NCBI RefSeq assembly: GCF_001425085.1
Contig: NZ_LMDN01000002.1
Span: forward strand, 645,796-709,795
Length of the DNA: 64,000 nt
Reading direction: 5' to 3'
DNA from: Leifsonia sp. Root4
GTDB lineage: Bacteria > Actinomycetota > Actinomycetes > Actinomycetales > Microbacteriaceae
In this document: positions 1 through 64,000 of the stretch, one piece after another
How the letters are laid out: each line of letters opens with the position of its first letter
How positions within the stretch are numbered: the stretch's first letter is position 1
Notes under the pieces: model-generated
Told to the model about the DNA's origin: nothing
Database searches by the model: none
Seen by the model: only the letters and a program-made list of their open reading frames with translations
Position numbers and translations under genes: made by a program

Positions 1-208
1 CCCATGCCAGATCCGAGGGTCGCCATTCCGTCACGACGGGCAGTCCGCTGACGCTCTGAGTTCCGGTTGGGTCGTCGTCGAGGATGATGACGCGTGCCCC
101 TCGATCGACGGCGTCGCGGAGAGCGTCGTCGGCAACGACCCGAGACGGTCGCGCCCCGCGCAGGCGCCGCGTCAGCTCCTCCGGGTCATGCCCCGTGCTG
201 GCCGTCAT
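1..208 (-). CDS. Four-carbon acid sugar kinase family protein (N-terminal part)
   Basis: Only the first 69 codons are in the window; the gene continues beyond base 1. The start ATG (206..208) overlaps the TGA of the pdxA-type gene by four bases (ATGA), so the two are translationally coupled. About residue 43 the protein has the glycine/aspartate segment ILDDDPTGTQSVSG, the N-terminal signature of the four-carbon acid sugar kinase family (formerly DUF1537). Members phosphorylate D-threonate, D-erythronate or 3-oxo sugar acids. Pairing with a PdxA-type dehydrogenase is the known arrangement for D-threonate/D-erythronate catabolism, so a cytosolic kinase supplying the 4-phosphate acid to the neighbour is inferred. 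Substrate not determinable from this fragment. Confidence 0.85.
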   Translation of the reverse strand, partial: MTASTGHDPEELTRRLRGARPSRVVADDALRDAVDRGARVIILDDDPTGTQSVSGLPVVTEWRPSDLAW

Positions 209-1221
209 CGAACCGTGAGCGATTCGGATGCCGCGGCGAGCGAGCGAGCGATCTCGTAGGCGTTGCGCATGGAATTGAGCGCTGCGGTGCCCTTCCCGAC
301 CCGGTCGAAGGCTGTTCCATGTGCCGGGGTGCAGACGGCGACCCCGATCCCGCCTTCGATCGTCACGCCGCCATCGAATCCGATCATCTTCATCGCGATC
401 TGTCCCTGGTCGTGGTACATCGTGACGACACCGTCAAAATCACCGTCGCGCGCGCGGAGGAACACCGTGTCGGCCGGGAACGGGCCGGTGACGTCGAGCC
501 CGTCGGCGACAGCGGCCGCGATACCGGGCACGATCTCGTCGATCTCTTCTGTGCCGAACTTCCCGCCCTCGCCGCCATGGGGGTTCAGCGCGCAGACGGC
601 GAGGCGCGGCGCGGGCACGCCGGAGGCCACGAGGTAGGTGTGAAGCAATCGGGCCACTGACGCGACCTTTTCTGCGGTGATAAGCATTGGCGCATTCCGA
701 TGTGAGACGTGCGACGTCACCCGAGACGTCCACAGTCCCGCGATCGCATTCAGCTCGGACACCGTCCCCCTTGTGCCGAGCCGGTTCTCCAGCCAGCGAA
801 GCTCGTCATTCTCGTGCATTCCCGCCAGGTGCAGGCTGGACTTGTTGAGTGGCGCAAAGACCACCGCGTCAATCTCACCAGCCTCGTGAGCTCGCAGCGC
901 GAGGTCGAGATGATCGATTGCCCACTTTCCGCCGGCCTCCGATGCGGCGGCCACCGGCATGCCGCTGAAATCAAAGCCAGTGTCCACGATGCGAACGTTC
1001 GCGGACTGCTCGACCCGGCGGCGCTCACTCACGAGACCGGCATGCTGGAACGCCCGATCAAGCTCGTCGGCCGTGCTGAAGACCGTGACGTCGTGCGCAC
1101 TGTCGCCGGCGATCTCGACGAGAAGTTTCGCGAGCAGCTCCGGCCCGATGCCGGCCGGATCACCGGTGGTCAGTGCTACGCGGGCGGGTGTCGAGGAGGC
1201 GCTGGGCGGCGTGTTCTGCAT
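205..1221 (-). CDS. PdxA-family 4-phosphoerythronate/threonate dehydrogenase (PdxA2-like)
   Basis: 338 residues, the normal family length. Visible signatures are LTTGDPAGIGPEL near the N terminus, metal/substrate histidines in SHVSHRNAP, the YHDQGQIAMK segment and the C-terminal HGTAFD motif. PdxA proteins oxidise a 4-phosphohydroxy acid with NAD and decarboxylate the product. The biosynthetic enzyme makes a vitamin B6 precursor; PdxA2 versions act on D-threonate or D-erythronate 4-phosphate. The four-base overlap with a sugar-acid kinase gene downstream argues for the catabolic PdxA2 role rather than B6 synthesis (inference). A 17-bp palindrome lies 63 bp upstream of the start. Confidence 0.85.
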   Translation of the reverse strand: MQNTPPSASSTPARVALTTGDPAGIGPELLAKLLVEIAGDSAHDVTVFSTADELDRAFQHAGLVSERRRVEQSANVRIVDTGFDFSGMPVAAASEAGGKWAIDHLDLALRAHEAGEIDAVVFAPLNKSSLHLAGMHENDELRWLENRLGTRGTVSELNAIAGLWTSRVTSHVSHRNAPMLITAEKVASVARLLHTYLVASGVPAPRLAVCALNPHGGEGGKFGTEEIDEIVPGIAAAVADGLDVTGPFPADTVFLRARDGDFDGVVTMYHDQGQIAMKMIGFDGGVTIEGGIGVAVCTPAHGTAFDRVGKGTAALNSMRNAYEIARSLAAASESLTVR

Positions 1222-1283
1222 GAGGTGTGTCAGGTCCTTTGGAGAGCGGATGGGGCCGGGAGCCGACCTGTCGTCACAATATC

Positions 1284-1300
1284 ATTTCCATCGCGGAAAT
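1284..1300. promoter_or_regulatory. Palindromic operator upstream of the pdxA2-like operon
   Basis: ATTTCC and GGAAAT arms form a perfect inverted repeat around a 5-bp centre, between the divergent pdxA2-like and TetR genes. The shape resembles IclR-type operators (TTTCC-N5-GGAAA). It may instead belong to another sugar-acid regulator; the protein is not in the window. Confidence 0.45.
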
Positions 1301-1387
1301 AATAACGCCGCCCCCCGGCCACCTTGAGTCACGGCATCCACACCGCAGGGCCCAGCGCCGCGCGATCCCGGTCGACCGCTTGCAAAA

Positions 1388-1409
1388 ATATACAGACCGG
1401 TCTATTTTT
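1388..1409. promoter_or_regulatory. LmrA/QdoR-like TetR operator
   Basis: A 10-bp perfect palindrome AGACCGGTCT (1394..1403) sits in AT-rich flanks of a GC-rich genome. It resembles the B. subtilis LmrA/YxaF (QdoR) box, with a TAGA-N2-TCTA type core flanked by A/T. It ends only 5 bp before the start codon of the TetR gene, whose product belongs to the YxaF/LmrA-type TetR proteins, so autoregulation is likely. No Shine-Dalgarno sequence fits between the operator and ATG, suggesting a leaderless transcript. Confidence 0.65.
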
Positions 1410-1414
1410 GCCAT

Positions 1415-2017
1415 ATGACATCTCTATCGAAGGGCGATGCGACCCGCCAGCGGCTGGCCGAATCGATGCTCGAGCTGATCCAGACCACGGGCTATCACGG
1501 CGCTGGCCTCAACGCGGTGCTCGAACACTCGGCGGCGCCCAAGGGTTCTCTGTACTTCCATTTCCCCGGTGGCAAGTCGGAGCTCGGGAGCGCAGCGATC
1601 GCACTGACCGCTGAACAGTTCACCTCCTCGATCACGACTGCCGTAGCGGCGACGAGCTCCACCGACGAGCTGATCGACGTCGTGGTGCACGAGCTCACGA
1701 GGCAGCTCCTCAGCAGCGACTATCGTGCGGGCTGCCCGGTCGCGGCCGTCACCCTCGATGCGGGCGCGGACGACGAGCAGCTGCGCACGGCATGCAGCGA
1801 GGCGTACGCCTCGTGGATCGCAACATTCTGGAACTACCTGGTGACCTTCGCCGACGACACGGCGGACACCGAAGGCTTGGCCACATCGGCCGTGTGCCTG
1901 ATCGAGGGCGCGCTCGTCGTGTGCCGCGCGCAACGCAGCACGGAGCCGCTCGAATCGGCATCTCGCACCCTGAAGACCCTTCTCGGGGCCCTCGGCGGCC
2001 CGGGGGCGACGCGATGA
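1415..2017 (+). CDS. TetR/AcrR-family repressor (LmrA/YxaF-like)
   Basis: 200 residues. The N-terminal helix-turn-helix is clear: the segment from KGDATRQRL through KGSLYFHFPGGKSEL matches the TetR DNA-binding domain, and the PGGKSELG wording is typical of the YxaF/LmrA branch. The C-terminal part is an all-helical ligand-binding domain. It is first in an operon: its TGA overlaps the ATG of the following dehydrogenase gene (ATGA), and that gene overlaps an acetyltransferase gene in the same way. With the palindrome just upstream it probably represses itself and the two enzymes in response to an aromatic or electrophilic compound (inference). Confidence 0.88.
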   Translation: MTSLSKGDATRQRLAESMLELIQTTGYHGAGLNAVLEHSAAPKGSLYFHFPGGKSELGSAAIALTAEQFTSSITTAVAATSSTDELIDVVVHELTRQLLSSDYRAGCPVAAVTLDAGADDEQLRTACSEAYASWIATFWNYLVTFADDTADTEGLATSAVCLIEGALVVCRAQRSTEPLESASRTLKTLLGALGGPGATR

Positions 2018-3093
2018 CCACGCCGCGCTCCGCGCTGGTCTTCGGCGCAAGCGGCTTCATCGGCCGCTGGCTCGTCCGCGAGCTGCTGCTGAAGGGGGTC
2101 AGCGTTGTCGCCGCCGTGCGGAGCGCCAGCTCTCACGCCCACCTTGCCTCCTGGCTCGCCGCGCACGGCACCGGCGAGGAGGCAGGCTCCCTGCTCGTCG
2201 ACTTCGACGACGAGGACTTGGGGCTGGACCCGTCCGAGCATCCGCTCAATGGGGTGACCGAGGTTTACAACGTGGCCGGCGCCTTCCTCTTCGGCATGAC
2301 CGCTGAGCAGGCCCGGGTCGCCAACGTCGTCTCCTCGGAGCGCATCGTGACCCTCGCCTCGAAGCTGCCCTCGCTGACACGACTGGTGCACCTCTCCGGC
2401 TACCGCGTCGGCGGTCAGGATCCGGCCGAGGTCCCGTGGTCGGCCGAACGGGTGCGTTCGGAGTATTCACGTCTGGGCGCGTACGAGGCGTCCAAGGCCG
2501 AGTCGGATGCCGTCGTCCAGGCGACCGCGTCCACGCTCGGGGTCCCGTGGAGCATCGTGAACCCGGCGACCGTGATCGGCGACTCCGCCACGGGTGAGTC
2601 CGAGCAGCTGCTCGGCCTCGCCACTACCGTCCGGGACCTCTGGAATGGAACGCTGCCCGCCCTGCCGGGCGGGCAGGACACGTTCGTCCCGGTCGTGACC
2701 GTGGATTACCTGGCGAGCTTCATGGCCTTGGTCCCGACGGCCCCGGAGACGGAGGGGAAATCCTATTGGCCGCTCGACGACTCGACGCCGGCCCTGCCGG
2801 AGCTGCTCACGCGGCTCGCCGAGCACCTGGGCGTCCGGACGCCACGCTTTCGGATTCCGGTCCGCCTTCTGCGCGCACTCCCCCAGCGGATCACGAAGGC
2901 ACACCCGGAAACGCTGAGCTTCCTATCCTCCGAGCGCTACCCGACAGCGTCGGCGACCCTCTTCGCGGAGGGCAATGGGCTGCGGCATCCGGATGTCAGG
3001 GTCTCGATCACGCGCTGGGCCGACTACCTCGTTGCGCACCATTTCGACAGGGCCCGCCCGCTGTCGGTGGCACCTGCCAGTATCGGATCATGA
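2014..3093 (+). CDS. NAD-dependent epimerase/dehydratase family protein (extended SDR)
   Basis: 359 residues starting at the ATG that overlaps the TetR stop codon; an in-frame extension further upstream runs through the TetR gene and is rejected. ALVFGASGFIGRWLVREL is the Rossmann dinucleotide motif (GxxGxxG), followed by a YEASKAESD segment in the position of the YxxxK catalytic pair. This places it in the extended short-chain dehydrogenase/reductase superfamily. Members reduce aldehydes, ketones or sugar nucleotides with NAD(P). The regulator next door suggests an inducible detoxifying reductase, but the substrate is unknown. Confidence 0.85.
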   Translation: MTTPRSALVFGASGFIGRWLVRELLLKGVSVVAAVRSASSHAHLASWLAAHGTGEEAGSLLVDFDDEDLGLDPSEHPLNGVTEVYNVAGAFLFGMTAEQARVANVVSSERIVTLASKLPSLTRLVHLSGYRVGGQDPAEVPWSAERVRSEYSRLGAYEASKAESDAVVQATASTLGVPWSIVNPATVIGDSATGESEQLLGLATTVRDLWNGTLPALPGGQDTFVPVVTVDYLASFMALVPTAPETEGKSYWPLDDSTPALPELLTRLAEHLGVRTPRFRIPVRLLRALPQRITKAHPETLSFLSSERYPTASATLFAEGNGLRHPDVRVSITRWADYLVAHHFDRARPLSVAPASIGS

Positions 3094-3698
3094 CGTTCGA
3101 GATGCCTCAACCCTCCAACGGGCCTTCCGAAGCCTCGTCATCCGCCGGCACCGTCACGACGCCGGGGCTGCTCCTGTCCCCAGTGGGCGCGGCTGATATT
3201 GATGACCTCTACGCGATGCATTCCGATCCGCGAGTGTGGACGCACCTCCCGGCTGCACGGCACGACCGGATTGAACAGACCCAACGACTCGTTGACGTCG
3301 CGTTGGAAGGCTGGGCTGCGAACGGGTTGGATTACTGGTCCGTTCGACTCGGGACCGACGGCGAGGGCTCCACGGTTCTGGGGATGGGCGGCTGCAGCCT
3401 CCGTGCGGGCCGCGCCTGGAATCTGTACTACCGCCTGCACCCCGACATCCAGGGCCACGGCTATGCGCAGCAGCTCATCGGCGCGGCACGAGCTAGCGCC
3501 GCAGCGCACCGACCTGAGTTGCCCGTTGTCGCATACCTCCTGGAACACAACGTCGGTAGCCGCAGGGCAGCGGAGCGGGCTGGCCTCCAACTCGTGTGGA
3601 ACGGCCCGGATGCCGGCAACCCCAACCCTGCGGCCGTGCGCCTCATCTACGCCGACCGCCCCGTCGATGACGAGACACTCCACGCGTTCTCCGGCTGA
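3090..3698 (+). CDS. GNAT-family N-acetyltransferase
   Basis: 202 residues, starting at an ATG that overlaps the stop of the upstream SDR gene (ATGA). It shows the RimJ/RimL-like layout: substrate strand LLLSPVGAADIDDLYAMHSDPRV, central strand with GMGGCSL, acetyl-CoA pyrophosphate loop LHPDIQGHGYAQQLI, and the helix EHNVGSRRAAERAGLQ. GNAT enzymes move an acetyl group from acetyl-CoA to an amine. Third gene of the TetR operon, so probably co-induced; target unknown. Confidence 0.85.
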   Translation: MTFEMPQPSNGPSEASSSAGTVTTPGLLLSPVGAADIDDLYAMHSDPRVWTHLPAARHDRIEQTQRLVDVALEGWAANGLDYWSVRLGTDGEGSTVLGMGGCSLRAGRAWNLYYRLHPDIQGHGYAQQLIGAARASAAAHRPELPVVAYLLEHNVGSRRAAERAGLQLVWNGPDAGNPNPAAVRLIYADRPVDDETLHAFSG

Positions 3699-3994
3699 TG
3701 CTTGTGGCATCGCCGAGCCGGAAAATCCGCGCGTGCTAGCCTTGCCAAGGCTCAGGTGAGCCGAGACACACTCTGATTGAAGGCGGGTGAGCGGCCATGG
3801 CTGGTGATAGTCCGCGCTCCTCCCCGCCCGCGAAACTCTTCGTCCTGAGCTTCTAAGCCAGACGACGCGCCGGGGCGGCGCGCTTCTGAACCCTTCATTG
3901 ACGGGGTGGCGTCTGCAGTGCCTTCGTTCTGACGCACTGCCGCAGCCCCGGGCTGTTTTCTCGCTCTCGTCGCTTGAACGACGGAGATAGAACA
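3699..3994 (+). promoter_or_regulatory. Long structured 5' leader of corA (candidate metal-responsive RNA)
   Basis: This 296-bp gap precedes a CorA-type metal transporter and contains no credible gene. Two perfect inverted repeats share bases: AGCCTTG-C-CAAGGCT (3738..3752) and GGCTCA-GG-TGAGCC (3749..3762). They cannot form together, so the RNA is potentially bistable. Further GC-rich inverted repeats follow around 3792..3800 and 3867..3885. I could not match the conserved core of the known M-box magnesium riboswitch, so the regulatory reading is inference. Confidence 0.35.
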
Positions 3995-5053
3995 ATGACA
4001 CTCATCGACAACGGCATCTACGTGACCGGGCAGCGCACTGCCAGCCCGACGAGCCTTGACGAGACCTACCAGCTGCTGAACGACTGCGCCGGGATGGCCT
4101 GGATCGGCCTGTACCGGCCGGACGCCGAACAGATTCTCAGCATCGCCACCGAATTCTCATTGCACCCGCTCGCTGTGGAGGACGCGCTGAAGGGCCACCA
4201 GCGCGCCAAGCTCGAACGCTACGGCGACACCCTCTTCGTTGTGTTGCGGCCGGCCCGGTATCTCGACGTTGAGGAAACTCTTGAGTTCGGCGAGATCAAT
4301 GTGTTCATCGGGCCGGGTTTTGTGGTGACCGTGCGGCACGCGGAGAACCCGGACATCGCCGGTGTGCGCCGACGCATGGAGCAGAACCCGGAGCTGCTCG
4401 CCCTCGGCCCAGAGGCGGTCTTGTACGCCGTGCTGGACGAGGTCGTCGACGGGTATGCGCCGGTCATCGCCGGCTTGGAAAATGACATCGACGAAATCGA
4501 GGACCAGCTGTTCGGCGGCGACCCAGCGGTGTCGCGCCGCATCTATCAACTGCTTGGGGAGGTCATCGACTTCCAGCGTGCAACCGGGCCGCTGAGGGGC
4601 ATGCTCGAGGGGCTGCTTCGCGGCGCAGACAAGTACTCGGTTGACGTGGAGCTGCAGCGCTCCTTCCGAGATGTGCTCGACCACGTGCTGCGCGTCACCG
4701 ACCGCGCCGACTCGTTTCGGGTGCTGTTGGAAAATGCGTTGACCGTGCACGCCACGCTTGTGACGCAGCAACAGAACGATGAAATGCGGCAGCTCTCCGA
4801 AGCCAACCTGGCACAGGCCATGGAGACCCGGAGGCTGTCGGAAGTGGGCCTGGAGCAGAGCGAGGACGTGAAAAAGATCTCGGCGTGGGCGGCCATCTTG
4901 TTCGCACCCACCGTGGTGGGCACCATCTACGGGATGAACTTCGACACCATGCCGGAACTGCACTGGCAGTTCGGATACCCGCTCGCGATCGCAGCGATGG
5001 GCGTGTGCGGTCTGATCCTGCACACCATTTTCAGGCGACGCAAGTGGCTGTGA
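3995..5053 (+). CDS. corA: CorA-family magnesium/divalent metal transporter
   Basis: 352 residues. A long acidic and coiled cytoplasmic N-terminal domain is followed by two C-terminal membrane helices with the invariant YGMNF (GMN) signature between them and a basic end (FRRRKWL). CorA proteins form pentameric Mg/Co channels in the cytoplasmic membrane. The ATG at 3995 is preceded by GGAGAT at about 7 nt; an in-frame TTG 21 nt upstream is a less likely start. The gene stands alone on the plus strand behind a long leader that may regulate it. Confidence 0.93.
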   Translation: MTLIDNGIYVTGQRTASPTSLDETYQLLNDCAGMAWIGLYRPDAEQILSIATEFSLHPLAVEDALKGHQRAKLERYGDTLFVVLRPARYLDVEETLEFGEINVFIGPGFVVTVRHAENPDIAGVRRRMEQNPELLALGPEAVLYAVLDEVVDGYAPVIAGLENDIDEIEDQLFGGDPAVSRRIYQLLGEVIDFQRATGPLRGMLEGLLRGADKYSVDVELQRSFRDVLDHVLRVTDRADSFRVLLENALTVHATLVTQQQNDEMRQLSEANLAQAMETRRLSEVGLEQSEDVKKISAWAAILFAPTVVGTIYGMNFDTMPELHWQFGYPLAIAAMGVCGLILHTIFRRRKWL

Positions 5054-5085
5054 CCGCAAGAACCCGCGGAGGGTTCCGGAGCCGA

Positions 5086-5370
5086 CTACTCGGGCACGTC
5101 CGGTAGCCCGGGCCAGAGGTTGACGCCGAAGCCGCGTTCCAGCTTCGCGATGGTGGTGAGGTCCGGCCAGGACTTACCTGCGATGAGTGCCCCAATCGTC
5201 GCGTGGTCGACGCCGACGTCGCGGGCGGCCGCGCGAACGCTGCTCTCGCCGATCGCGGCTTCGACGTTCAGCGCGAATTGTCTCGCCACTTCGCCGATGG
5301 GGTCTGCGGATGGCACGTGAGGCCACCCGTCGGAGAGGGCCTCAGGCAGCTCTCGCGCGGGCCTTGGCAT
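5086..5370 (-). CDS. Small helix-turn-helix protein, paralogue of a transposon cargo gene
   Basis: 94 residues from the ATG at 5370; a GTG 27 nt upstream would add nine residues. A TACGCT element ends 6 nt before the ATG, as expected for a leaderless transcript. Residues 30-90 (VARQFALNVEAAIG to GKSWPDLTTIAKLERG) look like a Cro/C1-type HTH. About 33 of 60 aligned residues are identical to the HTH protein encoded at 21120..21395 inside the transposon. A DNA-binding regulator is likely; its targets are unknown. Confidence 0.7.
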   Translation of the reverse strand: MPRPARELPEALSDGWPHVPSADPIGEVARQFALNVEAAIGESSVRAAARDVGVDHATIGALIAGKSWPDLTTIAKLERGFGVNLWPGLPDVPE

Positions 5371-5426
5371 ACCTCGAGCGTAGACGACGGTGCGCACGCC
5401 CGTGCCGCGGTTGCCACATCGGATGC

Positions 5427-6023
5427 TCAGCGAACGCGGTGACGGAAATCCGCTCCATCCGCTCGAGGCGTTCGAGTCATGGAGACGACGGTGGGACCCC
5501 CGGGGATCGCGGTCGTGGCAGCCACGGCGAAGCCGAGACGACGGTACAGGCGAACATTCCGTTCGTCCGAGGTCTCGAGTGCAACGGTTGCTGCGCGCCC
5601 GTCCATCATCCCGAGACCCGCCGTCGTCACGGCTGTACCCAGCCCGGTTCCTTGCCGAGCCGGATCAACACCGACGGTTTCGAGAGTCCACGCTCCGGCT
5701 GGCGCAGGAGGCAGCGACAGCTCCGCGAGCATGGAGAGGCGATCTCCGTGCAGCTCGGCGACCCGCTGTTGCATCTGGTCTGAAGGCTGCGGGGTGTCCG
5801 CCGGGAGGAACGCAGCAACCGCGCTCAGCTGCGCGTCCACAAGCACGATTCCGTGGTCAAGAGCGTGGGACAAATACAGGAGTTGGATCTTCACTAGGCG
5901 ATCCGCGTACCCATCCTCGGGAAGCGCCCAGCGGGTCCAGGGGTAGCTGTCGAAGGCGGCGGCCAGCAGTCGCGCCGCCGCGTCGAGGTCGGACGCGCGC
6001 GCCCGACGGATCTGGTGACTCAT
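5427..6023 (-). CDS. GNAT-family N-acetyltransferase
   Basis: 198 residues. IRRARASDLDAAARLLAAAF is a typical GNAT first strand/helix; VGVDPARQGTGLGTAV is the acetyl-CoA binding loop and SDERNVRLYRRLGF the following helix. Length and order fit the family. It probably acetylates a small molecule or protein in the cytosol; no substrate can be inferred. An open frame without a recognisable start runs through the 148 bp upstream and ends in an ATGA overlap with this start, but shows no family resemblance. Confidence 0.85.
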   Translation of the reverse strand: MSHQIRRARASDLDAAARLLAAAFDSYPWTRWALPEDGYADRLVKIQLLYLSHALDHGIVLVDAQLSAVAAFLPADTPQPSDQMQQRVAELHGDRLSMLAELSLPPAPAGAWTLETVGVDPARQGTGLGTAVTTAGLGMMDGRAATVALETSDERNVRLYRRLGFAVAATTAIPGGPTVVSMTRTPRADGADFRHRVR

Positions 6024-6171
6024 GACGGTGCTCCCTCGGCAAATGTGGCGCCGGCGGGTGGCCAGCCTTCCAAGCTATCTCGCCGGATCTCGTCGACGCA
6101 AAAGAGCCGATCCCCGTCCTGCGACCTGTCAGCGCCACGGTCGGCCAGCTCGAGGACGCTCGTCCGAACCG

Positions 6172-6621
6172 CTAGGGGGCCACGGCGTAGTGGCTCGAGA
6201 TCGCGACGCGATTCCACGCGTTGATCACAATGACCAGCCACGAGATCGCCGCGACCTCCGCTGCGGTCAGTATGGCGTCGACGTCAACCGTCTTGTGCGC
6301 TCCCACAGGCCCCAGGGAGATGTTCGTGAGCCTCTCCGCGAGGACGAGCGCGGCCTGCTCTTTGTCACTGAAGTACTGCGTCTCCCACCAGGCCGCGACC
6401 ACTGCGAGCCTGTCAGCGGACTCGCCTTTCGAGATCGCGTCGCGCGAGTGCATTCGCAGGCAGAACGCACAACCGTTGATCTGCGACGCCCGGATCTTCA
6501 CCAGCTCGACGAGAAGAGGTTCGAGTCCAGCCGCATCGGCGTTCGCGTGTGCGGTTGCGTCCAGCGCCGAGAGGCTCTGGTAGACAGCAGGGCTGGCCTT
6601 GCCGAGGTTGACGTGTGCCAT
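6172..6621 (-). CDS. Carboxymuconolactone decarboxylase / AhpD-like family protein
   Basis: 149 residues. The segment LVKIRASQINGCAFCLRMHSRDA carries the CxxC-H arrangement of the AhpD-like branch of the carboxymuconolactone decarboxylase family, where the cysteine pair acts in peroxide reduction or disulfide exchange. The remaining helices (RLTNISLGPVGAHKTVD, TAAEVAAISWLVIVINAWNR) also match. Likely a cytosolic antioxidant protein. It lies just outside the transposon, on the far side of the old nrdF terminator. Confidence 0.87.
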   Translation of the reverse strand: MAHVNLGKASPAVYQSLSALDATAHANADAAGLEPLLVELVKIRASQINGCAFCLRMHSRDAISKGESADRLAVVAAWWETQYFSDKEQAALVLAERLTNISLGPVGAHKTVDVDAILTAAEVAAISWLVIVINAWNRVAISSHYAVAP

Positions 6622-6682
6622 GTGTGAGTCTCGCTTGCTTTCGATTGACCGTGAGCGCCGGGTGCACGCTCAGGTTCCGCGC

Positions 6683-6714
6683 AAAAGGGCGGATGCCGCA
6701 GCATCCGCCCTTTC
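6683..6714 (-). terminator. Original rho-independent terminator of nrdF, now cut off from it
   Basis: GGGCGGATGC-CGCA-GCATCCGCCC (6687..6710) is a perfect 10-bp stem flanked by AAAA on one side and TTT on the other, so it can act in both directions. Removing the transposon and one CTTTC copy joins the nrdF 3' end (minus strand) directly to this hairpin, 19-25 nt past the stop codon. Hence it is best read as the ancestral nrdF terminator. Confidence 0.8.
6710..6714. repeat. Target-site duplication, left copy (CTTTC)
   Basis: CTTTC directly precedes the left transposon terminus (TGTCG at 6715) and is repeated exactly at 21577..21581. Five-bp duplications are the hallmark of Tn7-type transposition. 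Confidence 0.92.
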
Positions 6715-6806
6715 TGTCGTTTCGCGAACTAGTTGTCAGCTTTCGCAAGTATTTGTCAGTGATTTCAAGCTCTTCTGAGCTCTTCTCTTCGCGAATTAGT
6801 TGTCAC
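6715..6806. repeat. Transposon left end with three TnsB-type repeats
   Basis: Three direct copies of TTTCGCGAA-like...TTGTCAG sequence: 6720..6739, 6741..6759 (TTTCGCAAGTATTTGTCAG, diverged) and 6787..6806. The first belongs to the terminal inverted repeat. Multiple spaced repeats at the left end are the pattern of TnsB binding sites in Tn7-like elements. Confidence 0.85.
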
Positions 6807-6838
6807 AAGCTTGCAGCCGACAGACACGAGTTCGTTTT

Positions 6839-7939
6839 CTACTCTCCGCTCCCCCGCCGCTCGAGAGCGTCAAGCAGCTCCACTGCTGAGAGGAAGTTCC
6901 AGAATATCCAGTCGGCGAACTCGTGACCATAGTCGTCTTTCTGGTCGACGTTCCTGTGACGAAGGCCAAATTTGTTCGCGATGTGGAAGAGGTCCTGTTC
7001 ATCCTTCTTGAGGTGAACCTTCAACTCTTGCCGGCGGGTCTCGAGGTTGTTGGCAATCAAGGTGATGGCTGCGCGTTTGACCACAAGGCTTGCACCGCGA
7101 CTCCGAAAGTCCCGGACCGCATGAGCTATTTCGTCACCCTCCTGATTCCGTGCCGCTACCTGGGACTCCACTAGGTCTTGAAGTGGCTCGCTGAACTCTC
7201 GAACGAGCCTTCCTAGTTCCTCGCCTCGTGCCGCTAGTTGCAAAGGAATGTTGTGGTCTTGGAGGAGCTGATTGACGCGCCAGCGATAAATGGTGCGTCC
7301 CGCGGTCGCGTCATAGTCCGAGTAATCACGTCCGCATCCGCCATAGTCGTGGGTTGTGAACGTCCGAGGGCGCTGGGCCTGGTCATGAAAGTACTCCACG
7401 AGGGAGTAGAGGACGTCTTCAGAGACTTCTTCAGGGTTCTGGGTCAGCTCGTCCCACACAACTGGGATTCGAATTGCGCTACTTATCTGCCTCGAGGTCC
7501 ACTCGACCGACGGGTTGTCTGCATCCGGGCACCACTTAGGCATGACTTTTGGTGTGTAACCTGCGCTGGAGAGACTATTGATTAGGTCGAAGAACTGCCC
7601 AGCGAAGCCACTCAGCGGCTCAGCGCCGCCATCTCGCTGATGCACGTTGTTCCGCTGCGCCCAGTACTGCGGTGGTTGGTACGGGCGAAGTCGCCTCTTG
7701 TCATTTAGTAGTGCAGTGAACCACTCTTCTGCAGATGCGTCGTTCGGCTCTGATGTCCAGCTGAAGGGTGTCTGCCCCATCTTGCGAAACTGGTCAGCGG
7801 CGTCTGCGTCCTGAAAGGCTTCCTCGAGCAGTAGCGCAATCTTTGCGACTGGGAAATCGTCGTCGGCAGCAAGTATTCGCTTCGCTTCCCACTCGAAAAG
7901 CTCGTGGGGCCAAGAGAGCGCGTAGGTAGGTTCAGCCAC
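6839..7939 (-). CDS. Hypothetical fifth gene of the transposition operon
   Basis: 366 residues, not recognised. It starts 9 bp after tniQ, so it is last in the tnsA-B-C-tniQ operon, where Tn7 carries tnsE. Composition is charged and helical. The C-terminal part (LFHIANKFGLRHRNVDQKDDYGHEFADWIFWNFLSAVELL) contains an RH-x5-Q arrangement followed by an aromatic helix, reminiscent of C-terminal domains in abortive-infection and HEPN-like proteins (weak, by eye). Nothing resembles TnsE directly. It could be an alternative target selector or a transposition/defence accessory protein. Confidence 0.75.
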   Translation of the reverse strand: MAEPTYALSWPHELFEWEAKRILAADDDFPVAKIALLLEEAFQDADAADQFRKMGQTPFSWTSEPNDASAEEWFTALLNDKRRLRPYQPPQYWAQRNNVHQRDGGAEPLSGFAGQFFDLINSLSSAGYTPKVMPKWCPDADNPSVEWTSRQISSAIRIPVVWDELTQNPEEVSEDVLYSLVEYFHDQAQRPRTFTTHDYGGCGRDYSDYDATAGRTIYRWRVNQLLQDHNIPLQLAARGEELGRLVREFSEPLQDLVESQVAARNQEGDEIAHAVRDFRSRGASLVVKRAAITLIANNLETRRQELKVHLKKDEQDLFHIANKFGLRHRNVDQKDDYGHEFADWIFWNFLSAVELLDALERRGSGE

Positions 7940-7948
7940 ACCCTGACT

Positions 7949-10066
7949 CTAGAGCGAAGCGCCGACACTTTCGCGCGCGGCATCCGAATGCCACCGGAGG
8001 TAGTCGGTGTACTCCCGGCAATACCTATCTGCGCGCATCATTCGAATCTCGGTTTGGTAGGGCTTCCCGCATGGGCAGGTGAACCAGGCTAGTTGGGCTG
8101 AACCTGGGTGGACGTCTGCCGCGGTGAGCTTGCCGTTCATGGTTGGGTGCCATCTAGCCGCGACTTCTGGCTTCACACTGGCGAAGTCGGTCTCGCCTTC
8201 GACGATGCGCCGGCCGGTGCATTTTGTGCAGCCAATCCCGAGCTTGGTTCGTACTGCGACGACACACTTGTAATCGTGGCCGTTCGGACAGAGCCACCAG
8301 AGATTCTTCTGCGATTGGGGCAGGAGGTTCTCCGCGCGAAGCTCACCGTTTCTTGTCGGATGGAGCTCAGCTGCAATCGCGGGGTAAACCGTTCCTAGGT
8401 CAGTAGCCCCCGGCAACACCCGCCTTGACGTGCACGCCGGACAGTTGCCGTCCCGTCGTTGCCTGTCGTGAACCGTCGAGGTGAAGGGGTGTCCGTTCAG
8501 GCATATCCACCAGGCAAGGTCGTAGTACTCGAGCAACTCCGCGGGCGGCGCAGGCGTCGAGTTTCGTTCCGGGTCCCATTGTTCAGCGAACTGCGGGTAC
8601 TTCGCACGGACGTCGATGGCTACACGAAAGCGATGTGGGTCTCTGCACTCGGGGCACCCCGGATACTTCTTGAAGTCGGTTATTGTTTTCTTGAACTCGT
8701 GGCCTTCGTCGAGGCAGCGCCACCAAGCTCCGAATGCCGACCCGACGGACACTGTCCGAAGTTCTCGCGGTGCGTTCTTGGTGGGATGCCAGAACGCCGC
8801 GATGCCAGGGTCGGTTGTGGCCAAATCGTTCAGTCCTATGACCGGTATGTTTCCGTTGCAGTACGCGCATACTGCGCGCCCGAAGCCGGCCTTTGTCGCG
8901 CAGTGTGAGTTCGTCACGTGACCGTCAGGACATATCCAGGTGCATGGCTCGTTGTCCCCGCTTCTGAGAGTTTCGAAGGGTTTGCCTTTGCTGTGCCACC
9001 AGAATTCCATGCGCAGGTCTCTTCGTAGGTCACGGAGGAACTTGGAACGACCTGCGTCTGGCGAACGCTTGTAGTGGGGTTCGATGTACATGGGCGAGTC
9101 TGGGCTGTTGAATCCTGGGAAGCCTGGCGCTACCCCGGAACGACGCTGGGGCCAGCTCGGGTAGTCGACAGCATCCAGGCTGAGGTCATGCTGCCAGGCT
9201 TTTCTTACGGGGAACGCTGTCTTGCGTTTGCCCTCTGGGTCTCTCCTCGTTGCAACAGCCACCCGAAAGTAGGCGGGACGCAACCAGATGAGCAGTTCCT
9301 CGGCGAGTGAGTCAGCGGGGCCGTCAATCTCCGGAGCTAGTACACCGTTGAGGATTTCGACGGCGCCAGCTCTTGTGATGGTCGGATGCAGGAGACGAGT
9401 CTGGAACGGCCCAGAGAGCAATCGCTTCATCATTGCCACGGTGGCAGGATATGCCGCAGCGTCTCCGTGGGTGTCCTGGTCGAACCCGGGGTGGGCGAAC
9501 AGTGGAAAGCGCTCGGTATGTTCGTCGGCTTTCGCCCAGTTGCCGATGACTCGCCACAGCGTCATGAATTGGTAAAGGTCGAAGCCGGGGAGCCGCTTGA
9601 GGTGCGCCAAGGTTTGGTCAGCTCGGCGGATGCTCGGAAAGTCCTTGACGTTCAGCTGGGATTGAAGGTCGATGCCCGGCCCGACCCATCGGCTGTGCTT
9701 TGGGCACACATAGCCGGCAACATGCGGCAACTGGATGATTCGCTCCCCGGCGGCGCAAAGCGAACAGAGCAAGTAGGTGTCACCAAGAAGTTGGGTGCAA
9801 ACACACCTCTCTGCTTGGCAGCGTGGGACGGCGCCGAGACGTTGATTCTTGAACCAGCCTTCCGGTAATTGGCCGAGGGCCTCGGTCCCTGTCGCGAAGC
9901 GCTCGTCTTTACGGATGTCGTTGCGTACTCGGAGTACGCTCGCGCTGAGGCGAGTCTGTGTGAGGAACTCGATGGAGTGAGCGTTCTTTAGCCTGGCAAA
10001 GTAGCTCTCCGGTGTCTCCAAGTGGCGCACCTTGACTCGGAACGGGAGCACGAGGAGTTCCTGCAT
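7949..10066 (-). CDS. tniQ: TniQ/TnsD-type target-selection protein with C-terminal zinc-ribbon array
   Basis: 705 residues. The N-terminal ~350 residues fit TniQ: a zinc site C101-x2-C104...C121-x2-H124 typical of TniQ/TnsD. The C-terminal half is a tandem array of five modules at about 375-440, 447-510, 518-585, 589-655 and 660-690. Each has WxCxxGH, then C-x2-C, then an HPTxN-like end, as in the DUF4379-type treble-clef zinc ribbons; the fifth is degenerate. TniQ/TnsD proteins bind the attachment site and recruit TnsC. I infer that the zinc ribbons read the nrdF 3' end. The gene is 8 bp from tnsC in the operon. Confidence 0.85.
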   Translation of the reverse strand: MQELLVLPFRVKVRHLETPESYFARLKNAHSIEFLTQTRLSASVLRVRNDIRKDERFATGTEALGQLPEGWFKNQRLGAVPRCQAERCVCTQLLGDTYLLCSLCAAGERIIQLPHVAGYVCPKHSRWVGPGIDLQSQLNVKDFPSIRRADQTLAHLKRLPGFDLYQFMTLWRVIGNWAKADEHTERFPLFAHPGFDQDTHGDAAAYPATVAMMKRLLSGPFQTRLLHPTITRAGAVEILNGVLAPEIDGPADSLAEELLIWLRPAYFRVAVATRRDPEGKRKTAFPVRKAWQHDLSLDAVDYPSWPQRRSGVAPGFPGFNSPDSPMYIEPHYKRSPDAGRSKFLRDLRRDLRMEFWWHSKGKPFETLRSGDNEPCTWICPDGHVTNSHCATKAGFGRAVCAYCNGNIPVIGLNDLATTDPGIAAFWHPTKNAPRELRTVSVGSAFGAWWRCLDEGHEFKKTITDFKKYPGCPECRDPHRFRVAIDVRAKYPQFAEQWDPERNSTPAPPAELLEYYDLAWWICLNGHPFTSTVHDRQRRDGNCPACTSRRVLPGATDLGTVYPAIAAELHPTRNGELRAENLLPQSQKNLWWLCPNGHDYKCVVAVRTKLGIGCTKCTGRRIVEGETDFASVKPEVAARWHPTMNGKLTAADVHPGSAQLAWFTCPCGKPYQTEIRMMRADRYCREYTDYLRWHSDAARESVGASL

Positions 10067-10074
10067 TGTCCGCC

Positions 10075-11112
10075 CTAACCGTCAAGGTCTGCACCGCGTT
10101 CGGCCGCGAGGTCGAGCGGGATTGAGTCGAGCAGTTCGCGCGTGATTCTCTCTTCACCGTGCTCATGAACGGCGTCCGAGAGAATCAACTCGATTGCGGC
10201 AGAACGGATTAGGTATCCGAGGGAGCCGATGGAGCCGCTGGTTCGGCTGAAAAGATACTCTTCGTGTGCATCAAGGCATCGCTCGCCGGCGTTGATAAGT
10301 CCTACACCGGTCTCGAATGCTTGAACTGTCAACCCCCACTCATCGCGGTCGTGCAAACTTCCATATGAGTGAGGCAGCATCCGCCGCAGTGTGAACCTCC
10401 CCGCTATCTGGAGCCCTTCGTCTCCTGAAAGCAGCCCGTTCTTCTCAAGATTGACCCCGCAGTAGATGAAGGTCGCAGGCAATGCGTTCGAGAGTCCTTT
10501 TAGCGCCCGAATGGCATCTCGCGTGTTTGCGGAGCTGTTGTTCAGGTTGTGGACTTCATCGACGACGATGAGCGCGGTGCGGCCGCGGAGCATCGTCTGT
10601 GTGGCCATGTACGTGAGCTCCTCGAGCGTGAATCGTGGCCCTCTGGTCATGCCTAGGAAATCGCAGAACTGGTGCATCATCGATTTCGCTGTCGCGGCGG
10701 GAGGCACGTCAATGAACACCACGGGCACGATGCCCTCGGCCCGGGGGTCGGGGTAGTCCGCAAGATATCGATTCATTGTCGCCCGAAGTATCGCAAGTGC
10801 GGTGTGTGTCTTGCCAGCGCGAGGCGGGCCACTGAGGAGAAGTCCGTGGCGGCCTGAGGCTTTTCCATAGTTGGAGCGCAACAACCTGCGCACATCGCTG
10901 AGCGCCGCTGTCACTGCAGGAGTGTCTACGGTGAGCTCGCGATTGAGGTAGAGGATACGGGCATCGTCGTAGGCTTCCTTGTCTTCTTCGCTGAGCGCTA
11001 GGTACCCCTCGGCCGTCAATGTTTTGGGTTTGCTCGACGTCCGGAGCAAATGGCGCTGAAGCCCTGCAAGATTTGTGAGTGATTCAGCTGGTGTGACATC
11101 CAGCAGTTTCAT
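10075..11112 (-). CDS. tnsC: TnsC/TniB-type AAA+ ATPase regulator of transposition
   Basis: 345 residues. Walker A is GPPRAGKTHT (Lys101) and Walker B is ALIVVDEVHNL (Asp185/Glu186); an Asn-rich loop and arginine-containing helices follow. TnsC/TniB proteins form ATP-dependent filaments on DNA that link the TniQ-bound target to the TnsAB transposase. The ATG overlaps the tnsB stop by one base (TGATG), indicating coupled translation. The FIDVPP strand and 'Mx-HQF' helix are consistent with the TniB branch. Confidence 0.92.
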   Translation of the reverse strand: MKLLDVTPAESLTNLAGLQRHLLRTSSKPKTLTAEGYLALSEEDKEAYDDARILYLNRELTVDTPAVTAALSDVRRLLRSNYGKASGRHGLLLSGPPRAGKTHTALAILRATMNRYLADYPDPRAEGIVPVVFIDVPPAATAKSMMHQFCDFLGMTRGPRFTLEELTYMATQTMLRGRTALIVVDEVHNLNNSSANTRDAIRALKGLSNALPATFIYCGVNLEKNGLLSGDEGLQIAGRFTLRRMLPHSYGSLHDRDEWGLTVQAFETGVGLINAGERCLDAHEEYLFSRTSGSIGSLGYLIRSAAIELILSDAVHEHGEERITRELLDSIPLDLAAERGADLDG

Positions 11113-13166
11113 CAGAGTGCCTCATTCCGGTCCCAAAGGCCGCGGGTCTTCGTCCCCGTCGCCTTGATAGTGCGGTCAAGGTATGGAAGCAATCTGAGTT
11201 CGTCTTCGTTTGGAACGACTGCTTTGGCCTCCGGACGAGGCAGGTAGTCTCGTGCCACGAGTTTGTCTGCCGTCGCCTTCCGTCCCTTCTTCGTCGTGGC
11301 TTTCACGAGTTCAGGTTCCCGCCGTTCGAGAATTTCTTGGAGCGCCGCGACGTGGTCGATACTTCCTTCCAGCCCTTGTACCCTCGCGAGTTCGCGGGCC
11401 GCCTGCCAAGTCTCGGTGAAGAAGGGCGAGTCAAAGTCGCTGACGTTCTTCCAACCGCACTCCATCCACTTTGACTCTTCGTAGTTTCGGACCCAGATGA
11501 CAGCGGGGTTGTATGGGTCGAACCGTATTTCCCACTTTCCGTTCACGGACTTCCGAGGTGACTGTGTCTCTCTGAACGGGTGCAGCTGCGGTGAGTCGTA
11601 GACACGGTTGCCGAGATGCACCCCGTCGCGCTGGATGGTGCGTGTTTCCGAGGGCAACAGCTCGATGTAGTCGCTTTCGGATAGGGGGAGGGTGAGGCTC
11701 GGTGATACACCCATCGATGCGGCGTACATCTGGTTCGGCGTTAGGTACACCGATGGCGAGAGTGGGTCGCGAAGCCCGCTATGCGCGCGGTTCTGCCAGA
11801 CATGAACGACCCACTCTTCAAAGATTTCGTGAAAGGTCAAGATGGGATAGAGAGGCTGCTCTTCGACTTTGTTGCCTCTGTTGCCTGGTGAGTTTCCGAC
11901 ATATCCGCTGAGGTACTGGGTGAAGAGTCTGTTGATGCTGCCGAACGTCCGTTCAACTTTGGCTTTGTCTGACGGCGTGAATGGCGCCGATTCCATGAGT
12001 GTGATGCCGTATTTTGCGCACGCTGACCTGAAGGTGTGTGAGAGGTAGTCTTTGCCGTTGTCTGTCGTGATGGTCTCCGGGACGATGTACGGCATCGCGA
12101 GCGCACCTTCAAACCGCTCGTCAAGGGATAGAAGCTGTCCATACGGGAGCCCCGACTGCGCAATTCGCATCCGCTCGCTGTGGTGAGGCCGAAATGGCGC
12201 TGGTACGAACGCGCGTGCTAGCAGCAGTGCCTGGTCCACCCCCTTCAACGCTTCAGGTCTCATCACGAACGAGATGATGCTGCAGGTGAAAACGTCAATG
12301 AGTATTGACAGCGTGACGCGGCAGGCTTTCCCGTTCTCGTCAAGTACAAGTAAGTCCATCTTCGTTGAATCAATCTGCGCGTATTCCCCCGGCCGCGTGG
12401 CGGAAATGCTGCCGTAGGGGTGCTGGGGGCTCCTTGCACGAGAACGACGGGACGTCGCCAACCCGAATGTCTCTTTCCCTGCAGTCAGTACATTTAGGTA
12501 GCGGTAGATGGTCGAGATGTGAGGGACCTTGACCTCGTCGCCGTATTTGCGCCGAAGCTCTTTCATCGCATCGGCCACAACTTTTCCCCGGGTAACGGTG
12601 GAACGCTCGGTCTGGTCGTTGACTGCAGTTTGGAGAACTTCGATGATGCGCTCGTCCACACGGTTGAGCGGCCCCTCTCGACGAAACGCTCTGCGGTCAA
12701 CCAAACCCGCGAAACCGAGGTCATTGTAGGCGCGTATTTTTCTCCAGAGCGTCCGTGCGGTCACTCCTTGTCGAATCGGAGGGGCCGCGAGTTCGGCCCT
12801 TTTGCGCTCGATGCGCTGGGTCAATGAGCTTGTGTCCGGGTCGTATTCGGGCCTCGGCACGGCATCGGCGCCAGCCGAACGAGGAGCGCCGTAGAGGACT
12901 TCTTCGATGTGCTCGCGCCAGAATGCGGCTTCAGCGTCCGCTTGTTTGTTCAGAGTTGCGATGTCGGAAAGGTCTGCTTCCGTTGGAATCGGTACCGATT
13001 CGACTGTTCCAAGTTGGTCACGCATGAAGAGCTCCGTGACGTGAATGTGTCGATAGTCGTTTGATTCGAGATTGCGAAGTGTCAGCGTAGAGTTCGCGAT
13101 TTCGACGACGCGGTATGTACCCCCATCGAGTAAGACTTCACTGCCTAGCCATACCTGTCTAGCCAT
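11112..13166 (-). CDS. tnsB: TnsB/TniA-type DDE transposase
   Basis: 684 residues from the ATG at 13166, which has AAGGAG 6 nt upstream; an in-frame start 63 nt further up lies inside tnsA and is rejected. It shows the Mu/TnsB layout: N-terminal HTH region, then an integrase core with AQIDSTKMD (Asp266), TTDNGKDY (Asp369) and KVERTFG (Glu405), i.e. D...D(35)E. This is followed by a Mu-type C-terminal beta-barrel region (GLRDPLSPSVYL). TnsB binds the end repeats and cuts and joins the 3' ends. All three acidic residues are present. Its start overlaps the tnsA end by 8 bp. Confidence 0.95.
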   Translation of the reverse strand: MARQVWLGSEVLLDGGTYRVVEIANSTLTLRNLESNDYRHIHVTELFMRDQLGTVESVPIPTEADLSDIATLNKQADAEAAFWREHIEEVLYGAPRSAGADAVPRPEYDPDTSSLTQRIERKRAELAAPPIRQGVTARTLWRKIRAYNDLGFAGLVDRRAFRREGPLNRVDERIIEVLQTAVNDQTERSTVTRGKVVADAMKELRRKYGDEVKVPHISTIYRYLNVLTAGKETFGLATSRRSRARSPQHPYGSISATRPGEYAQIDSTKMDLLVLDENGKACRVTLSILIDVFTCSIISFVMRPEALKGVDQALLLARAFVPAPFRPHHSERMRIAQSGLPYGQLLSLDERFEGALAMPYIVPETITTDNGKDYLSHTFRSACAKYGITLMESAPFTPSDKAKVERTFGSINRLFTQYLSGYVGNSPGNRGNKVEEQPLYPILTFHEIFEEWVVHVWQNRAHSGLRDPLSPSVYLTPNQMYAASMGVSPSLTLPLSESDYIELLPSETRTIQRDGVHLGNRVYDSPQLHPFRETQSPRKSVNGKWEIRFDPYNPAVIWVRNYEESKWMECGWKNVSDFDSPFFTETWQAARELARVQGLEGSIDHVAALQEILERREPELVKATTKKGRKATADKLVARDYLPRPEAKAVVPNEDELRLLPYLDRTIKATGTKTRGLWDRNEAL

Positions 13167-13965
13167 GTTCCGCTCCTTGGATGAGATGGTGCTCCGATAG
13201 TGGCGTCCGCATGTTGGTTGTGAGCGCACGTTTCCAGAGAAGGTGGTAGCTCCACGCAGTAACTCGAGCGGGGTGGCACTGTGGAAGCCCTGCCACTACC
13301 TCGCTGATTGGTTTTGGCCGTGCATAGCAGTCAAGCAGCGTTCGTTCCAGCTCGGCCGGCGGCGCATTTCGCGGATGGCGGTACCCAGCAAGCCATTGAA
13401 TGTTGTTCAGGTAGGTGGGGTCTATCCAGGCGAACACGTCGTAACGCCAGCCGATGCTGGCGCAGACGTCATGCGTTGCGAGAAAGGAGTTCATCCCCTT
13501 CTCGTCAATCCGAGTGACGGGCCGAACGTCGAGGACACTTTGCGTCCCGTCACGGCGAACGAAGAAGAAGTCCGGCACGTGAGTGGAGGGCGACCGTTTG
13601 CGTCCAAAATCGATGAGGAAGGGCTGTGCGGAGATTGCGGCCACGTCTCCGTCGAAATCGAGGACCAGGAGCGCCGTCTGCTCGAACCCTGATTCGAACC
13701 GGACATGCCGCGCCGTGCCGGAGAACCAATAGCTACCGTGAAAGTTCCGGCGCCCCTGGTACTTCACCCCCACGCGATTCATGGTGTTCGTCTGAAATCG
13801 TTCGTGTAGGAGCGCTGGCGTGGGCCGAGCGCTATGTTCCTTTTTGCGGGAATCGAACCAATGGATGGTCGATGTGAGAGTGATGTCCCCGGCGCCGGCT
13901 ACCGGCGCCTCAGCGAGTAGAGCGTTGGCTACCAGCGTGCCCGACATTGGGATACCTGAAGACAT
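13159..13965 (-). CDS. tnsA: TnsA-like heteromeric transposase endonuclease subunit
   Basis: 268 residues from the first start; later Met codons (for instance MNRVGVKYQ) could give a shorter product. FESGFEQTALLVLDFDGDV contains the family Glu, HVPDFFFVRR the Asp, and VLDVRP stands where Tn7 TnsA has QxK, so the lysine is replaced by arginine. The protein is a PD-(D/E)XK-fold nuclease that cuts the 5' ends, giving cut-and-paste movement with TnsB. It is first in the tns operon. The 178 bp upstream, to the cargo genes, should hold the operon promoter. Confidence 0.88.
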   Translation of the reverse strand: MSSGIPMSGTLVANALLAEAPVAGAGDITLTSTIHWFDSRKKEHSARPTPALLHERFQTNTMNRVGVKYQGRRNFHGSYWFSGTARHVRFESGFEQTALLVLDFDGDVAAISAQPFLIDFGRKRSPSTHVPDFFFVRRDGTQSVLDVRPVTRIDEKGMNSFLATHDVCASIGWRYDVFAWIDPTYLNNIQWLAGYRHPRNAPPAELERTLLDCYARPKPISEVVAGLPQCHPARVTAWSYHLLWKRALTTNMRTPLSEHHLIQGAEHG

Positions 13966-14143
13966 GCAACGAGGTGCGCTCGGGTTTGAGTTTCACTCAC
14001 ATTCTCAGTGATACACCCGCGTTGATGCGGGCTGGCCGGTGGGCGTCGGCGTGTCGACTTCTCAACGCCCGCGACGCGCGCGGCTTGGGCGCGTTCCGCT
14101 TCAGGATTGCCGTTGCCCGGTTCTTCGAAGGAGACTCCGCGCG

Positions 14144-14812
14144 TCACCATTCGACACCCGCATGCGCCCTAAACGCCCCAATGAGCCGCTCTGGTTCATC
14201 GACGTAGCTCACCGGCCGCGCACCACCAAAATAGGTTGTTGGTGAGTGGAGCCAAAACGTCAAGCCTCTGAGCGAGTAGGCGAACTCGGCAGCGGCGGCG
14301 ATGAGCGGCTGAACGAACGCCGCGACCTCATCGCGGTCGGGCCCGAACTGGCAGCCCGGGAAAACAAGTTCGTCCTTCCAGGTCAGACCGATGAGATGGC
14401 CGGAGGCGAGCATTTCCCGCACCACCTCCTCGCTCACGTGAAGCATCTCGGCAACTTCGGTCACCGTTACGAGCCCATCGCTGGCGGCGATGTTTTGAAG
14501 TGCAATCTCGGTGTTTGCCTTCACAAGTTCCAGACCGGTGAGGAGCTCAATGCGCTGAATTGTCGAGGTTCTGTGCCAGTAGTAGTCGGTGAGGTAGTCG
14601 TCTGACATCATCGTCCACCGGCCGACTTCGCCGACCCTGCACGCATCAAGGGTGCGCAGCGGGCGTTCAACATCGTTGATGCTGGCACTACGCCCAACAC
14701 CGGGGAGACGGGTGACTGTGCCTTGAATCAAATTGACGATATGAGAGCTTCCAAGCGTGGTGACACGCCAGACGCCGCCTTCGTCACCAGTGAGTTCGTC
14801 AACGGTCTCCAT
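14144..14812 (-). CDS. Cargo protein with excisionase-like HTH and MbcA/ParS-like C terminus
   Basis: 222 residues from the ATG at 14812, which has AGGAGGTG 6-7 nt upstream; the frame is open further up but overlaps its neighbour. Three parts can be seen: residues 10-65, a domain also present in the neighbour (G-x-W/Y-V-T...GS-x-V...V-x-RLPG); residues 112-150, an excisionase-like HTH (VTVTEVAEMLHVSEEVVREML); and residues 185-222 (FWLHSPTTYFGGARPVSYV), resembling the C-terminal motif of Xre/MbcA/ParS antitoxins. No RES-type toxin is adjacent. It overlaps the previous gene by 14 bp, so they form an operon. A DNA-binding regulator or antitoxin-like protein is plausible. Confidence 0.7.
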   Translation of the reverse strand: METVDELTGDEGGVWRVTTLGSSHIVNLIQGTVTRLPGVGRSASINDVERPLRTLDACRVGEVGRWTMMSDDYLTDYYWHRTSTIQRIELLTGLELVKANTEIALQNIAASDGLVTVTEVAEMLHVSEEVVREMLASGHLIGLTWKDELVFPGCQFGPDRDEVAAFVQPLIAAAAEFAYSLRGLTFWLHSPTTYFGGARPVSYVDEPERLIGAFRAHAGVEW

Positions 14813-15200
14813 CGAGCTGCACCTCCTCGGGGAGCTGCTCCAGCGGGCCGAGGAGCGCCTGGCGCTCTTGGCCGAGCGGGCGGATGAGGGAGTCAAGTTC
14901 CTGGTCAACGACATCGTCGGGGACGTAGACGATAGCAACCACTGGTGAGGTCCTCCGGTCCGTGAAGAGGACTCCCGGAACCCCGAGACTGATTCTCAAC
15001 CACATGCTTCCGCCAACTACGCATTCCATCAGGCGAAGCAGCTGCACCTGGTAGAAGTCACCACGCATTGTCACGTAAAGCTCGTCGTCCGCATTCGGAA
15101 GGCGAACGATGACTCGGCGGCCAAAGTCAATGAGGTACCGACTGCCCGACTCCGTCGCCACCACGTAGTGACCGGTTGCCGCGTGCTCCAACGAATTCAT
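14799..15200 (-). CDS. Small cargo protein sharing a domain with its neighbour
   Basis: 133 residues, family not recognised. The first ~75 residues (GHYVVATESGSRYLIDFGRR, RLPNADDEL, CVVGGSMWLRI) align by eye with residues 10-70 of the downstream protein, suggesting duplication of one domain. The remainder is acidic with VVAIVYVPDDVVDQELDSLIRPL. Its stop lies 14 bp inside the next gene, and its ATG has a GGAG-type ribosome site (GTAAGGAGCAGCC). Both are transposon cargo of unknown role. Confidence 0.65.
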   Translation of the reverse strand: MNSLEHAATGHYVVATESGSRYLIDFGRRVIVRLPNADDELYVTMRGDFYQVQLLRLMECVVGGSMWLRISLGVPGVLFTDRRTSPVVAIVYVPDDVVDQELDSLIRPLGQERQALLGPLEQLPEEVQLDGDR

Positions 15201-15296
15201 GGCTGCTCCTTACATGCAAACCACCCCAATGTGGAAAGAGTAATTAACAGCACTAGCGACGTCAAGCCCTCGACTAGAGCGGTTGGCCAGGGAGCC

Positions 15297-15533
15297 TTAC
15301 CGGCGCAAAGGCTCAATCCCGCGGCCACCGAGGAGTTCTTCGACTCGGTGTTGAATGTCATCGCGAATGGTGCGGACCGCAGCCGGCGTTCTCCCGTATG
15401 CGTCGTCGACTGCCCAGTCCAGGTAGCGCTGCCCGGGGTAGATGGGGCAGGCGTCGCCGCAGCCCATGATGATGACGATGTCGGCGGCCTGCACGACTTC
15501 GTCGGTCAGTGGTTTAGCGTCGGCGAAGGCGCG
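15297..15533 (-). pseudogene. arsC: Truncated arsenate reductase ArsC (C-terminal remnant)
   Basis: The frame reads AKPLTDEVVQAADIVIIMGCGDACPIYPGQRYLDW and ends IRDDIQHRVEELLGG, the C-terminal half of a low-molecular-weight phosphatase-type arsenate reductase. An in-frame TGA at 15534..15536 closes it upstream, and the N-terminal half with the catalytic CxxNxxRSQ loop is absent. The gene is therefore broken. A start at the internal Met could give a 65-residue peptide, but it would lack the active site. It indicates decay of an arsenic-resistance block inside the transposon. Confidence 0.85.
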
Positions 15534-15616
15534 TCATGCGCGACGCCAGCCACCGGTGCGTCATCGGGGAGCTGCGGCAGCTAAGACTGGATTGCGGAGC
15601 CCAGGCCTGATTGGTT

Positions 15617-15931
15617 CTAGGCCTGGGCCTTCGCGCTGAGCACCTCAACGAGTTGGGCTTCGCTTGGCAGGCCCGCGAGACCCGATTCGGTCGGGTAAAC
15701 GCGGCAGGCCAGGTCTTCGGTGCGGCCGTCCGACGGGAACGCGTCAACCCCGTCAACCAGAATGGTCGGGGAGCCAGCGAATGCCCAACGGGCGGCGTCC
15801 TCGCTCGTTCGAAGCGTTTCGGCGCGAAGCTCCACGTCGATGAGTCCGAGCGCCTCGATGGTGTTCCGCACACGGTCCAGTGTTTTGTCCCCGTTGGGGC
15901 AATCGGCGATGCTGAGAACTTCAACCTTCAT
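15617..15931 (-). CDS. Thioredoxin-like family protein
   Basis: 104 residues. The fold begins VEVLSIADCPNGDKTLDRV and has the typical cis-Pro strand AGSPTILVDGVDAF. It resembles the small thioredoxin-like proteins found next to mercury- and arsenic-resistance genes. The first redox motif is CPN with only one cysteine, so a classical CxxC is missing. It sits between the arsC remnant and a membrane protein gene (4-bp gap), and probably belonged to the metal-resistance operon. Confidence 0.75.
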   Translation of the reverse strand: MKVEVLSIADCPNGDKTLDRVRNTIEALGLIDVELRAETLRTSEDAARWAFAGSPTILVDGVDAFPSDGRTEDLACRVYPTESGLAGLPSEAQLVEVLSAKAQA

Positions 15932-15935
15932 GTCT

Positions 15936-16493
15936 CTATTCTCTCCCGCGGTTCTCCGCTGAGGCGTTGATGCGCTCCTTCATTCGGCGACCGGCCCATC
16001 TCGCTGTTGAAATGGCGATGCGAGGCGCACCCACTGCCGCCGGAATCACCCAGAACGCCCAGCTCGGTAGCAGTTCCCAGAGTGGAAGGTTCGGCCCGTT
16101 GTCGACGTAGAAACCTGTGAGCAGCGCGATGTACGAGACGCCCATCCCGAGAATGTGCGGGGCATCACCTGGTCGGTGTCGCTTCCGATGCAGCACCCCG
16201 ATGAGCGAGGAGGTGAACGCCACCGCACCGATGACGAACAGGTAGTAGGTCTCGGACCAGCGAAGCGCCGCAAGCCCTGTTGCTGTGGCGAACACCGCGC
16301 AGATTGCGTAGAAGTACCAGCGCCCGCCCCGCGTGTGACGGGGAGACCCTTTACGGGAGAGCATCGCGATGAGCCCGGTCACGACGGCCATGAGTGCGAC
16401 CACGACGTGGATGGCCAGAATCGTCAAGAAGAGCGGCTCGGTTGAACCGACAGGAACGCCGAGTATCTCGTCCTCTGTGAGCAGCATGGTCAC
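15936..16493 (-). CDS. DUF2306-like multi-pass membrane protein
   Basis: 185 residues with about four to five hydrophobic helices: LFLTILAIHVVVALMAVVTGLIA, WYFYAICAVFATATGLAAL, YLFVIGAVAFTSSLIGVL, HILGMGVSYIALLTGFYV and LLPSWAFWVIPAAVG. Conserved-looking histidines (AIHVVVAL, RKRHRPGD, HILGMG) fit DUF2306-type integral membrane proteins, whose function is unknown. It ends 4 bp before the thioredoxin-like gene, so they share an operon inside the transposon. Confidence 0.7.
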   Translation of the reverse strand: MTMLLTEDEILGVPVGSTEPLFLTILAIHVVVALMAVVTGLIAMLSRKGSPRHTRGGRWYFYAICAVFATATGLAALRWSETYYLFVIGAVAFTSSLIGVLHRKRHRPGDAPHILGMGVSYIALLTGFYVDNGPNLPLWELLPSWAFWVIPAAVGAPRIAISTARWAGRRMKERINASAENRGRE

Positions 16494-16601
16494 CGCCTCG
16501 GCCCTCTCCGGGCGGCCGTCATTGAAGGTGCTTGCACTCTACGCCTGGCCAGCGTGTTCAGCGCGGTCGCTAAGCGTCGATACAGGTCGCCAAACGATGA
16601 G

Positions 16602-17600
16602 TCAGACCCGGTCGGGGGCGGACCCAACTGCCGCGGCCCGGGCCGCTCCAGTAAAAGCGGGCACTACCCGTATGAGCACCACCATCCCGAGAAGCTCAAC
16701 GAGTGTCTGAGTGACGACCGCGAGTGGGGCAAGCGCAAACTCGACCGGTAGCGCCAAGGCCAGGGGCAGCACGACGAGTGAATTCCTTGTCGCGCCGCTG
16801 AAGATGAGCGCACGTGTTCCTGGCACGTCGAGCCGGGAGGCACGTCCCGCGAGAAGCCCGAGGAGCACCATGATGACAAGAAACGCCACGTAGAGCGGAA
16901 TCAGGCTGAGCAGCGACGCTATCTCGCTTCCCACCGCTGCGACTTGAGAGCCGATGACGACCGCCAGGGTCGCCATCATCAGCGGAACCATGAGTGATTG
17001 CATGGTCGCCTCGATAATTCGGCCCGCTCGGGCGCGGCGGCTGAGCCATTGCACGCCGGCTGCGGCGAGCATCGGCAGCACAATGAGGAACAGGAACGCT
17101 TCGAGGAATGGCGCCACCTCGAACAGGGCGACTGTTTCAGGGCCGGCGAAGAGGAGCAGGTAGAGCGGCAGCAGCAATATCTGCAACAGCATGAGCAGTG
17201 GGGTCGCGGCGAGGAGCCCGTCCTTCGACCCGCCAGCGAGGCCGGTGAACACAATCACGTAATCCACGCACGGTGTCAGAAGGACAAGGAGCACGCCGAC
17301 GAGAAGCGCCTTGTCACCCGCGACGAAACGCGACAGGCCAAACACGACGACAGGCACCACGAGGAAGTTCACGAAGAGCACTGTCGTCAAGAACCGGACA
17401 TCGCTGAACGCGCGGCGAACCCGGGTCAGCGGGACTCCGAGGAACGTCGCGAACAAGAGCAACCCAAGTATCGGGTTGATGCTCGCTGAAAGCACCGGCG
17501 CACTGCCGGGAATCAACCAACCGACCACGCCGCCGGCAACGATTGCCGCCAGGTAGAGCGCGACTTGGTGACGCTCCATGGCTTCAACGATTCGCGGCAT
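16602..17600 (-). CDS. ACR3/bile-acid-symporter-type arsenite efflux protein
   Basis: 332 residues and about ten hydrophobic helices. LVLLTPCVDYVIVFTGLAGGSKDGLLAATPLLM is the ACR3-like segment with the cysteine needed for arsenite transport, and the C-terminal ALIFSGATRNSLVVLPLALAL repeat half also fits the BART/ACR3 superfamily. It likely exports arsenite across the cytoplasmic membrane. Codon 8 (MERHQVAL) is an alternative start. Neighbours are the thioredoxin-like gene and the arsC remnant; no ArsR regulator is visible. Confidence 0.8.
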   Translation of the reverse strand: MPRIVEAMERHQVALYLAAIVAGGVVGWLIPGSAPVLSASINPILGLLLFATFLGVPLTRVRRAFSDVRFLTTVLFVNFLVVPVVVFGLSRFVAGDKALLVGVLLVLLTPCVDYVIVFTGLAGGSKDGLLAATPLLMLLQILLLPLYLLLFAGPETVALFEVAPFLEAFLFLIVLPMLAAAGVQWLSRRARAGRIIEATMQSLMVPLMMATLAVVIGSQVAAVGSEIASLLSLIPLYVAFLVIMVLLGLLAGRASRLDVPGTRALIFSGATRNSLVVLPLALALPVEFALAPLAVVTQTLVELLGMVVLIRVVPAFTGAARAAAVGSAPDRV

Positions 17601-17732
17601 GGTTCCAGCCTATTGGGGCGGGCGGAAGGTTCGAAGGGAAGGAAGCGGGCGTCACGACAACGCGACGGAACCGATGGGCGGCGGCACTGAATCGAGGCGT
17701 CACGGGTGCCAAGGTGGCTTCAAAACCCGCGA

Positions 17733-18377
17733 CTACGCAGCGCGGCGCAACTCGATACGCACGGACTTCCGCTTACGTCGGGCATTTCTGAGCCGGCGCA
17801 GCGCGGCGCGAATCAGCACGATGCTCTCTTTGATTTCGGCTCCATATGGAGGCACCTTGATTCCGGCAGCGCGCTGCCGCTCGCGCGCTGTCCACTTCCT
17901 CCACAAGGCCACCGACGAAGCAGCCGCCAGCCCGAGGCCGATGACGACTAGTGCAATCACCGCTAGCCAGGCGGCCCACTGTTCTGCGCTCACAACCTCC
18001 GAAGTGGACAGGGCACCTCGCGACCCCACATAGATGAAAAGGGCGCCAACAAACACGCCGTAGCCGAGAAGAAGTGCAGGGATGCCAGGGCGTCGGGCTT
18101 TGTCGGTGAATCCGCGGGCGTTCACTCGGATGACTTGTCGGAGTTCCCGCAGTTGGGTCTCGTGAAGCGCGCGCGCTGCTGGCTCGTCTAGACCCACGTC
18201 CATCCCACTGAGCTCGAGCGCCGCCATTGTCTCCAACAGCTGAGCGGCATCCGCAGCACGTTCCGCGTGACGACGCGTCGAAGCGCCGCGCAGGTACACC
18301 ACGATTGCGAGAAACAATGTGCAAACTGACGTCAACGCGAGGACTATGTTCGTGACAGATTCAACGGTCATGTGCAT
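17733..18377 (-). CDS. Hypothetical membrane protein (transposon cargo)
   Basis: 214 residues from the ATG at 18377; two codons later another Met is possible, and a longer reading up to 18455 lacks hydrophobic character. One N-terminal helix (NIVLALTSVCTLFLAIVVYL) is followed by a soluble segment of about 80 residues, then two helices (ALLLGYGVFVGALFIYVGS and WLAVIALVVIGLGLAAASSVAL) and a very basic tail. Family not recognised. It lies between the arsenic block and the SIR2 operon and could belong to either. Confidence 0.6.
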   Translation of the reverse strand: MHMTVESVTNIVLALTSVCTLFLAIVVYLRGASTRRHAERAADAAQLLETMAALELSGMDVGLDEPAARALHETQLRELRQVIRVNARGFTDKARRPGIPALLLGYGVFVGALFIYVGSRGALSTSEVVSAEQWAAWLAVIALVVIGLGLAAASSVALWRKWTARERQRAAGIKVPPYGAEIKESIVLIRAALRRLRNARRKRKSVRIELRRAA

Positions 18378-18494
18378 AGCTAAGCAGGTGACTTGGCGTG
18401 GCTGCAGCCGCGACCAACGCGGTGTAGGCGTCCATGGGGTTCGGTGGCCCTTCAAACCTAGATAGCTTGGTCCATCTACGCCAGTCCTCAGTGC

Positions 18495-20261
18495 TTAGCG
18501 GCGGCCGCTGAACTCATCCCGGAACGCGGAAAGCGTTGATTCCACGTCTTCGCCAAGGAGCGGCATCCAAGGCGACTCGGGGTTCCGACTCAGAGCTTCA
18601 AGGAACCGCTCTTCGCCACGAAGCTTGGCGCCACGGCCCCATCCGAAGTCCGGGACGAACTCGCCACCGGCAGGTCTCCACGACCCGTTCCCACCAATGA
18701 GGTGTTGCGCGAGCGCCATCCGATACTCAAATCCGTCACTAAGTTCGTCGTACTCGGACTCGTTTACGACGCCGGACAGGGGAGCTCGGAGCTCCGCGCG
18801 CAACAAGTGGCTTTGAGGCTCCTTCCATCGCGCTCCTTCCCATCGCTCCAATCTTTGAACGATGTCGGCGTCTAGAACTGACCACGGGTTCAGGGCGTTC
18901 ACGGCGAGCACATCGCCCTCAACTCCGTATCGCACCCGCCACCGCGGTTCCTGAAGAAGTCGAAGGAGCAACGCCTCGTCAGAGCGCTTGATAGCAACGA
19001 TTCCCATCGCACGCAGCGCGAGCAATGCGGGATAGTGCCGCAAATCGCGTAGCGCCGGGTTGTATGAGCCCGGTCCCACTCGGTTCGCATCAATCAACGT
19101 CTGCAGTGCATCGACCCAGAGGTCATGATGCGCTGGTTCGCCATGCATCGCCCCGGTGGCAAGTATCTGAATCGAAGGGACGGCGCTCCGAAAATGTGCG
19201 GAGAAGAGCTCATCAACGGTCTCGATTTCATCGAACACTACGGGAGAGTTCTCGGCGGATGTAGCGGTCTTTTCGACGGCGCTCATAACGAGGTCCCGCA
19301 AATCGACCCGACGAATCGGATTTGCGATGTAGCGTTTCACTCTGGCCAAGGCCATGGCGGTCGATACAGGTGGCTCTGAAAGCGATTCAAGTGCGACTAC
19401 GCGCTCATGAAGTGCCGTGAAGAGTTCGTCCGCGGTACTTGCTGCCACGCGCTGGCCACCGCGTGCTGCCAGGAGACGGCTTGGAACCTCTCCATTACTG
19501 CTCCGGGCATCCCAGTAAACGGGATAGCGGCGACTGCGCGCAGCTTGAGCATGGCGCGTAAGTGCAACATCCCATTCTGCGGACCAGCCAGAAACGATGA
19601 GTCCGTACTCCTCGAACACTCGCTTGACAACCTTGCGAAGCCCAGTGGGATACTCGCCAAGCTCCTCGTGGGTGTTTCGCATCCCCAGTTCCGCGTAGTC
19701 GCCATTCACTTTGATGACGGTAGCCACGGCGTGCTGAAGGGGAATCATCCCTGTGGCACCTTCTGCGGTCGAAATGACCTGGGGCGAGATTCCCACATCT
19801 TCCAATGCGCGCTCCGCGAGTCGGTCGAAGTTCGTCGTCACGATGACTCGGACATATCCGGCCTTGACGAGTTCGGCGATTGCGCGATGCGCCGCTGTCG
19901 GTACCTTTAGGCCCTGCTCGAGCTCCGCTTCGTCAGGTTCAAAGTATCGGGCAAGCAAGCCACGGCGAGCCCCAGCAGTTTGGCCTGTCTCTGCAAGTAG
20001 CGCCGAGTAACCGAGGTGTACTTCTGGGCGGTTTGCAGCCCACCACTCCTCGACCTCGTCATCAGTATCCAGGGCGGCACCAGTCGGAGTAGTCGCAGTC
20101 GCGATACGGCGCACCAGGTCTTTTACTACGCCCCAACCCGTGGGAATCCCAGCCCCGGTTGACACACCTGACCCCAGGAGGACCGCAAACACACCCGGCT
20201 GGGCTTGAACGTTGACCGCCATAGAAACTGACGGGTCGAAAACAGTGGTCAGCGAGGTCAA
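18495..20261 (-). CDS. SIR2-like domain protein (probable phage-defence effector)
   Basis: 588 residues. N-terminal SIR2-like Rossmann domain: LLGSGVSTGAGIPTGWG (about 29-44) and VIVTTNFDRL (139-148) bind NAD in this family. EYGLIVSGWSAEWD is also typical. Where relatives read KVHGDY, this protein has KVNGDY (Asn186, codon AAT), so the catalytic His appears replaced. The C-terminal ~300 residues are helical and unassigned. The TTG at 20261 has GAGGG upstream; an ATG at 20222 is an alternative. SIR2 effectors in several defence systems deplete NAD upon infection. It is last gene of a three-gene operon with an unknown protein and an HTH regulator. Confidence 0.82.
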   Translation of the reverse strand: MTSLTTVFDPSVSMAVNVQAQPGVFAVLLGSGVSTGAGIPTGWGVVKDLVRRIATATTPTGAALDTDDEVEEWWAANRPEVHLGYSALLAETGQTAGARRGLLARYFEPDEAELEQGLKVPTAAHRAIAELVKAGYVRVIVTTNFDRLAERALEDVGISPQVISTAEGATGMIPLQHAVATVIKVNGDYAELGMRNTHEELGEYPTGLRKVVKRVFEEYGLIVSGWSAEWDVALTRHAQAARSRRYPVYWDARSSNGEVPSRLLAARGGQRVAASTADELFTALHERVVALESLSEPPVSTAMALARVKRYIANPIRRVDLRDLVMSAVEKTATSAENSPVVFDEIETVDELFSAHFRSAVPSIQILATGAMHGEPAHHDLWVDALQTLIDANRVGPGSYNPALRDLRHYPALLALRAMGIVAIKRSDEALLLRLLQEPRWRVRYGVEGDVLAVNALNPWSVLDADIVQRLERWEGARWKEPQSHLLRAELRAPLSGVVNESEYDELSDGFEYRMALAQHLIGGNGSWRPAGGEFVPDFGWGRGAKLRGEERFLEALSRNPESPWMPLLGEDVESTLSAFRDEFSGRR

Positions 20262-20304
20262 GACTCGACCCTCAGCTCAGTATCCCTGTGCCCCGGTGCC
20301 GCGG

Positions 20305-21099
20305 TCATGCCCGCTGCGTTTCCTCGGCCGGCGCCGCCAGCTCGACTGGCAACTGGCCGAGCGCAAGGATGTCGGCAAGGTCAGAACCGATAGCCTGAGT
20401 TCCCTGCCGGACTTGCACCAGGGCATTGATGACCTGACCCAATCTGACGATTGCGTCGAAGAACCTCGGGCGCTGCACGAGGGCTTCTCGAAGGCCCAAA
20501 TCGCGGACAACTCGACCCGTCATGCGGTCATGCTCGAGCAGTACTGCGCCAACCCCAGTCACCCGCAAGAGGCCAATAGCCCTGAGAATTGCAGTTGCGT
20601 ACTCGAAAATGATGCGACGAACGCCCGAGTCAAGACCATCCGCATCCTCCACCGTTCGAAGGAGCTCCTCCGCCAAGCTTCGCATCTCTGCAAGGCTGTC
20701 GAGCGGAATCTCAGCGTCGGAAAGTCCGCTGTTGTTGAGCATGTGGCTGCAAGTCTCCAACATCACCAGAGCGGTCGCTGGCACCATACCGGCGAACTCT
20801 CCGCTGCCGGATGTGAGGTTGGCAGAACGCGCCATGGCGGGCTCCGCATCAGTAAGTCCGCTGAGGAGCAGCTCGTGAGGCACTAAGGGGTTTTGCAGAC
20901 CGTTCACGGCTTCGCGGACTTGGCCAGGAAGTGCAAGCAGCTCGGCCACCCCACTGAAGAACTCAGCATTGGGTTCCGGCGCAACGTCAAGATACTGCGC
21001 CCATAGCTCCAGCATTGACCGGCCGTGAGCCGCGTGTTGGTGCGCGTAGGACAGGAACAGCCAAAGCCGCCCCGCCGGATTTCGCAGGTGCTCGTCCAT
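20305..21099 (-). CDS. Hypothetical helical protein, partner of the SIR2 protein
   Basis: 264 residues, family not recognised, almost entirely predicted helix and without transmembrane segments or cysteine motifs. It starts 20 bp after the HTH gene with GAGGGGG 5 nt upstream, and ends 43 bp before the SIR2 gene, so the three are probably cotranscribed. A soluble partner next to a SIR2 effector suggests a sensor or regulator subunit of a defence complex (inference from context only). Confidence 0.65.
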   Translation of the reverse strand: MDEHLRNPAGRLWLFLSYAHQHAAHGRSMLELWAQYLDVAPEPNAEFFSGVAELLALPGQVREAVNGLQNPLVPHELLLSGLTDAEPAMARSANLTSGSGEFAGMVPATALVMLETCSHMLNNSGLSDAEIPLDSLAEMRSLAEELLRTVEDADGLDSGVRRIIFEYATAILRAIGLLRVTGVGAVLLEHDRMTGRVVRDLGLREALVQRPRFFDAIVRLGQVINALVQVRQGTQAIGSDLADILALGQLPVELAAPAEETQRA

Positions 21100-21119
21100 C
21101 TATTCCCCCTCGTCGATTC

Positions 21120-21395
21120 CTACGACCTAGCGCGCGGCCAGAGCTCAGTGTTCAGCCCGCGCTCAAGATGTGAGATGGTCCAGGCGTCTGGCCAGCTCTT
21201 CCCGTTGAGCGCATTCAGAACCGTCACGTGGCTGAGTCCACATTCTGCGGCAACGGACCTCACGCTGTTGCCACCGATGGCACTTCGCACGTTCAGAGCA
21301 AACTGACGAACGACCTCTGCGCTCGGGTTGTCCGAAGGATTCTCCGGCCAACCCGTGCACAGCTCGAACGGTAGAGGTCGCTTCACATTCGCCAT
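21120..21395 (-). CDS. Small HTH regulator of the SIR2 cargo operon
   Basis: 91 residues. VVRQFALNVRSAIGGNSVRSVAAECGLSHVTVLNALNGKSWP is a Cro/C1-type helix-turn-helix region. GGGAGG lies 6 nt before the ATG. It is the first gene of the operon with the 264-residue protein and the SIR2 protein and is adjacent to the transposon right end. It is about 55 % identical over 60 residues to the host protein at 5086..5370. Probably an autoregulator of the defence module. Confidence 0.72.
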   Translation of the reverse strand: MANVKRPLPFELCTGWPENPSDNPSAEVVRQFALNVRSAIGGNSVRSVAAECGLSHVTVLNALNGKSWPDAWTISHLERGLNTELWPRARS

Positions 21396-21510
21396 TCGCG
21401 CCTCCCCTCTCCGCGAACGACATGCTCAATTGCAATATGCACCTTGAGCATCCCTTCGTTCGAACGAGCGAGTTGGGTGATGAGCGTGGTCGTTCTACGC
21501 CGACGGGCTA

Positions 21511-21576
21511 CTGACAAGTACCGCGCGAAAACTGACATCTAATTCGCGAAACTGACAACTAAATCGCGAAACGACA
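21511..21576. repeat. Transposon right end with three abutting TnsB-type repeats
   Basis: Three copies of CTGACA...CGCGAAA lie back to back at 21511..21531, 21532..21551 and 21552..21571, inverted relative to the left-end copies. The element ends CGACA at 21576. Closely packed repeats at one end and spaced repeats at the other reproduce the asymmetry of Tn7 right and left ends. Confidence 0.88.
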
Positions 21577-21581
21577 CTTTC
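21577..21581. repeat. Target-site duplication, right copy (CTTTC)
   Basis: Exact copy of 6710..6714, immediately after the right terminus and 15 bp from the nrdF stop codon at 21596..21598. Confidence 0.92.
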
Positions 21582-21595
21582 GTGTAATTCGGTGA

Positions 21596-24784
<3,189 letters not shown>

Positions 24785-24785
<1 letters not shown>

Positions 24786-25204
24786 CAATGAGACGCTGTC
24801 GCCAGTTGTTCCGACCAAAACGAGTCCAATCCTTCGTGGACGATATTCACATCGTCCGGTGTTCCGAATACTTCAAATCTGTACAGCTGCGGCACGTTGC
24901 ACTTTGCCGCAATGATGTCTCCGGCCAGGCCATAGCCTGTTCCGAAGTTGGTGTTTCCTGCCGCGATGACACCGCGCAGCAGCATCCGGTTGTTCTCGTC
25001 GTTGAGAAAACGGATGACCTGCTTGGGCACGGCACCCTTGCCATCGCCGCCCCCGTAAGTGGGAAGGACGAGAACGTAGGGCTCCGTGGCCTGCAACGGT
25101 GCATCGCTGGGGTACAGCGGGATCCGATCGGCCGGGAGGCCGAGCTTCTGCATGAATCGGTGCGTGTTGCCCGAAACGCTGGAGAAGTAGACCAGATTGG
25201 CCAT
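24785..25204 (-). CDS. nrdI: NrdI flavodoxin-like ribonucleotide reductase activator
   Basis: 139 residues from [17 protein letters not shown]; an upstream in-frame extension is histidine-rich and unlike the family. SSVSGNT is the FMN phosphate loop, and LVLPTYGGG and NTNFGTGYG are NrdI signatures. NrdI delivers the oxidant needed to assemble the dimanganese-tyrosyl radical in NrdF. Its stop overlaps the nrdE start. Confidence 0.94.
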
Positions 25205-25334
25205 GGGATCATCCCCTCTCGGTAGGCCGAATGGGTTGTGTTCGCTGTGATTGTGGGCGTGACCCAAGCGCCGAGACTCTACTCGGTGCCGGCGTGCCCG
25301 GATGCCGCAATGCGGCGGTTCTCGGAATCGAGAC

Positions 25335-25568
25335 CTACGCGAGACGCGAGGCGAGCTCCGAAATCTTGTCGGGGCGGAAGCCCGACCAGTGGTCTTCGTC
25401 GGTGATCACGACGGGCGCCTGCAGGTAGCCCAACTCCTTGACGGCTGCGAGCGCATTCTCGTCGACCGACAGGTCCAGAACCTCGTACTCGATACCCTGC
25501 TTGTCGAGGGCGCGATACGTCGCCGTGCACTGCACGCACGAAGGCTTGGTGTAGACCGTTACAGTCAT
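25335..25568 (-). CDS. nrdH: NrdH glutaredoxin-like redoxin
   Basis: 77 residues with the CVQC active site ([14 protein letters not shown]), the conserved APVV cis-proline strand and the WSGFRPDKI ending typical of NrdH. It is a glutaredoxin-like protein reduced by thioredoxin reductase that recycles the NrdE cysteines. First gene of nrdHIEF, followed by a 130-bp gap before nrdI. Confidence 0.95.
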
Positions 25569-25621
25569 CGATTTCCCCTTAGTTTTGTACGAAGTCCGCG
25601 CTGTTTTGCCGACACCTCAAT

Positions 25622-25668
25622 ACTACATCTAGTGCTCCCCGATGGGAACAGCCACTAGATGATGTAGT
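25622..25668 (-). promoter_or_regulatory. Pair of NrdR-type boxes upstream of nrdH
   Basis: ACTACATCTAGTGCT (25622..25636) and CACTAGATGATGTAGT (25653..25668) both resemble the NrdR box (acaCwAtATaTwGtgt) and are arranged about 31 bp apart, three helical turns. NrdR is the ATP/dATP-sensing repressor of ribonucleotide reductase genes. It probably controls the nrdHIEF promoter here; nrdR itself is not in the window. Confidence 0.72.
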
Positions 25669-25681
25669 TACATTTATGTAG

Positions 25682-25801
25682 TTATCCACCGGTTACTCAC
25701 CGGTTCTCAACAGGCTCGGCGAGCAAGTTCGGCCTGTTTCCGCGCCTCGGCCGAGGCTTATCCACAGCCCCCCATTTGGGAAACTGTTTGCCTGTGGAAA
25801 G
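25682..25801. promoter_or_regulatory. Cluster of DnaA-box-like sites between nrdH and lacI
   Basis: A perfect DnaA box TTATCCACA at 25758..25766, TTATCCACC at 25682..25690, and a weaker inverted site TGTGGAAAG at 25793..25801 lie in the 360-bp region before nrdH. Otherwise this gap holds only the NrdR boxes and no gene. DnaA control of nrd genes is known from E. coli; here it is an inference. Confidence 0.4.
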
Positions 25802-25928
25802 CTTCCCGGCGTGTCGCGTTCGACGGTCGTTGACCACAGGATCGTGTGCTGCTATGGCCACTCTGACAGCACCCTCCGACACCCGTTTTCGCGCTGATTC
25901 CCGGCGCCCGGGAGCGCGCCACCAGCGA

Positions 25929-26960
25929 CTACGGGCGCGGCGAGCGGGGCGGGGCGGTGCTCTCGCGCTCGATGAGCTCCGGCACACGGGGCGCGACGGC
26001 CGGAGGCGACTCGTCGTCGCGCAGTGCCGCCAGCACCGTGGCCATGGTGTCGCGGCCGAGGGACTCGAAGTCCTGTCGCATTGTCGTCAGAGGCGGCGCG
26101 AAGTGCTCGGCCTCTGGGATGTCATCGAATCCGATGACGCTGACGTCGCCGGGAACGCCGCGCCCGGCCGCGGAGAGCGCGTGATAGACGCCGAGGCTCA
26201 TCTGGTCGTTCGCCACGAACACCGCGGTCATGTCGGCATCGCGCGCCAGCTCTGTGCCGAAGCGGTACCCACTGGCCGGGGTCCAGTCCCCCTCGAACGC
26301 CTCCTGAGCGACCAGCCCCTGCTCTGCCATGACGTCGCGCCATCCACGATGGCGTTCCATGGCATCCATCGACGCCATCGGGCCCGAGATGTGGCGAATC
26401 TCGCGGTGCCCGAGCTCGATCAGGCGCTCGACGGCGATGCGGGCGCCCTGGTACTGATCGAGCGACACCCGGTGGAAGCCGACGTTGCCCTGCGAGGCGA
26501 TCGCGATCAGCGGCACGCCGAGCTCGAGCCCATTGACCGACTCCACGGCATCCCGGTCGGTCGCGATCAACACGATCGCCTCGACGTTCTGCCGCAGCAG
26601 CATCTCGACGGCTCCACGCATTGTTGCGGCATCCGTCTTGAGCATGCTCGCCATGCTCACGGCGTAGCGGGCCTCTCGCGCGGCCTCGTTGAAGTAGAGC
26701 GCCATGCTCGCCGGGCCGTAGTCCGGGCGGCCGGCCGAGATGAGCCCGAGGGTGCGCGAGCGCCGGGTGACGAGTGCCCGCGCGGCCGGGGACGGCACGT
26801 AGCGCAACTGCTTGATGGCCTGCTCAACGCGCAGGCGCGTGGCCGGGCGCACATTCGGCAGCTCGTTGAGCACCCGGGAGACCGTCTGGTGCGAGACCCC
26901 GGCCAGGCGTGCGACGTCGAAGATGTTGGCGACGCGCGCCTTCTCATCGTCAGTGCTCAC
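25929..26960 (-). CDS. LacI-family transcriptional regulator
   Basis: 343 residues from a GTG. The N-terminal LacI HTH and hinge are textbook: ANIFDVARLAGVSHQTVSRVLN and PSPAARALVTRRSRTLG. A periplasmic-binding-type sensor domain follows, with IGFDDIPEAEHFAPPLTTM near the end. It lies just downstream of the YtfQRT-YjfF transporter genes on the same strand and is the probable regulator of that operon through TGTGAGCGCTCACA-type sites. Similar to the second LacI at 37736..38887. Confidence 0.92.
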   Translation of the reverse strand: MSTDDEKARVANIFDVARLAGVSHQTVSRVLNELPNVRPATRLRVEQAIKQLRYVPSPAARALVTRRSRTLGLISAGRPDYGPASMALYFNEAAREARYAVSMASMLKTDAATMRGAVEMLLRQNVEAIVLIATDRDAVESVNGLELGVPLIAIASQGNVGFHRVSLDQYQGARIAVERLIELGHREIRHISGPMASMDAMERHRGWRDVMAEQGLVAQEAFEGDWTPASGYRFGTELARDADMTAVFVANDQMSLGVYHALSAAGRGVPGDVSVIGFDDIPEAEHFAPPLTTMRQDFESLGRDTMATVLAALRDDESPPAVAPRVPELIERESTAPPRSPRP

Positions 26961-27060
26961 CGGCCCGCGGCTCCTGCCTTGTGAGTCTCACCCACATCGT
27001 TGTCGCTCTCATTATGTCGTTTCGCGGCGGGCCGCCCGTGCATCCGCGTCGCGTGCCCGG

Positions 27061-28179
27061 CTAGCGGCGCCTGGCGGTGAGCACCTTCTGCAGGATGATG
27101 AAGACGAGCAGCAGCGCTCCGATGAAGATCTTGGTCCACCACGAGCTGAGGGTGCCCTCGAAGGTGATGATCGTCTGGATGACGCCGAGCACCAGCACGC
27201 CCAGAACCGAACCGAGCACGAATCCGTAGCCACCCGTGAGCAGGGTGCCGCCGATCACGACCGCGGCGATCGCGTCGAGCTCGGTGCCGACCGCAGTCAG
27301 GCTGTACCCAGAGAGCGTATAGAAGGTGAACAGCACGCCGGCGACGCCGGAGCAGAACCCGCTGATGATGTAGACGAGCACCTTGGTGCGCGCAACGGGC
27401 AGGCCCATGAGCATGCCGGAGTGCTCGCTGCCGCCGAGCGCGTACACCGTGCGGCCGAAGCGGGTGTACCCCAGCACGAAGACGGCCACCACGACGACGA
27501 CGAGCGCGATGATCACGCTGGGCGTCACGCTGAGCCCGCCGCCCAGCGGGATCCGGGTCTGTGCGAATGCCACGAAGAAGGGGTCGACGATCGAGATCGA
27601 GTCCTTGCTGATCACGTAGCAGAGCCCGCGCGCCAGGAACATCGCCGCCAGTGTCGCTATGAAGGGTTGCACCTTGAACACGTGGATCATCAGCCCGACG
27701 AGCAGCCCGAGCAGCGAGGTGAGCACGAGGATCAGCGGGATCACGACCCCGGGTGACCAGCCGCTCTGGAGCAGGCTGGCGGCGATCATCGTCGAGAGGG
27801 CCACGACGGCGCCGACCGAGAGGTCGATGCCGCCCGTGATGATCACGAACGTCATGCCGACGGCGAGAACGATCAGGTAGGCGTTGTCGACCAGGAGGTT
27901 GAGGAAGACCTGACCGGAGAGGAAGCCGCGGTAGCGCAGGCCACCGGCCAGGAACACGGCGACGAAGAGAATCAGCGTGACGAGCACCGGGCCGTACTTC
28001 GGGCTGCCGAAGGTGTCCCGGATGCCGCTGAGCACGTGGATCATGTCGAAACGCGTCCGCCGGCCGCCTGCCCCTCCGCCTGCCCTTCCGCCGGAGCGGC
28101 GTCCTCCGCCGGGTGTGGAGCCGCCGCCGGACGTGCCGCCCGTGCGGGGCTCTGTCGTAGTGGGAGCGAGACTCGTCAT
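27061..28179 (-). CDS. yjfF: Sugar ABC transporter permease (YjfF-like)
   Basis: 372 residues from the ATG overlapping the stop of the previous permease (ATGA). An unusually Gly/Ser/Arg-rich N-terminal stretch of about 40 residues precedes the membrane part. VGMTFVIITGGIDLSVGAVVAL and the IGGTLLTGGYGFVLGSVLG loop are signatures of RbsC-type sugar permeases. Partner of the YtfT-like protein in a galactofuranose-type importer. A longer open frame through the neighbour is rejected as readthrough. Confidence 0.88.
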   Translation of the reverse strand: MTSLAPTTTEPRTGGTSGGGSTPGGGRRSGGRAGGGAGGRRTRFDMIHVLSGIRDTFGSPKYGPVLVTLILFVAVFLAGGLRYRGFLSGQVFLNLLVDNAYLIVLAVGMTFVIITGGIDLSVGAVVALSTMIAASLLQSGWSPGVVIPLILVLTSLLGLLVGLMIHVFKVQPFIATLAAMFLARGLCYVISKDSISIVDPFFVAFAQTRIPLGGGLSVTPSVIIALVVVVVAVFVLGYTRFGRTVYALGGSEHSGMLMGLPVARTKVLVYIISGFCSGVAGVLFTFYTLSGYSLTAVGTELDAIAAVVIGGTLLTGGYGFVLGSVLGVLVLGVIQTIITFEGTLSSWWTKIFIGALLLVFIILQKVLTARRR

Positions 28180-29222
28180 GCGGTGAGCTCCTTTCCAGCG
28201 GCGCGGAGCGCCGCTGCTCGTCGCCACGAGGCGAAGGCATTGGTTGTTGCCGGTGATTGCAGCAGGCAGACCACGGTCACGACGGCAGCCTTGAACACCA
28301 TGGTCACGACCGGCGGGATTCCGACCGTGTAGACGGTCGTCACGAGGGTCTGGATCACGAGGGCGCCGACCAGGGTTCCGGTCAGCGAGTAGCGGCCACC
28401 CATCAGCGACGTGCCGCCGATCACGACGGCGAGGATCGCGTCGAGTTCGATGAAGAGGCCGGTGTTGTTGGCATCCGCCGCCGTCTGATTGGCGGTGAGG
28501 ATGAGCCCGGCGATCGCCGCGGCGAGTGCGGAGAAGGTGTAGACGCCGAACAGCAGGCCGCGCGCACGGACGCCGGCCTGGCGGCTCGCCTCCGGGTTGA
28601 TGCCGACCGACTCGATCATCAGGCCGAGCGCGGTGCGGCGGGTGATCAGGGCTGCGAGGGCGAAGATCACGGCGGCGATGACGACCGCGATCGGCAGGCC
28701 GAACCAGAAGCCGGAGCCGATTGCCTTGAACGGCGGGCTGTTCACCGTGAGGATCTGCCCCTCGGTGATGAGCATCGCCACGCCACGGCCGGCCGTCATC
28801 AGGATGAGCGTCGCGATGATCGGCTGGATGCCGAGCACGGCGACGAGGAAGCCGTTCCAGACACCCATCACCAGGGCGACGCCGATCGCCACGGCGATCG
28901 CAACCGCCACGGTCGCCGGGCTGCCGGGGTTCTCGGAGCCGAGCAGGATCGAACACGCCACCGCGCCGGAGATGGCGCAGACGGCCCCGACCGAGAGGTC
29001 GATTCCGCGGGTCGCGATGACGAGCGTCATACCGATGGCGATGATGAGCATCGGGGCGCCGTTGCGCAGGATGTCGATCAGGCTGCCGAAGAGGTGCCCG
29101 TCTTTGACGGTGATGCTGAAGAACTCGGGGAACGCGATCAGGTTGATCGCGAACAGCACGAGCAGCATCACGACCGGCCAGAACAGCCGGTTCGAGGCGA
29201 GTTTGCCGAGCACGGCGGTCAT
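28176..29222 (-). CDS. ytfT: Sugar ABC transporter permease (YtfT-like)
   Basis: 348 residues, RbsC-type. IAIGMTLVIATRGIDLSVGAVCAISG is the family signature, and VIGGTSLMGGRYSLTGTLVGALVIQTL the second. It overlaps the ATPase gene upstream and yjfF downstream by ATGA junctions, so all three are coupled. It forms a heterodimeric channel with YjfF in the cytoplasmic membrane. Confidence 0.9.
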   Translation of the reverse strand: MTAVLGKLASNRLFWPVVMLLVLFAINLIAFPEFFSITVKDGHLFGSLIDILRNGAPMLIIAIGMTLVIATRGIDLSVGAVCAISGAVACSILLGSENPGSPATVAVAIAVAIGVALVMGVWNGFLVAVLGIQPIIATLILMTAGRGVAMLITEGQILTVNSPPFKAIGSGFWFGLPIAVVIAAVIFALAALITRRTALGLMIESVGINPEASRQAGVRARGLLFGVYTFSALAAAIAGLILTANQTAADANNTGLFIELDAILAVVIGGTSLMGGRYSLTGTLVGALVIQTLVTTVYTVGIPPVVTMVFKAAVVTVVCLLQSPATTNAFASWRRAAALRAAGKELTA

Positions 29223-30841
29223 GCGTTTTCTCCTGTCGTGCCGGGGGTGGTGGGTGTGGGGGCGGATGCCGCGGGCACTGCGCCATCCGCGGCGTCGTCC
29301 GCCGGGAGTTCATCCACTCCGGAGCCATCGGCGATCAGCGCCAACAGCGCCTCCACCGTGAGGTCGTCGTTCTCGATGTCGGCCACGAGCCGGCGGTCGC
29401 GCATCACGGCGACGCGGTGGCTGAGGCGCAGCACCTCGTCGAGCTCGGCCGAGATGAACACGACACTCATGCCGTTCTCGGCGAGCGTGTAGACGAGCTT
29501 CTGAATTTCGGCCTTGGCGCCGATGTCGATGCCACGGGTGGGCTCGTCGAGGATCAGCAGCCGGGGGGCGATGGCCAGCCATCGGGCGAGCAGAACCTTC
29601 TGCTGATTGCCGCCGGAAAGATTGCGCACGAGCGCGTCAGGGTTGGCCGGGCGGATGTTGAGCGCCTTGATGTAGCTCTCGGCCAGCTCGTCCTGCCGCT
29701 TCTTGGGGATGGGGCGGAACCAGCCGCGGTCGGCCTGGAGCGCGAGCACGATGTTGTCGCGCACGGTGAGCTCGTCGAGGATGCCCTCCTCGCGCCGGTT
29801 CTCGGAGGCGTAGGCGATGCGGTGGCTGAGCGCCTGGCGCGGTGTGCGCAGCTTCACCGGCTTGCCGGCGATGGTGAGCTCGCCGGCATCCGCCCTGTCG
29901 ATGCCGCCGAGCAGGCGGGCGATCTCGGTGCGGCCGGAGCCGAGCAGCCCGGCGAGGCCGACGACCTCGCCCTCGCCGATCGGGAGGCTGAGCGGTTCGA
30001 CGGCGCCCTTGCGGCCGAGGCTGCTCGCCAGCACGAAGGCGGTCTCGTCGTGGCTCGAGTCGAGCGCGGTCGCGGTGCGTGCGCGCTTCTCGAGATCGTC
30101 GAGCACGGTGAGTTCTTTGCCGATCATCTTCTGCACGAGGTCGATGCGCAGGATCTCGTCGGTGAGGTATTCGCCGACGAGCGCACCGTTACGGAGCACA
30201 GTGAGGCGGTCGGAGATTCCGTAGACCTGGTCGAGGAAGTGGGAGACAAAGAGGATGGCGACGCCGCTGTCTTTGAGCGAACGGATGACGCGGAACAGCT
30301 CGGCGACCTCCTCGGCGTCGAGGCTCGAGGTCGGCTCATCGAGGATGAGCACCTTGGCCTGAACGTCGATCGCACGGGCGATGGCGACCAGTTGCTGGAT
30401 GGCGAGCGAGTGCGAGTTGAGCAGCGAGTTCGGGTCGATGTCGAGGTTGAGACCGGCGAGGAGTTCGGAGGCGCGGGCCCGCATCCTCTTCCAGTCGATG
30501 CCGCGCCAATTGCGCGGCTCGCGTCCGAGCATGATGTTCTCGGCGACGGTGAGGTTGCCCAGCAGGTTCACCTCTTGGTAGACGGTGCTGATCCCCGCGG
30601 CCTGGGCGGCGGCCGGCCCCGCGAATGAGACCTGCTCGCCGTCGAGCGTGATCACGCCGGAGTCGATGCCGTAGACGCCGGTGAGCGCCTTGATCAGCGT
30701 GGACTTCCCTGCGCCGTTCTCCCCCATCAGCGAGTGCACCTCGCCGGGGAACATGCGAAAGCTCACGGCATCGAGGGCCTTGACTCCGGGGAACGAGATC
30801 GAGATGTCGGTCATGTCGACCACGGGCGCTGCGCCAGTCAT
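29219..30841 (-). CDS. ytfR: Sugar ABC transporter ATPase, two-domain (YtfR-like)
   Basis: 540 residues from [10 protein letters not shown]; an extension upstream is not supported. Two fused nucleotide-binding domains: the first has [10 protein letters not shown] and [15 protein letters not shown], the second a degenerate Walker A ([10 protein letters not shown]) with [14 protein letters not shown] and [19 protein letters not shown]. This is standard for RbsA/YtfR-type importers. The C terminus has an Asp/Ala/Pro-rich tail. It is 209 bp downstream of the binding-protein gene. Confidence 0.92.
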
Positions 30842-30889
30842 ACTCGGTCCTCTCTTCTTTGAGGTGCGTGCGGGTGTGGCGATGCCGCT

Positions 30890-30924
30890 GGTTCCGGATG
30901 CCGCGTGTTGCGGCATCCGGAACC
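30890..30924 (-). repeat. Intercistronic hairpin between ytfQ and ytfR
   Basis: GGTTCCGGATGCCGC and its exact complement form a 15-bp perfect stem around GTGTT. No T-run follows, so it is more likely an RNA-stability or attenuation element that lets the binding protein be made in excess over the ATPase than a full terminator. Confidence 0.6.
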
Positions 30925-30982
30925 AGGGGGCACCGCTCTGGTGCCAGTGCGACCGGTCGTGCGGGTGTTTCCGGTCGCTACT

Positions 30983-31018
30983 GGTGTAACGGATCGTGCT
31001 GGTGTTACGGATCGTGCT
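30983..31018. repeat. Tandem 18-bp repeat near ytfQ stop
   Basis: Two copies of GGTGTaACGGATCGTGCT, differing at one base, followed by the start of a third (ggtgttgctgg). It lies 33 bp beyond the ytfQ stop codon in the spacer before ytfR. Confidence 0.6.
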
Positions 31019-31050
31019 GGTGTTGCTGGAGTGGCTGCTGCCGGGCGTGC

Positions 31051-32046
31051 CTAGTAGGCGCGGGTCGGCAGCGCCTCGATGGCCTGCTCCTGCGTGAAGG
31101 TCGTCTCCTCGGTGACGATGCGCTTCTCGGTTGCCTCACCGTTGTTGATCTGCTTGACGACCTCGATGAGCTGCTTGCCGAGCAGCGGCGAGCACTCGAC
31201 GATGAAGTTGATCTTGCCGTCGGCGAGCGCCGTCATGCCGTCCTTGACTGCGTCGACGGTGACGATCTTGATGTCCTTGCCCGGAACGAGACCGGCGGCC
31301 TCGATGGCCTCGATCGCGCCGAGACCCATGTCGTCGTTGTGTGCGTAGATCAAGTCGACGCCGGGGTTGGACTTGAGCAGAGCCTCGGTGACCTGCTTGC
31401 CTCCGGCACGCGTGAAGTCACCGGTCTGGGAGGCGACGACCTCGAACTTGGGGTCGGAGGCGATCACCTCGGCGAAGCCCTCTGCGCGGTCGATCGCCGG
31501 GGCGGCACCGGTCGTGCCCTCAAGCTGGATGATCTCGACGGGTTCGGTCTGGTCCTTGTACTCCTCGACCACCCAGTCGCCGGCCTTCTCACCCTCGAGC
31601 ACGAAGTCGCTGCCGAGGAAGGTGACGTAGAGCGAGTCGTCGGCCGAGTCCACCGCGCGGTCGGTGAGCACGACGGGGATGCCGGCATCCTTCGCCTCGT
31701 TGAGCACGGCGTCCCAGCCGGTCTCGACGACCGGCGAGAATGCGATCACGTCGACCTGCTGCTGAATGTAGGAGCGGATCGCCTTGATCTGGTTCTCCTG
31801 CTTCTGCTGGGCGTCGGAGAACTTCAGCTCGATGCCGGCCTCTTCGAACGCCGACTGGATGTCCTTGGTGTTGGCGGTGCGCCACCCGCTCTCGGCGCCG
31901 ACCTGGGCGAAACCGACGACGAGATCGCTTTCTGCCTTGGGGCCGGCTGCTGCAGCGTCACCGCTGCCGGTGTCGGCGGCCGGGGCACACCCGGCGAGTG
32001 CGAGAAGCATGGCTCCTGCTGCGAATGTTCCGATGATTTTCTTCAT
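31051..32046 (-). CDS. ytfQ: Sugar-binding lipoprotein (YtfQ-like)
   Basis: 331 residues. Signal peptide and lipobox LALAGC at residues 15-20, so it is anchored outside the membrane. The mature part is a ribose-type binding fold: VGFAQVGAESGWRTANTKDIQSAF, QVDVIAFSPVVETGW, YAHNDDMGLGAIEAIEAAG. These segments are typical of the YtfQ galactofuranose-binding group. First gene of the ytfQ-ytfR-ytfT-yjfF operon, with two palindromic operators in its promoter region. Confidence 0.9.
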   Translation of the reverse strand: MKKIIGTFAAGAMLLALAGCAPAADTGSGDAAAAGPKAESDLVVGFAQVGAESGWRTANTKDIQSAFEEAGIELKFSDAQQKQENQIKAIRSYIQQQVDVIAFSPVVETGWDAVLNEAKDAGIPVVLTDRAVDSADDSLYVTFLGSDFVLEGEKAGDWVVEEYKDQTEPVEIIQLEGTTGAAPAIDRAEGFAEVIASDPKFEVVASQTGDFTRAGGKQVTEALLKSNPGVDLIYAHNDDMGLGAIEAIEAAGLVPGKDIKIVTVDAVKDGMTALADGKINFIVECSPLLGKQLIEVVKQINNGEATEKRIVTEETTFTQEQAIEALPTRAY

Positions 32047-32139
32047 CTGACTAAACCTCCTTGTTCAGTGCCGGCGGTGAATGTGCTGCGTTCCCGGTGC
32101 CGGATCGCCAGTTCATTCTGGCGGTGTCCCGATGTTAGC

Positions 32140-32153
32140 GCTCACATGTGAGC
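32140..32153. promoter_or_regulatory. LacI-type operator 1 upstream of ytfQ
   Basis: GCTCACATGTGAGC is a perfect 14-bp palindrome, 94 bp before the ytfQ start and in AT-richer sequence. Together with the second site 95 bp further upstream it could support repression by looping (inference). Confidence 0.6.
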
Positions 32154-32234
32154 CTTCACAATAGGCGGTGTGCAATTTCTTTCCCTGATTTTATGGGGAT
32201 CCATCGAAAGCTCCGCCACAAGACGGCTTGCGTA

Positions 32235-32248
32235 TGTGAGCGCTCACA
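32235..32248. promoter_or_regulatory. LacI-type operator 2 upstream of ytfQ
   Basis: TGTGAGCGCTCACA is a perfect palindrome with the central CG and TGTGA/TCACA arms of actinobacterial LacI-family operators. It lies 189 bp upstream of ytfQ. Likely bound by one of the two LacI proteins encoded nearby. Confidence 0.68.
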
Positions 32249-32310
32249 CCGGCCTCCGCATTTTCGGGCATGCGGTCATCCCGCGCGCGACCATGGCCCT
32301 CAACGGAACA

Positions 32311-32345
32311 GGGCCCCGGCATCCGAGTAACGGATGCCGGGGCCC
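32311..32345 (-). terminator. Strong hairpin downstream of mmsB
   Basis: GGGCCCCGGCATCCG and its exact complement flank AGTAA, 21 bp past the mmsB stop. The stem is 15 bp, all paired, but there is no T-run, so termination is probable though not certain. The remaining part of the 319-bp gap (32047..32365) holds the ytfQ promoter and its two operators. Confidence 0.65.
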
Positions 32346-32365
32346 TCTCGCGTGAGATGCGTCGG

Positions 32366-33607
32366 CTAGTTGCCGCCAGCGCGGCGCTTGTTGTAGACGT
32401 CGAAGGCGACGGCCAGGAGCAGCACGAGGCCCTTGACGGCCTGCTGCCACTCGATGCCGATGCCCATGATCGACATACCGTTGTTCAGCACACCGATGAT
32501 CAGACCACCGATGATCGCGCCGGCAATCGTACCGACACCACCCTGCACCGCTGCGCCACCGATGAAGGCGGCGGAGATGGCCTCGAGCTCGAAGCCATCA
32601 CCGGCCTTCGGGCCGGCCAGGTTGAGGCGGGCCGTGAAGATGAGGCCGGCGAGCGCGGCGAGCACACCCATGTTGACGAAGAGAAGGAAGTCGACGCGGC
32701 GGGCCTTGACACCGGAGAGCTCTGCGGCGTGACGGTTGCCACCGATCGCGTAGATGTGGCGGCCGAAGACGCTGCGGTTCATGATCACGCCATAGATCAG
32801 CACGAGGACGGCGAGCACGATGAGCGTGATCGGGATGCCCTTGTAGCTGGCAAGGGCCCAGGCGAACGCGCCGATGACGGCCGCGATCAGCACGAGCTTG
32901 ATGACGAACCAGCTGAGCGGCTCCACCTCCTGGCCGTACTTCTGGCGGCCGACGCGGGTGCGCACCTGCTGCAGGATCAGCGCGGCGATCGCGATGACGC
33001 CGACACCGATGGTCAGCGGGTCGAGTGCGAACTCCCCGAACACATTCGTGAGGAAGCCGTTGCCGAGCGCGCGGTACTCGGCCGGGAACGAACCGATGTT
33101 GGCGTTGCCGAGCACGACGAGGGCGAGACCGCGGAAGATCAGCATGCCGGCCAGCGTCACGATGAACGCTGGGATGCCGACGTAGGCGATCCAGAAGCCC
33201 TGCCAGACACCGACCAGGGCACCGATCAGCAGCGACAGAATGATCGAGAGCCACCACGGCAGCCCCCACGTCACCGCGAACACACCGGAGCAGGCTCCGA
33301 CGAAGGCGGCGACGGATCCGACCGAGAGGTCGATGTGGCCGGCGATGATGACCATCACCATGCCGATCGCGAGAACGAGGATGTAGCCGTTCTGCACGAT
33401 CAGGTTGGAGATGTTCTGCGGGCGCAGCAGGATGCCGTCGGTCAGCACCGTGAACAGCACGACCACGGCGATGAGCGCGAGGAAGATGCCGTTCTTGCCG
33501 AGGTCGGCCAGCACGTGGCTGAGCCAGCGCGTGAACTTGTTGTCCGACGGATTGATCTGTGAGCCGACCGCGGTGTTGTCGGTCGGCTGGTTTTCAAGTT
33601 TTGTCAT
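32366..33607 (-). CDS. mmsB: Multiple-monosaccharide ABC transporter permease (MmsB/GguB-like)
   Basis: 413 residues, longer than RbsC-type permeases as expected for MmsB/GguB. Signature segments are AIGMVMVIIAGHIDLSVGSVAAFVGA and FIGGAAVQGGVGTIAGAIIGGLIIGVLNNGMSIMG; about ten or more membrane helices. It works with MmsA and ChvE to import aldoses such as L-arabinose, galactose, glucose or xylose. It is 34 bp downstream of mmsA. Confidence 0.93.
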   Translation of the reverse strand: MTKLENQPTDNTAVGSQINPSDNKFTRWLSHVLADLGKNGIFLALIAVVVLFTVLTDGILLRPQNISNLIVQNGYILVLAIGMVMVIIAGHIDLSVGSVAAFVGACSGVFAVTWGLPWWLSIILSLLIGALVGVWQGFWIAYVGIPAFIVTLAGMLIFRGLALVVLGNANIGSFPAEYRALGNGFLTNVFGEFALDPLTIGVGVIAIAALILQQVRTRVGRQKYGQEVEPLSWFVIKLVLIAAVIGAFAWALASYKGIPITLIVLAVLVLIYGVIMNRSVFGRHIYAIGGNRHAAELSGVKARRVDFLLFVNMGVLAALAGLIFTARLNLAGPKAGDGFELEAISAAFIGGAAVQGGVGTIAGAIIGGLIIGVLNNGMSIMGIGIEWQQAVKGLVLLLAVAFDVYNKRRAGGN

Positions 33608-33641
33608 GTGAGTGTCTCCTTGAGATTCCCGAGCGCCGACG

Positions 33642-35171
<1,530 letters not shown>

Positions 35172-35252
35172 GAGTGTGCCTTCCTCATTCGACTTCCTAC
35201 TTCTTTGTTGGTTTCGTCATCCGCCCAGTGAACGGATGCCGCAGCGATGAGT

Positions 35253-35284
35253 GCCGGTGGGGATACCGTAATACCCCCACCGGC
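35253..35284 (-). repeat. Intercistronic hairpin between chvE and mmsA
   Basis: GCCGGTGGGG pairs with CCCCACCGGC across a 12-nt loop, 27 bp after the chvE stop. Like the ytfQ/ytfR hairpin it sits directly after a binding-protein gene and probably protects its 3' end or reduces expression of the downstream ATPase. Confidence 0.6.
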
Positions 35285-35310
35285 CGCACGCTGCGATGGA
35301 TCGCGGCTTA

Positions 35311-36435
35311 TTAGCCCTTGATCTCGTCTTCGGTCCAGTAACCGCTGTCGACCAGGACCTCGTTGATGTTGTCCTTGACAACGATCTGCGAGGGGAGCAG
35401 GTACGACGGGACGGTGATCTTGCCGTTGTCGTAGTCGGTCGTGTTGTTGACCTCGACCTCTTCACCGTTCAGGATGGCGGACGCCATCGTGACGGCGACC
35501 TCCGCCAGCTGGCGGGTGTCCTTGAAGATGGTGGCGAACTGCTCGCCCGAGTTGATGGCCTTGACCGAGTCGAGCTCGGCGTCCTGGCCGGAGATGACGG
35601 GCCACTCGTCGCCGACGGTGTAGCCGGCATCCGTCAGAGCGGAGATGATGCCGCGCGACAGTCCGTCGTACGGGGAGAGAACGCCGTTGACCTTGGAGCC
35701 GTCGGAGTACGTCGACGTCAGCAGGTTCTCCATGCGCTTCTGGGCGACTTCGCCGTCCCAGCGGAGGATGGCGGCCTGCTCGAACTCGGTCTGGCCGCTC
35801 TTGACGACGAGGGTGCCGGCGTCAATGAAGGGCTGGAGCTCGTCGATGGCACCCTGCCAGAAGAACGTGGCGTTGTTGTCATCGGGCGAGCCGGCGAAGA
35901 GCTCGATGTTGAACGGGCCGGCGGGGGCGCCGTCGATCGGGGTGCCGTCGAGCTCGACGAGGCCGAGTCCGTTGAGGACCGACCATGCCTGCTGCTGGCC
36001 GACGATGTAGTTGTCGAACGACGCGTAGTAGTCGACGTTCTCCGAGTCGCGGATCAGGCGGTCGTAGGCGATGACGGGGATGTCGTTCGCTGCGGCCTCT
36101 TCGAGAACGCTGGTCAGCGTGGTGCCGTCGATCGAAGCGATGATCAGGGCCTCTGCGCCCTTGGTGATCATGTTCTCGATCTGCGAGACCTGCGTGGGGA
36201 TGTCGTCTTCTGCGTACTGCAGGTCGACCTTGAAGCCCTGGGCCTCGAGCTGCTCCTTGACGGCGTCGCCGTCCTGGATCCAGCGCTCGGAGCTCTTCGT
36301 CGGCATCGCAACGCCGATGAGGCCGCCGTCGCCGCCACCCTCGCCGGCCGAATCGCCGGAGGTGCCGGAGCAGGCAGCGAGTGCCAGCATGGCGCCGGCC
36401 GTGAACATCGTGAGAAGGACCTTCTTCGTCTTCAC
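35311..36435 (-). CDS. chvE: Multiple-monosaccharide-binding lipoprotein (ChvE-like)
   Basis: 374 residues. Lipobox LALAAC at residues 17-22 gives a membrane-anchored lipoprotein. [43 protein letters not shown] and [13 protein letters not shown]-like segments (read [12 protein letters not shown]) are diagnostic of ChvE/MmsE sugar-binding proteins. First gene of the chvE-mmsA-mmsB operon; likely binds aldoses such as arabinose and galactose. A kinase-free AraD gene lies just downstream of another promoter region to its right. Confidence 0.94.
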
Positions 36436-36566
36436 TGTGTTTCCTTTCGTTGTGACATGGACATCATTGTCGGGTGGTGCAAACCGGATTCGGCTTCGTC
36501 CATGAGAGCCGGGATCCGGATCGGCAGCGCGGCTGTCGCGCCTTCGATGTCTGGGTGGTGCGCCGG

Positions 36567-37364
36567 CTAGCTGCTGCTCGCCTTCGCACCCGTGGCGCCG
36601 GAGCGCCGCGTGGGTGGTGGAGTCGTGGGTGCTTTCCGCGCGCCGCGCGGAGTCTTCGGCGGGCGGGCGTTGCCGGCCTGACCGTAGACATTCTGGTAGC
36701 GATCGAAGAGAGCGTCGATCGCGGGCTGGGGGATCTCGATCACGGCGCCGCCCTGGCGGGCCAGGTGCACCGTGCGGGCGGCGTCCTCGACCATGACGGC
36801 GGCCTTGACCGCGTCGCGGGCGTCCGTGCCGATCGTGAACGGGCCGTGGTTCTGCATCAGCACGGCGCGGGAGCGGTGACCGCTCAGCGTCTGCACGATG
36901 CCGCGACCGATCGAGTCGTCGCCGATGACAGCGAATGGGCCGACCGGAACCGGGCCGCCGAACTCATCGGCCATGGCGGTGAGCACGCATGGGATCGCCT
37001 CGCCGCGGGCGGCCCAGGCCGTCGCGTAGGGCGAGTGCGTGTGCACGACGCCGCCGACCTCTGGCATATTCCGGTAGACGTATGCATGCGCGGCGGTGTC
37101 ACTCGACGGTGCCCGGTCGCTGCCGGGGGTGTCCGTGATAACGGTGCCGTCGAGGTCGCAGAGGATCATATTCTCTGGGCCGAGCTCGTCGTACGAGACG
37201 CCGGACGGCTTGATGACGAAGAGGTCGGCACCTGACACACGGGCCGAGACGTTGCCGCCGGTCCAGGCGACGAGTCCGTTGCGGGTGAGCTCGGCGTGCA
37301 GCTGCGCGACCTCGGTGCGCAGACGGGCGATGGCCACCTCGAGGGTGGGACCGTAGCCGCTCAC
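36567..37364 (-). CDS. araD: L-ribulose-5-phosphate 4-epimerase
   Basis: 265 residues from a GTG with GGGAG 7 nt upstream; the frame is open further up but unlike the family. The class II aldolase/epimerase fold is clear: [22 protein letters not shown] with the zinc histidines, and [10 protein letters not shown]. It converts L-ribulose 5-phosphate to D-xylulose 5-phosphate in arabinose catabolism. The C-terminal ~35 residues are an odd Ala/Pro/Arg-rich tail ([15 protein letters not shown]). araA and araB are not in the window; the ChvE transporter downstream fits an arabinose pathway. Confidence 0.9.
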
Positions 37365-37541
37365 GAGCGGACTCCCGTGCTGCTGGTGGTGCTGCGTCGA
37401 GACGCGGATGCGGCGGCGCCGGCGGGTGCCGCCAGGCCTGTCTGCATCGACTGCTGCTTCACGTTCTCGACTCCTTTGTCGACACACCGGGTGTGTCTGG
37501 GCATTTCCATCCGGGCGGTTGACCGCCGGATGTGACACTCA

Positions 37542-37557
37542 ATGTGAACGGTCACAT
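37542..37557. promoter_or_regulatory. LacI-type operator upstream of araD
   Basis: ATGTGAACGGTCACAT: arms ATGTGA and TCACAT are perfect complements around ACGG. It lies about 180 bp before the araD start in a 371-bp gap that otherwise holds no gene, only GC-rich inverted repeats beyond the neighbouring lacI stop (about 37640..37735). Confidence 0.68.
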
Positions 37558-37735
37558 CGAGTGTCCTCATGTTAGCCGCATCGAGGATCGGATTGTCAAA
37601 TCTCGCATGTCTCAGATTTGTAACGGTCCTGCGATCCCCGTGATCCCGGGGCTGATCGCGCTCTCAGCGCGCTCCCGGGGTGCACGGATGGCGCGCTAAG
37701 CGCGCACGAAGCTCGCGCCCAGCGTGCGAGCGGGC

Positions 37736-38887
37736 TTAGAACGCCGGCAGGCCCGTCGAGGCGCGCACGATGAGCTCAGGCACGAGCAGACGGCCGCCGG
37801 CCGCCTCTTGCACGTCGCCCGTCTCGGCGCCTGTCGCGGTGCCCGGCGCGGTGCCCGGCTCGGTGCCGTTCTCGGTGCCGGGCCCGGCGTCTTCGGCGGC
37901 GGCATCCGGCGCGGCGGCGCCAGGCACGCTCGAACGGCGGCCGATGTCGGTGATCAGCCGCTCGACACAGCGCCGGCCGAGTTCGGCGAAGTCCTGGCGC
38001 ACGGTCGTGAGCGGCGGCGCGAAGTGCGCGGCCTCGGGGATGTCGTCGAATCCGACGATGCTGACGTCCCGCGGTACATCGAGCCCCGCATCGCGCACCG
38101 CGTGCATGAGGCCGAGCGCCATCTGGTCGTTCGAGGAGAAGATCGCGGTGAAGTCGCGCACACTGAGCAGCTCGCGCCCGGCGTAGTAGCCGAAGTCGGC
38201 CGTCCAATCCCCCAGGATCGGCGCGGTGGTCGCCACCTCGCTGTCCGACATCTCCCGCAGGAATCCGGTCATCCGCGCCTCGGCCTCGATCCAGTCCTGG
38301 GGGCCGGCGAGATGGTAGATGTGGCGGTGGCCGAGCTCGATCAGGTGGCGGGTCGCCAACCGGGCGCCGCTGATCTGGTCGACGGCCAGCGTGTTCCCGT
38401 CGAACCGCCCGCTGGACTGCAGCGTGACAAGCGGCACGTCGATGGCGAACTCGGCCAGGATGTCGAAGACGCGCACCTGCGGGGCGATGACGACGATGCC
38501 CTCGACCGCCTGCGCCATCAGGTGTTCGACCGCGCCGGTGATGGCCTCACGGTCGGCACCGACGATGTTCGCCGTGTTGATGTAATAACCCTGCGCGCGG
38601 GCGGCGACCTCGATCGCGGCGATGCTGCTGGCAGGGCCGTATTGCGCGCTGGAGGCCGAGAGCACCCCGATCGTGCGCGAGCGGCTCGTCACGAGGGCCC
38701 TGGCGGCGCGGTTCGGCCGGTACTGCAGCTGGTCCATGACCGAGAGCACGCGGGCCTTCGTCTCCGGCCGGATGCTCGGGTGGTGGTTCAGCACGCGCGA
38801 AACTGTCTGGTGGGAGACCCCCGCCAGACGCGCGACATCGCGAATACTCGGAGCCCGCCCCCGGCTGCCTTCGTCTGTCACGGTCAT
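37736..38887 (-). CDS. LacI-family transcriptional regulator
   Basis: 383 residues from MTVTDEGSRG; an upstream in-frame start would cover the operator at 38955. HTH and hinge: PSIRDVARLAGVSHQTVSRVLN and PNRAARALVTSRSRTIG. The effector domain ends VGFDDIPEAAHFAPPLTTV. Between this and the final strand is a low-complexity insertion of about 40 residues rich in Gly, Thr, Glu and Pro (repeats of GTxxG). Divergent in position from araD's promoter side, it probably regulates araD, itself and perhaps chvE in response to a pentose or hexose. Confidence 0.9.
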   Translation of the reverse strand: MTVTDEGSRGRAPSIRDVARLAGVSHQTVSRVLNHHPSIRPETKARVLSVMDQLQYRPNRAARALVTSRSRTIGVLSASSAQYGPASSIAAIEVAARAQGYYINTANIVGADREAITGAVEHLMAQAVEGIVVIAPQVRVFDILAEFAIDVPLVTLQSSGRFDGNTLAVDQISGARLATRHLIELGHRHIYHLAGPQDWIEAEARMTGFLREMSDSEVATTAPILGDWTADFGYYAGRELLSVRDFTAIFSSNDQMALGLMHAVRDAGLDVPRDVSIVGFDDIPEAAHFAPPLTTVRQDFAELGRRCVERLITDIGRRSSVPGAAAPDAAAEDAGPGTENGTEPGTAPGTATGAETGDVQEAAGGRLLVPELIVRASTGLPAF

Positions 38888-38954
38888 CCCGTCTCTGCGA
38901 TGTTGAATCTGCGCTGGTGAAACGTGCGCGGGTGAGAACCTGCGATGCCTCGCG

Positions 38955-38970
38955 ATGTGTACGTTCACAT
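38955..38970. promoter_or_regulatory. LacI-type operator in the lacI promoter
   Basis: ATGTGTACGTTCACAT has 7 of 8 complementary arm positions around a central ACGT and closely resembles the araD operator at 37542. Its place 67 bp before the lacI start suggests autoregulation. Confidence 0.6.
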
Positions 38971-39012
38971 GCGTGCGCGCAGGTCAATTATGCACCCCGC
39001 GTCGTCGTGTGA

Positions 39013-39072
39013 CTGTCACATGTGTTCCTGTCACATCCGCAACTGTGCCTGTCACATCGGCTCGTGTGACAG
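39013..39072. repeat. Cluster of CTGTCACAT repeats upstream of lacI
   Basis: CTGTCACAT occurs at 39013..39021, 39028..39036 and 39049..39057, with a related inverted copy (GTGTGACAG) at 39064..39072; spacing is 15, 21 and 15 bp. The rest of the 311-bp gap to the MFS gene shows no gene. It could be a multi-site operator or promoter array. Confidence 0.5.
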
Positions 39073-39279
39073 GCACATCCGCGGCAGAGGTCGCCGCGAG
39101 CGGCTGCCAGCACTGTCGAGGATGCCGGCATCCGCCCCCGTGGAAGCCCGCGGAGCGGCGGGAGGTGATCGGCGCGAGCGGAGGCCGGAACCGCCGGAAC
39201 GGGCCTCCGTCGGCGCCGATGGCCTCCCGAGGTGCCGCCGTCGGGTGCGCTCTGGGCGGGCTCGGCGCGCAGGCGCGCT

Positions 39280-40770
39280 CTAGGAGAGCGGAACCGTGAC
39301 CGATGCCCGCCTGCTCACGAGCACGGCAACCAGCCAGAATCCGCCCGCCAGCGCGAAGCAGCCGACGAACGGCACCACGCCGCCGAATGGGGAGAGCAGC
39401 ACGAACACGATTCCGGCCAGCGCGATGGCGATGGCGGCTCCGATTCCGTCGGAGATCGCGATCGCCGAGCTGTTGAAGCCCTGGTCGGCCTCGCTCGACG
39501 ACTGGAGCGTCATCACCGAGGTGCGCGGGTACATGATTCCCATGCCTGCACCGGCGAAACCCCAGGCGACGATCAGCACGAGCGCGGGCAGCGCCAACGC
39601 GACGGCGGTGAGCGTGATCGCGAGGGAGGCGCCGAGCAGTGTCAGGCCGATGCTGAGGCAACGGGCGTGCGAGAGTCGCTCGGCGTAGCGGCCTTGGATC
39701 TGCGCGGTCACGGCCCAGGCGAGGCCGCCGAGGGTGAGAGCGAGGCCCGCCAGAGATGCGGTGAGCTCGTAGCGTTCGGTGAGGATGAGAGGAACGTACA
39801 CCTGGGCCCCGAAGAAGGCGCCGGCGATGAGCCCGCGCACGAGCACCGTGGCCGGCAGCCCGGCGGCGGCGCGGAGCGCGCCAATCGGGAGTAGCGGGCG
39901 CAGCGCGATTGCGAGCACGACGACGGCGAGCACGGGCAGCGTCCAGAGCACCCAGCCGGCGGCCTCCGCGCTGAGATTCAGCACGAGCACGGCGGCGGCG
40001 GCCAGCACGGCCCAGAGAATGCGGGGGATGTTCCACGGGGCGACGGGCGCGTCGGCATCCGCCTCGTGGATCATGCCGCGCAGCGCAGGCACCACCATCG
40101 CCAGCGCCGGGATGACGAGCGCGACGACGCCGAGGAACACCCAGTGCCAGCTGGCCACATCGGCGACGACGCCTGCCACGAACGGGCCGACGAGGGATGG
40201 CACGACCCAGGCGGCCGAGAAGCCGGCGAAGATGCGCGGCTGCAGGGCGTGCGGGTAGACCCGGGCGACGATCACGTAGAGCGCGACCGTGAGTCCGCCG
40301 CCGCCGAGGCCGTGGATCAGGCGCCCGGCAACGAGCACCTCCATGCTCGTCGCGGTGCCGGCGAGGATCAGGCCGATCGCGAACAACGCGACGGAGGCGT
40401 AGAGCGGCGCCTTCGGGCCGCGACGATCCGCCCAGTTGCCGGCGAGGACCATTCCGACAACGCTCACCGCGAGCGGCCCGGCGAAGGCGAGCGCGTAGAG
40501 CGAGAGCCCGTCGAGCTCGGTGGCGATCAGTGGCATGACCGTCGTGACCGCGAGCGACTCAAATGCCGCAAGGAGAATGAGCACGCACATGCCTATGCTG
40601 ATCCAGCGATATTCGGGGCTGAGCACGCTCGTGGGGCGCTGGGGGCGGTCGTCGGCCCGCACGGATGCCTGCGCGGAGTCCGCCCTCGGAGTGGAGGCAG
40701 CTCCCCCGACGCCCGGGTTCGGTGTTGACGGGTCGTGGGGATCGGTGGGGCTTGTCTCGCGGAATGGCAC
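39280..40770 (-). CDS. MFS transporter (EmrB/QacA-like drug efflux)
   Basis: 496 residues from a GTG. After a hydrophilic N terminus of about 50 residues there are roughly 12-14 membrane helices. GNWADRRGPKAPLYASVALFAIG is the MFS loop 2-3 motif, and GRLIHGLGGGGLTVALYV and VVPSLVGPFVAGVVAD (motif C-like) indicate a drug:proton antiporter. Substrate unknown. No regulator is directly adjacent. Confidence 0.85.
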   Translation of the reverse strand: MPFRETSPTDPHDPSTPNPGVGGAASTPRADSAQASVRADDRPQRPTSVLSPEYRWISIGMCVLILLAAFESLAVTTVMPLIATELDGLSLYALAFAGPLAVSVVGMVLAGNWADRRGPKAPLYASVALFAIGLILAGTATSMEVLVAGRLIHGLGGGGLTVALYVIVARVYPHALQPRIFAGFSAAWVVPSLVGPFVAGVVADVASWHWVFLGVVALVIPALAMVVPALRGMIHEADADAPVAPWNIPRILWAVLAAAAVLVLNLSAEAAGWVLWTLPVLAVVVLAIALRPLLPIGALRAAAGLPATVLVRGLIAGAFFGAQVYVPLILTERYELTASLAGLALTLGGLAWAVTAQIQGRYAERLSHARCLSIGLTLLGASLAITLTAVALALPALVLIVAWGFAGAGMGIMYPRTSVMTLQSSSEADQGFNSSAIAISDGIGAAIAIALAGIVFVLLSPFGGVVPFVGCFALAGGFWLVAVLVSRRASVTVPLS

Positions 40771-40818
40771 GTCTCCGAGCCTAAGACCTCAACAGCGCTT
40801 GAGATCAAGCTCGCGGGA

Positions 40819-41070
40819 TTTCGACAGGCTCAATCAACGGCGGGGTGCTCAATCAACGGCCGGGTGCTCAATCGGCGCGACGCGCAGCGTCGCGAAAGGC
40901 GGCAGCCCTGCCCAAGGAAACCTCGGAACCGTCACCGCTGCTGGGGGGATTTCGACAGGCTCAATCGGCGGAAAGGTGCTCAATCGGCGGAAGGGTGCTC
41001 AATCGGCGGATGGGTGCTCAATCGGCGGAGGGTGCTCAATCAGCGGAGGGGCTCAATCAGCGGAGGGGGC
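40819..41070. repeat. Two arrays of an ~18-bp GCTCAATCGGCGG repeat headed by a REP-like motif
   Basis: Each array begins tttcgacaggctcaat (40819 and 40950). The first has three copies of a ggtgctcaatcaacgg-type unit; the second has about seven copies of ggtgctcaatcggcgga with small changes, the last running into the stop codon of the next gene. The whole 300-bp gap is filled by this material and no gene is present. Confidence 0.75.
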
Positions 41071-42378
41071 TCAGTCGGCCCGACCGCGCGACCCGATGCG
41101 CGCCGCCCAGGTGGCGAAGTCGCTGACGAACGCCTCGAGCGGGCCGCGCCTGCCGAGCAGCGCCAGCACGGCACCGATTGCGAGCACGACCACGACGTGC
41201 ACGGCGAGGATCCGCCACCCGAGGTACCACCACGGCAGCTCAGCGAACGACGCCGGCTCCATCAGGATCACGATGCTCGTTGTGAGCGCGACACCGAGCA
41301 CGTGCACCGTATATATGGTGAGCGGTGCCGCGCCGGCCGCCGACATCGGGCGCAGCACGCCGAGCAGCCAGCGCGGGGCCCATCGTGCGAAGGCCAGCAT
41401 GAGCGCGATCACGAGCAGCGCGACACCGATGCCACGGAGCACGTCGAAGATGGTTCCGGTGTGCGGGGCCGCGCCGAGCAGCCACCACCATTCTGCAGAC
41501 ACGGGGGCGCCGTGACCCGATTGCCCGACCAGCTCCTCAAGCCGTGCCGGATCGGCTGCCGGCGTCGTCGCCGTGATGGCCGCACGCCCCCACAACTCGA
41601 AGATCAGCCGGGATGCACCGAGACTGACGGCGGTGAGCACGAGTCCGGTCACGCCGCTTCGGACGATGAATCGGCGCTCGGCCGGCCCGTCGCGCCGAGC
41701 AGCCAGCAGCAACCGGGCGAGCGCCATGCCGACCAGCAGGTAGACCAACCAGGTGATGACGGGATAGGTTCCGGTCACGAAGACGGCACGCACGGCGAGG
41801 GCAGGGTCGCCGAGATCGGTCCAGGGCAGGCCGCCGGCCTCCGCTGAGACGTCGAGTGCGCCGCGTGTCGCGGTGGTGACGAACGGGCCGACCAGCGCGA
41901 TGAGCGCAGCGCTGACGAGGAGCCAGCGCACCGGCATCCGCAGAAAAGGGATCGTGCAGAGCATCGCGACCCCGAAGTACACGAGCACGACCACCACGCT
42001 CACCGGCAGCATCGCGAGCGTCGCACCGAGTGCGATCACGAGCACTCCGCGCGCGGCCATGGCGCAGGCCGCCGCGGCGTAGGAGTCGGCCTCGAGGTAA
42101 CGGCGGGTGGCGAGGATGACGCTGATTCCGCCGATCACGGCGAAGAGTGTTGAGGCATTGCCGTCGACGAGGGAGCTGACCCAGGCCTGGTGCCCCGGCA
42201 TCCCCGGTTGCAGCAGCAGGTGCGCACACATCATGCCGAGGATCGCGAGGAAGCGGGCGAAGTCGATGCCGACGAGGCGTGCGATCTGGCCCGTCCCTGC
42301 GCCCCGTTCGGCCTGAGCCGGCACGGGAACCGGGGCGCCGTTCACCCATCCGGCGGCTGCGGGAGTGGGAACGGTCAT
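41071..42378 (-). CDS. Multi-pass membrane protein, DUF418/DUF1624-like acyltransferase type
   Basis: 435 residues from MTVPTPAAAG with GGAG just upstream. LVGIDFARFLAILGMMCAHLL is the first helix typical of the acyltransferase-3/DUF1624/DUF418 group; ten or more hydrophobic helices follow. APLTIYTVHVLGVAL near the end is also typical. Such proteins may acylate envelope sugars, but the substrate is unknown. Its stop codon lies inside the last unit of the repeat array at 40950..41070. Confidence 0.7.
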   Translation of the reverse strand: MTVPTPAAAGWVNGAPVPVPAQAERGAGTGQIARLVGIDFARFLAILGMMCAHLLLQPGMPGHQAWVSSLVDGNASTLFAVIGGISVILATRRYLEADSYAAAACAMAARGVLVIALGATLAMLPVSVVVVLVYFGVAMLCTIPFLRMPVRWLLVSAALIALVGPFVTTATRGALDVSAEAGGLPWTDLGDPALAVRAVFVTGTYPVITWLVYLLVGMALARLLLAARRDGPAERRFIVRSGVTGLVLTAVSLGASRLIFELWGRAAITATTPAADPARLEELVGQSGHGAPVSAEWWWLLGAAPHTGTIFDVLRGIGVALLVIALMLAFARWAPRWLLGVLRPMSAAGAAPLTIYTVHVLGVALTTSIVILMEPASFAELPWWYLGWRILAVHVVVVLAIGAVLALLGRRGPLEAFVSDFATWAARIGSRGRAD

Positions 42379-42473
42379 GGTTCTCCGGGTGCTCAACGGG
42401 CGCGTCGAATGCGGCGCAGCCCCATTCTGGCGGCTGAAGCTTTGCGTGCGCTCAGCGACCCGGCGATTCCGTT

Positions 42474-43466
42474 TTACTCGGGCAGCGTCGCGAAGGCGCG
42501 CACCGGGAAGGTGCCGAAGCCTTCGACCTTCGGCGGCACCGCGGTGAAGCGCGCGCCCCGCGCCGGCAGCTCGCCCAGGCTGGTGAGGTGCTCGACGACG
42601 TGGATGCCGGCCTCGAGCAGCAACGTGTGCGCCGGGCGTGCACCGCCCGATTCCGGCTCGGTGTCGTCGATGTTGAGCGAGTCGATGCCGACGAGCGCGA
42701 CGCCCTGGTCGATCAGGTGTCTGGCACCCGCCTCGGTGAGGAACGGCGCCCCGTGCGCGTACTCGAGGGTGCCGAAGTGGCGGTCCCAGCCGGTGTGCAG
42801 CATCACGGCCGAGCCCGCGAGTGCACGGTCGAAGAACACCTCGGCCGGGATGCCGCGGCTGCCGGCATCCGTGAGGTGGAAGACCTCGGTCGGCAGGTCA
42901 ACGAGGGTGTCGAGCGCGAGCCCCGCCAGGTCGACGCCGCCCTCGTAGCGGTGAAACGGGCTGTCGAGGTAGGTGCCGGTGTTGCCGATCATCGTGATGA
43001 GGTCGAGGGCGAACTCGGTGCCGGGCGCGTACTTGCTGCGGGAGTCCTCGCGAGTGAGGTGCGGGGTGATCACGGGTGCGGGCAGGCCGGGATAGGTGAC
43101 GAGGCCGGCGCGGATGCTGTGGCTGAGGTCGACGATGCGGCCGACCCGCGCGGGGCCGGCGGACTCGGCATCCGCTGCACCCTGCTCGGCCAGGCTGTCG
43201 GCGAGCGCGCTGCCCTCGAGCGCCTCGCTGAGCATGTCGGCGAAGGGGATGCCGCGGCTGCCCTTGTGCTGTTCCCGCACCGTCTCGATGTTGGTGAGGG
43301 TGACGTTCTCGACGAGCGTGAGCCCGAGGTGGCGCACGAAGAGCTCGGCCAGGCGCTGCTTCGACACCTCGCCGGATGGCAGGTCGAGTCGGAAGCCGTG
43401 TGCGACGAGGTCTCCCCCGTTGACGAACGTGACGACGGCGTCGAAGTGCGCACGGTACTCGGTCAT
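42474..43466 (-). CDS. Cyclase-family (kynurenine-formamidase-like) metal hydrolase
   Basis: 330 residues. Residues ~110-330 form the cyclase domain: GRIVDLSHSIRAGLVTYPG, IGNTGTYLDSPFHRY (compare HxGTHxDxPxH) and GIDSLNIDD. The first metal histidine of the motif is replaced here by Asn-Thr, so metal binding may differ. The first ~85 residues are an extra domain not normally present. Its ATG overlaps the permease stop (ATGA), so it probably acts on a compound imported by that permease. Confidence 0.78.
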   Translation of the reverse strand: MTEYRAHFDAVVTFVNGGDLVAHGFRLDLPSGEVSKQRLAELFVRHLGLTLVENVTLTNIETVREQHKGSRGIPFADMLSEALEGSALADSLAEQGAADAESAGPARVGRIVDLSHSIRAGLVTYPGLPAPVITPHLTREDSRSKYAPGTEFALDLITMIGNTGTYLDSPFHRYEGGVDLAGLALDTLVDLPTEVFHLTDAGSRGIPAEVFFDRALAGSAVMLHTGWDRHFGTLEYAHGAPFLTEAGARHLIDQGVALVGIDSLNIDDTEPESGGARPAHTLLLEAGIHVVEHLTSLGELPARGARFTAVPPKVEGFGTFPVRAFATLPE

Positions 43467-44938
43467 GGTGCCTCCAGAGGTGTTGCGGTGGGCGAGATTT
43501 CGACAGGCTCAATCATCGGAGCCCCGCTGGTTGAGCTTGCGCCGTCCTGAGCTTGTCGAAGGGTCGAAACCGGGTTGGTTGAGCTTGCGCCGTCCTGAGC
43601 TTGTCGAAGGGTCGAAACCCGGGCGGTCCTGCGGGCGACGCGGCGTTTGACGAGGGCGACGACGATGGCCGCGAGGGCCAGCACCGCCGGGATCACGAGG
43701 TTCGGTCCGGCCAGCACCAGCAGCCCGACGGTGAGCACGCTCGACACGATCGCCATCCACCAGCCGATGCTCCAGCGGTCGAGGATCTTGACGGCCGCGA
43801 TCATGCCGAAGGCGTAGATCGCCGCCATGCAGCTGGTGTGCACGAGGATGAACGCGGTCAGGTCGAAGCCGTTGGCGGCCATCAGCGCGTAGTAGATGGC
43901 GATGAGCACGGCGGTCACGCTGAGCGCCCGCCGCGGAACCGCCCCGTCTTCGACGCCCTTGGCCAGCCAGCGCGGAAGGTCGCCGTCACGGCCGAGGGAG
44001 GCGCCGAGTTTGCCGAAGGCGCCGAGGTAGACGTTGATGACACCGAGCACGACGACACCGGCGACGATCGCGACCGCGACCGGCCCGACGCCGGGCGCGA
44101 CGGCCGACACGAGGTTGATCAGCGGCACAGGGCCGTTGCCGGCATCCGGCCCGAGGACGGCAACGGTGACGATCTGCAGCAACAGGTAGGCGACGCCGAC
44201 GACGACAACGGCGATGCCCGTCGCCCACGGGATCACCTTGCGTGGGTTCGCGAACTCGCCGGCGATGTGGGTGCCGACCTCCCAGCCGGCGAAGGCCCAG
44301 AGGAAGAGGCTGATCGCCGCGCCGACCCCGGCGAGTCCATGCGGCAGGAACGGCTGGAAGTTGGCGGGATCGGCGGCCGGGAACGCGACGGCAACGACCC
44401 CGATGACGACGGCGAGCAGGAGCACGGTGAGGCCGAGCTGCACGGTTCCCGAGACGCGCAGGCCGAACAGGTTGGCGACGAAGGGCGGCACCAGGATCGC
44501 AAGGCCGACGATGCCGACGGCGGAGTGGTCGACGCCGAGCACGGCCACGATGTACTCGGCGCCGAGCACGCCGACGACGGGGCCGCCGACGCAGACGCCG
44601 AAGTAGAACCAGTAGCCGGCGATGCGGGCGGGGGTGTTGCCGAGCGCCCGGCGCACATAGCTGGCGACTCCGCCCGGGTCGGGGTAGCGTGCGGCGAGCG
44701 CCGCGAAGGTGCCGGCCAGTGGGATCGAGAGCAGGAAGACGGCGGCGACGGCGAGGATCGAGCCCGGTCCGGCGACGGACGCCGTGAGCCCGGGCAGCAC
44801 GAGGATTCCGGTTCCGAGCACAGCCGCGATGTAGAGCGCCGTGCCACGCACGAGGCCGAGCGAGCCGCGGTGCTCGACGGCTGGCGCACCCTTCTCCACG
44901 TGGGAGGCGGATGCTGCTGGCACGGTCGTCGAGGTCAC
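43463..44938 (-). CDS. APC-family amino acid permease with repeat-derived C-terminal tail
   Basis: 491 residues from a GTG at 44938; the exact start is uncertain. About 12 membrane helices; GTALYIAAVLGTGILVLPGLTA is the family first helix, and GTFAALAARYPDPGGVASYVRRALG the second. The C-terminal ~45 residues contain two copies of STLRQAQDGASST and then MIEPVEISP. These are translated from the repeat sequence at 43498..43619, so the tail is an acquired, probably functionless extension. Likely imports an amino acid processed by the coupled cyclase-type enzyme. Confidence 0.83.
   Translation of the reverse strand: MTSTTVPAASASHVEKGAPAVEHRGSLGLVRGTALYIAAVLGTGILVLPGLTASVAGPGSILAVAAVFLLSIPLAGTFAALAARYPDPGGVASYVRRALGNTPARIAGYWFYFGVCVGGPVVGVLGAEYIVAVLGVDHSAVGIVGLAILVPPFVANLFGLRVSGTVQLGLTVLLLAVVIGVVAVAFPAADPANFQPFLPHGLAGVGAAISLFLWAFAGWEVGTHIAGEFANPRKVIPWATGIAVVVVGVAYLLLQIVTVAVLGPDAGNGPVPLINLVSAVAPGVGPVAVAIVAGVVVLGVINVYLGAFGKLGASLGRDGDLPRWLAKGVEDGAVPRRALSVTAVLIAIYYALMAANGFDLTAFILVHTSCMAAIYAFGMIAAVKILDRWSIGWWMAIVSSVLTVGLLVLAGPNLVIPAVLALAAIVVALVKRRVARRTARVSTLRQAQDGASSTNPVSTLRQAQDGASSTSGAPMIEPVEISPTATPLEAP
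43498..43619. repeat. REP-like palindromic repeat inside the permease gene
   Basis: It starts tttcgacaggctcaat and then has two nearly identical 55-bp copies containing ggttgagcttgcgccgtcct and gagcttgtcgaagggtcgaaac. The motif and its complement can fold into hairpins. The same family occurs at 40819, 40950 and 46841. It is read through in frame by the permease gene. Confidence 0.8.
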
Positions 44939-45059
44939 CTCCCCATCATGCCGCTCCCGCGCACCGCGGCGCGCTGGCAGAAATGACACTGTTCATGCAA
45001 AAACTGCCAAGCGTCGTTTCTGTCACACGTGAGGCCGCTGCCGAGCGCGCCGACGCGCC

Positions 45060-45440
45060 TCACTCGGAGCCCGGCTCCCCGCCCTTCGGCTCCTCCATCC
45101 ACCACTCGGTGAAGGAGCTCGCCCGGCCGTCCGGCGCCAACTGCACCACCCAGAGGTTGTGGTAGATGCTGTCGTCGGCGTAGTCCGTCTTGCCCCGCAC
45201 CACCGCGGTCTCGGCGCTGACCAGCACCGGCTCCCACTCGAAGGTGACCTCATCCGGACCGTCGCCGTTCTCGATCCACTTCGCCACGATCTCGTCCTGC
45301 CCGCGCCATGGCGCGCGGTGCGGGCGGGTGCGGTACTCGGCATCCTCGGTGAAGATCGCACGGATGTCGGCAGGCTCATTGCTCTTCCAGGCGCGCTCGT
45401 ATCCCTCGACCCAGCGCGTGATTGCGTCTCTGTCAGTCAT
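45060..45440 (-). CDS. SnoaL-like / NTF2-fold protein
   Basis: 126 residues. The cone-shaped NTF2 fold can be recognised from AITRWVEGYERAWKSNEPADIRAIFTEDAEYRTRPHRAPWRGQDEIVAKW followed by alternating strands and FTEWWMEEP. SnoaL-like proteins include cyclases, isomerases and small-molecule binders; no function can be assigned. Unlinked to its neighbours; 120 bp separate it from the permease. Confidence 0.82.
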   Translation of the reverse strand: MTDRDAITRWVEGYERAWKSNEPADIRAIFTEDAEYRTRPHRAPWRGQDEIVAKWIENGDGPDEVTFEWEPVLVSAETAVVRGKTDYADDSIYHNLWVVQLAPDGRASSFTEWWMEEPKGGEPGSE

Positions 45441-45510
45441 GGCACAGTTCTACTCCGCACCGCCGACCGTGGCCACCCCCTCGGCCACTTGCCCGAGGGC
45501 CGGTACGCTC

Positions 45511-45589
45511 CGCCGGTGATTCGGTCGACGCGCCGCCCGCGGGGCCCGTCCCACCCGCGTGTCGGCCGAAACACCGGCCGAACGCACGG
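45511..45589. repeat. Second repeat family, copy A
   Basis: Contains ccggtgattcggtcgac, then a GC-rich centre, then gtgtcggccgaaacaccgg and cgaacgcac. The outer parts are partly self-complementary. A related copy is at 50226..50303. The 191-bp gap between the SnoaL-like gene and the next stop codon holds only this and a GC-rich tail. Confidence 0.55.
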
Positions 45590-45631
45590 CCGCAGGTGCG
45601 GCGGCTCCAGCGGGTGCGGCGGCTACAGCGG

Positions 45632-46801
45632 CTATAGCCGCGCCAGCGCCTGCTCGACGTCGGCGAGCAGATCGGCGACATCCTCGATGCCGACCGAGAG
45701 CCGCACGATGTTCGGCGCCACCTCGAGCTCCGTGCCGCGCACCGAGGCGTGCGTCATCTCGCTCGGGTAGTTCACGAGCGACTCGACCCCGCCGAGCGAT
45801 TCCGCCAGCTGGAACAGTCGCATCGACTCGGCGAAGCGCCTGGCCGCCGGCTCTCCCCCACTCAATGCGAGCGAAATCATGCCGCCGAAGCCCGACATCT
45901 GCCTGGCCGCGAGCTCGTGCCCCGGATGCGTCTCCAGCCCCGGGTAGTAGACGCGCTCGACCGCGGTGTGCCCCTGGAGGTAGGAGGCGATGGCGTACGC
46001 GTTGGCGCTGTGCCGCTGCATCCGCACGTCGAGTGTCTTGATGCCGCGGGCGGTGAGGAAGGCATCCATCGGCGCAGAGACGGCGCCGGCCGCGAACTGA
46101 ATGAAGCGGATCTTGTCGTGCAGATCGTCGTCGTTCAGCACGACAGCACCGCCGATCACGTCGGAGTGCCCGCCCAGGTACTTCGTCGTCGAGTGCACGA
46201 CGACGTCTGCGCCGAGCGCGAGCGGTTGCTGCAGCGCGGGCGAGGCGAAGGTGTTGTCGACGACCACGAGGATGCCGTAGCGGTGGCCGAGCGCGGCGAG
46301 CGCGGCGATGTCGCTGACCGCCATCAGCGGATTGCTCGGTGTCTCGACCCACAGGATCTTGGTGCCGGACTCGATGGCCGCCTCGACCGCGGCCAGATCC
46401 GTGAGGTCGACGGGGGTGTTCCGGATGCCCCACGCGCCGTGGATCCGATTGATCAGCCGGTACGTTCCGCCGTAGGCGTCGTTGCCGAGCACGACGTGGT
46501 CGCCGGGGGCGAGCGCGGCACGCAGCAGGGCGTCCTCGGCCGCGAGGCCGGAGGCGAAGGAGAGGCCGTGGGCCGCGCCCTCGAGGGCGGCGAGCTGGGT
46601 CTCGAGTGCCGTGCGGGTCGGGTTGCCGCCGCGGGAGTACTCGTAGCCGCCGCGGAGGCCGCCGATGCCGTCCTGCACGAAGGTCGAGCTCTGGTAGATC
46701 GGCGGGATCACGGCGCCCGTCGTCGGGTCGAAGTGCTGGCCCGCGTGGATCGCGCGGGTGGCGAAGGCGTCGGAGTCTGTGGGAGAGGCGGAGCTGGTCA
46801 T
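45632..46801 (-). CDS. Cystathionine gamma-lyase / gamma-synthase (PLP-dependent)
   Basis: 389 residues, the usual length. ATRAIHAGQHFDPTTGAVIPPIYQSSTF, SRGGNPTR, and the PLP lysine in VVHSTTKYLGGHSD are Cys/Met-metabolism PLP enzyme signatures. Gene order behind cystathionine beta-synthase suggests reverse transsulfuration: cystathionine to cysteine plus 2-oxobutyrate; gamma-synthase activity cannot be excluded. Separated from the CBS gene by an 86-bp gap with a REP-like repeat. Probably cotranscribed and under the cysteine leader upstream. Confidence 0.9.
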   Translation of the reverse strand: MTSSASPTDSDAFATRAIHAGQHFDPTTGAVIPPIYQSSTFVQDGIGGLRGGYEYSRGGNPTRTALETQLAALEGAAHGLSFASGLAAEDALLRAALAPGDHVVLGNDAYGGTYRLINRIHGAWGIRNTPVDLTDLAAVEAAIESGTKILWVETPSNPLMAVSDIAALAALGHRYGILVVVDNTFASPALQQPLALGADVVVHSTTKYLGGHSDVIGGAVVLNDDDLHDKIRFIQFAAGAVSAPMDAFLTARGIKTLDVRMQRHSANAYAIASYLQGHTAVERVYYPGLETHPGHELAARQMSGFGGMISLALSGGEPAARRFAESMRLFQLAESLGGVESLVNYPSEMTHASVRGTELEVAPNIVRLSVGIEDVADLLADVEQALARL

Positions 46802-46840
46802 GATGTCGGTTCTTTCGTGTGGCGTGGCAAGCAGGGAGGG

Positions 46841-46878
46841 TTTCGACAAGCTCAACCGGCGGCATCCCGTTGATTGAG
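46841..46878. repeat. REP-like repeat between the two transsulfuration genes
   Basis: tttcgacaagctcaaccggcgg followed by gttgattgagccgg. The tttcgac-gctcaa core is the same as at 40819, 40950 and 43498. Confidence 0.65.
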
Positions 46879-46887
46879 CCGGCGACA

Positions 46888-48252
46888 TCACTGGCTGAGG
46901 TAGCGGAGCAGGTCGTGGCGGGTGATGACGCCGAGCGGCTTGCCGCCGTCGGTCACGAGCAGCGCGGTCGCGGCACCGAACGCGGCCCTGGCGTTCGCGA
47001 CCGGCTCGTTCACGCCGATCAGTGGCAGCGCCGCCCCGGTGAACTGGCCGACCAGCGCGCTCAGCGGAGCCTCGCCAGAGAACACCTGATCGAGCAGCTG
47101 CCCCTCCTCGATCGCGCCGACCACCTCGCCCATCACGACCGGCGGCTTCGCGCTCAACACGAGCAGCTGCGAGACTCCGGCGGCGGTCATCGCGTCGATC
47201 GCCTCGCGCACCGTGTCGGTCGGGTGCACGTAGAGCAGCGCCGGCGTGCGGTCCGCCTTGGATGCCAGCAGTTCCGCGACCGTGTGCCCGCTCGGGGCGT
47301 TGCTGAAGCCGTAGCTGCGCAGCCACTTGTCGTTGAAGATCTTGCCGAGGTAGCCGCGACCGCCGTCTGGCAGAAGCACGACGACGACGGCATCCGGGCC
47401 CAAGTCGGCCGCGGCTCGGAGTGCGGCCACGACGGCCATGCCGCTGGAACCGCCGACGAGGATCCCCTCCTCGCGGGCGAGCCGCCTGGTCATGGCGAAG
47501 GCGTCGGCGTCGCTGACGGCGAGCACCTCGTGCGGAATGGCCGGGTCGTAGGCGCTCGGCCAGAAGTCCTCGCCGACGCCCTCGACGAGGTAGGGCCGAC
47601 CGGTGCCTCCGGAGTAGACCGAGCCCTCCGGGTCGGCGCCGATGATGCGCACCGTGTCGCCGGAGACCTCACGCAGGTAGCGCCCGGTTCCGGTGATGGT
47701 GCCGCCGGTGCCGACACCGGCGACGAAGTGGGTGACCGTGCCGTCGGTATCGCGCCAGATCTCGGGACCGGTGCTCTCGTAGTGGCTGAGCGGTCCGTTC
47801 TGGTTCGAGAACTGATCGGGCTTGAACGCCCCGGGGATCTCGCGCACCAGCCGGTCGGAGACGCCGTAGTACGACTCCGGGCTGTCGGGCGCGACGGCCG
47901 TCGGCGTCACGACGACCTCGGCACCATAGGCACTCAGCACGTTGATCTTGTCTTCGCCGACCTTGTCCGGCAGCACGAAGATGCAGCGGTAGCCGCGCTG
48001 CTGGGCCACGAGGGCGAGCCCAACGCCCGTGTTGCCGCTGGTCGGCTCCACGATGGTGCCGCCCGGTTTCAGCTTGCCCTCGCGCTCGGCCGCATCGATG
48101 ATGCGGGTGGCGATGCGATCCTTCGCCGAGCCACCGGGGTTCAGGTACTCGAGCTTCACGAGCACGGTGGCCGCGATGCCGTCGGTCACGCGGTTGAGCT
48201 TGACCAGCGGCGTGTTACCGATGAGGTCGACGATCGATTCTGCAAAGTGCAT
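46888..48252 (-). CDS. cbs: Cystathionine beta-synthase
   Basis: 454 residues from the ATG with AAGGA 7 nt upstream. The catalytic domain has GGSAKDRIA (PLP lysine), TSGNTGVGLAL and GVGTGGTITGTGRYL. The last ~120 residues are a CBS-domain pair (LLYVHPTDTVREAIDAM and GVNEPVANARAAFGAATALLVTDGG). It condenses serine and homocysteine into cystathionine in the cytosol. With the next gene it forms a homocysteine-to-cysteine route. The 158-nt leader contains a hairpin, and a poly-Cys leader peptide lies upstream. Confidence 0.94.
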   Translation of the reverse strand: MHFAESIVDLIGNTPLVKLNRVTDGIAATVLVKLEYLNPGGSAKDRIATRIIDAAEREGKLKPGGTIVEPTSGNTGVGLALVAQQRGYRCIFVLPDKVGEDKINVLSAYGAEVVVTPTAVAPDSPESYYGVSDRLVREIPGAFKPDQFSNQNGPLSHYESTGPEIWRDTDGTVTHFVAGVGTGGTITGTGRYLREVSGDTVRIIGADPEGSVYSGGTGRPYLVEGVGEDFWPSAYDPAIPHEVLAVSDADAFAMTRRLAREEGILVGGSSGMAVVAALRAAADLGPDAVVVVLLPDGGRGYLGKIFNDKWLRSYGFSNAPSGHTVAELLASKADRTPALLYVHPTDTVREAIDAMTAAGVSQLLVLSAKPPVVMGEVVGAIEEGQLLDQVFSGEAPLSALVGQFTGAALPLIGVNEPVANARAAFGAATALLVTDGGKPLGVITRHDLLRYLSQ

Positions 48253-48337
48253 GGTGGTGTCCTTCACGAGCTGTCTTGTCAGGGAGGAATCCTCTGACGG
48301 ATGCCGCGGCGCCCCTCCCGAAACCGCCCGGAAACGG

Positions 48338-48352
48338 CCTCGAGTGTCGAGG
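48338..48352 (-). promoter_or_regulatory. Leader hairpin between the Cys leader peptide and cbs
   Basis: CCTCGA and TCGAGG arms form a perfect 6-bp stem around a 3-nt loop, 58 nt after the leader-peptide stop. It is followed by further GC-rich, partly complementary segments, candidates for the attenuating structure that hides or exposes the cbs start. Structure was judged by eye only. Confidence 0.4.
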
Positions 48353-48410
48353 TCTCAGGCTGTGGGAGTGCTGCCGCGCAGGGTGGTGAGTCTGTTTGAG
48401 GGCGCGTCGA

Positions 48411-48446
48411 TCAGCGACAACAACAACAGGACTTCACAGTGGACAC
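48411..48446 (-). CDS. Poly-cysteine leader peptide of the transsulfuration operon
   Basis: Eleven codons from a GTG give MSTVKSCCCCR followed by TGA. All four cysteines use TGT, the rarer codon in this GC-rich genome. The GTG lies 6 nt after a TACAGT -10 element, so the message appears leaderless. The cbs start is 158 nt downstream. Leaderless poly-cysteine short ORFs are known in mycobacteria as cysteine-responsive attenuators; here ribosome stalling on the Cys codons when charged tRNA-Cys is scarce would derepress the cysteine-forming genes (inference). Confidence 0.75.
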   Translation of the reverse strand: MSTVKSCCCCR

Positions 48447-48452
48447 GCTCTC

Positions 48453-48481
48453 ACTGTAGCCACGAGCACCGGCCGTGTCAC
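48453..48481 (-). promoter_or_regulatory. Promoter of the Cys-leader/cbs operon
   Basis: On the minus strand GTGACA (48476..48481) is followed by a 17-bp spacer and TACAGT (48453..48458). The predicted transcript start coincides with the leader-peptide GTG. The remaining part of the 435-bp divergent region up to 48687 has no recognisable gene. Confidence 0.65.
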
Positions 48482-48687
48482 GTTCACGACCTCAATCGGC
48501 AGAAGCGATGGCGCGCGGACGGCGCCAAAAACGGGTGGGAACAGGTGGCGGGTGGCCCGCGGCACCCGGCGCATGTTCAGCGCCTCCCCAGCGAATGCCG
48601 ATACATTCGTATTCATTCGGTGTCTGCACTGCGCACCGGACGAACCGCTTTTGCACCCACCCACGCTCAGCATTCGAGAGGCCGAGA

Positions 48688-49386
48688 ATGTCTTCTTCCC
48701 CGACCCCGCCCGTTCCCCCTGCCGCCAAGGCGCAGGCGAAGGCGCTCACCGTCAAGGAACAGCGCGCCGAGGCTCGCGCGAAGAAGCTCGAGGAGTACAA
48801 GAAGCGCGAGGCCAGGGCCCGCCGCAACCGCCTGATCGGCATCTGGTCGGCCGTGGCCGGCACCGTCGTGATCGTTGCCCTGGTCGTCTCAGCGATCGTG
48901 CTCACCCCACAGCGTGCGAGCTACACCGCCGGCAGCGATGGCGCGAAGATCTCCGGTGTCGAGACGTTCAAGAATGGCGCAGGCCACGTCGAGGGCACCG
49001 TCGACTACCCGCAGAACCCGCCGGCCGGTGGCGAGCACAACCAGATGTGGCTCAACTGCGGCGTCTACGACCAGCCGGTTCCGAACGAGAACGCCGTGCA
49101 CTCGATGGAGCACGGCGCCGTCTGGGTCACCTACGACCCGAAGCTCTCCGATGACGACCTCGCTGCGCTCAAGCTGAAGCTGCCCAGCAGCTACATCGTG
49201 CTCTCCCCCAAGGAAGACCTGCCCTCGACCATCGTGCTCAGCGCGTGGAACGCGCAGCTCCAGGTCGACTCCGTCGACGACGAGCGCGTCGGCGAGTTCC
49301 TCGAGGAGTTCTGGAAGAGCCAGTTCGTTCCCGAGCCCGGCGCCCTGTGCTCCGGCGCGCTGGACGCACCCGGCAAGGTCTCCTAG
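48688..49386 (+). CDS. DUF3105 domain membrane-anchored protein
   Basis: 232 residues from the ATG preceded by GAGAGG. A lysine/alanine-rich, probably coiled N-terminal segment (about 12-50) leads to one transmembrane helix (IGIWSAVAGTVVIVALVVSAIVL). The outer domain shows the DUF3105 features HVEGTVDYPQNPPAGGEHNQMWLNCGVYDQP and HSMEHGAVWVTYDP, with several histidines and cysteines that could bind metal. It is 11 bp upstream of a DUF305 gene, a pairing seen in many actinobacteria. Function unknown, possibly metal handling outside the membrane. Confidence 0.87.
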   Translation: MSSSPTPPVPPAAKAQAKALTVKEQRAEARAKKLEEYKKREARARRNRLIGIWSAVAGTVVIVALVVSAIVLTPQRASYTAGSDGAKISGVETFKNGAGHVEGTVDYPQNPPAGGEHNQMWLNCGVYDQPVPNENAVHSMEHGAVWVTYDPKLSDDDLAALKLKLPSSYIVLSPKEDLPSTIVLSAWNAQLQVDSVDDERVGEFLEEFWKSQFVPEPGALCSGALDAPGKVS

Positions 49387-49397
49387 AGGCGACATCC

Positions 49398-50129
49398 GTG
49401 ACAGACACGATCGAGCACACGAGCGGCGCCGTCGAGGCCGTTGACGGCACCGAGGGTACGGGGCCAGGGCGCCGCATGGGCGGGCGCGTGTTCGTGGCGA
49501 TCATCGCCGTGCTCGCACTCGTCGTCGTCGCGCTCGTCTCCTTCTCGATCGGTCGTCTCAGCACGATCGGCGCGACGCCGGGCGACACCAGCGCGGAGGC
49601 AGGCTTCGCCCGCGACATGCAGGCGCACCACGTGCAGGGCGTCGAGATGGCGATGATCATCCGCGACCTCACCGATGACCCTGAGACGCGTCTGCTCGCC
49701 TACGACATCGCGACAACGCAGGGCCAGCAGTCCGGCCAGCTCTACGGGTGGCTCAGCGAGTGGGGCCTCGGCCAGTTCGGCCCCGAGCCGTCGATGACGT
49801 GGATGACGCGTCCGGCGCTGAACGGCGAGGGCGGTCACGCCCACGCCGCCTCGACGGATGCCGCGAGCACCGACCACGTGCCCGGCGGCCCCATGCCCGG
49901 CATGGCCACGGCCGAGCAGCTCGCCGAGCTGAAGGCCGCAAGCGGCGTCGAGGCCGAGCGCATCTTCCTCACCTTGATGATCGCCCACCACAAGGGCGCG
50001 CTCGAGATGGCGGATTCGGTGCTGGAGCGCAGCACCAACTCGGTGATCGTGCCGTTCGCGAACTCGGTGCTCGCCAGCCAGGCCTCCGAGATCGAGCTGA
50101 TGGAGAGCATGCTGGCCGAGCGCCAGTAG
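49398..50129 (+). CDS. DUF305 family membrane-anchored protein
   Basis: 243 residues from a GTG with a GAGG ribosome site. One N-terminal membrane helix (RVFVAIIAVLALVVVALVSFSIG), then two halves each carrying the DUF305 motif: FARDMQAHHVQGVEMAMI and LTLMIAHHKGALEMADSVL. These ferritin-like helices with HH pairs suggest metal or copper binding. A His/Met-rich linker (GHAHAAS, GGPMPGMA) supports that. Partner of the DUF3105 protein. Confidence 0.88.
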   Translation: MTDTIEHTSGAVEAVDGTEGTGPGRRMGGRVFVAIIAVLALVVVALVSFSIGRLSTIGATPGDTSAEAGFARDMQAHHVQGVEMAMIIRDLTDDPETRLLAYDIATTQGQQSGQLYGWLSEWGLGQFGPEPSMTWMTRPALNGEGGHAHAASTDAASTDHVPGGPMPGMATAEQLAELKAASGVEAERIFLTLMIAHHKGALEMADSVLERSTNSVIVPFANSVLASQASEIELMESMLAERQ

Positions 50130-50225
50130 CTCCAGCGCCGCCCGGTCCGGCGGCCCGCACTGGCGGCCCGCTGTGGCGGCTGCCCCTGCCGTCATCCGCC
50201 AGCACGGCAACCGCCCGCGTACCGT

Positions 50226-50303
50226 GCGCCGGAGATTCGGTCGACATGCCGGCAGGGGCGACCGCCCCGTCGGTGTGTCGACCGGATCTCCTCCGGAACG
50301 CAC
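50226..50303. repeat. Second repeat family, copy B
   Basis: gccggagattcggtcgac, GC-rich centre, gtgtgtcgaccgg and cctccggaacgcac. The flanks are complementary, allowing a long imperfect hairpin. It matches copy A at 45511..45589 in order and spacing. No gene in the 190-bp gap 50130..50319. Confidence 0.55.
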
Positions 50304-50319
50304 GCCGACTCCACCCCGG

Positions 50320-52299
50320 CTACTCCGGGAGTTCGCCCACCGGCAGCTCCAGCCCGACCGCGGCCAGCGCGCTCTGCTCGGCGAACAGCCGCGCGTAGCT
50401 GCCGCCCGCCGCCAACAGCTCGACGTGGGTGCCGCGCTCGACCAGGCGACCGGCCTCGACCACGAAGATGACGTCGGCATTCACCACGGTCGAGAGCCGG
50501 TGCGCGATGGCGATCGTCGTGCGCCCGCGGGCGGCGTCGTCGAGCGCCGACTGCACGATGCGCTCCGAGATCACGTCGAGCGCGCTCGTCGCCTCGTCGA
50601 GCACGAGCACAGCAGGGTCCTTCAGCAGCACTCGCGCGATGGCGATGCGCTGCTTCTCGCCGCCGGACAGTCGGTAGCCGCGCTCCCCCACGACGGTCGC
50701 ATACCCGTCGGGGAATGAATCGATCGTGGCGTGGATGTTCGCGGCGCGGGCCGCCCGTTCCAGCTCGGCGTCCGTGGCATCCGGCTTCGCGTAGCGCAGG
50801 TTCTCGGCGATGGTCGCGTGGAAGAGGTAGGTCTCCTGGCTGACGATGCCGATGTTGGAGACGAGCGAGCGTTGGGTGAGCCCACGCACGTCGACGCCGG
50901 CGAACTTCACAGCACCGCTCGTGGCCTCATAGAGTCGCGGTACGAGGTAGGAGACAGTGGTCTTGCCTGCGCCGCTCGGGCCGACGAATGCCGCGTACTG
51001 GCCCGGTTCGACAACGAAGGAAACGTCGTTCAGCGTCGGGCGGGCGTCGGCGGCCTGGTCGGGGTAGAGGAAGCTGACGTGCTCGAACTCGACGCGGCCG
51101 AGCTCGGCCGCGTCGGGGCCGGTGACGCCGTTGTCGGCTGCGGATGCCGGCAGCTCGACGGCATCCGGAGCATCGACGATCGCCGGCTTCAGGTCGAGGT
51201 ACTCGAAGATGCGGGCGAACAGCGCCGAGGAGGTCTGCAGGTCGAGTGCGACGCGCATGAGCCCCATCAGCGGGAACATCAGGCGGGCCTGCACGGTGGT
51301 GAACGCGACGATGGTTCCGGCCGTGACGTCGGGTGCGCCACCGGCCACGAGGTAGCCGGCCGCCAAATATACGATCGCGGGAATACTCGAGAGGAAGATG
51401 TTGACCAGGGCGAAGAACCACTGCCCGCTCATCTGCTGGCGCACCTGCAACGACACCTGGTTCGCGTTCTCGTCGGCGTAGCGGGCGATCTCGGTGCCCT
51501 GCCGGGTGAAGCTCTTGGAGAGCAGGATGCCGCTGACCGAGAGCGTCTCCTGGGTGATCGCCGTCATCTCCGAGAGCGACTCCTGCGTCTTCGCGGCGAT
51601 GCGTGCCCGCACCTGACCGACCCGGCGCTGGGCGATCACCATGATCGGCATGAGCACAACAGCGATCAGCGTGAGTTGCCAGTTGAGGATCAGCATCGCC
51701 ACGAAGGCGGCGATCACCGTGACCGTGTTGCCGAGCACGCTGGAGATCGTGTTGGTGAGCACGCTGGCCACGCCGCCGACATCGTTCTGCAGGCGCGACT
51801 GGATGACGCCGGTCTTCGTGCGGGTGAAGAAGCTCAGCTCCATCGCCTGCAGGTGGGTGAACAGCCGCACCCGCAGCGAGCCCATCACGGAGTTGCCGAC
51901 GGTCGCGGTGAGCCAGGTCTGCCACACGCCGAGAAGGGCGCCGACGACGAAGATGAGGACCATCGCCGCGACGAGCCAGCCGAGCAGCGGGAGGTCTGGT
52001 TCGCCGCTGGGCGGGAACAGCGCGTGGTCGAAGACACGCTGCGTGATGAGCGGAGGAATCACGCTCAGCCCCGCACCGATCAGCACGAGCACCACGGTGA
52101 TGATGAGTTCCGTCTTGTACGGAGCGAACAGCGCCGCGATGCGCGAGAGCAGGTGTGGGATGCGCGGGGCCTCCGCGTTGATCGCGCGCTGCGCCTGCTC
52201 GTCGGCCGCGCTCACCCGACCACCGCGGCCACCGCCGCCGCCCCCGCCGCCGTTGCGAACGCCTCCGCCGCCCGCGCCACCGCCGTGTGCTCCGCTCAT
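50320..52299 (-). CDS. ABC-type multidrug/lipid exporter (half transporter)
   Basis: 659 residues from an ATG with AAGGAG 6 nt upstream. The first ~30 residues are almost all Gly/Arg. Six membrane helices (from LFAPYKTELIITVVLVLIGAG onward) are followed by an ATPase domain with GPSGAGKTT, LSGGEKQRIAIARVL and VLVLDEATSALD. This is the MsbA/LmrA-like architecture, working as a dimer in the cytoplasmic membrane. Substrate unknown; no linked regulator. Confidence 0.92.
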   Translation of the reverse strand: MSGAHGGGAGGGGVRNGGGGGGGGRGGRVSAADEQAQRAINAEAPRIPHLLSRIAALFAPYKTELIITVVLVLIGAGLSVIPPLITQRVFDHALFPPSGEPDLPLLGWLVAAMVLIFVVGALLGVWQTWLTATVGNSVMGSLRVRLFTHLQAMELSFFTRTKTGVIQSRLQNDVGGVASVLTNTISSVLGNTVTVIAAFVAMLILNWQLTLIAVVLMPIMVIAQRRVGQVRARIAAKTQESLSEMTAITQETLSVSGILLSKSFTRQGTEIARYADENANQVSLQVRQQMSGQWFFALVNIFLSSIPAIVYLAAGYLVAGGAPDVTAGTIVAFTTVQARLMFPLMGLMRVALDLQTSSALFARIFEYLDLKPAIVDAPDAVELPASAADNGVTGPDAAELGRVEFEHVSFLYPDQAADARPTLNDVSFVVEPGQYAAFVGPSGAGKTTVSYLVPRLYEATSGAVKFAGVDVRGLTQRSLVSNIGIVSQETYLFHATIAENLRYAKPDATDAELERAARAANIHATIDSFPDGYATVVGERGYRLSGGEKQRIAIARVLLKDPAVLVLDEATSALDVISERIVQSALDDAARGRTTIAIAHRLSTVVNADVIFVVEAGRLVERGTHVELLAAGGSYARLFAEQSALAAVGLELPVGELPE

Positions 52300-52393
52300 G
52301 TGCGCTCCTTCCGGTCCCTCCTCACCCTACGGCCACCGGATGCCGGGTCGGCGGTTTCGCGCAGACGCTCAGGGCTTCGCGTGCATCGCTGCT

Positions 52394-52787
52394 CCTTCGT
52401 CGCTGCGCCGCTCGCTCAAGCCAGCGTGCATCTGCAGCCCGGCGAGAGAATGCACGATGACTCGATGGAGGCACATCCCCACGCTGGCTCGAGGGAGCAG
52501 CCGAGGAACGAGGCCGCCCCCGAAGCCCTGACACACGCCATGACTTCGCGCAGAAGCTCAGGACCTCGCGCCGACGACTGCGACGCTACCCCTTCGTCGC
52601 TGCGCCGCTCGCTCGAGCCAGCGTGCATCTGCAGCCCGGCGCGAGAACGCACGATGACTCGACGGAGGCACATCCCCACGCTGGCTCGAGGGAGCAGCCG
52701 AGGAACGAGGCCGCTCCCGAAGCCCTGACACACGCCATGACTTCGGGCACACGCTCAGGACTTCGCGCCGACGACTGCGACGCTAGC
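52394..52787. repeat. Tandem 197-bp duplication downstream of aglG
   Basis: Two nearly identical units start at 52394 and 52591 (ccttcgtcgctgcgccgctcgct), and the beginning of a third falls at 52788 inside the end of the aglG-like gene. Each unit has a 14-bp inverted repeat (ctcgagccagcgtg / cacgctggctcgag). The 483-bp gap 52300..52782 contains only this material; short open frames across it are not credible genes. Confidence 0.85.
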
Positions 52788-53775
52788 CCTTCGACGAACC
52801 CGCGAGCAGACCCCGCACGAAGTAGCGTTGCAGCCCGAGGAAGACGAGCAGCGGAATCACCATCGACACGAAGGCGGCCGCTGTCAGGCGTTGCCATTCC
52901 TGACCGCGCGAACCCGTCATCTCGGCGAGGCGTTGCGTGAGCGGCGCGACATCCGGAGTGCCGCCGGAGAAGATCAGGGCGACGAGAAGGTCGTTCCACA
53001 CCCAGATGAACTGGAAGATCGCGACCGAGGCGATGGCCGGAAGGGCCAACGGGATGGCGATCCGGAAGAAGATCTGCCCGTGGCTGGCACCATCGACACG
53101 GGCGGCCTCGATCAGCTCACCCGGGATCTCGCTCATGAAGTTGTGTAGCAGGAAGATCGCCAACGGCAGGGCGAAGATCGTGTGCGCTATCCACACCGGC
53201 GCGTACGTCTCGGCCGGGATGATCGGCACGAGATCGTGCAACTGTTCCTGTGCCGGCAGCAGGAACGCGGAGAACATCTGCAGCAGCGGGATGAGCGCCA
53301 TCTGCAGCGGGACAACCTGCAGCGCGAAGATCAGCACGAACAGCGCGCCACTCCACTTGAACCTCATCCAGGCGAACGCATAGGCGGCCATGGTCGCGAG
53401 CACGAGCGGGAAGATCGTCGCCGGGATGGTGATCGCCAGCGAGTTCACGAAGTACTGGCCGAGCTGCGGTGCCGATGCGGAGGAAGAGAACAGCACCTCC
53501 TTGTAGTTGTCGAGCGTGAACCCGGGATTCTGCAGGATCGTCCACCAACCGGTGGTCTTGATCTCCTCCTCGGGCCGGAACGAGGAGATGAACAGGCCGA
53601 ACGTCGGGATCGTCCAGACCACGGCAATGATCAGCGCGATCACCGTCGCCGTGCGCGAGGTGAGCCGGCGCTTGACCCGCTTCGTCTTCGAGTCGGATGC
53701 CGCCAACTCGTAGCCGGTGTTGCGCGAGCGCTTCTCCGCACCGGGAACCGGCAGGTCAACAATGTTGTCGCTCAT
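52783..53775 (-). CDS. aglG: Alpha-glucoside ABC transporter permease (AglG-like)
   Basis: 330 residues, six membrane helices. The binding-protein-dependent permease loop reads EIPGELIEAARVDGASHGQIFFRIAIPLALPAI, and QRLAEMTGSRGQEWQRLTAAAF is characteristic of AglG. It imports alpha-glucosides (trehalose, maltose, sucrose) with AglF and AglE; the ATPase is absent and may be a shared MsiK-type protein. It overlaps aglF by ATGA. Its last codons lie in the start of a 197-bp repeat unit. Confidence 0.87.
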   Translation of the reverse strand: MSDNIVDLPVPGAEKRSRNTGYELAASDSKTKRVKRRLTSRTATVIALIIAVVWTIPTFGLFISSFRPEEEIKTTGWWTILQNPGFTLDNYKEVLFSSSASAPQLGQYFVNSLAITIPATIFPLVLATMAAYAFAWMRFKWSGALFVLIFALQVVPLQMALIPLLQMFSAFLLPAQEQLHDLVPIIPAETYAPVWIAHTIFALPLAIFLLHNFMSEIPGELIEAARVDGASHGQIFFRIAIPLALPAIASVAIFQFIWVWNDLLVALIFSGGTPDVAPLTQRLAEMTGSRGQEWQRLTAAAFVSMVIPLLVFLGLQRYFVRGLLAGSSKG

Positions 53776-54743
53776 CGGATCTCCCTCTGCTGGCGCAGCA
53801 CGCGCACGTTGTAGATGACGATCGGCAGCACCATGACGAACAGCACGACGGCCAGCGCAGCGCCGCGCCCGGCCTCGCCGGCGCGGAACGCCTGCGTGTA
53901 CATCTCGTTGGCCACAACGCTCGTCTCGAAGTTGCCGGCGGTCATCGTGCGGACGATGTCGAACACTTTGAGCGTCGCGATCGAGATGGTCGTCACGACC
54001 ACGACGAGGGCTCCGCGGATGCCAGGCAGGACGACGTTCCGGAAGCGCTGCCAGCCATTGGTGCCGTCGAGTTCAGCGGCCTCCAGTTGCTCGGTCGGCA
54101 CGCCCTTGATCGAGGCGGAGAGCACGACCATGGCGAAGCCGGTCTGGATCCAGACCATCACGATGATCAGGAAGAAGGTGTTCCATGGCGACTCCTGCAG
54201 CCAGCGCACCGGCTCGCCGCCGAGCCAGACGACGATCTGGTTGAGCAGTCCGATCTGCTCGATGCCGGGCCCCCGGTACTCGTAGACGAAGCGCCAGATG
54301 ATGCCGGCGCCGACGAAGGAGATCGCGATCGGCATGAAGACGAGGGCCTTGTAGACCCTCTCGCCGCGGGACCTGTCGATGAAGACGGCGTACGCCAAGC
54401 CGACGACCGTGGCGATGAGCGGAACGAGGATCACCCAGATGATCGTGTTGCGCAGTGAGATGAGACCAGCCGGTTGAGTGAAGGCCCAGACGAAGTTGTC
54501 GAGACCGACGATGTCGCCGGCACCGTTGGCGAAGGAGAGCAACGTCGTGCGCACGGCGGGGTAGATCAGACCGGCCGCAAGCAGCAGCACGGCCGGTGCG
54601 AGGAACAGCGTCAGTTGCCAGAGATCGCGCCCGCGCTTGGGCGCCTTGTCGATGAGGAAGAGAATCAACCCGACCGCGGCCGCGAAGAATGCGAGCGCGA
54701 GCACCACCTGGGTGATCTTGCCGATGAGGTCAGCCGTCGTCAT
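53772..54743 (-). CDS. aglF: Alpha-glucoside ABC transporter permease (AglF-like)
   Basis: 323 residues, MalF-type with about seven helices. Signature loop: VPTEQLEAAELDGTNGWQRFRNVVLPGIRGAL. The opening helices (ITQVVLALAFFAAAVGLILFLI and LFLAPAVLLLAAGLIYPAVRTTLLSF) and overall order match AglF. ATGA overlap with the AglG-like gene and a 91-bp gap from the binding-protein gene. Confidence 0.87.
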   Translation of the reverse strand: MTTADLIGKITQVVLALAFFAAAVGLILFLIDKAPKRGRDLWQLTLFLAPAVLLLAAGLIYPAVRTTLLSFANGAGDIVGLDNFVWAFTQPAGLISLRNTIIWVILVPLIATVVGLAYAVFIDRSRGERVYKALVFMPIAISFVGAGIIWRFVYEYRGPGIEQIGLLNQIVVWLGGEPVRWLQESPWNTFFLIIVMVWIQTGFAMVVLSASIKGVPTEQLEAAELDGTNGWQRFRNVVLPGIRGALVVVVTTISIATLKVFDIVRTMTAGNFETSVVANEMYTQAFRAGEAGRGAALAVVLFVMVLPIVIYNVRVLRQQREIR

Positions 54744-54834
54744 GTGCGACTACCTTTCTGCCCGCGGTGCCGGGCTGCGGAGTTGGAACAGGGCCGCCGG
54801 ACGTTCCCGCCGGCGGCCCCGCAACTGGCTGCTG

Positions 54835-56178
54835 TTAACTGGCGGGCCAGCTGGACTCAATCGTGTCGACGGTGGTCTGCGTGTCCTGCCCACCGATCCA
54901 CGCGACGATCCCCTTCCAGAAGGAGTCCGACCCGACCGCGCCCGGCATCAGGTCGCTGGCGTCGAAGCGGAACGTGGTGTTCTCATCCTGCAGGATCTCG
55001 ATCGCCGAGGCGAGCAGCGCGCTCGACGCGTTCGCCGGGTCGACACCGTTGTTCGCACTCAGGGTTCCACCGATCTTCACGCGGATGTTCGCCCATTCGG
55101 CGCTGGAGAGGAAGTCCTGCACCGCCTGAACCTCCGGAGCGTCGCGGAACGCACCGACGATCTCACCGGCGCCGGTCACGGCGTTCGCGTCGGCCTCGGT
55201 GCCCGGGAGGATGAAGCCCCAGACGTCTCCGTCTTCTGCAACGGTCGTGCCCTCAGGCCAGAGACCCTCGTAGAACGTCGCCTGGTGGTGCATGGCACAG
55301 GTGCCATCGGTCACCGGCCAGCCGGCCTCCTGGAAGATCACGTCGTTGATCGAGCGCACATCTCCGAGTCCGCCGTTGACGTACTCCGGGTTCTTCAAGA
55401 TGTCGCCGACGGCATCCCATGCCTCAACAATCTGAGGGTCATTGAACGGAATCTCGTGCTTGACCCACTGGTCGTAGACCTCTGGGCCGCTCTGGCGCAG
55501 CACGTAATCCTCAATCCAGTCGGTGCCGGGCCATCCTGTGGCTTCACCGGAGCTGAATCCAGCGCACCATGGCATCATCACGCCGCTCGCTGCGATGTCC
55601 GCCGTGAGCGTGTCGAGCTCGTCGAGGGTCGTCGGAACTTCCCATCCGTTCTCTTCCCACACGCTCGGGGAGTACCAGACGAAGCCCTTGACGCTGGCCA
55701 TCAGCGGTGCGCCGAGCAGCTCACCGTCGACGGTACCGAAGGCCTGCCAGTCCTCAGACCAGTACTCCTGGGCGTTGGACACCGTCTGCTCCGACGGTGG
55801 AATGAATGAGTCGGCGAAGGTTGCAAAGAGGCCGGGCTGCGGGAACATCGCCAGGTCGGGGGCGTTGTTGCCGTCGACGAGCACGCGCATCTGCGCCTCG
55901 AACTCCTGGGTGCCGGTGTAGGTCACCTCAATGCCGGTGCAGGAGGTGAAGTCGTTGAACGTCTCTTGCAGGCGCTCCGCCTCCACGTCGACGGGCGTGC
56001 CGAGGAAGCTGACCTCTGCCCCATCCTCGAATGTGCCGTAGGCCTCGTAGTCGCCGCAATCGGCGGCTTCGCCGCTGCTTTCCGGGGCTGCGTCGCCGGT
56101 ACATGCGGTGAGCGCGAGGGCAATGGTTGCTGCCGCGGCGAGCGGAATCGCCAATCGGCGGCGCCGTGTAAATCTCAT
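54835..56178 (-). CDS. aglE: Alpha-glucoside-binding lipoprotein (AglE-like)
   Basis: 447 residues from an ATG with GAGGAG upstream. Lipobox LALTAC near residue 22. Family-1 solute-binding fold: VSFLGTPVDVEAERLQETFNDF, APDLAMFPQPGLFATFAD, WYSPSVWEENGWEVPTTLDEL. Order aglE-aglF-aglG on one strand is the usual arrangement. No alpha-glucosidase or LacI gene is adjacent. The 246-bp gap upstream (56179..56424) has no recognised gene. Confidence 0.87.
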   Translation of the reverse strand: MRFTRRRRLAIPLAAAATIALALTACTGDAAPESSGEAADCGDYEAYGTFEDGAEVSFLGTPVDVEAERLQETFNDFTSCTGIEVTYTGTQEFEAQMRVLVDGNNAPDLAMFPQPGLFATFADSFIPPSEQTVSNAQEYWSEDWQAFGTVDGELLGAPLMASVKGFVWYSPSVWEENGWEVPTTLDELDTLTADIAASGVMMPWCAGFSSGEATGWPGTDWIEDYVLRQSGPEVYDQWVKHEIPFNDPQIVEAWDAVGDILKNPEYVNGGLGDVRSINDVIFQEAGWPVTDGTCAMHHQATFYEGLWPEGTTVAEDGDVWGFILPGTEADANAVTGAGEIVGAFRDAPEVQAVQDFLSSAEWANIRVKIGGTLSANNGVDPANASSALLASAIEILQDENTTFRFDASDLMPGAVGSDSFWKGIVAWIGGQDTQTTVDTIESSWPAS

Positions 56179-56424
56179 CTCTGACTCCTCGTTGAGTGTG
56201 TGACGCGGAACGTGTGATGGTGTCGCGGACGGCCAGTGACGAACCGTCTGCACTCGCCACGCTAGACATCGCCCGAGTGTTTCACAAGGGTTGAAAAGTC
56301 ACGATCTGGTAGTCAGAGAGCGCGATCATCCGCGCATTCAGTGGGCTTCTGCTGATGAGCGGATGCCGCTCATGCAGCCATGCGGCCGCTCCCGCACGGC
56401 TCCAACTCGGCTCCTGCACGGCTG

Positions 56425-57684
56425 CTACGACGCGTCGCCGACGCCGATCGCCTCCGCTTCGAGCAGGGTCTCCGCCGTGGCCGACCCGTGCTCGCCGTCG
56501 GCCGCGCGCAGCTGCTTCCGCCCAAGGACGACGATCGCGAGCGAGACCAGCACGGCGACGGCTCCGGCCACGAATGGGGCGGAGGGCGAGACCGCCTCGG
56601 CGAGCAGTGTGGCCACCGGCGGAGCGACGGCTCCGCCGAGGAAGCGCACACCCGAGTAGGCACTGGAGGCGACGGATCGGGGCAGGTCGGTCGCCTCCAT
56701 CACACATTCCGTGAGCACCGTATTGAGCACGCCGAGCAGCAGTCCACCCACGATCACCCCGGCGATCACGGCGGGAAGCGAGTCGATGAAGAGCGCCAGT
56801 GCCAGCATGTCGAGCGCGAGCAACGGCATGACCAGCCAGAGCACGCGGGTGCGCGGCATCCGTCTGGTGAGGAGCGGCGCGACCCACACCGAGGTCACGG
56901 CAACGGCGACGCCCCAGCCGAAGAAGACCAGGCCGAGGCCGATCGCGTCGCCCACGCCGAGCGGCACGAGGGCGAAGGGTGTGTAGGCGAGCAGCACGAA
57001 GAAGCCGAAGTTGTAGAAGACGGCAGCCGCGGCGAGGAGGCCGAGGGCGGGGCGGGCCAGCGCGCGGAACGGGGCGGAGAGCCGCGTCGGGGTCGGCTTC
57101 GCCCCGTCGGAGCTCGGGCGCAACAGGGTCAGGATCGCGATGAAGCCGACCGCCATGAGCGCGGCGGTGCCGAAGAACGGGCCCCGCCAGCTGAGGCTGC
57201 CGAGCAGCCCACCGAGCAGCGGACCGATCGCGAGGCCGAGCCCGAGGGCGGCCTCGTACAGGATGATCGCGGATGACGTGCCGCCGCTGGCCGCGCCGAC
57301 GATCGTGGCAAGGGCCGTCGAGATGAAGAGCGCGTTGCCGAGGCCCCAGCCGGCGCGGAAACCGATGACTGACTCGATGTCCCCGGCGAGGCCGGCCGCC
57401 AGCGCGAACACGACGATCAGCGCAAGCCCGGCGAGCAGGGTGCGCTTGGCGCCGATGCGGCTGGAGATCCAGCTCGTGAAGAACATCGCGATGCCGGTGA
57501 TCACCAGATAACTGGTGAACAGCATGACCGTCTCGGTCGGCGTCGCGTGGAGCTCGCCGGCGATGGCCGGCAGGATCGGATCGACGAGACCAATGCCCAT
57601 GAATGCGACGACGCAGGCGAAGGCGACCGCCCACACCGCCTTGGGCTGGCGCAGGATGCTGCCGGTTTCGGTTGTGGTGCTCAT
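56425..57684 (-). CDS. MFS drug transporter
   Basis: 419 residues, 12 helices. FMGIGLVDPILPAIAGELHATPTETVMLFTSYLVITGIAMF and SRIGAKRTLLAGLALIVVFAL (loop 2-3 motif), plus LGLAIGPLLGGLLG (motif C). These mark the DHA1 drug:proton antiporter group. Its ATG overlaps the stop of the MarR gene (ATGA), so the repressor and pump are one operon. Confidence 0.9.
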   Translation of the reverse strand: MSTTTETGSILRQPKAVWAVAFACVVAFMGIGLVDPILPAIAGELHATPTETVMLFTSYLVITGIAMFFTSWISSRIGAKRTLLAGLALIVVFALAAGLAGDIESVIGFRAGWGLGNALFISTALATIVGAASGGTSSAIILYEAALGLGLAIGPLLGGLLGSLSWRGPFFGTAALMAVGFIAILTLLRPSSDGAKPTPTRLSAPFRALARPALGLLAAAAVFYNFGFFVLLAYTPFALVPLGVGDAIGLGLVFFGWGVAVAVTSVWVAPLLTRRMPRTRVLWLVMPLLALDMLALALFIDSLPAVIAGVIVGGLLLGVLNTVLTECVMEATDLPRSVASSAYSGVRFLGGAVAPPVATLLAEAVSPSAPFVAGAVAVLVSLAIVVLGRKQLRAADGEHGSATAETLLEAEAIGVGDAS

Positions 57685-58193
57685 CGCTGTGTTCCTTCGT
57701 CCGTCATATTTGCGTCCTTCGTCCCGGTGCCGTCCAGCCGGTCTTGCACGAGTGCGACCGCCCGGGCGATCGTGGCGATCTCCTCGGCGCTCAGCCCGGC
57801 GAAGTTCGGCAGGATCGCCGTGACGAGCTCTGTGCGCCAGGCCTCCATGGCGGCCGTGCCGCTGGCCGTCGCGGCCAGCAGGGTCGCCCTGGCATCCGCG
57901 GGGTCGGCAATGCGCTGCACCCAGCCGCGCTCGACGAGGCTGTGCACGAGCTTGGTCATGGTCGGCTGGGCGACCCGGCTCTGCGCGGCGAGTTCGCCGA
58001 GGCGCATCGATCCGCCCGCGCGCAGCGCGCTGAGCGTGCGCCAGATCGCGGGCGACTCCGCGCCCTCGGTGAGCTGGGCGGCCATGCGGGTGAGCTTGTT
58101 GCTGGCGGCGACAAGCTCTCCGAGCACAGTGGCCAGCTCGGGCGTGGTGGCCAGTTCGGCTGCGCCGGGGGCCTGGGCGGGATTTTGTGGCAT
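57681..58193 (-). CDS. MarR-family transcriptional regulator
   Basis: 170 residues from the ATG at 58193, six nt after a perfect TATAAT, i.e. a leaderless transcript; open frame further upstream runs through the operator and is rejected. Winged HTH: AIWRTLSALRAGGSMRLGELAAQSRVAQPTMTKLVHSLVERGWVQRIADPADARATLLAAT. It is first in the operon with the MFS pump and probably represses it until a toxic ligand binds. Confidence 0.9.
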   Translation of the reverse strand: MPQNPAQAPGAAELATTPELATVLGELVAASNKLTRMAAQLTEGAESPAIWRTLSALRAGGSMRLGELAAQSRVAQPTMTKLVHSLVERGWVQRIADPADARATLLAATASGTAAMEAWRTELVTAILPNFAGLSAEEIATIARAVALVQDRLDGTGTKDANMTDEGTQR

Positions 58194-58198
58194 GTTCC

Positions 58199-58222
58199 GA
58201 TTATACATAGCTGGGCTATGTA
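58199..58222 (-). promoter_or_regulatory. MarR operator overlapping the -10 element
   Basis: TACATAGC-TGG-GCTATGTA (58204..58222) is a perfect inverted repeat. The minus-strand TATAAT occupies 58200..58205 and touches it, so repressor binding would block RNA polymerase. Confidence 0.78.
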
Positions 58223-58292
58223 AGTTGTGCGCGCCCGGTTCCGCCGTGCTAGCGTCTCGGTGATCGTGAACCGTTGTCAGGAGGTGACACCC

Positions 58293-58346
58293 ATGTACGC
58301 AGTATCCGCATTGGGCGCTCCCTGCAACCACCGATCGCGCGACTGA
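58293..58346 (+). CDS. Possible 17-residue leader ORF upstream of the patatin gene
   Basis: ATG preceded by a perfect AGGAGGTGA at 5 nt; encodes MYAVSALGAPCNHRSRD and stops 52 bp before the patatin start. The unusually good ribosome site is the only evidence. It may be a leader peptide or a small protein. Confidence 0.35.
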   Translation: MYAVSALGAPCNHRSRD

Positions 58347-58398
58347 GTCAGTCGCCACCGGGAGCGCCAGTCAGGCACATTCGCGAAAGGCGACTCCC

Positions 58399-59340
58399 AT
58401 GAACACAACACTTTCCTCACCCCTGCAGCCCACGGCTACGGCCCACGCCGGCGAGCGGGCGCTCGTCCTCGGCGGCGGCGGATCAACCGGCAACGCGTGG
58501 CTGATCGGCGTCATCGCCGGCCTCTTCGATGCCGGGCTCGACGTGACCACAGCAGACGTGACCATCGGCACCTCCGCCGGGTCGACGGCCGCGGCCCAGT
58601 TCGCCGGCGCAACTCCACCCGAGCTCTACGCCGCCATCCTTGCCGCTGCCCAGCCGCCGAGCAGAGCGGCCGCGCCCGAGCGGGAGCGGGAGCGGGAGCG
58701 CAATTCGAGCAAGCCGGTAACCGAGCATCTGGACAGGATGCGCAGCCTCATCGACTCCTCCGCGGGCGCGGCCGACATGCGCCGCCGAATGGGCGCGGCG
58801 GCCCTCGAACGGGATGCGGTGGCCGGCGACTCCTGGAACACGCAGTGGCGGGCGACCGTCGCCTCGAGACTGCCCAGCCAGCACTGGCCGGAGCGAACGG
58901 TGCTCATCACGGCGGTCGATGCCGAGAACGGCGAGCCGGTCGTGTTCGACCGCGACAGCGGAGTCGAGTTGACGGATGCCGTCGCCGCCAGCTGCTCCAG
59001 CGGTTTCGCCTACGGCATCGGCGGGCACCGGTACATCGACGGCGGCTACCGGTCCAATGCCGAGAACGCCGATCTGGCGGCCGGCTATCGACGGGTGCTG
59101 GTGCTGGCACCGTTCGGTGGCCGATCGCTCACCCCCATGGGCTGGGGCACGCACCTCTCGACTCAGATCGCGGAACTCCGCGCTCACGGCAGCGCGGTTG
59201 AGACGGTCTTCCCCGGCAGCGATGCCGAGCACCTGTTCGGCGCCAACGCGATGGATCTGGCGCTGCGCCCGCCCGCCGCCAGATCCGGCTACGAACTGGG
59301 CAGGGCACGGGCCGGGCACCTCGCCGAGTTCTGGCGCTGA
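58399..59340 (+). CDS. Patatin-like phospholipase
   Basis: 313 residues. Oxyanion loop LVLGGGGSTGNAW, nucleophile elbow GTSAGST (GxSxG) and the dyad motif YIDGGYRSNAEN (DGG) are all present. These enzymes hydrolyse acyl esters of lipids. A run of Glu-Arg pairs (about 93-100, from gagcgggagcgg repeats) is a small low-complexity insertion. Transcribed away from the MarR operon and alone. Confidence 0.9.
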   Translation: MNTTLSSPLQPTATAHAGERALVLGGGGSTGNAWLIGVIAGLFDAGLDVTTADVTIGTSAGSTAAAQFAGATPPELYAAILAAAQPPSRAAAPERERERERNSSKPVTEHLDRMRSLIDSSAGAADMRRRMGAAALERDAVAGDSWNTQWRATVASRLPSQHWPERTVLITAVDAENGEPVVFDRDSGVELTDAVAASCSSGFAYGIGGHRYIDGGYRSNAENADLAAGYRRVLVLAPFGGRSLTPMGWGTHLSTQIAELRAHGSAVETVFPGSDAEHLFGANAMDLALRPPAARSGYELGRARAGHLAEFWR

Positions 59341-59389
59341 CCTTCAGAGCTCGGTCCCTCAGGGCTCTGTGACTCCCCGTTAACGGGCG

Positions 59390-59421
59390 AATGCCCCGAC
59401 TGGCGTGTCGGGGCATTCATA
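59390..59421. terminator. Bidirectional terminator after the patatin gene
   Basis: GAATGCCCCGAC and GTCGGGGCATTC form a perfect 12-bp stem around TGGCGT. It lies 49 bp past the patatin stop and 10 bp past the end of the small ORF on the other strand. Confidence 0.75.
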
Positions 59422-59430
59422 GAAGGTGGG

Positions 59431-59565
59431 CTACCGGATCCAGGTGATGCCGTGCATCGCTGGGCTCCGGTACATATCCGGCGGGTGTGCGGCGGGCGAG
59501 TGCCCATCGCTGCGGAGATAAGCGTCGGCCAACAGCTGGCCGAGCGCGTGTGCGAATCGTCGCAT
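59431..59565 (-). CDS. Possible 44-residue small protein
   Basis: An open frame encodes MRRFAHALGQLLADAYLRSD...HGITWIR and stops 9 bp before a terminator hairpin. Third codon positions are about three-quarters G/C, roughly as expected for coding sequence. The ribosome site is weak. No family recognised. The rest of the 614-bp gap (59341..59954) contains two terminators and a GGATGCC/GGCATCC hairpin near 59688. Confidence 0.35.
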   Translation of the reverse strand: MRRFAHALGQLLADAYLRSDGHSPAAHPPDMYRSPAMHGITWIR

Positions 59566-59770
59566 TGTTTCTTCATTTCTGTGTGCGCGTCCACCCCATT
59601 GTGGGAGCACGAATCACGCCGGCTCGCGGAGCGAGCAGGCGCGACAGCACGGACGCGGGGGTTGCCGCTCTGCCGAGTGGCAGAACGGATGCCGCAGGCA
59701 TCCGTCGGCTGAACCCTCTCGCGTCGCGTCACAGTGAGAATCTGAATCAGAAACTCGGTGAAGAAATGCA

Positions 59771-59805
59771 AAAGGGCGTCGCCCCGTTTCGGGGGCGACG
59801 CCCTC
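59771..59805 (-). terminator. rplJL operon terminator
   Basis: AGGGCGTCGCCCC and its complement around GTTTC, with AAAA on the plus strand giving a T-run for minus-strand transcripts. A smaller hairpin directly after the rplL stop (59930..59953) precedes it. Confidence 0.85.
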
Positions 59806-59954
59806 GGAACACGGAATACCTGGGTAATAGAGGTCAGAGACCTCGTACTCGGGGAAACCGCGTCCGAAATTGCAGAGCGTTACTCGATGGAGTTCGAAAA
59901 CTCCACGAAGCGGCGCGTCACGCAGCAGTTTGTGCCCAGCAAGCTGGGCGCAAA

Positions 59955-60332
59955 TTACTTGAGGGTGACGGTTGCGCCGGCCTCTTCGAGAGCAGCCTTT
60001 GCCTTCTCGGCGGCTTCCTTGGTTGCGCCTTCGAGGACAGCCTTGGGGGCTCCATCGACGACAGCCTTGGCCTCGCCAAGACCCAGCGAGGTGAGCTCGC
60101 GGACGGTCTTGATGACCTGGATCTTCTTGTCGCCAGCAGCCTCGAGGATGACGTCGAAGGAGTCCTTCTCCTCAACCTCTTCAGCAGCAGCGCCAGCGCC
60201 ACCAGCAGCAGCGACGGGAGCGGCCGCGGTGACCTCGAACTTCTCTTCGAACGCCTTCACGAACTCGCTGAGCTCGACAAGCGTCAGGTCGGAAAACTGC
60301 TCGAGCAACTCTTCAGTGGTGAGCTTCGCCAT
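59955..60332 (-). CDS. rplL: 50S ribosomal protein L7/L12
   Basis: 125 residues. N-terminal dimerisation helix [31 protein letters not shown], Ala/Pro hinge around 38-50, and the C-terminal domain [29 protein letters not shown]. It forms the flexible stalk that recruits translation factors. Located 49 bp after rplJ. Confidence 0.98.
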
Positions 60333-60381
60333 GATGTATCTCCTAAATTTCTTGGTGTTGTGGAACGAGAACGTCGGGCGC

Positions 60382-60867
60382 TTACGCGGCCGCGGTCTCC
60401 AGCTTTTCGCGAAGCGCGTCGATGGTGGCGGCAGCCTTGCCCATCGTCGCCTTCATCATTCCCGCTGCCTTCGCAAGCAGAACCTCGCGGCTCTCGAGGG
60501 AGGCGTACTTGTTGACCTCGTCGGCGTTGAGGGCTTTACCCTCGAAGACGCCGCCCTTGATCACAAGATTCGGGTTTGCCTTGGCGAAGTCACGAACGGC
60601 CTTAGCGGCGGCGACGAAGTCGCCGTGCACGAAGGCGACGGCGGACGGGCCGACGAGGTCGGCATCCAGCGTCGTGATCCCCGCGTTGTTCGCGGCGATC
60701 TTGGTCAGCGTGTTCTTCACCACGGCGTAGTTCGCGTCCTGACGGATGTTGCCGCGCAGCTGCTTGAGCTGGGCAACCGTCAGGCCGCGGTATTCGGTCA
60801 GCAGAACGGCGGTCGAGGTCTCGAACAGGTTCGTGAGCTCGGCAACCGTGGCTTCCTTGTTCGCCAT
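60382..60867 (-). CDS. rplJ: 50S ribosomal protein L10
   Basis: 161 residues. [37 protein letters not shown] and [13 protein letters not shown] are L10 signatures; the C terminus is the helix that docks L7/L12 dimers. GGAG lies upstream of the ATG. L10 with L7/L12 usually represses its own translation by binding the mRNA leader. Confidence 0.98.
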
Positions 60868-60948
60868 GGCCTACTCCTATATGTCTACGTCACGCATCGC
60901 GGAGGCGATGCGCACCAAGACCGCCCGGCTGTTCCAGCTCGTGGCAAC

Positions 60949-60997
60949 AAAAAAGCTCCGGCGCAAGCGCACGGAGCTGGAGACAATCTTTCGATTG
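60949..60997 (-). promoter_or_regulatory. rplJ leader: attenuator-like hairpin and GAAA-loop stem
   Basis: In the minus-strand leader, CAATC-GAAA-GATTG (60984..60997) is a stem with a GNRA tetraloop. It is followed by AGCTCCG...CGGAGCT (60954..60978) and then a run of six T. This looks like an L10 leader with a terminator-like element about 85 nt before rplJ. The gap 60868..61261 has no gene; it holds this leader and, further on, the divergent promoters. Confidence 0.6.
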
Positions 60998-61261
60998 AAA
61001 ACTTCTTCACACACCTGCGCGGGCCCCTCGTTTTCACAAGGCTTCGGTCACCGTGTATTTCTACTCAGCAACAACCAGCGGTCTTTGGCTTCGTACAGGC
61101 TAACGGATGCCACGGGGCGGCGCAAATCGGCCGCCATCCGCCGCGGCACCACACGCCGCACCCTCCCCCTGGCAGCCCTCGTTCAGCACCGAAGTTGTGA
61201 TTTACTCAGATACGAGTTCCCGGCAGCGCACCAGCCGGAAGCCCTGAGTGAAAGTGTGACC

Positions 61262-61915
61262 ATGGCGACGACCAACCCTCAGGACATGCCCCGGGCTGCC
61301 ACGGACCAGACCGCCGACACCCCAGCACCGGAGACCCCCCGTCGCGGGCGCCCCGTCGACATCGCCCTCGGCCAGCGAATTCTCGATCACACGCTGCAGC
61401 AGCTCGCCGCCGCCGGATACAGCAATCTCGAGATCGAATCCATCGCCGCCGCGGCATCCTGCTCGAAGACGACCATTTATCGCCGCTGGGGCTCGAAAGG
61501 CAAGCTCGTCGCCGCAGCGATCGCCTCCGAGTACCCGGGCTCGGCGATCGTCGACAACGGCAACCTGCTCGACGACATCCTCCAGCACGTCACCGAGGGC
61601 CCGTCGCTGCTCACCTTCGGACGGCTGCCGGCAGTGGCCTGGACGGCCATGCTCGACCCGGAGGTGTCCGCCGCGCTGCGCGAGGCCGTCCTGAACGAGC
61701 GCGACGGCGTCGCCGACGGGTTCATCGCCAAGGCCATCGAGCGCGGCGAGCTGCCGGCCGACGCCGATGGCCGCACCATCGTGCACACCGCGCTCGGCCT
61801 CGGCCTCTACCGTCGCTACGTGTCCGACAACGAGCCGCTGCCGGCCGCCACGCTGCGCCAGGTGCTCACCGCGCTGATCGCCTCACCGCCGAGGGTGGCA
61901 CAGCCCGGAAAGTAG
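61262..61915 (+). CDS. TetR/AcrR-family transcriptional regulator
   Basis: 217 residues; ATG at 61262 chosen because the HTH begins after a ~25-residue tail rich in Thr/Pro. HTH: RILDHTLQQLAAAGYSNLEIESIAAAASCSKTTIYRRWGSKGKLVAAAI. The C-terminal domain resembles the TetR_C group with WTAMLDPEVSAALREAVLNERDG. Ends 59 bp before a DHA2 exporter whose promoter overlaps the TetR stop and has two palindromic sites. Confidence 0.9.
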   Translation: MATTNPQDMPRAATDQTADTPAPETPRRGRPVDIALGQRILDHTLQQLAAAGYSNLEIESIAAAASCSKTTIYRRWGSKGKLVAAAIASEYPGSAIVDNGNLLDDILQHVTEGPSLLTFGRLPAVAWTAMLDPEVSAALREAVLNERDGVADGFIAKAIERGELPADADGRTIVHTALGLGLYRRYVSDNEPLPAATLRQVLTALIASPPRVAQPGK

Positions 61916-61958
61916 TTGACAATGGTCAACTAGAGTCATATAGTTGACCATAGTCAAT
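61915..61958 (+). promoter_or_regulatory. Promoter with two operators for the DHA2 exporter
   Basis: TTGACA (61916..61921), 17-bp spacer and TATAGT (61939..61944) form a near-consensus promoter. GTTGAC-AATG-GTCAAC (61915..61930) covers the -35 and GTTGAC-CATA-GTCAAT (61943..61958) covers the -10; centres are 28 bp apart. The adjacent TetR protein is the likely ligand. Confidence 0.82.
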
Positions 61959-61974
61959 TAGATTCTGGAGCCAG

Positions 61975-63780
61975 ATGTCACAGAGCACCGCCGGCGCAAC
62001 GAAGAACGCGCCGAAGAAAACCGCACACCAGCGACCACCGAAGAACGACGAGCTCACTGAGAGCGGCATGACGCACCGTCAGGTGTTGCAGGCCCTCAGT
62101 GGCCTCCTCCTCGGCATGTTCGTCTCGATGCTCGCCTCGACCGTCGTCAGCACCTCCCTGCCGCTGATCATCGGCGACCTCAAGGGTGACCAGTCCGCAT
62201 TCACATGGGTCATCACCGCCACCCTCCTGGCCACCACCGTCAGCACCCCGCTCTGGGGAAAGCTCGCCGACCTGTTCAACCGCAAGCTGCTGCTGCAGCT
62301 CGCCCTAGTGATCTTCGTGCTCTCCTCGGCCATCGCCGGCTTCTCGCAGGACGCCTCGATGCTCATCACGATGCGCGTCTTCCAGGGCCTCGGCGCCGGT
62401 GGACTTGCCGCACTCAGCCAGATCGTCATGGCCGACATCATCAGCCCGCGTGAGCGCGGCAAGTATGCCGGACTCTTCGGCGCCGTGATGGCGATCGGCA
62501 CCATCGGCGGCCCGCTGCTCGGCGGCGTGATCACCGACACGCTCGGCTGGCGCTGGAACTTCTTCGTCGCCCTGCCGATCGCGATCGTTGCGATCATCCT
62601 GCTGCAGCGCACGCTGCACCTGCCGAAGTTGCCCAAGCGCAAGGTCTCCATCGACTACCTCGGCATCGTCCTGATCTCGAGCGGTGTCTCGCTGTTGCTC
62701 ATCTGGGTGAGCATGGGCGGAAGCCAGTTCGAGTGGGCATCCAGCACCAGCTTCGTCATGGTCGGCGGCGCGGTTCTGCTGCTCGTTCTGGCCGTCGTCG
62801 CCGAGCTCAAGGCGAAGGAGCCGATCATCCCGATGGGCCTCTTCAAGAGCCGCACCTTCACGCTCTCGGTCGTCGCCAGCATCTCGGTCGGCGTTGCCAT
62901 GTTCGGCACCTCGGTGTTCCTCAGCCAGTACATGCAGCTCGCCCGTGGCGCCACTCCCACCGAGTCCGGCCTGCTCACCATCCCGATGATGGGCGGTCTG
63001 CTGATCTCCTCGACGATCGTCGGAGCCCTGATCAGCCGGCACGGCAAGTGGAAGGCCTTCATGGTCAGCGGCAGCGTGCTGATGATCATCGGCACCACGC
63101 TGCTCAGCTTCTTGCACTACGACACCAACTTCTGGTTCGTCGGAGCCTCGATGTTCCTCCTGGGTGCCGGTGTCGGCATGGTGATGCAGAACCTCGTGCT
63201 CGTCGTGCAGAACGAGACCGCGGTCAAGAACATGGGCGTCGCCACCAGCGCCGTCACCTTCTTCCGCAGCCTCGGCGGCACGATCGGCGTCTCGGTGATG
63301 GGCTCTATCCTCGGCAGTGTCGTGGCCAGCAACATCAAGGAGGGCGTGCTCACCCTCGCCCCCGAGCAGCAGGCGATCGCCATGGAGACCCTCGGCGCCG
63401 GAACGATCCCGAAGATCAGCACCCTGCCCGACTTCCTCAAGGTGATCGTCGAGAGCGCATACGGCAGCGGCGTCGGCAACGTGTTCCTGGTTGCCGTGCC
63501 TCTCGCGGTCATCACGCTCATCGCCGTGGCGTTCCTGCCGAACGCGAAGCTCGGGACACTGACAGCGATCCAGCGGGCCAAGACCGAGGGGCCGTCGGAT
63601 GACGCTCCGGGAACGCTCCAGCGCGAGCTCGAGGACGCCGAGGACGCACTGATCGACGCAAGCTCCGCCACCGCGGGCCTTGCCGCTGTCGGACTGGCCC
63701 ATCCCACCGACAACGAGGCCGAGCTCGTCGACGCCGCCTCGGCCGGTGCCGGTTCGGGCCAGAGCGACTCCGCCAAGTAG
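61975..63780 (+). CDS. DHA2-family (EmrB/QacA) multidrug MFS exporter
   Basis: 601 residues with 14 predicted helices. MLASTVVSTSLPLIIGDLKGDQSAFTWVITATLLATTVSTPLWGKLADLFNRK contains the conserved first helix and loop 2-3. VFQGLGAGGLAALSQIVMADIISPRERGKYAG and GGPLLGGVITDTLGWRWNF are EmrB/QacA motifs B and C. The last ~80 residues are a hydrophilic Asp/Glu/Ala tail. GGAG lies 7 nt before the ATG. Controlled by the TetR gene upstream. Confidence 0.93.
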   Translation: MSQSTAGATKNAPKKTAHQRPPKNDELTESGMTHRQVLQALSGLLLGMFVSMLASTVVSTSLPLIIGDLKGDQSAFTWVITATLLATTVSTPLWGKLADLFNRKLLLQLALVIFVLSSAIAGFSQDASMLITMRVFQGLGAGGLAALSQIVMADIISPRERGKYAGLFGAVMAIGTIGGPLLGGVITDTLGWRWNFFVALPIAIVAIILLQRTLHLPKLPKRKVSIDYLGIVLISSGVSLLLIWVSMGGSQFEWASSTSFVMVGGAVLLLVLAVVAELKAKEPIIPMGLFKSRTFTLSVVASISVGVAMFGTSVFLSQYMQLARGATPTESGLLTIPMMGGLLISSTIVGALISRHGKWKAFMVSGSVLMIIGTTLLSFLHYDTNFWFVGASMFLLGAGVGMVMQNLVLVVQNETAVKNMGVATSAVTFFRSLGGTIGVSVMGSILGSVVASNIKEGVLTLAPEQQAIAMETLGAGTIPKISTLPDFLKVIVESAYGSGVGNVFLVAVPLAVITLIAVAFLPNAKLGTLTAIQRAKTEGPSDDAPGTLQRELEDAEDALIDASSATAGLAAVGLAHPTDNEAELVDAASAGAGSGQSDSAK

Positions 63781-63804
63781 GACCGGCCACATAAGATGCT
63801 GAGC

Positions 63805-64000
63805 ATGAGCCCCGACCAGACGCCATCGACCGACGAATCCATCGCCGAGGTGGAAGCGCAGCTCGGCGTGCTCTTCGGCCGCGTGCGGACGCTCTGGAAG
63901 GAGGGTGCGCATCGCGTGCACCCCGATCTCCAGCCCGTCGGCTACAAGCTGTTGGCGACGTTGGTGCGGTCGGGCTCATGCAGCGCCGGTGCCCTCGCCG
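63805..64000 (+). CDS. MarR-family regulator (N-terminal part)
   Basis: Sixty-five codons to the window edge. The ATG at 63805 is 7 nt after TAAGAT, fitting a leaderless transcript; an in-frame ATG nine bases earlier is also possible. The sequence IAEVEAQLGVLFGRVRTLWKEGAHRVHPDLQPVGYKLLATLVRSGSCSAGALA is the first helix and start of the winged HTH of MarR proteins. It may regulate itself; downstream genes are outside the window. Confidence 0.8.
   Translation, partial: MSPDQTPSTDESIAEVEAQLGVLFGRVRTLWKEGAHRVHPDLQPVGYKLLATLVRSGSCSAGALA

Follow-up and report, generated by a model that had tools for sequence, protein, structure and literature searches.

The tnaC leader of E. coli senses free tryptophan via nascent-peptide arrest. 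In M. smegmatis, the polycysteine attenuator is reported to work by RNA pairing, which masks the ribosome-binding site (RBS) of the next gene and is opened by a stalled ribosome. The polycysteine leaderless short open reading frames (sORFs) of mycobacteria reportedly are cysteine-responsive attenuators, a result credited to Canestrari et al. in 2020. The available text of three citing papers describes mycobacterial polycysteine leaders as reported cysteine-dependent attenuators (PMC9031893, PMC9094748, PMC13236596), and conserved Cys-rich leaderless upstream ORFs (uORFs) in mycobacteria had been noted in 2015, again according to the available text (PMC4633059). Seliverstov et al. (2005) had earlier predicted leaders with Cys runs ahead of cys operons of Mycobacterium and Propionibacterium acnes, and also ahead of the cbs gene of Bifidobacterium longum (PMC1262725, available part).

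Here we describe a short ORF upstream of cbs in Leifsonia sp. Root4 and its counterparts in other Microbacteriaceae. Like the mycobacterial polycysteine attenuators, it is a short ORF of leaderless type in which Cys codons follow one another, it precedes cysteine-metabolism genes, and control by cysteine is proposed for it. Unlike them, it belongs to Microbacteriaceae, precedes the cbs gene of reverse transsulfuration, has a shorter CC(R)R* core (the asterisk stands for the stop codon) and is biased to TGT, and its cysteine response is a prediction. With the Seliverstov candidates it shares the Cys run near the stop and the lack of an obvious terminator, and the B. longum case also lies directly before cbs; those candidates cover Mycobacterium, P. 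acnes and B. longum, and the available part of that paper describes neither leaderless starts nor Microbacteriaceae leaders nor the CC(R)R* core (PMC1262725). The Streptomyces trp, ilv and leu leader peptides likewise come from leaderless short ORFs rich in the amino acid that controls them, but this amino acid is not cysteine; several of them carry terminator hairpins, and none of the eight listed in the available text is a cysteine leader (PMC8079986). Our literature search returned no paper combining leaderless, attenuation and Microbacteriaceae, and nothing on cbs leaders besides PMC1262725. Leaders with Cys runs are a known kind, one before a cbs gene had already been predicted, and the addition made here, as judged from sequence comparison, is a conserved Microbacteriaceae cbs family of putative leaders with a CC(R)R* core.

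The leader locus upstream of cbs

The analysed DNA, called the window, is 64,000 nucleotides long, and all coordinates refer to it. The cystathionine beta-synthase gene cbs lies on its minus strand (46888..48252; TIGR01137 585 bits, cut-off 510; PALP and CBS domains). Its start is most likely the ATG at 48252, while a GTG at 48267 is also possible for the listed ORF. A cystathionine gamma-synthase/lyase family gene follows 3' of cbs on the same strand (45632..46795; PRK07811 653 bits, cut-off 513; Cys_Met_Meta_PP). Both matches are above their cut-offs, so the tie of the leader to reverse transsulfuration, proposed in an earlier sequence-only reading of this DNA, holds. One genus mate, G004, gave no cbs match at 1e-150, unlike the other four genus genomes searched.

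Upstream of cbs on the minus strand there is a -35-like hexamer GTGACA (48481-48476), with the same letters in three genus mates, and after a spacer of 17 nt, read directly from the sequence, a -10-like hexamer TACAGT (48458-48453). The six nucleotides GAGAGC separate TACAGT from a GTG at 48446, which opens the putatively leaderless ORF VSTVKSCCCCR* (48446-48411, with TGA at 48413-48411). Codons 7-10 of this ORF are four TGT Cys codons (48428-48417), and 158 nt lie between the ORF and the ATG of cbs. The order claimed by the sequence-only reading, GTGACA-N17-TACAGT, 6 nt, GTG, an 11-residue ORF with four TGT codons, a hairpin and cbs, is exact on this strand. The hairpin, CCTCGA-CAC-TCGAGG, is indeed present at 48352-48338 but has no U-run and is no terminator. 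In a consensus scan, the promoter-like site was the sole one in 1001 scanned bases, where 0.1 would be expected from shuffles. Judging by the spacing from TANNNT to the start, initiation at the window leader is probably leaderless; this spacing is 6 nt in 16, 7 nt in 4 and 8 nt in 1 of the 21 cbs-anchored leaders described below, for which 3-10 nt were permitted.

In the window's own genome, the search for runs of four Cys codons gave 34 matches, 30 of them with loci, and short Cys-run ORFs occurred at five loci, among which only the one at cbs has a -10 nearby. No Cys-holding short ORF was found within 400 nt 5' of the matched region of the genome's own cysK-like gene. Rfam returned nothing at threshold for positions 47500-49500 of the window, where the one match scored 19 bits (E 0.87) and the gathering score is 45; no described riboswitch or T-box family is thus matched. 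Elsewhere in the window, at 52359-52752, a 197-nt repeat is present in two head-to-tail copies that are 88% identical.

Conservation, anatomy and distribution of the leader

We assembled 84 cbs upstream regions, namely those of the best 80 cbs loci listed from named GTDB genomes, of three genus mates and of the window. Short ORFs of leaderless type that contain at least two Cys per five residues were found in 21 of these 84 regions, compared with one in the reverse complements, none in the reversed sequences and between 0 and 2 in each of ten shuffles. When three or more Cys were required, 11 were left, compared with one, zero and zero, respectively. As this first scan had sought Cys, 81 cbs upstream regions were rescanned blind to composition for leaderless-type ORFs of 5-20 residues. 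Such ORFs were found at 19 loci, where the shuffles gave a mean of 1.6, and at 17 of the 19 loci they are Cys-rich (0.04 in shuffles). The next enriched residues after Cys were Arg (9), Ser (8) and Leu (6), and the two exceptions that are not Cys-rich read MRERANGAPLL and VAVAW.

Besides the scans of cbs upstream regions, we ran a pattern without cbs as anchor, consisting of a -10 followed at 6 nt by GTG, then TGTTGT and CGCT, on 398 genomes of the family. Since its CGCT tail and its 6-nt spacing were derived from cbs leaders, Cys leaders of other shape may exist at other genes. The pattern matched in 31 of the 398 genomes, compared with six matches for the reversed control. One match had no locus, and the 30 inspected loci comprise 27 short ORFs and three matches within long frames. 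All 27 short ORFs, which come from seven genera and include the window itself (L147) and its nearest mate (L146), lie directly 5' of cbs and thus, as in the window, precede a cysteine-metabolism gene on the same strand. A stricter fixed-length pattern matched in 3 of 299 genomes, which are the window, the nearest mate and one that by eye lies inside an apparent longer frame. The sequence-only reading had set conservation of the Cys peptide before cbs in relatives as a check, and the cbs-anchored, unanchored and composition-blind scans all bear it out.

At the level of the order, 248 genomes (20 from the family) were searched, and 2 of the 228 outside the family, L152 and L153, matched the pattern. 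L153 lies within a long frame and is a false leader. L152, in genome G622 from another family of the same order, is a leaderless-type ORF VFLSRVCCR* followed by a ribosome-binding site GAGGACACC ahead of a gene other than cbs. The product of this gene has a weak match to luciferase-like monooxygenases (E 0.023, below the cut-off), and on its sequence it may be a second target of the same sensor.

In total, 48 leaders were collected, 43 of which are distinct. They start with GTG or ATG, mostly have 8-13 residues, and in nearly all of them the Cys codons are near the stop. The usual ending is CC, Arg and stop, as in VNISRSCCRR, VFVNLLCCRR, VLLSLCCR, VSSSFTCCRCR and VSTVKSCCCCR. Variants occur in which Arg is replaced (CCPR, CCPGR, CCCFH, CCC*), a few leaders have CRC for CC, and some have CCC. 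The conserved core is CC(R)R*, in which a pair of Cys codons, adjacent or close together, is followed by Arg and the stop, and CCCC is an extension of it. In the genus, all four cbs-bearing members, window included, have the leader, two of them reading CCRC instead of CCCC. The conservation anticipated for CCCC thus applies to a Cys peptide, which is kept in relatives, while CCCC itself is limited to the window and its nearest mate among these four.

The choice of Cys codons is unusual as well. In the 21 cbs-anchored leaders (60 Cys codons), the ratio of TGT to TGC is 54:6, compared with 11:44 in 31 gene-like ORFs of the window. Because this bias is opposite to that of the window ORFs, the leader letters themselves seem to be constrained. 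Compared with genus mate G002, 35 of 36 leader positions are identical, and so are 57 of the 62 in a C-rich stretch after the leader stop (48349..48410, minus strand). The surroundings are less similar: 32/79 identical in the 79 nt 5' of the promoter, 34/79 in the rest of the leader RNA and 35/50 at the beginning of cbs.

The leader is by no means a general feature of cbs loci in relatives, being missing from 63 of the best 80 GTDB cbs loci. In 45 of these 63 loci, a TANNNT lies 4-9 nt before the cbs start, so that in them the cbs gene looks leaderless. A quick cbs tree of 81 rows requires a minimum of nine changes for the leader, three of them forced by starred branches, compared with 16.6 when shuffled; this count does not distinguish gain from loss. 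The smallest starred set that contains the window has the leader in 11 of its 14 rows. In Agromyces humi (L013), the RBS letters equal those of the leader-bearing neighbour L011 and a promoter-like TAGGCT lies 32 nt before the start, without a leader ORF; from its letters this upstream region looks like a possible natural loss of the leader. One record titled Sporosarcina beigongshangi (L052) has a cbs which the tree places with those of Arthrobacter, and the record may be mislabelled or contaminated.

A predicted cysteine sensor and its possible output

We consider it likely, on the sequence comparisons above, that the short ORF with which the cbs transcript would begin is a ribosome-stalling cysteine sensor controlling cbs. 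Directly supported are the ORF and its conservation, its location ahead of cbs, its content of Cys and preference for TGT, and the constrained block that follows its stop; from there we infer that initiation is leaderless, that ribosomes stall and in which direction cbs responds. Ribosomes would load on the 5'-terminal GUG of the cbs transcript. With plentiful Cys-tRNA they would move past the Cys codons, terminate at the stop close by and come off the RNA, and cbs would remain poorly expressed. With scarce Cys-tRNA they would stall on the Cys codons, cbs and the gene after it would be expressed, and cysteine would be made from homocysteine.

For the output of such a sensor, the leader RNA might pair with the RBS of cbs, and a stalled ribosome would hold this pairing open; we regard the chances of this step as roughly even. 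The RBS region of cbs, GACAGCTCGTGAAGGACAC (48257..48275, minus strand), is identical in the four cbs-bearing genus members, and GGACAC within it (48262-48257) is complementary to the first six bases of the leader, GUGUCC. For the analyses of pairing, spacer and hairpins, the starts of L117, L118, L017 and L127 were reset to in-frame upstream ATGs. Pairing between sORF and RBS was no better than cross-pairing over 31 leaders, a set from which the duplicate L147 was omitted and in which near-copies were clustered (p 0.27). A list of 32 leaders was used for the analyses of spacer, upstream region, 5'-end pairing, hairpins and C minus G, and 37 distinct pairs for the clade-wise pairing test. In the window and in genus g12, the 5' end can pair with GGACAC. 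This pairing beats shuffles (z -3.2 and -4.5); in the permutation it has p 0.054, and by clade it is not significant. The best permutation value in this test, 0.016, belongs to bases 7-18, a region not predicted beforehand. In the Cys tract, runs of at least seven pairs occurred in 8 rows of the 37 distinct pairs, which is fewer than in shuffles (12.8). When a stall was modelled, RBS accessibility rose by 0.15 on average and by 0.06 in the window, with more than 0.1 in 21 of 32 leaders, a gain no greater than with shuffled spacers. A universal sORF:RBS pairing is thus not upheld over all leaders.

In eight leaders of Agromyces/Leifsonia type, picked after inspection because the pairing was already visible, the codon that precedes the first Cys can pair with the bases next to the cbs AUG, and 24 of 24 pairs are kept (permutation 0.018). 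The middle position of these pairs varies between C-G, U-A, U-G and G-C. Support for RBS unmasking in these sequence comparisons appears to be lineage-specific, and as a general rule it fails. Speculatively, the sensor codons might double as the masking strand: in Agromyces/Leifsonia-type leaders the UGU codons and the preceding codon would pair with the cbs RBS up to the AUG, the 5'-terminal GUG may do the masking in the window's genus and its relatives, and lineages would alternate between two states, one in which cbs is leaderless and one in which the sensor ORF is leaderless and cbs is masked. We hold this elaboration to be rather unlikely as a whole.

A different output for the same sensor would be Rho-dependent and TnaC-like. 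The C-rich RNA after the stop would load Rho, a stalled ribosome would cover the start of this RNA, and a ribosome that finishes would bare it, so that transcription would end before cbs. In 31 of 32 leaders C exceeds G in the spacer, with means of 0.45 for C and 0.27 for G, while among the 63 upstream regions that lack a leader this holds for 31. For 21 of 32 leaders, the C minus G value of the 60 nt beginning at the stop ranks within the top 5%; because of these two results, Rho-dependent termination is a serious rival. In the window, the C minus G value of the 60 nt from the leader stop is reached by 1.7% of the window's 60-nt stretches on both strands. The Cys codons close to the stop fit this output too. 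A classical trp-type transcription attenuator, which would have an intrinsic terminator between leader and gene, is not supported: a consensus scan of the minus strand from 48450 to 48250 found no terminator-like site, which also suits Rho. For Cys leaders a role of Rho was suggested in 2005, together with the analogy to E. coli tnaC (PMC1262725, available part). In tnaC, too, a stall near the leader stop adjoins a possible Rho-loading stretch. Unlike tnaC, codon starvation is proposed here and the role of Rho is putative. A G-poor spacer could also simply avoid structure or false start sites, and the mycobacterial relatives are described as translation attenuation in the available text of PMC13236596. 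Taken with these points, termination by Rho seems to us a possibility on the doubtful side.

In alignments by leader group, no fold recurred in every group. At the place of the hairpin at 48352-48338, a CCTC/GAGG stem with different loops is possible in G002 and G003. A possible hairpin UGUCG/CGACG holds the leader stop codon in its loop (48405..48419, minus strand); at -3.4 kcal/mol it is weaker than its own shuffles in the window. Over 32 leaders this hairpin gave z values of -2.6 and -4.4, being strong in some relatives and weak in the window.

The short ORF might also merely deliver ribosomes to cbs or remove them, as a simple uORF or by translational coupling, its codon content being irrelevant. 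Leaderless uORFs are in general able to alter downstream translation (PMC9031893, available part), but such a role would leave unexplained why 17 of 19 ORFs from the composition-blind scan are Cys-rich and why the leaders are biased to TGT, and the gap from the stop to cbs ranges from 49 to 247 nt in the 43 distinct leaders. We therefore think this explanation improbable. That the ORF arose by chance and has no function is next to impossible in our judgement: short frames are common in GC-rich upstream regions and most of the best 80 GTDB loci lack the leader, but the Cys-rich loci far outnumber those in shuffles, every short ORF found by the unanchored pattern sits before cbs, and the leader is nearly identical to that of G002 within a drifting region.

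Meaning for Microbacteriaceae and for cysteine sensing

The composition-blind scan indicates that ORFs of about 8-13 residues are reliably detectable by promoter spacing alone. The 43 distinct natural leaders, and neighbours that seem to have lost a leader or never had one (L013, L010), are material to separate RBS unmasking from Rho. Masking by the UGU codons, if true, would help explain the near-constant TGT in these GC-rich genomes. If the function of the predicted cysteine sensor holds, cysteine sensing by codon stalling extends beyond mycobacteria, and reverse transsulfuration would be a recurring target of it.
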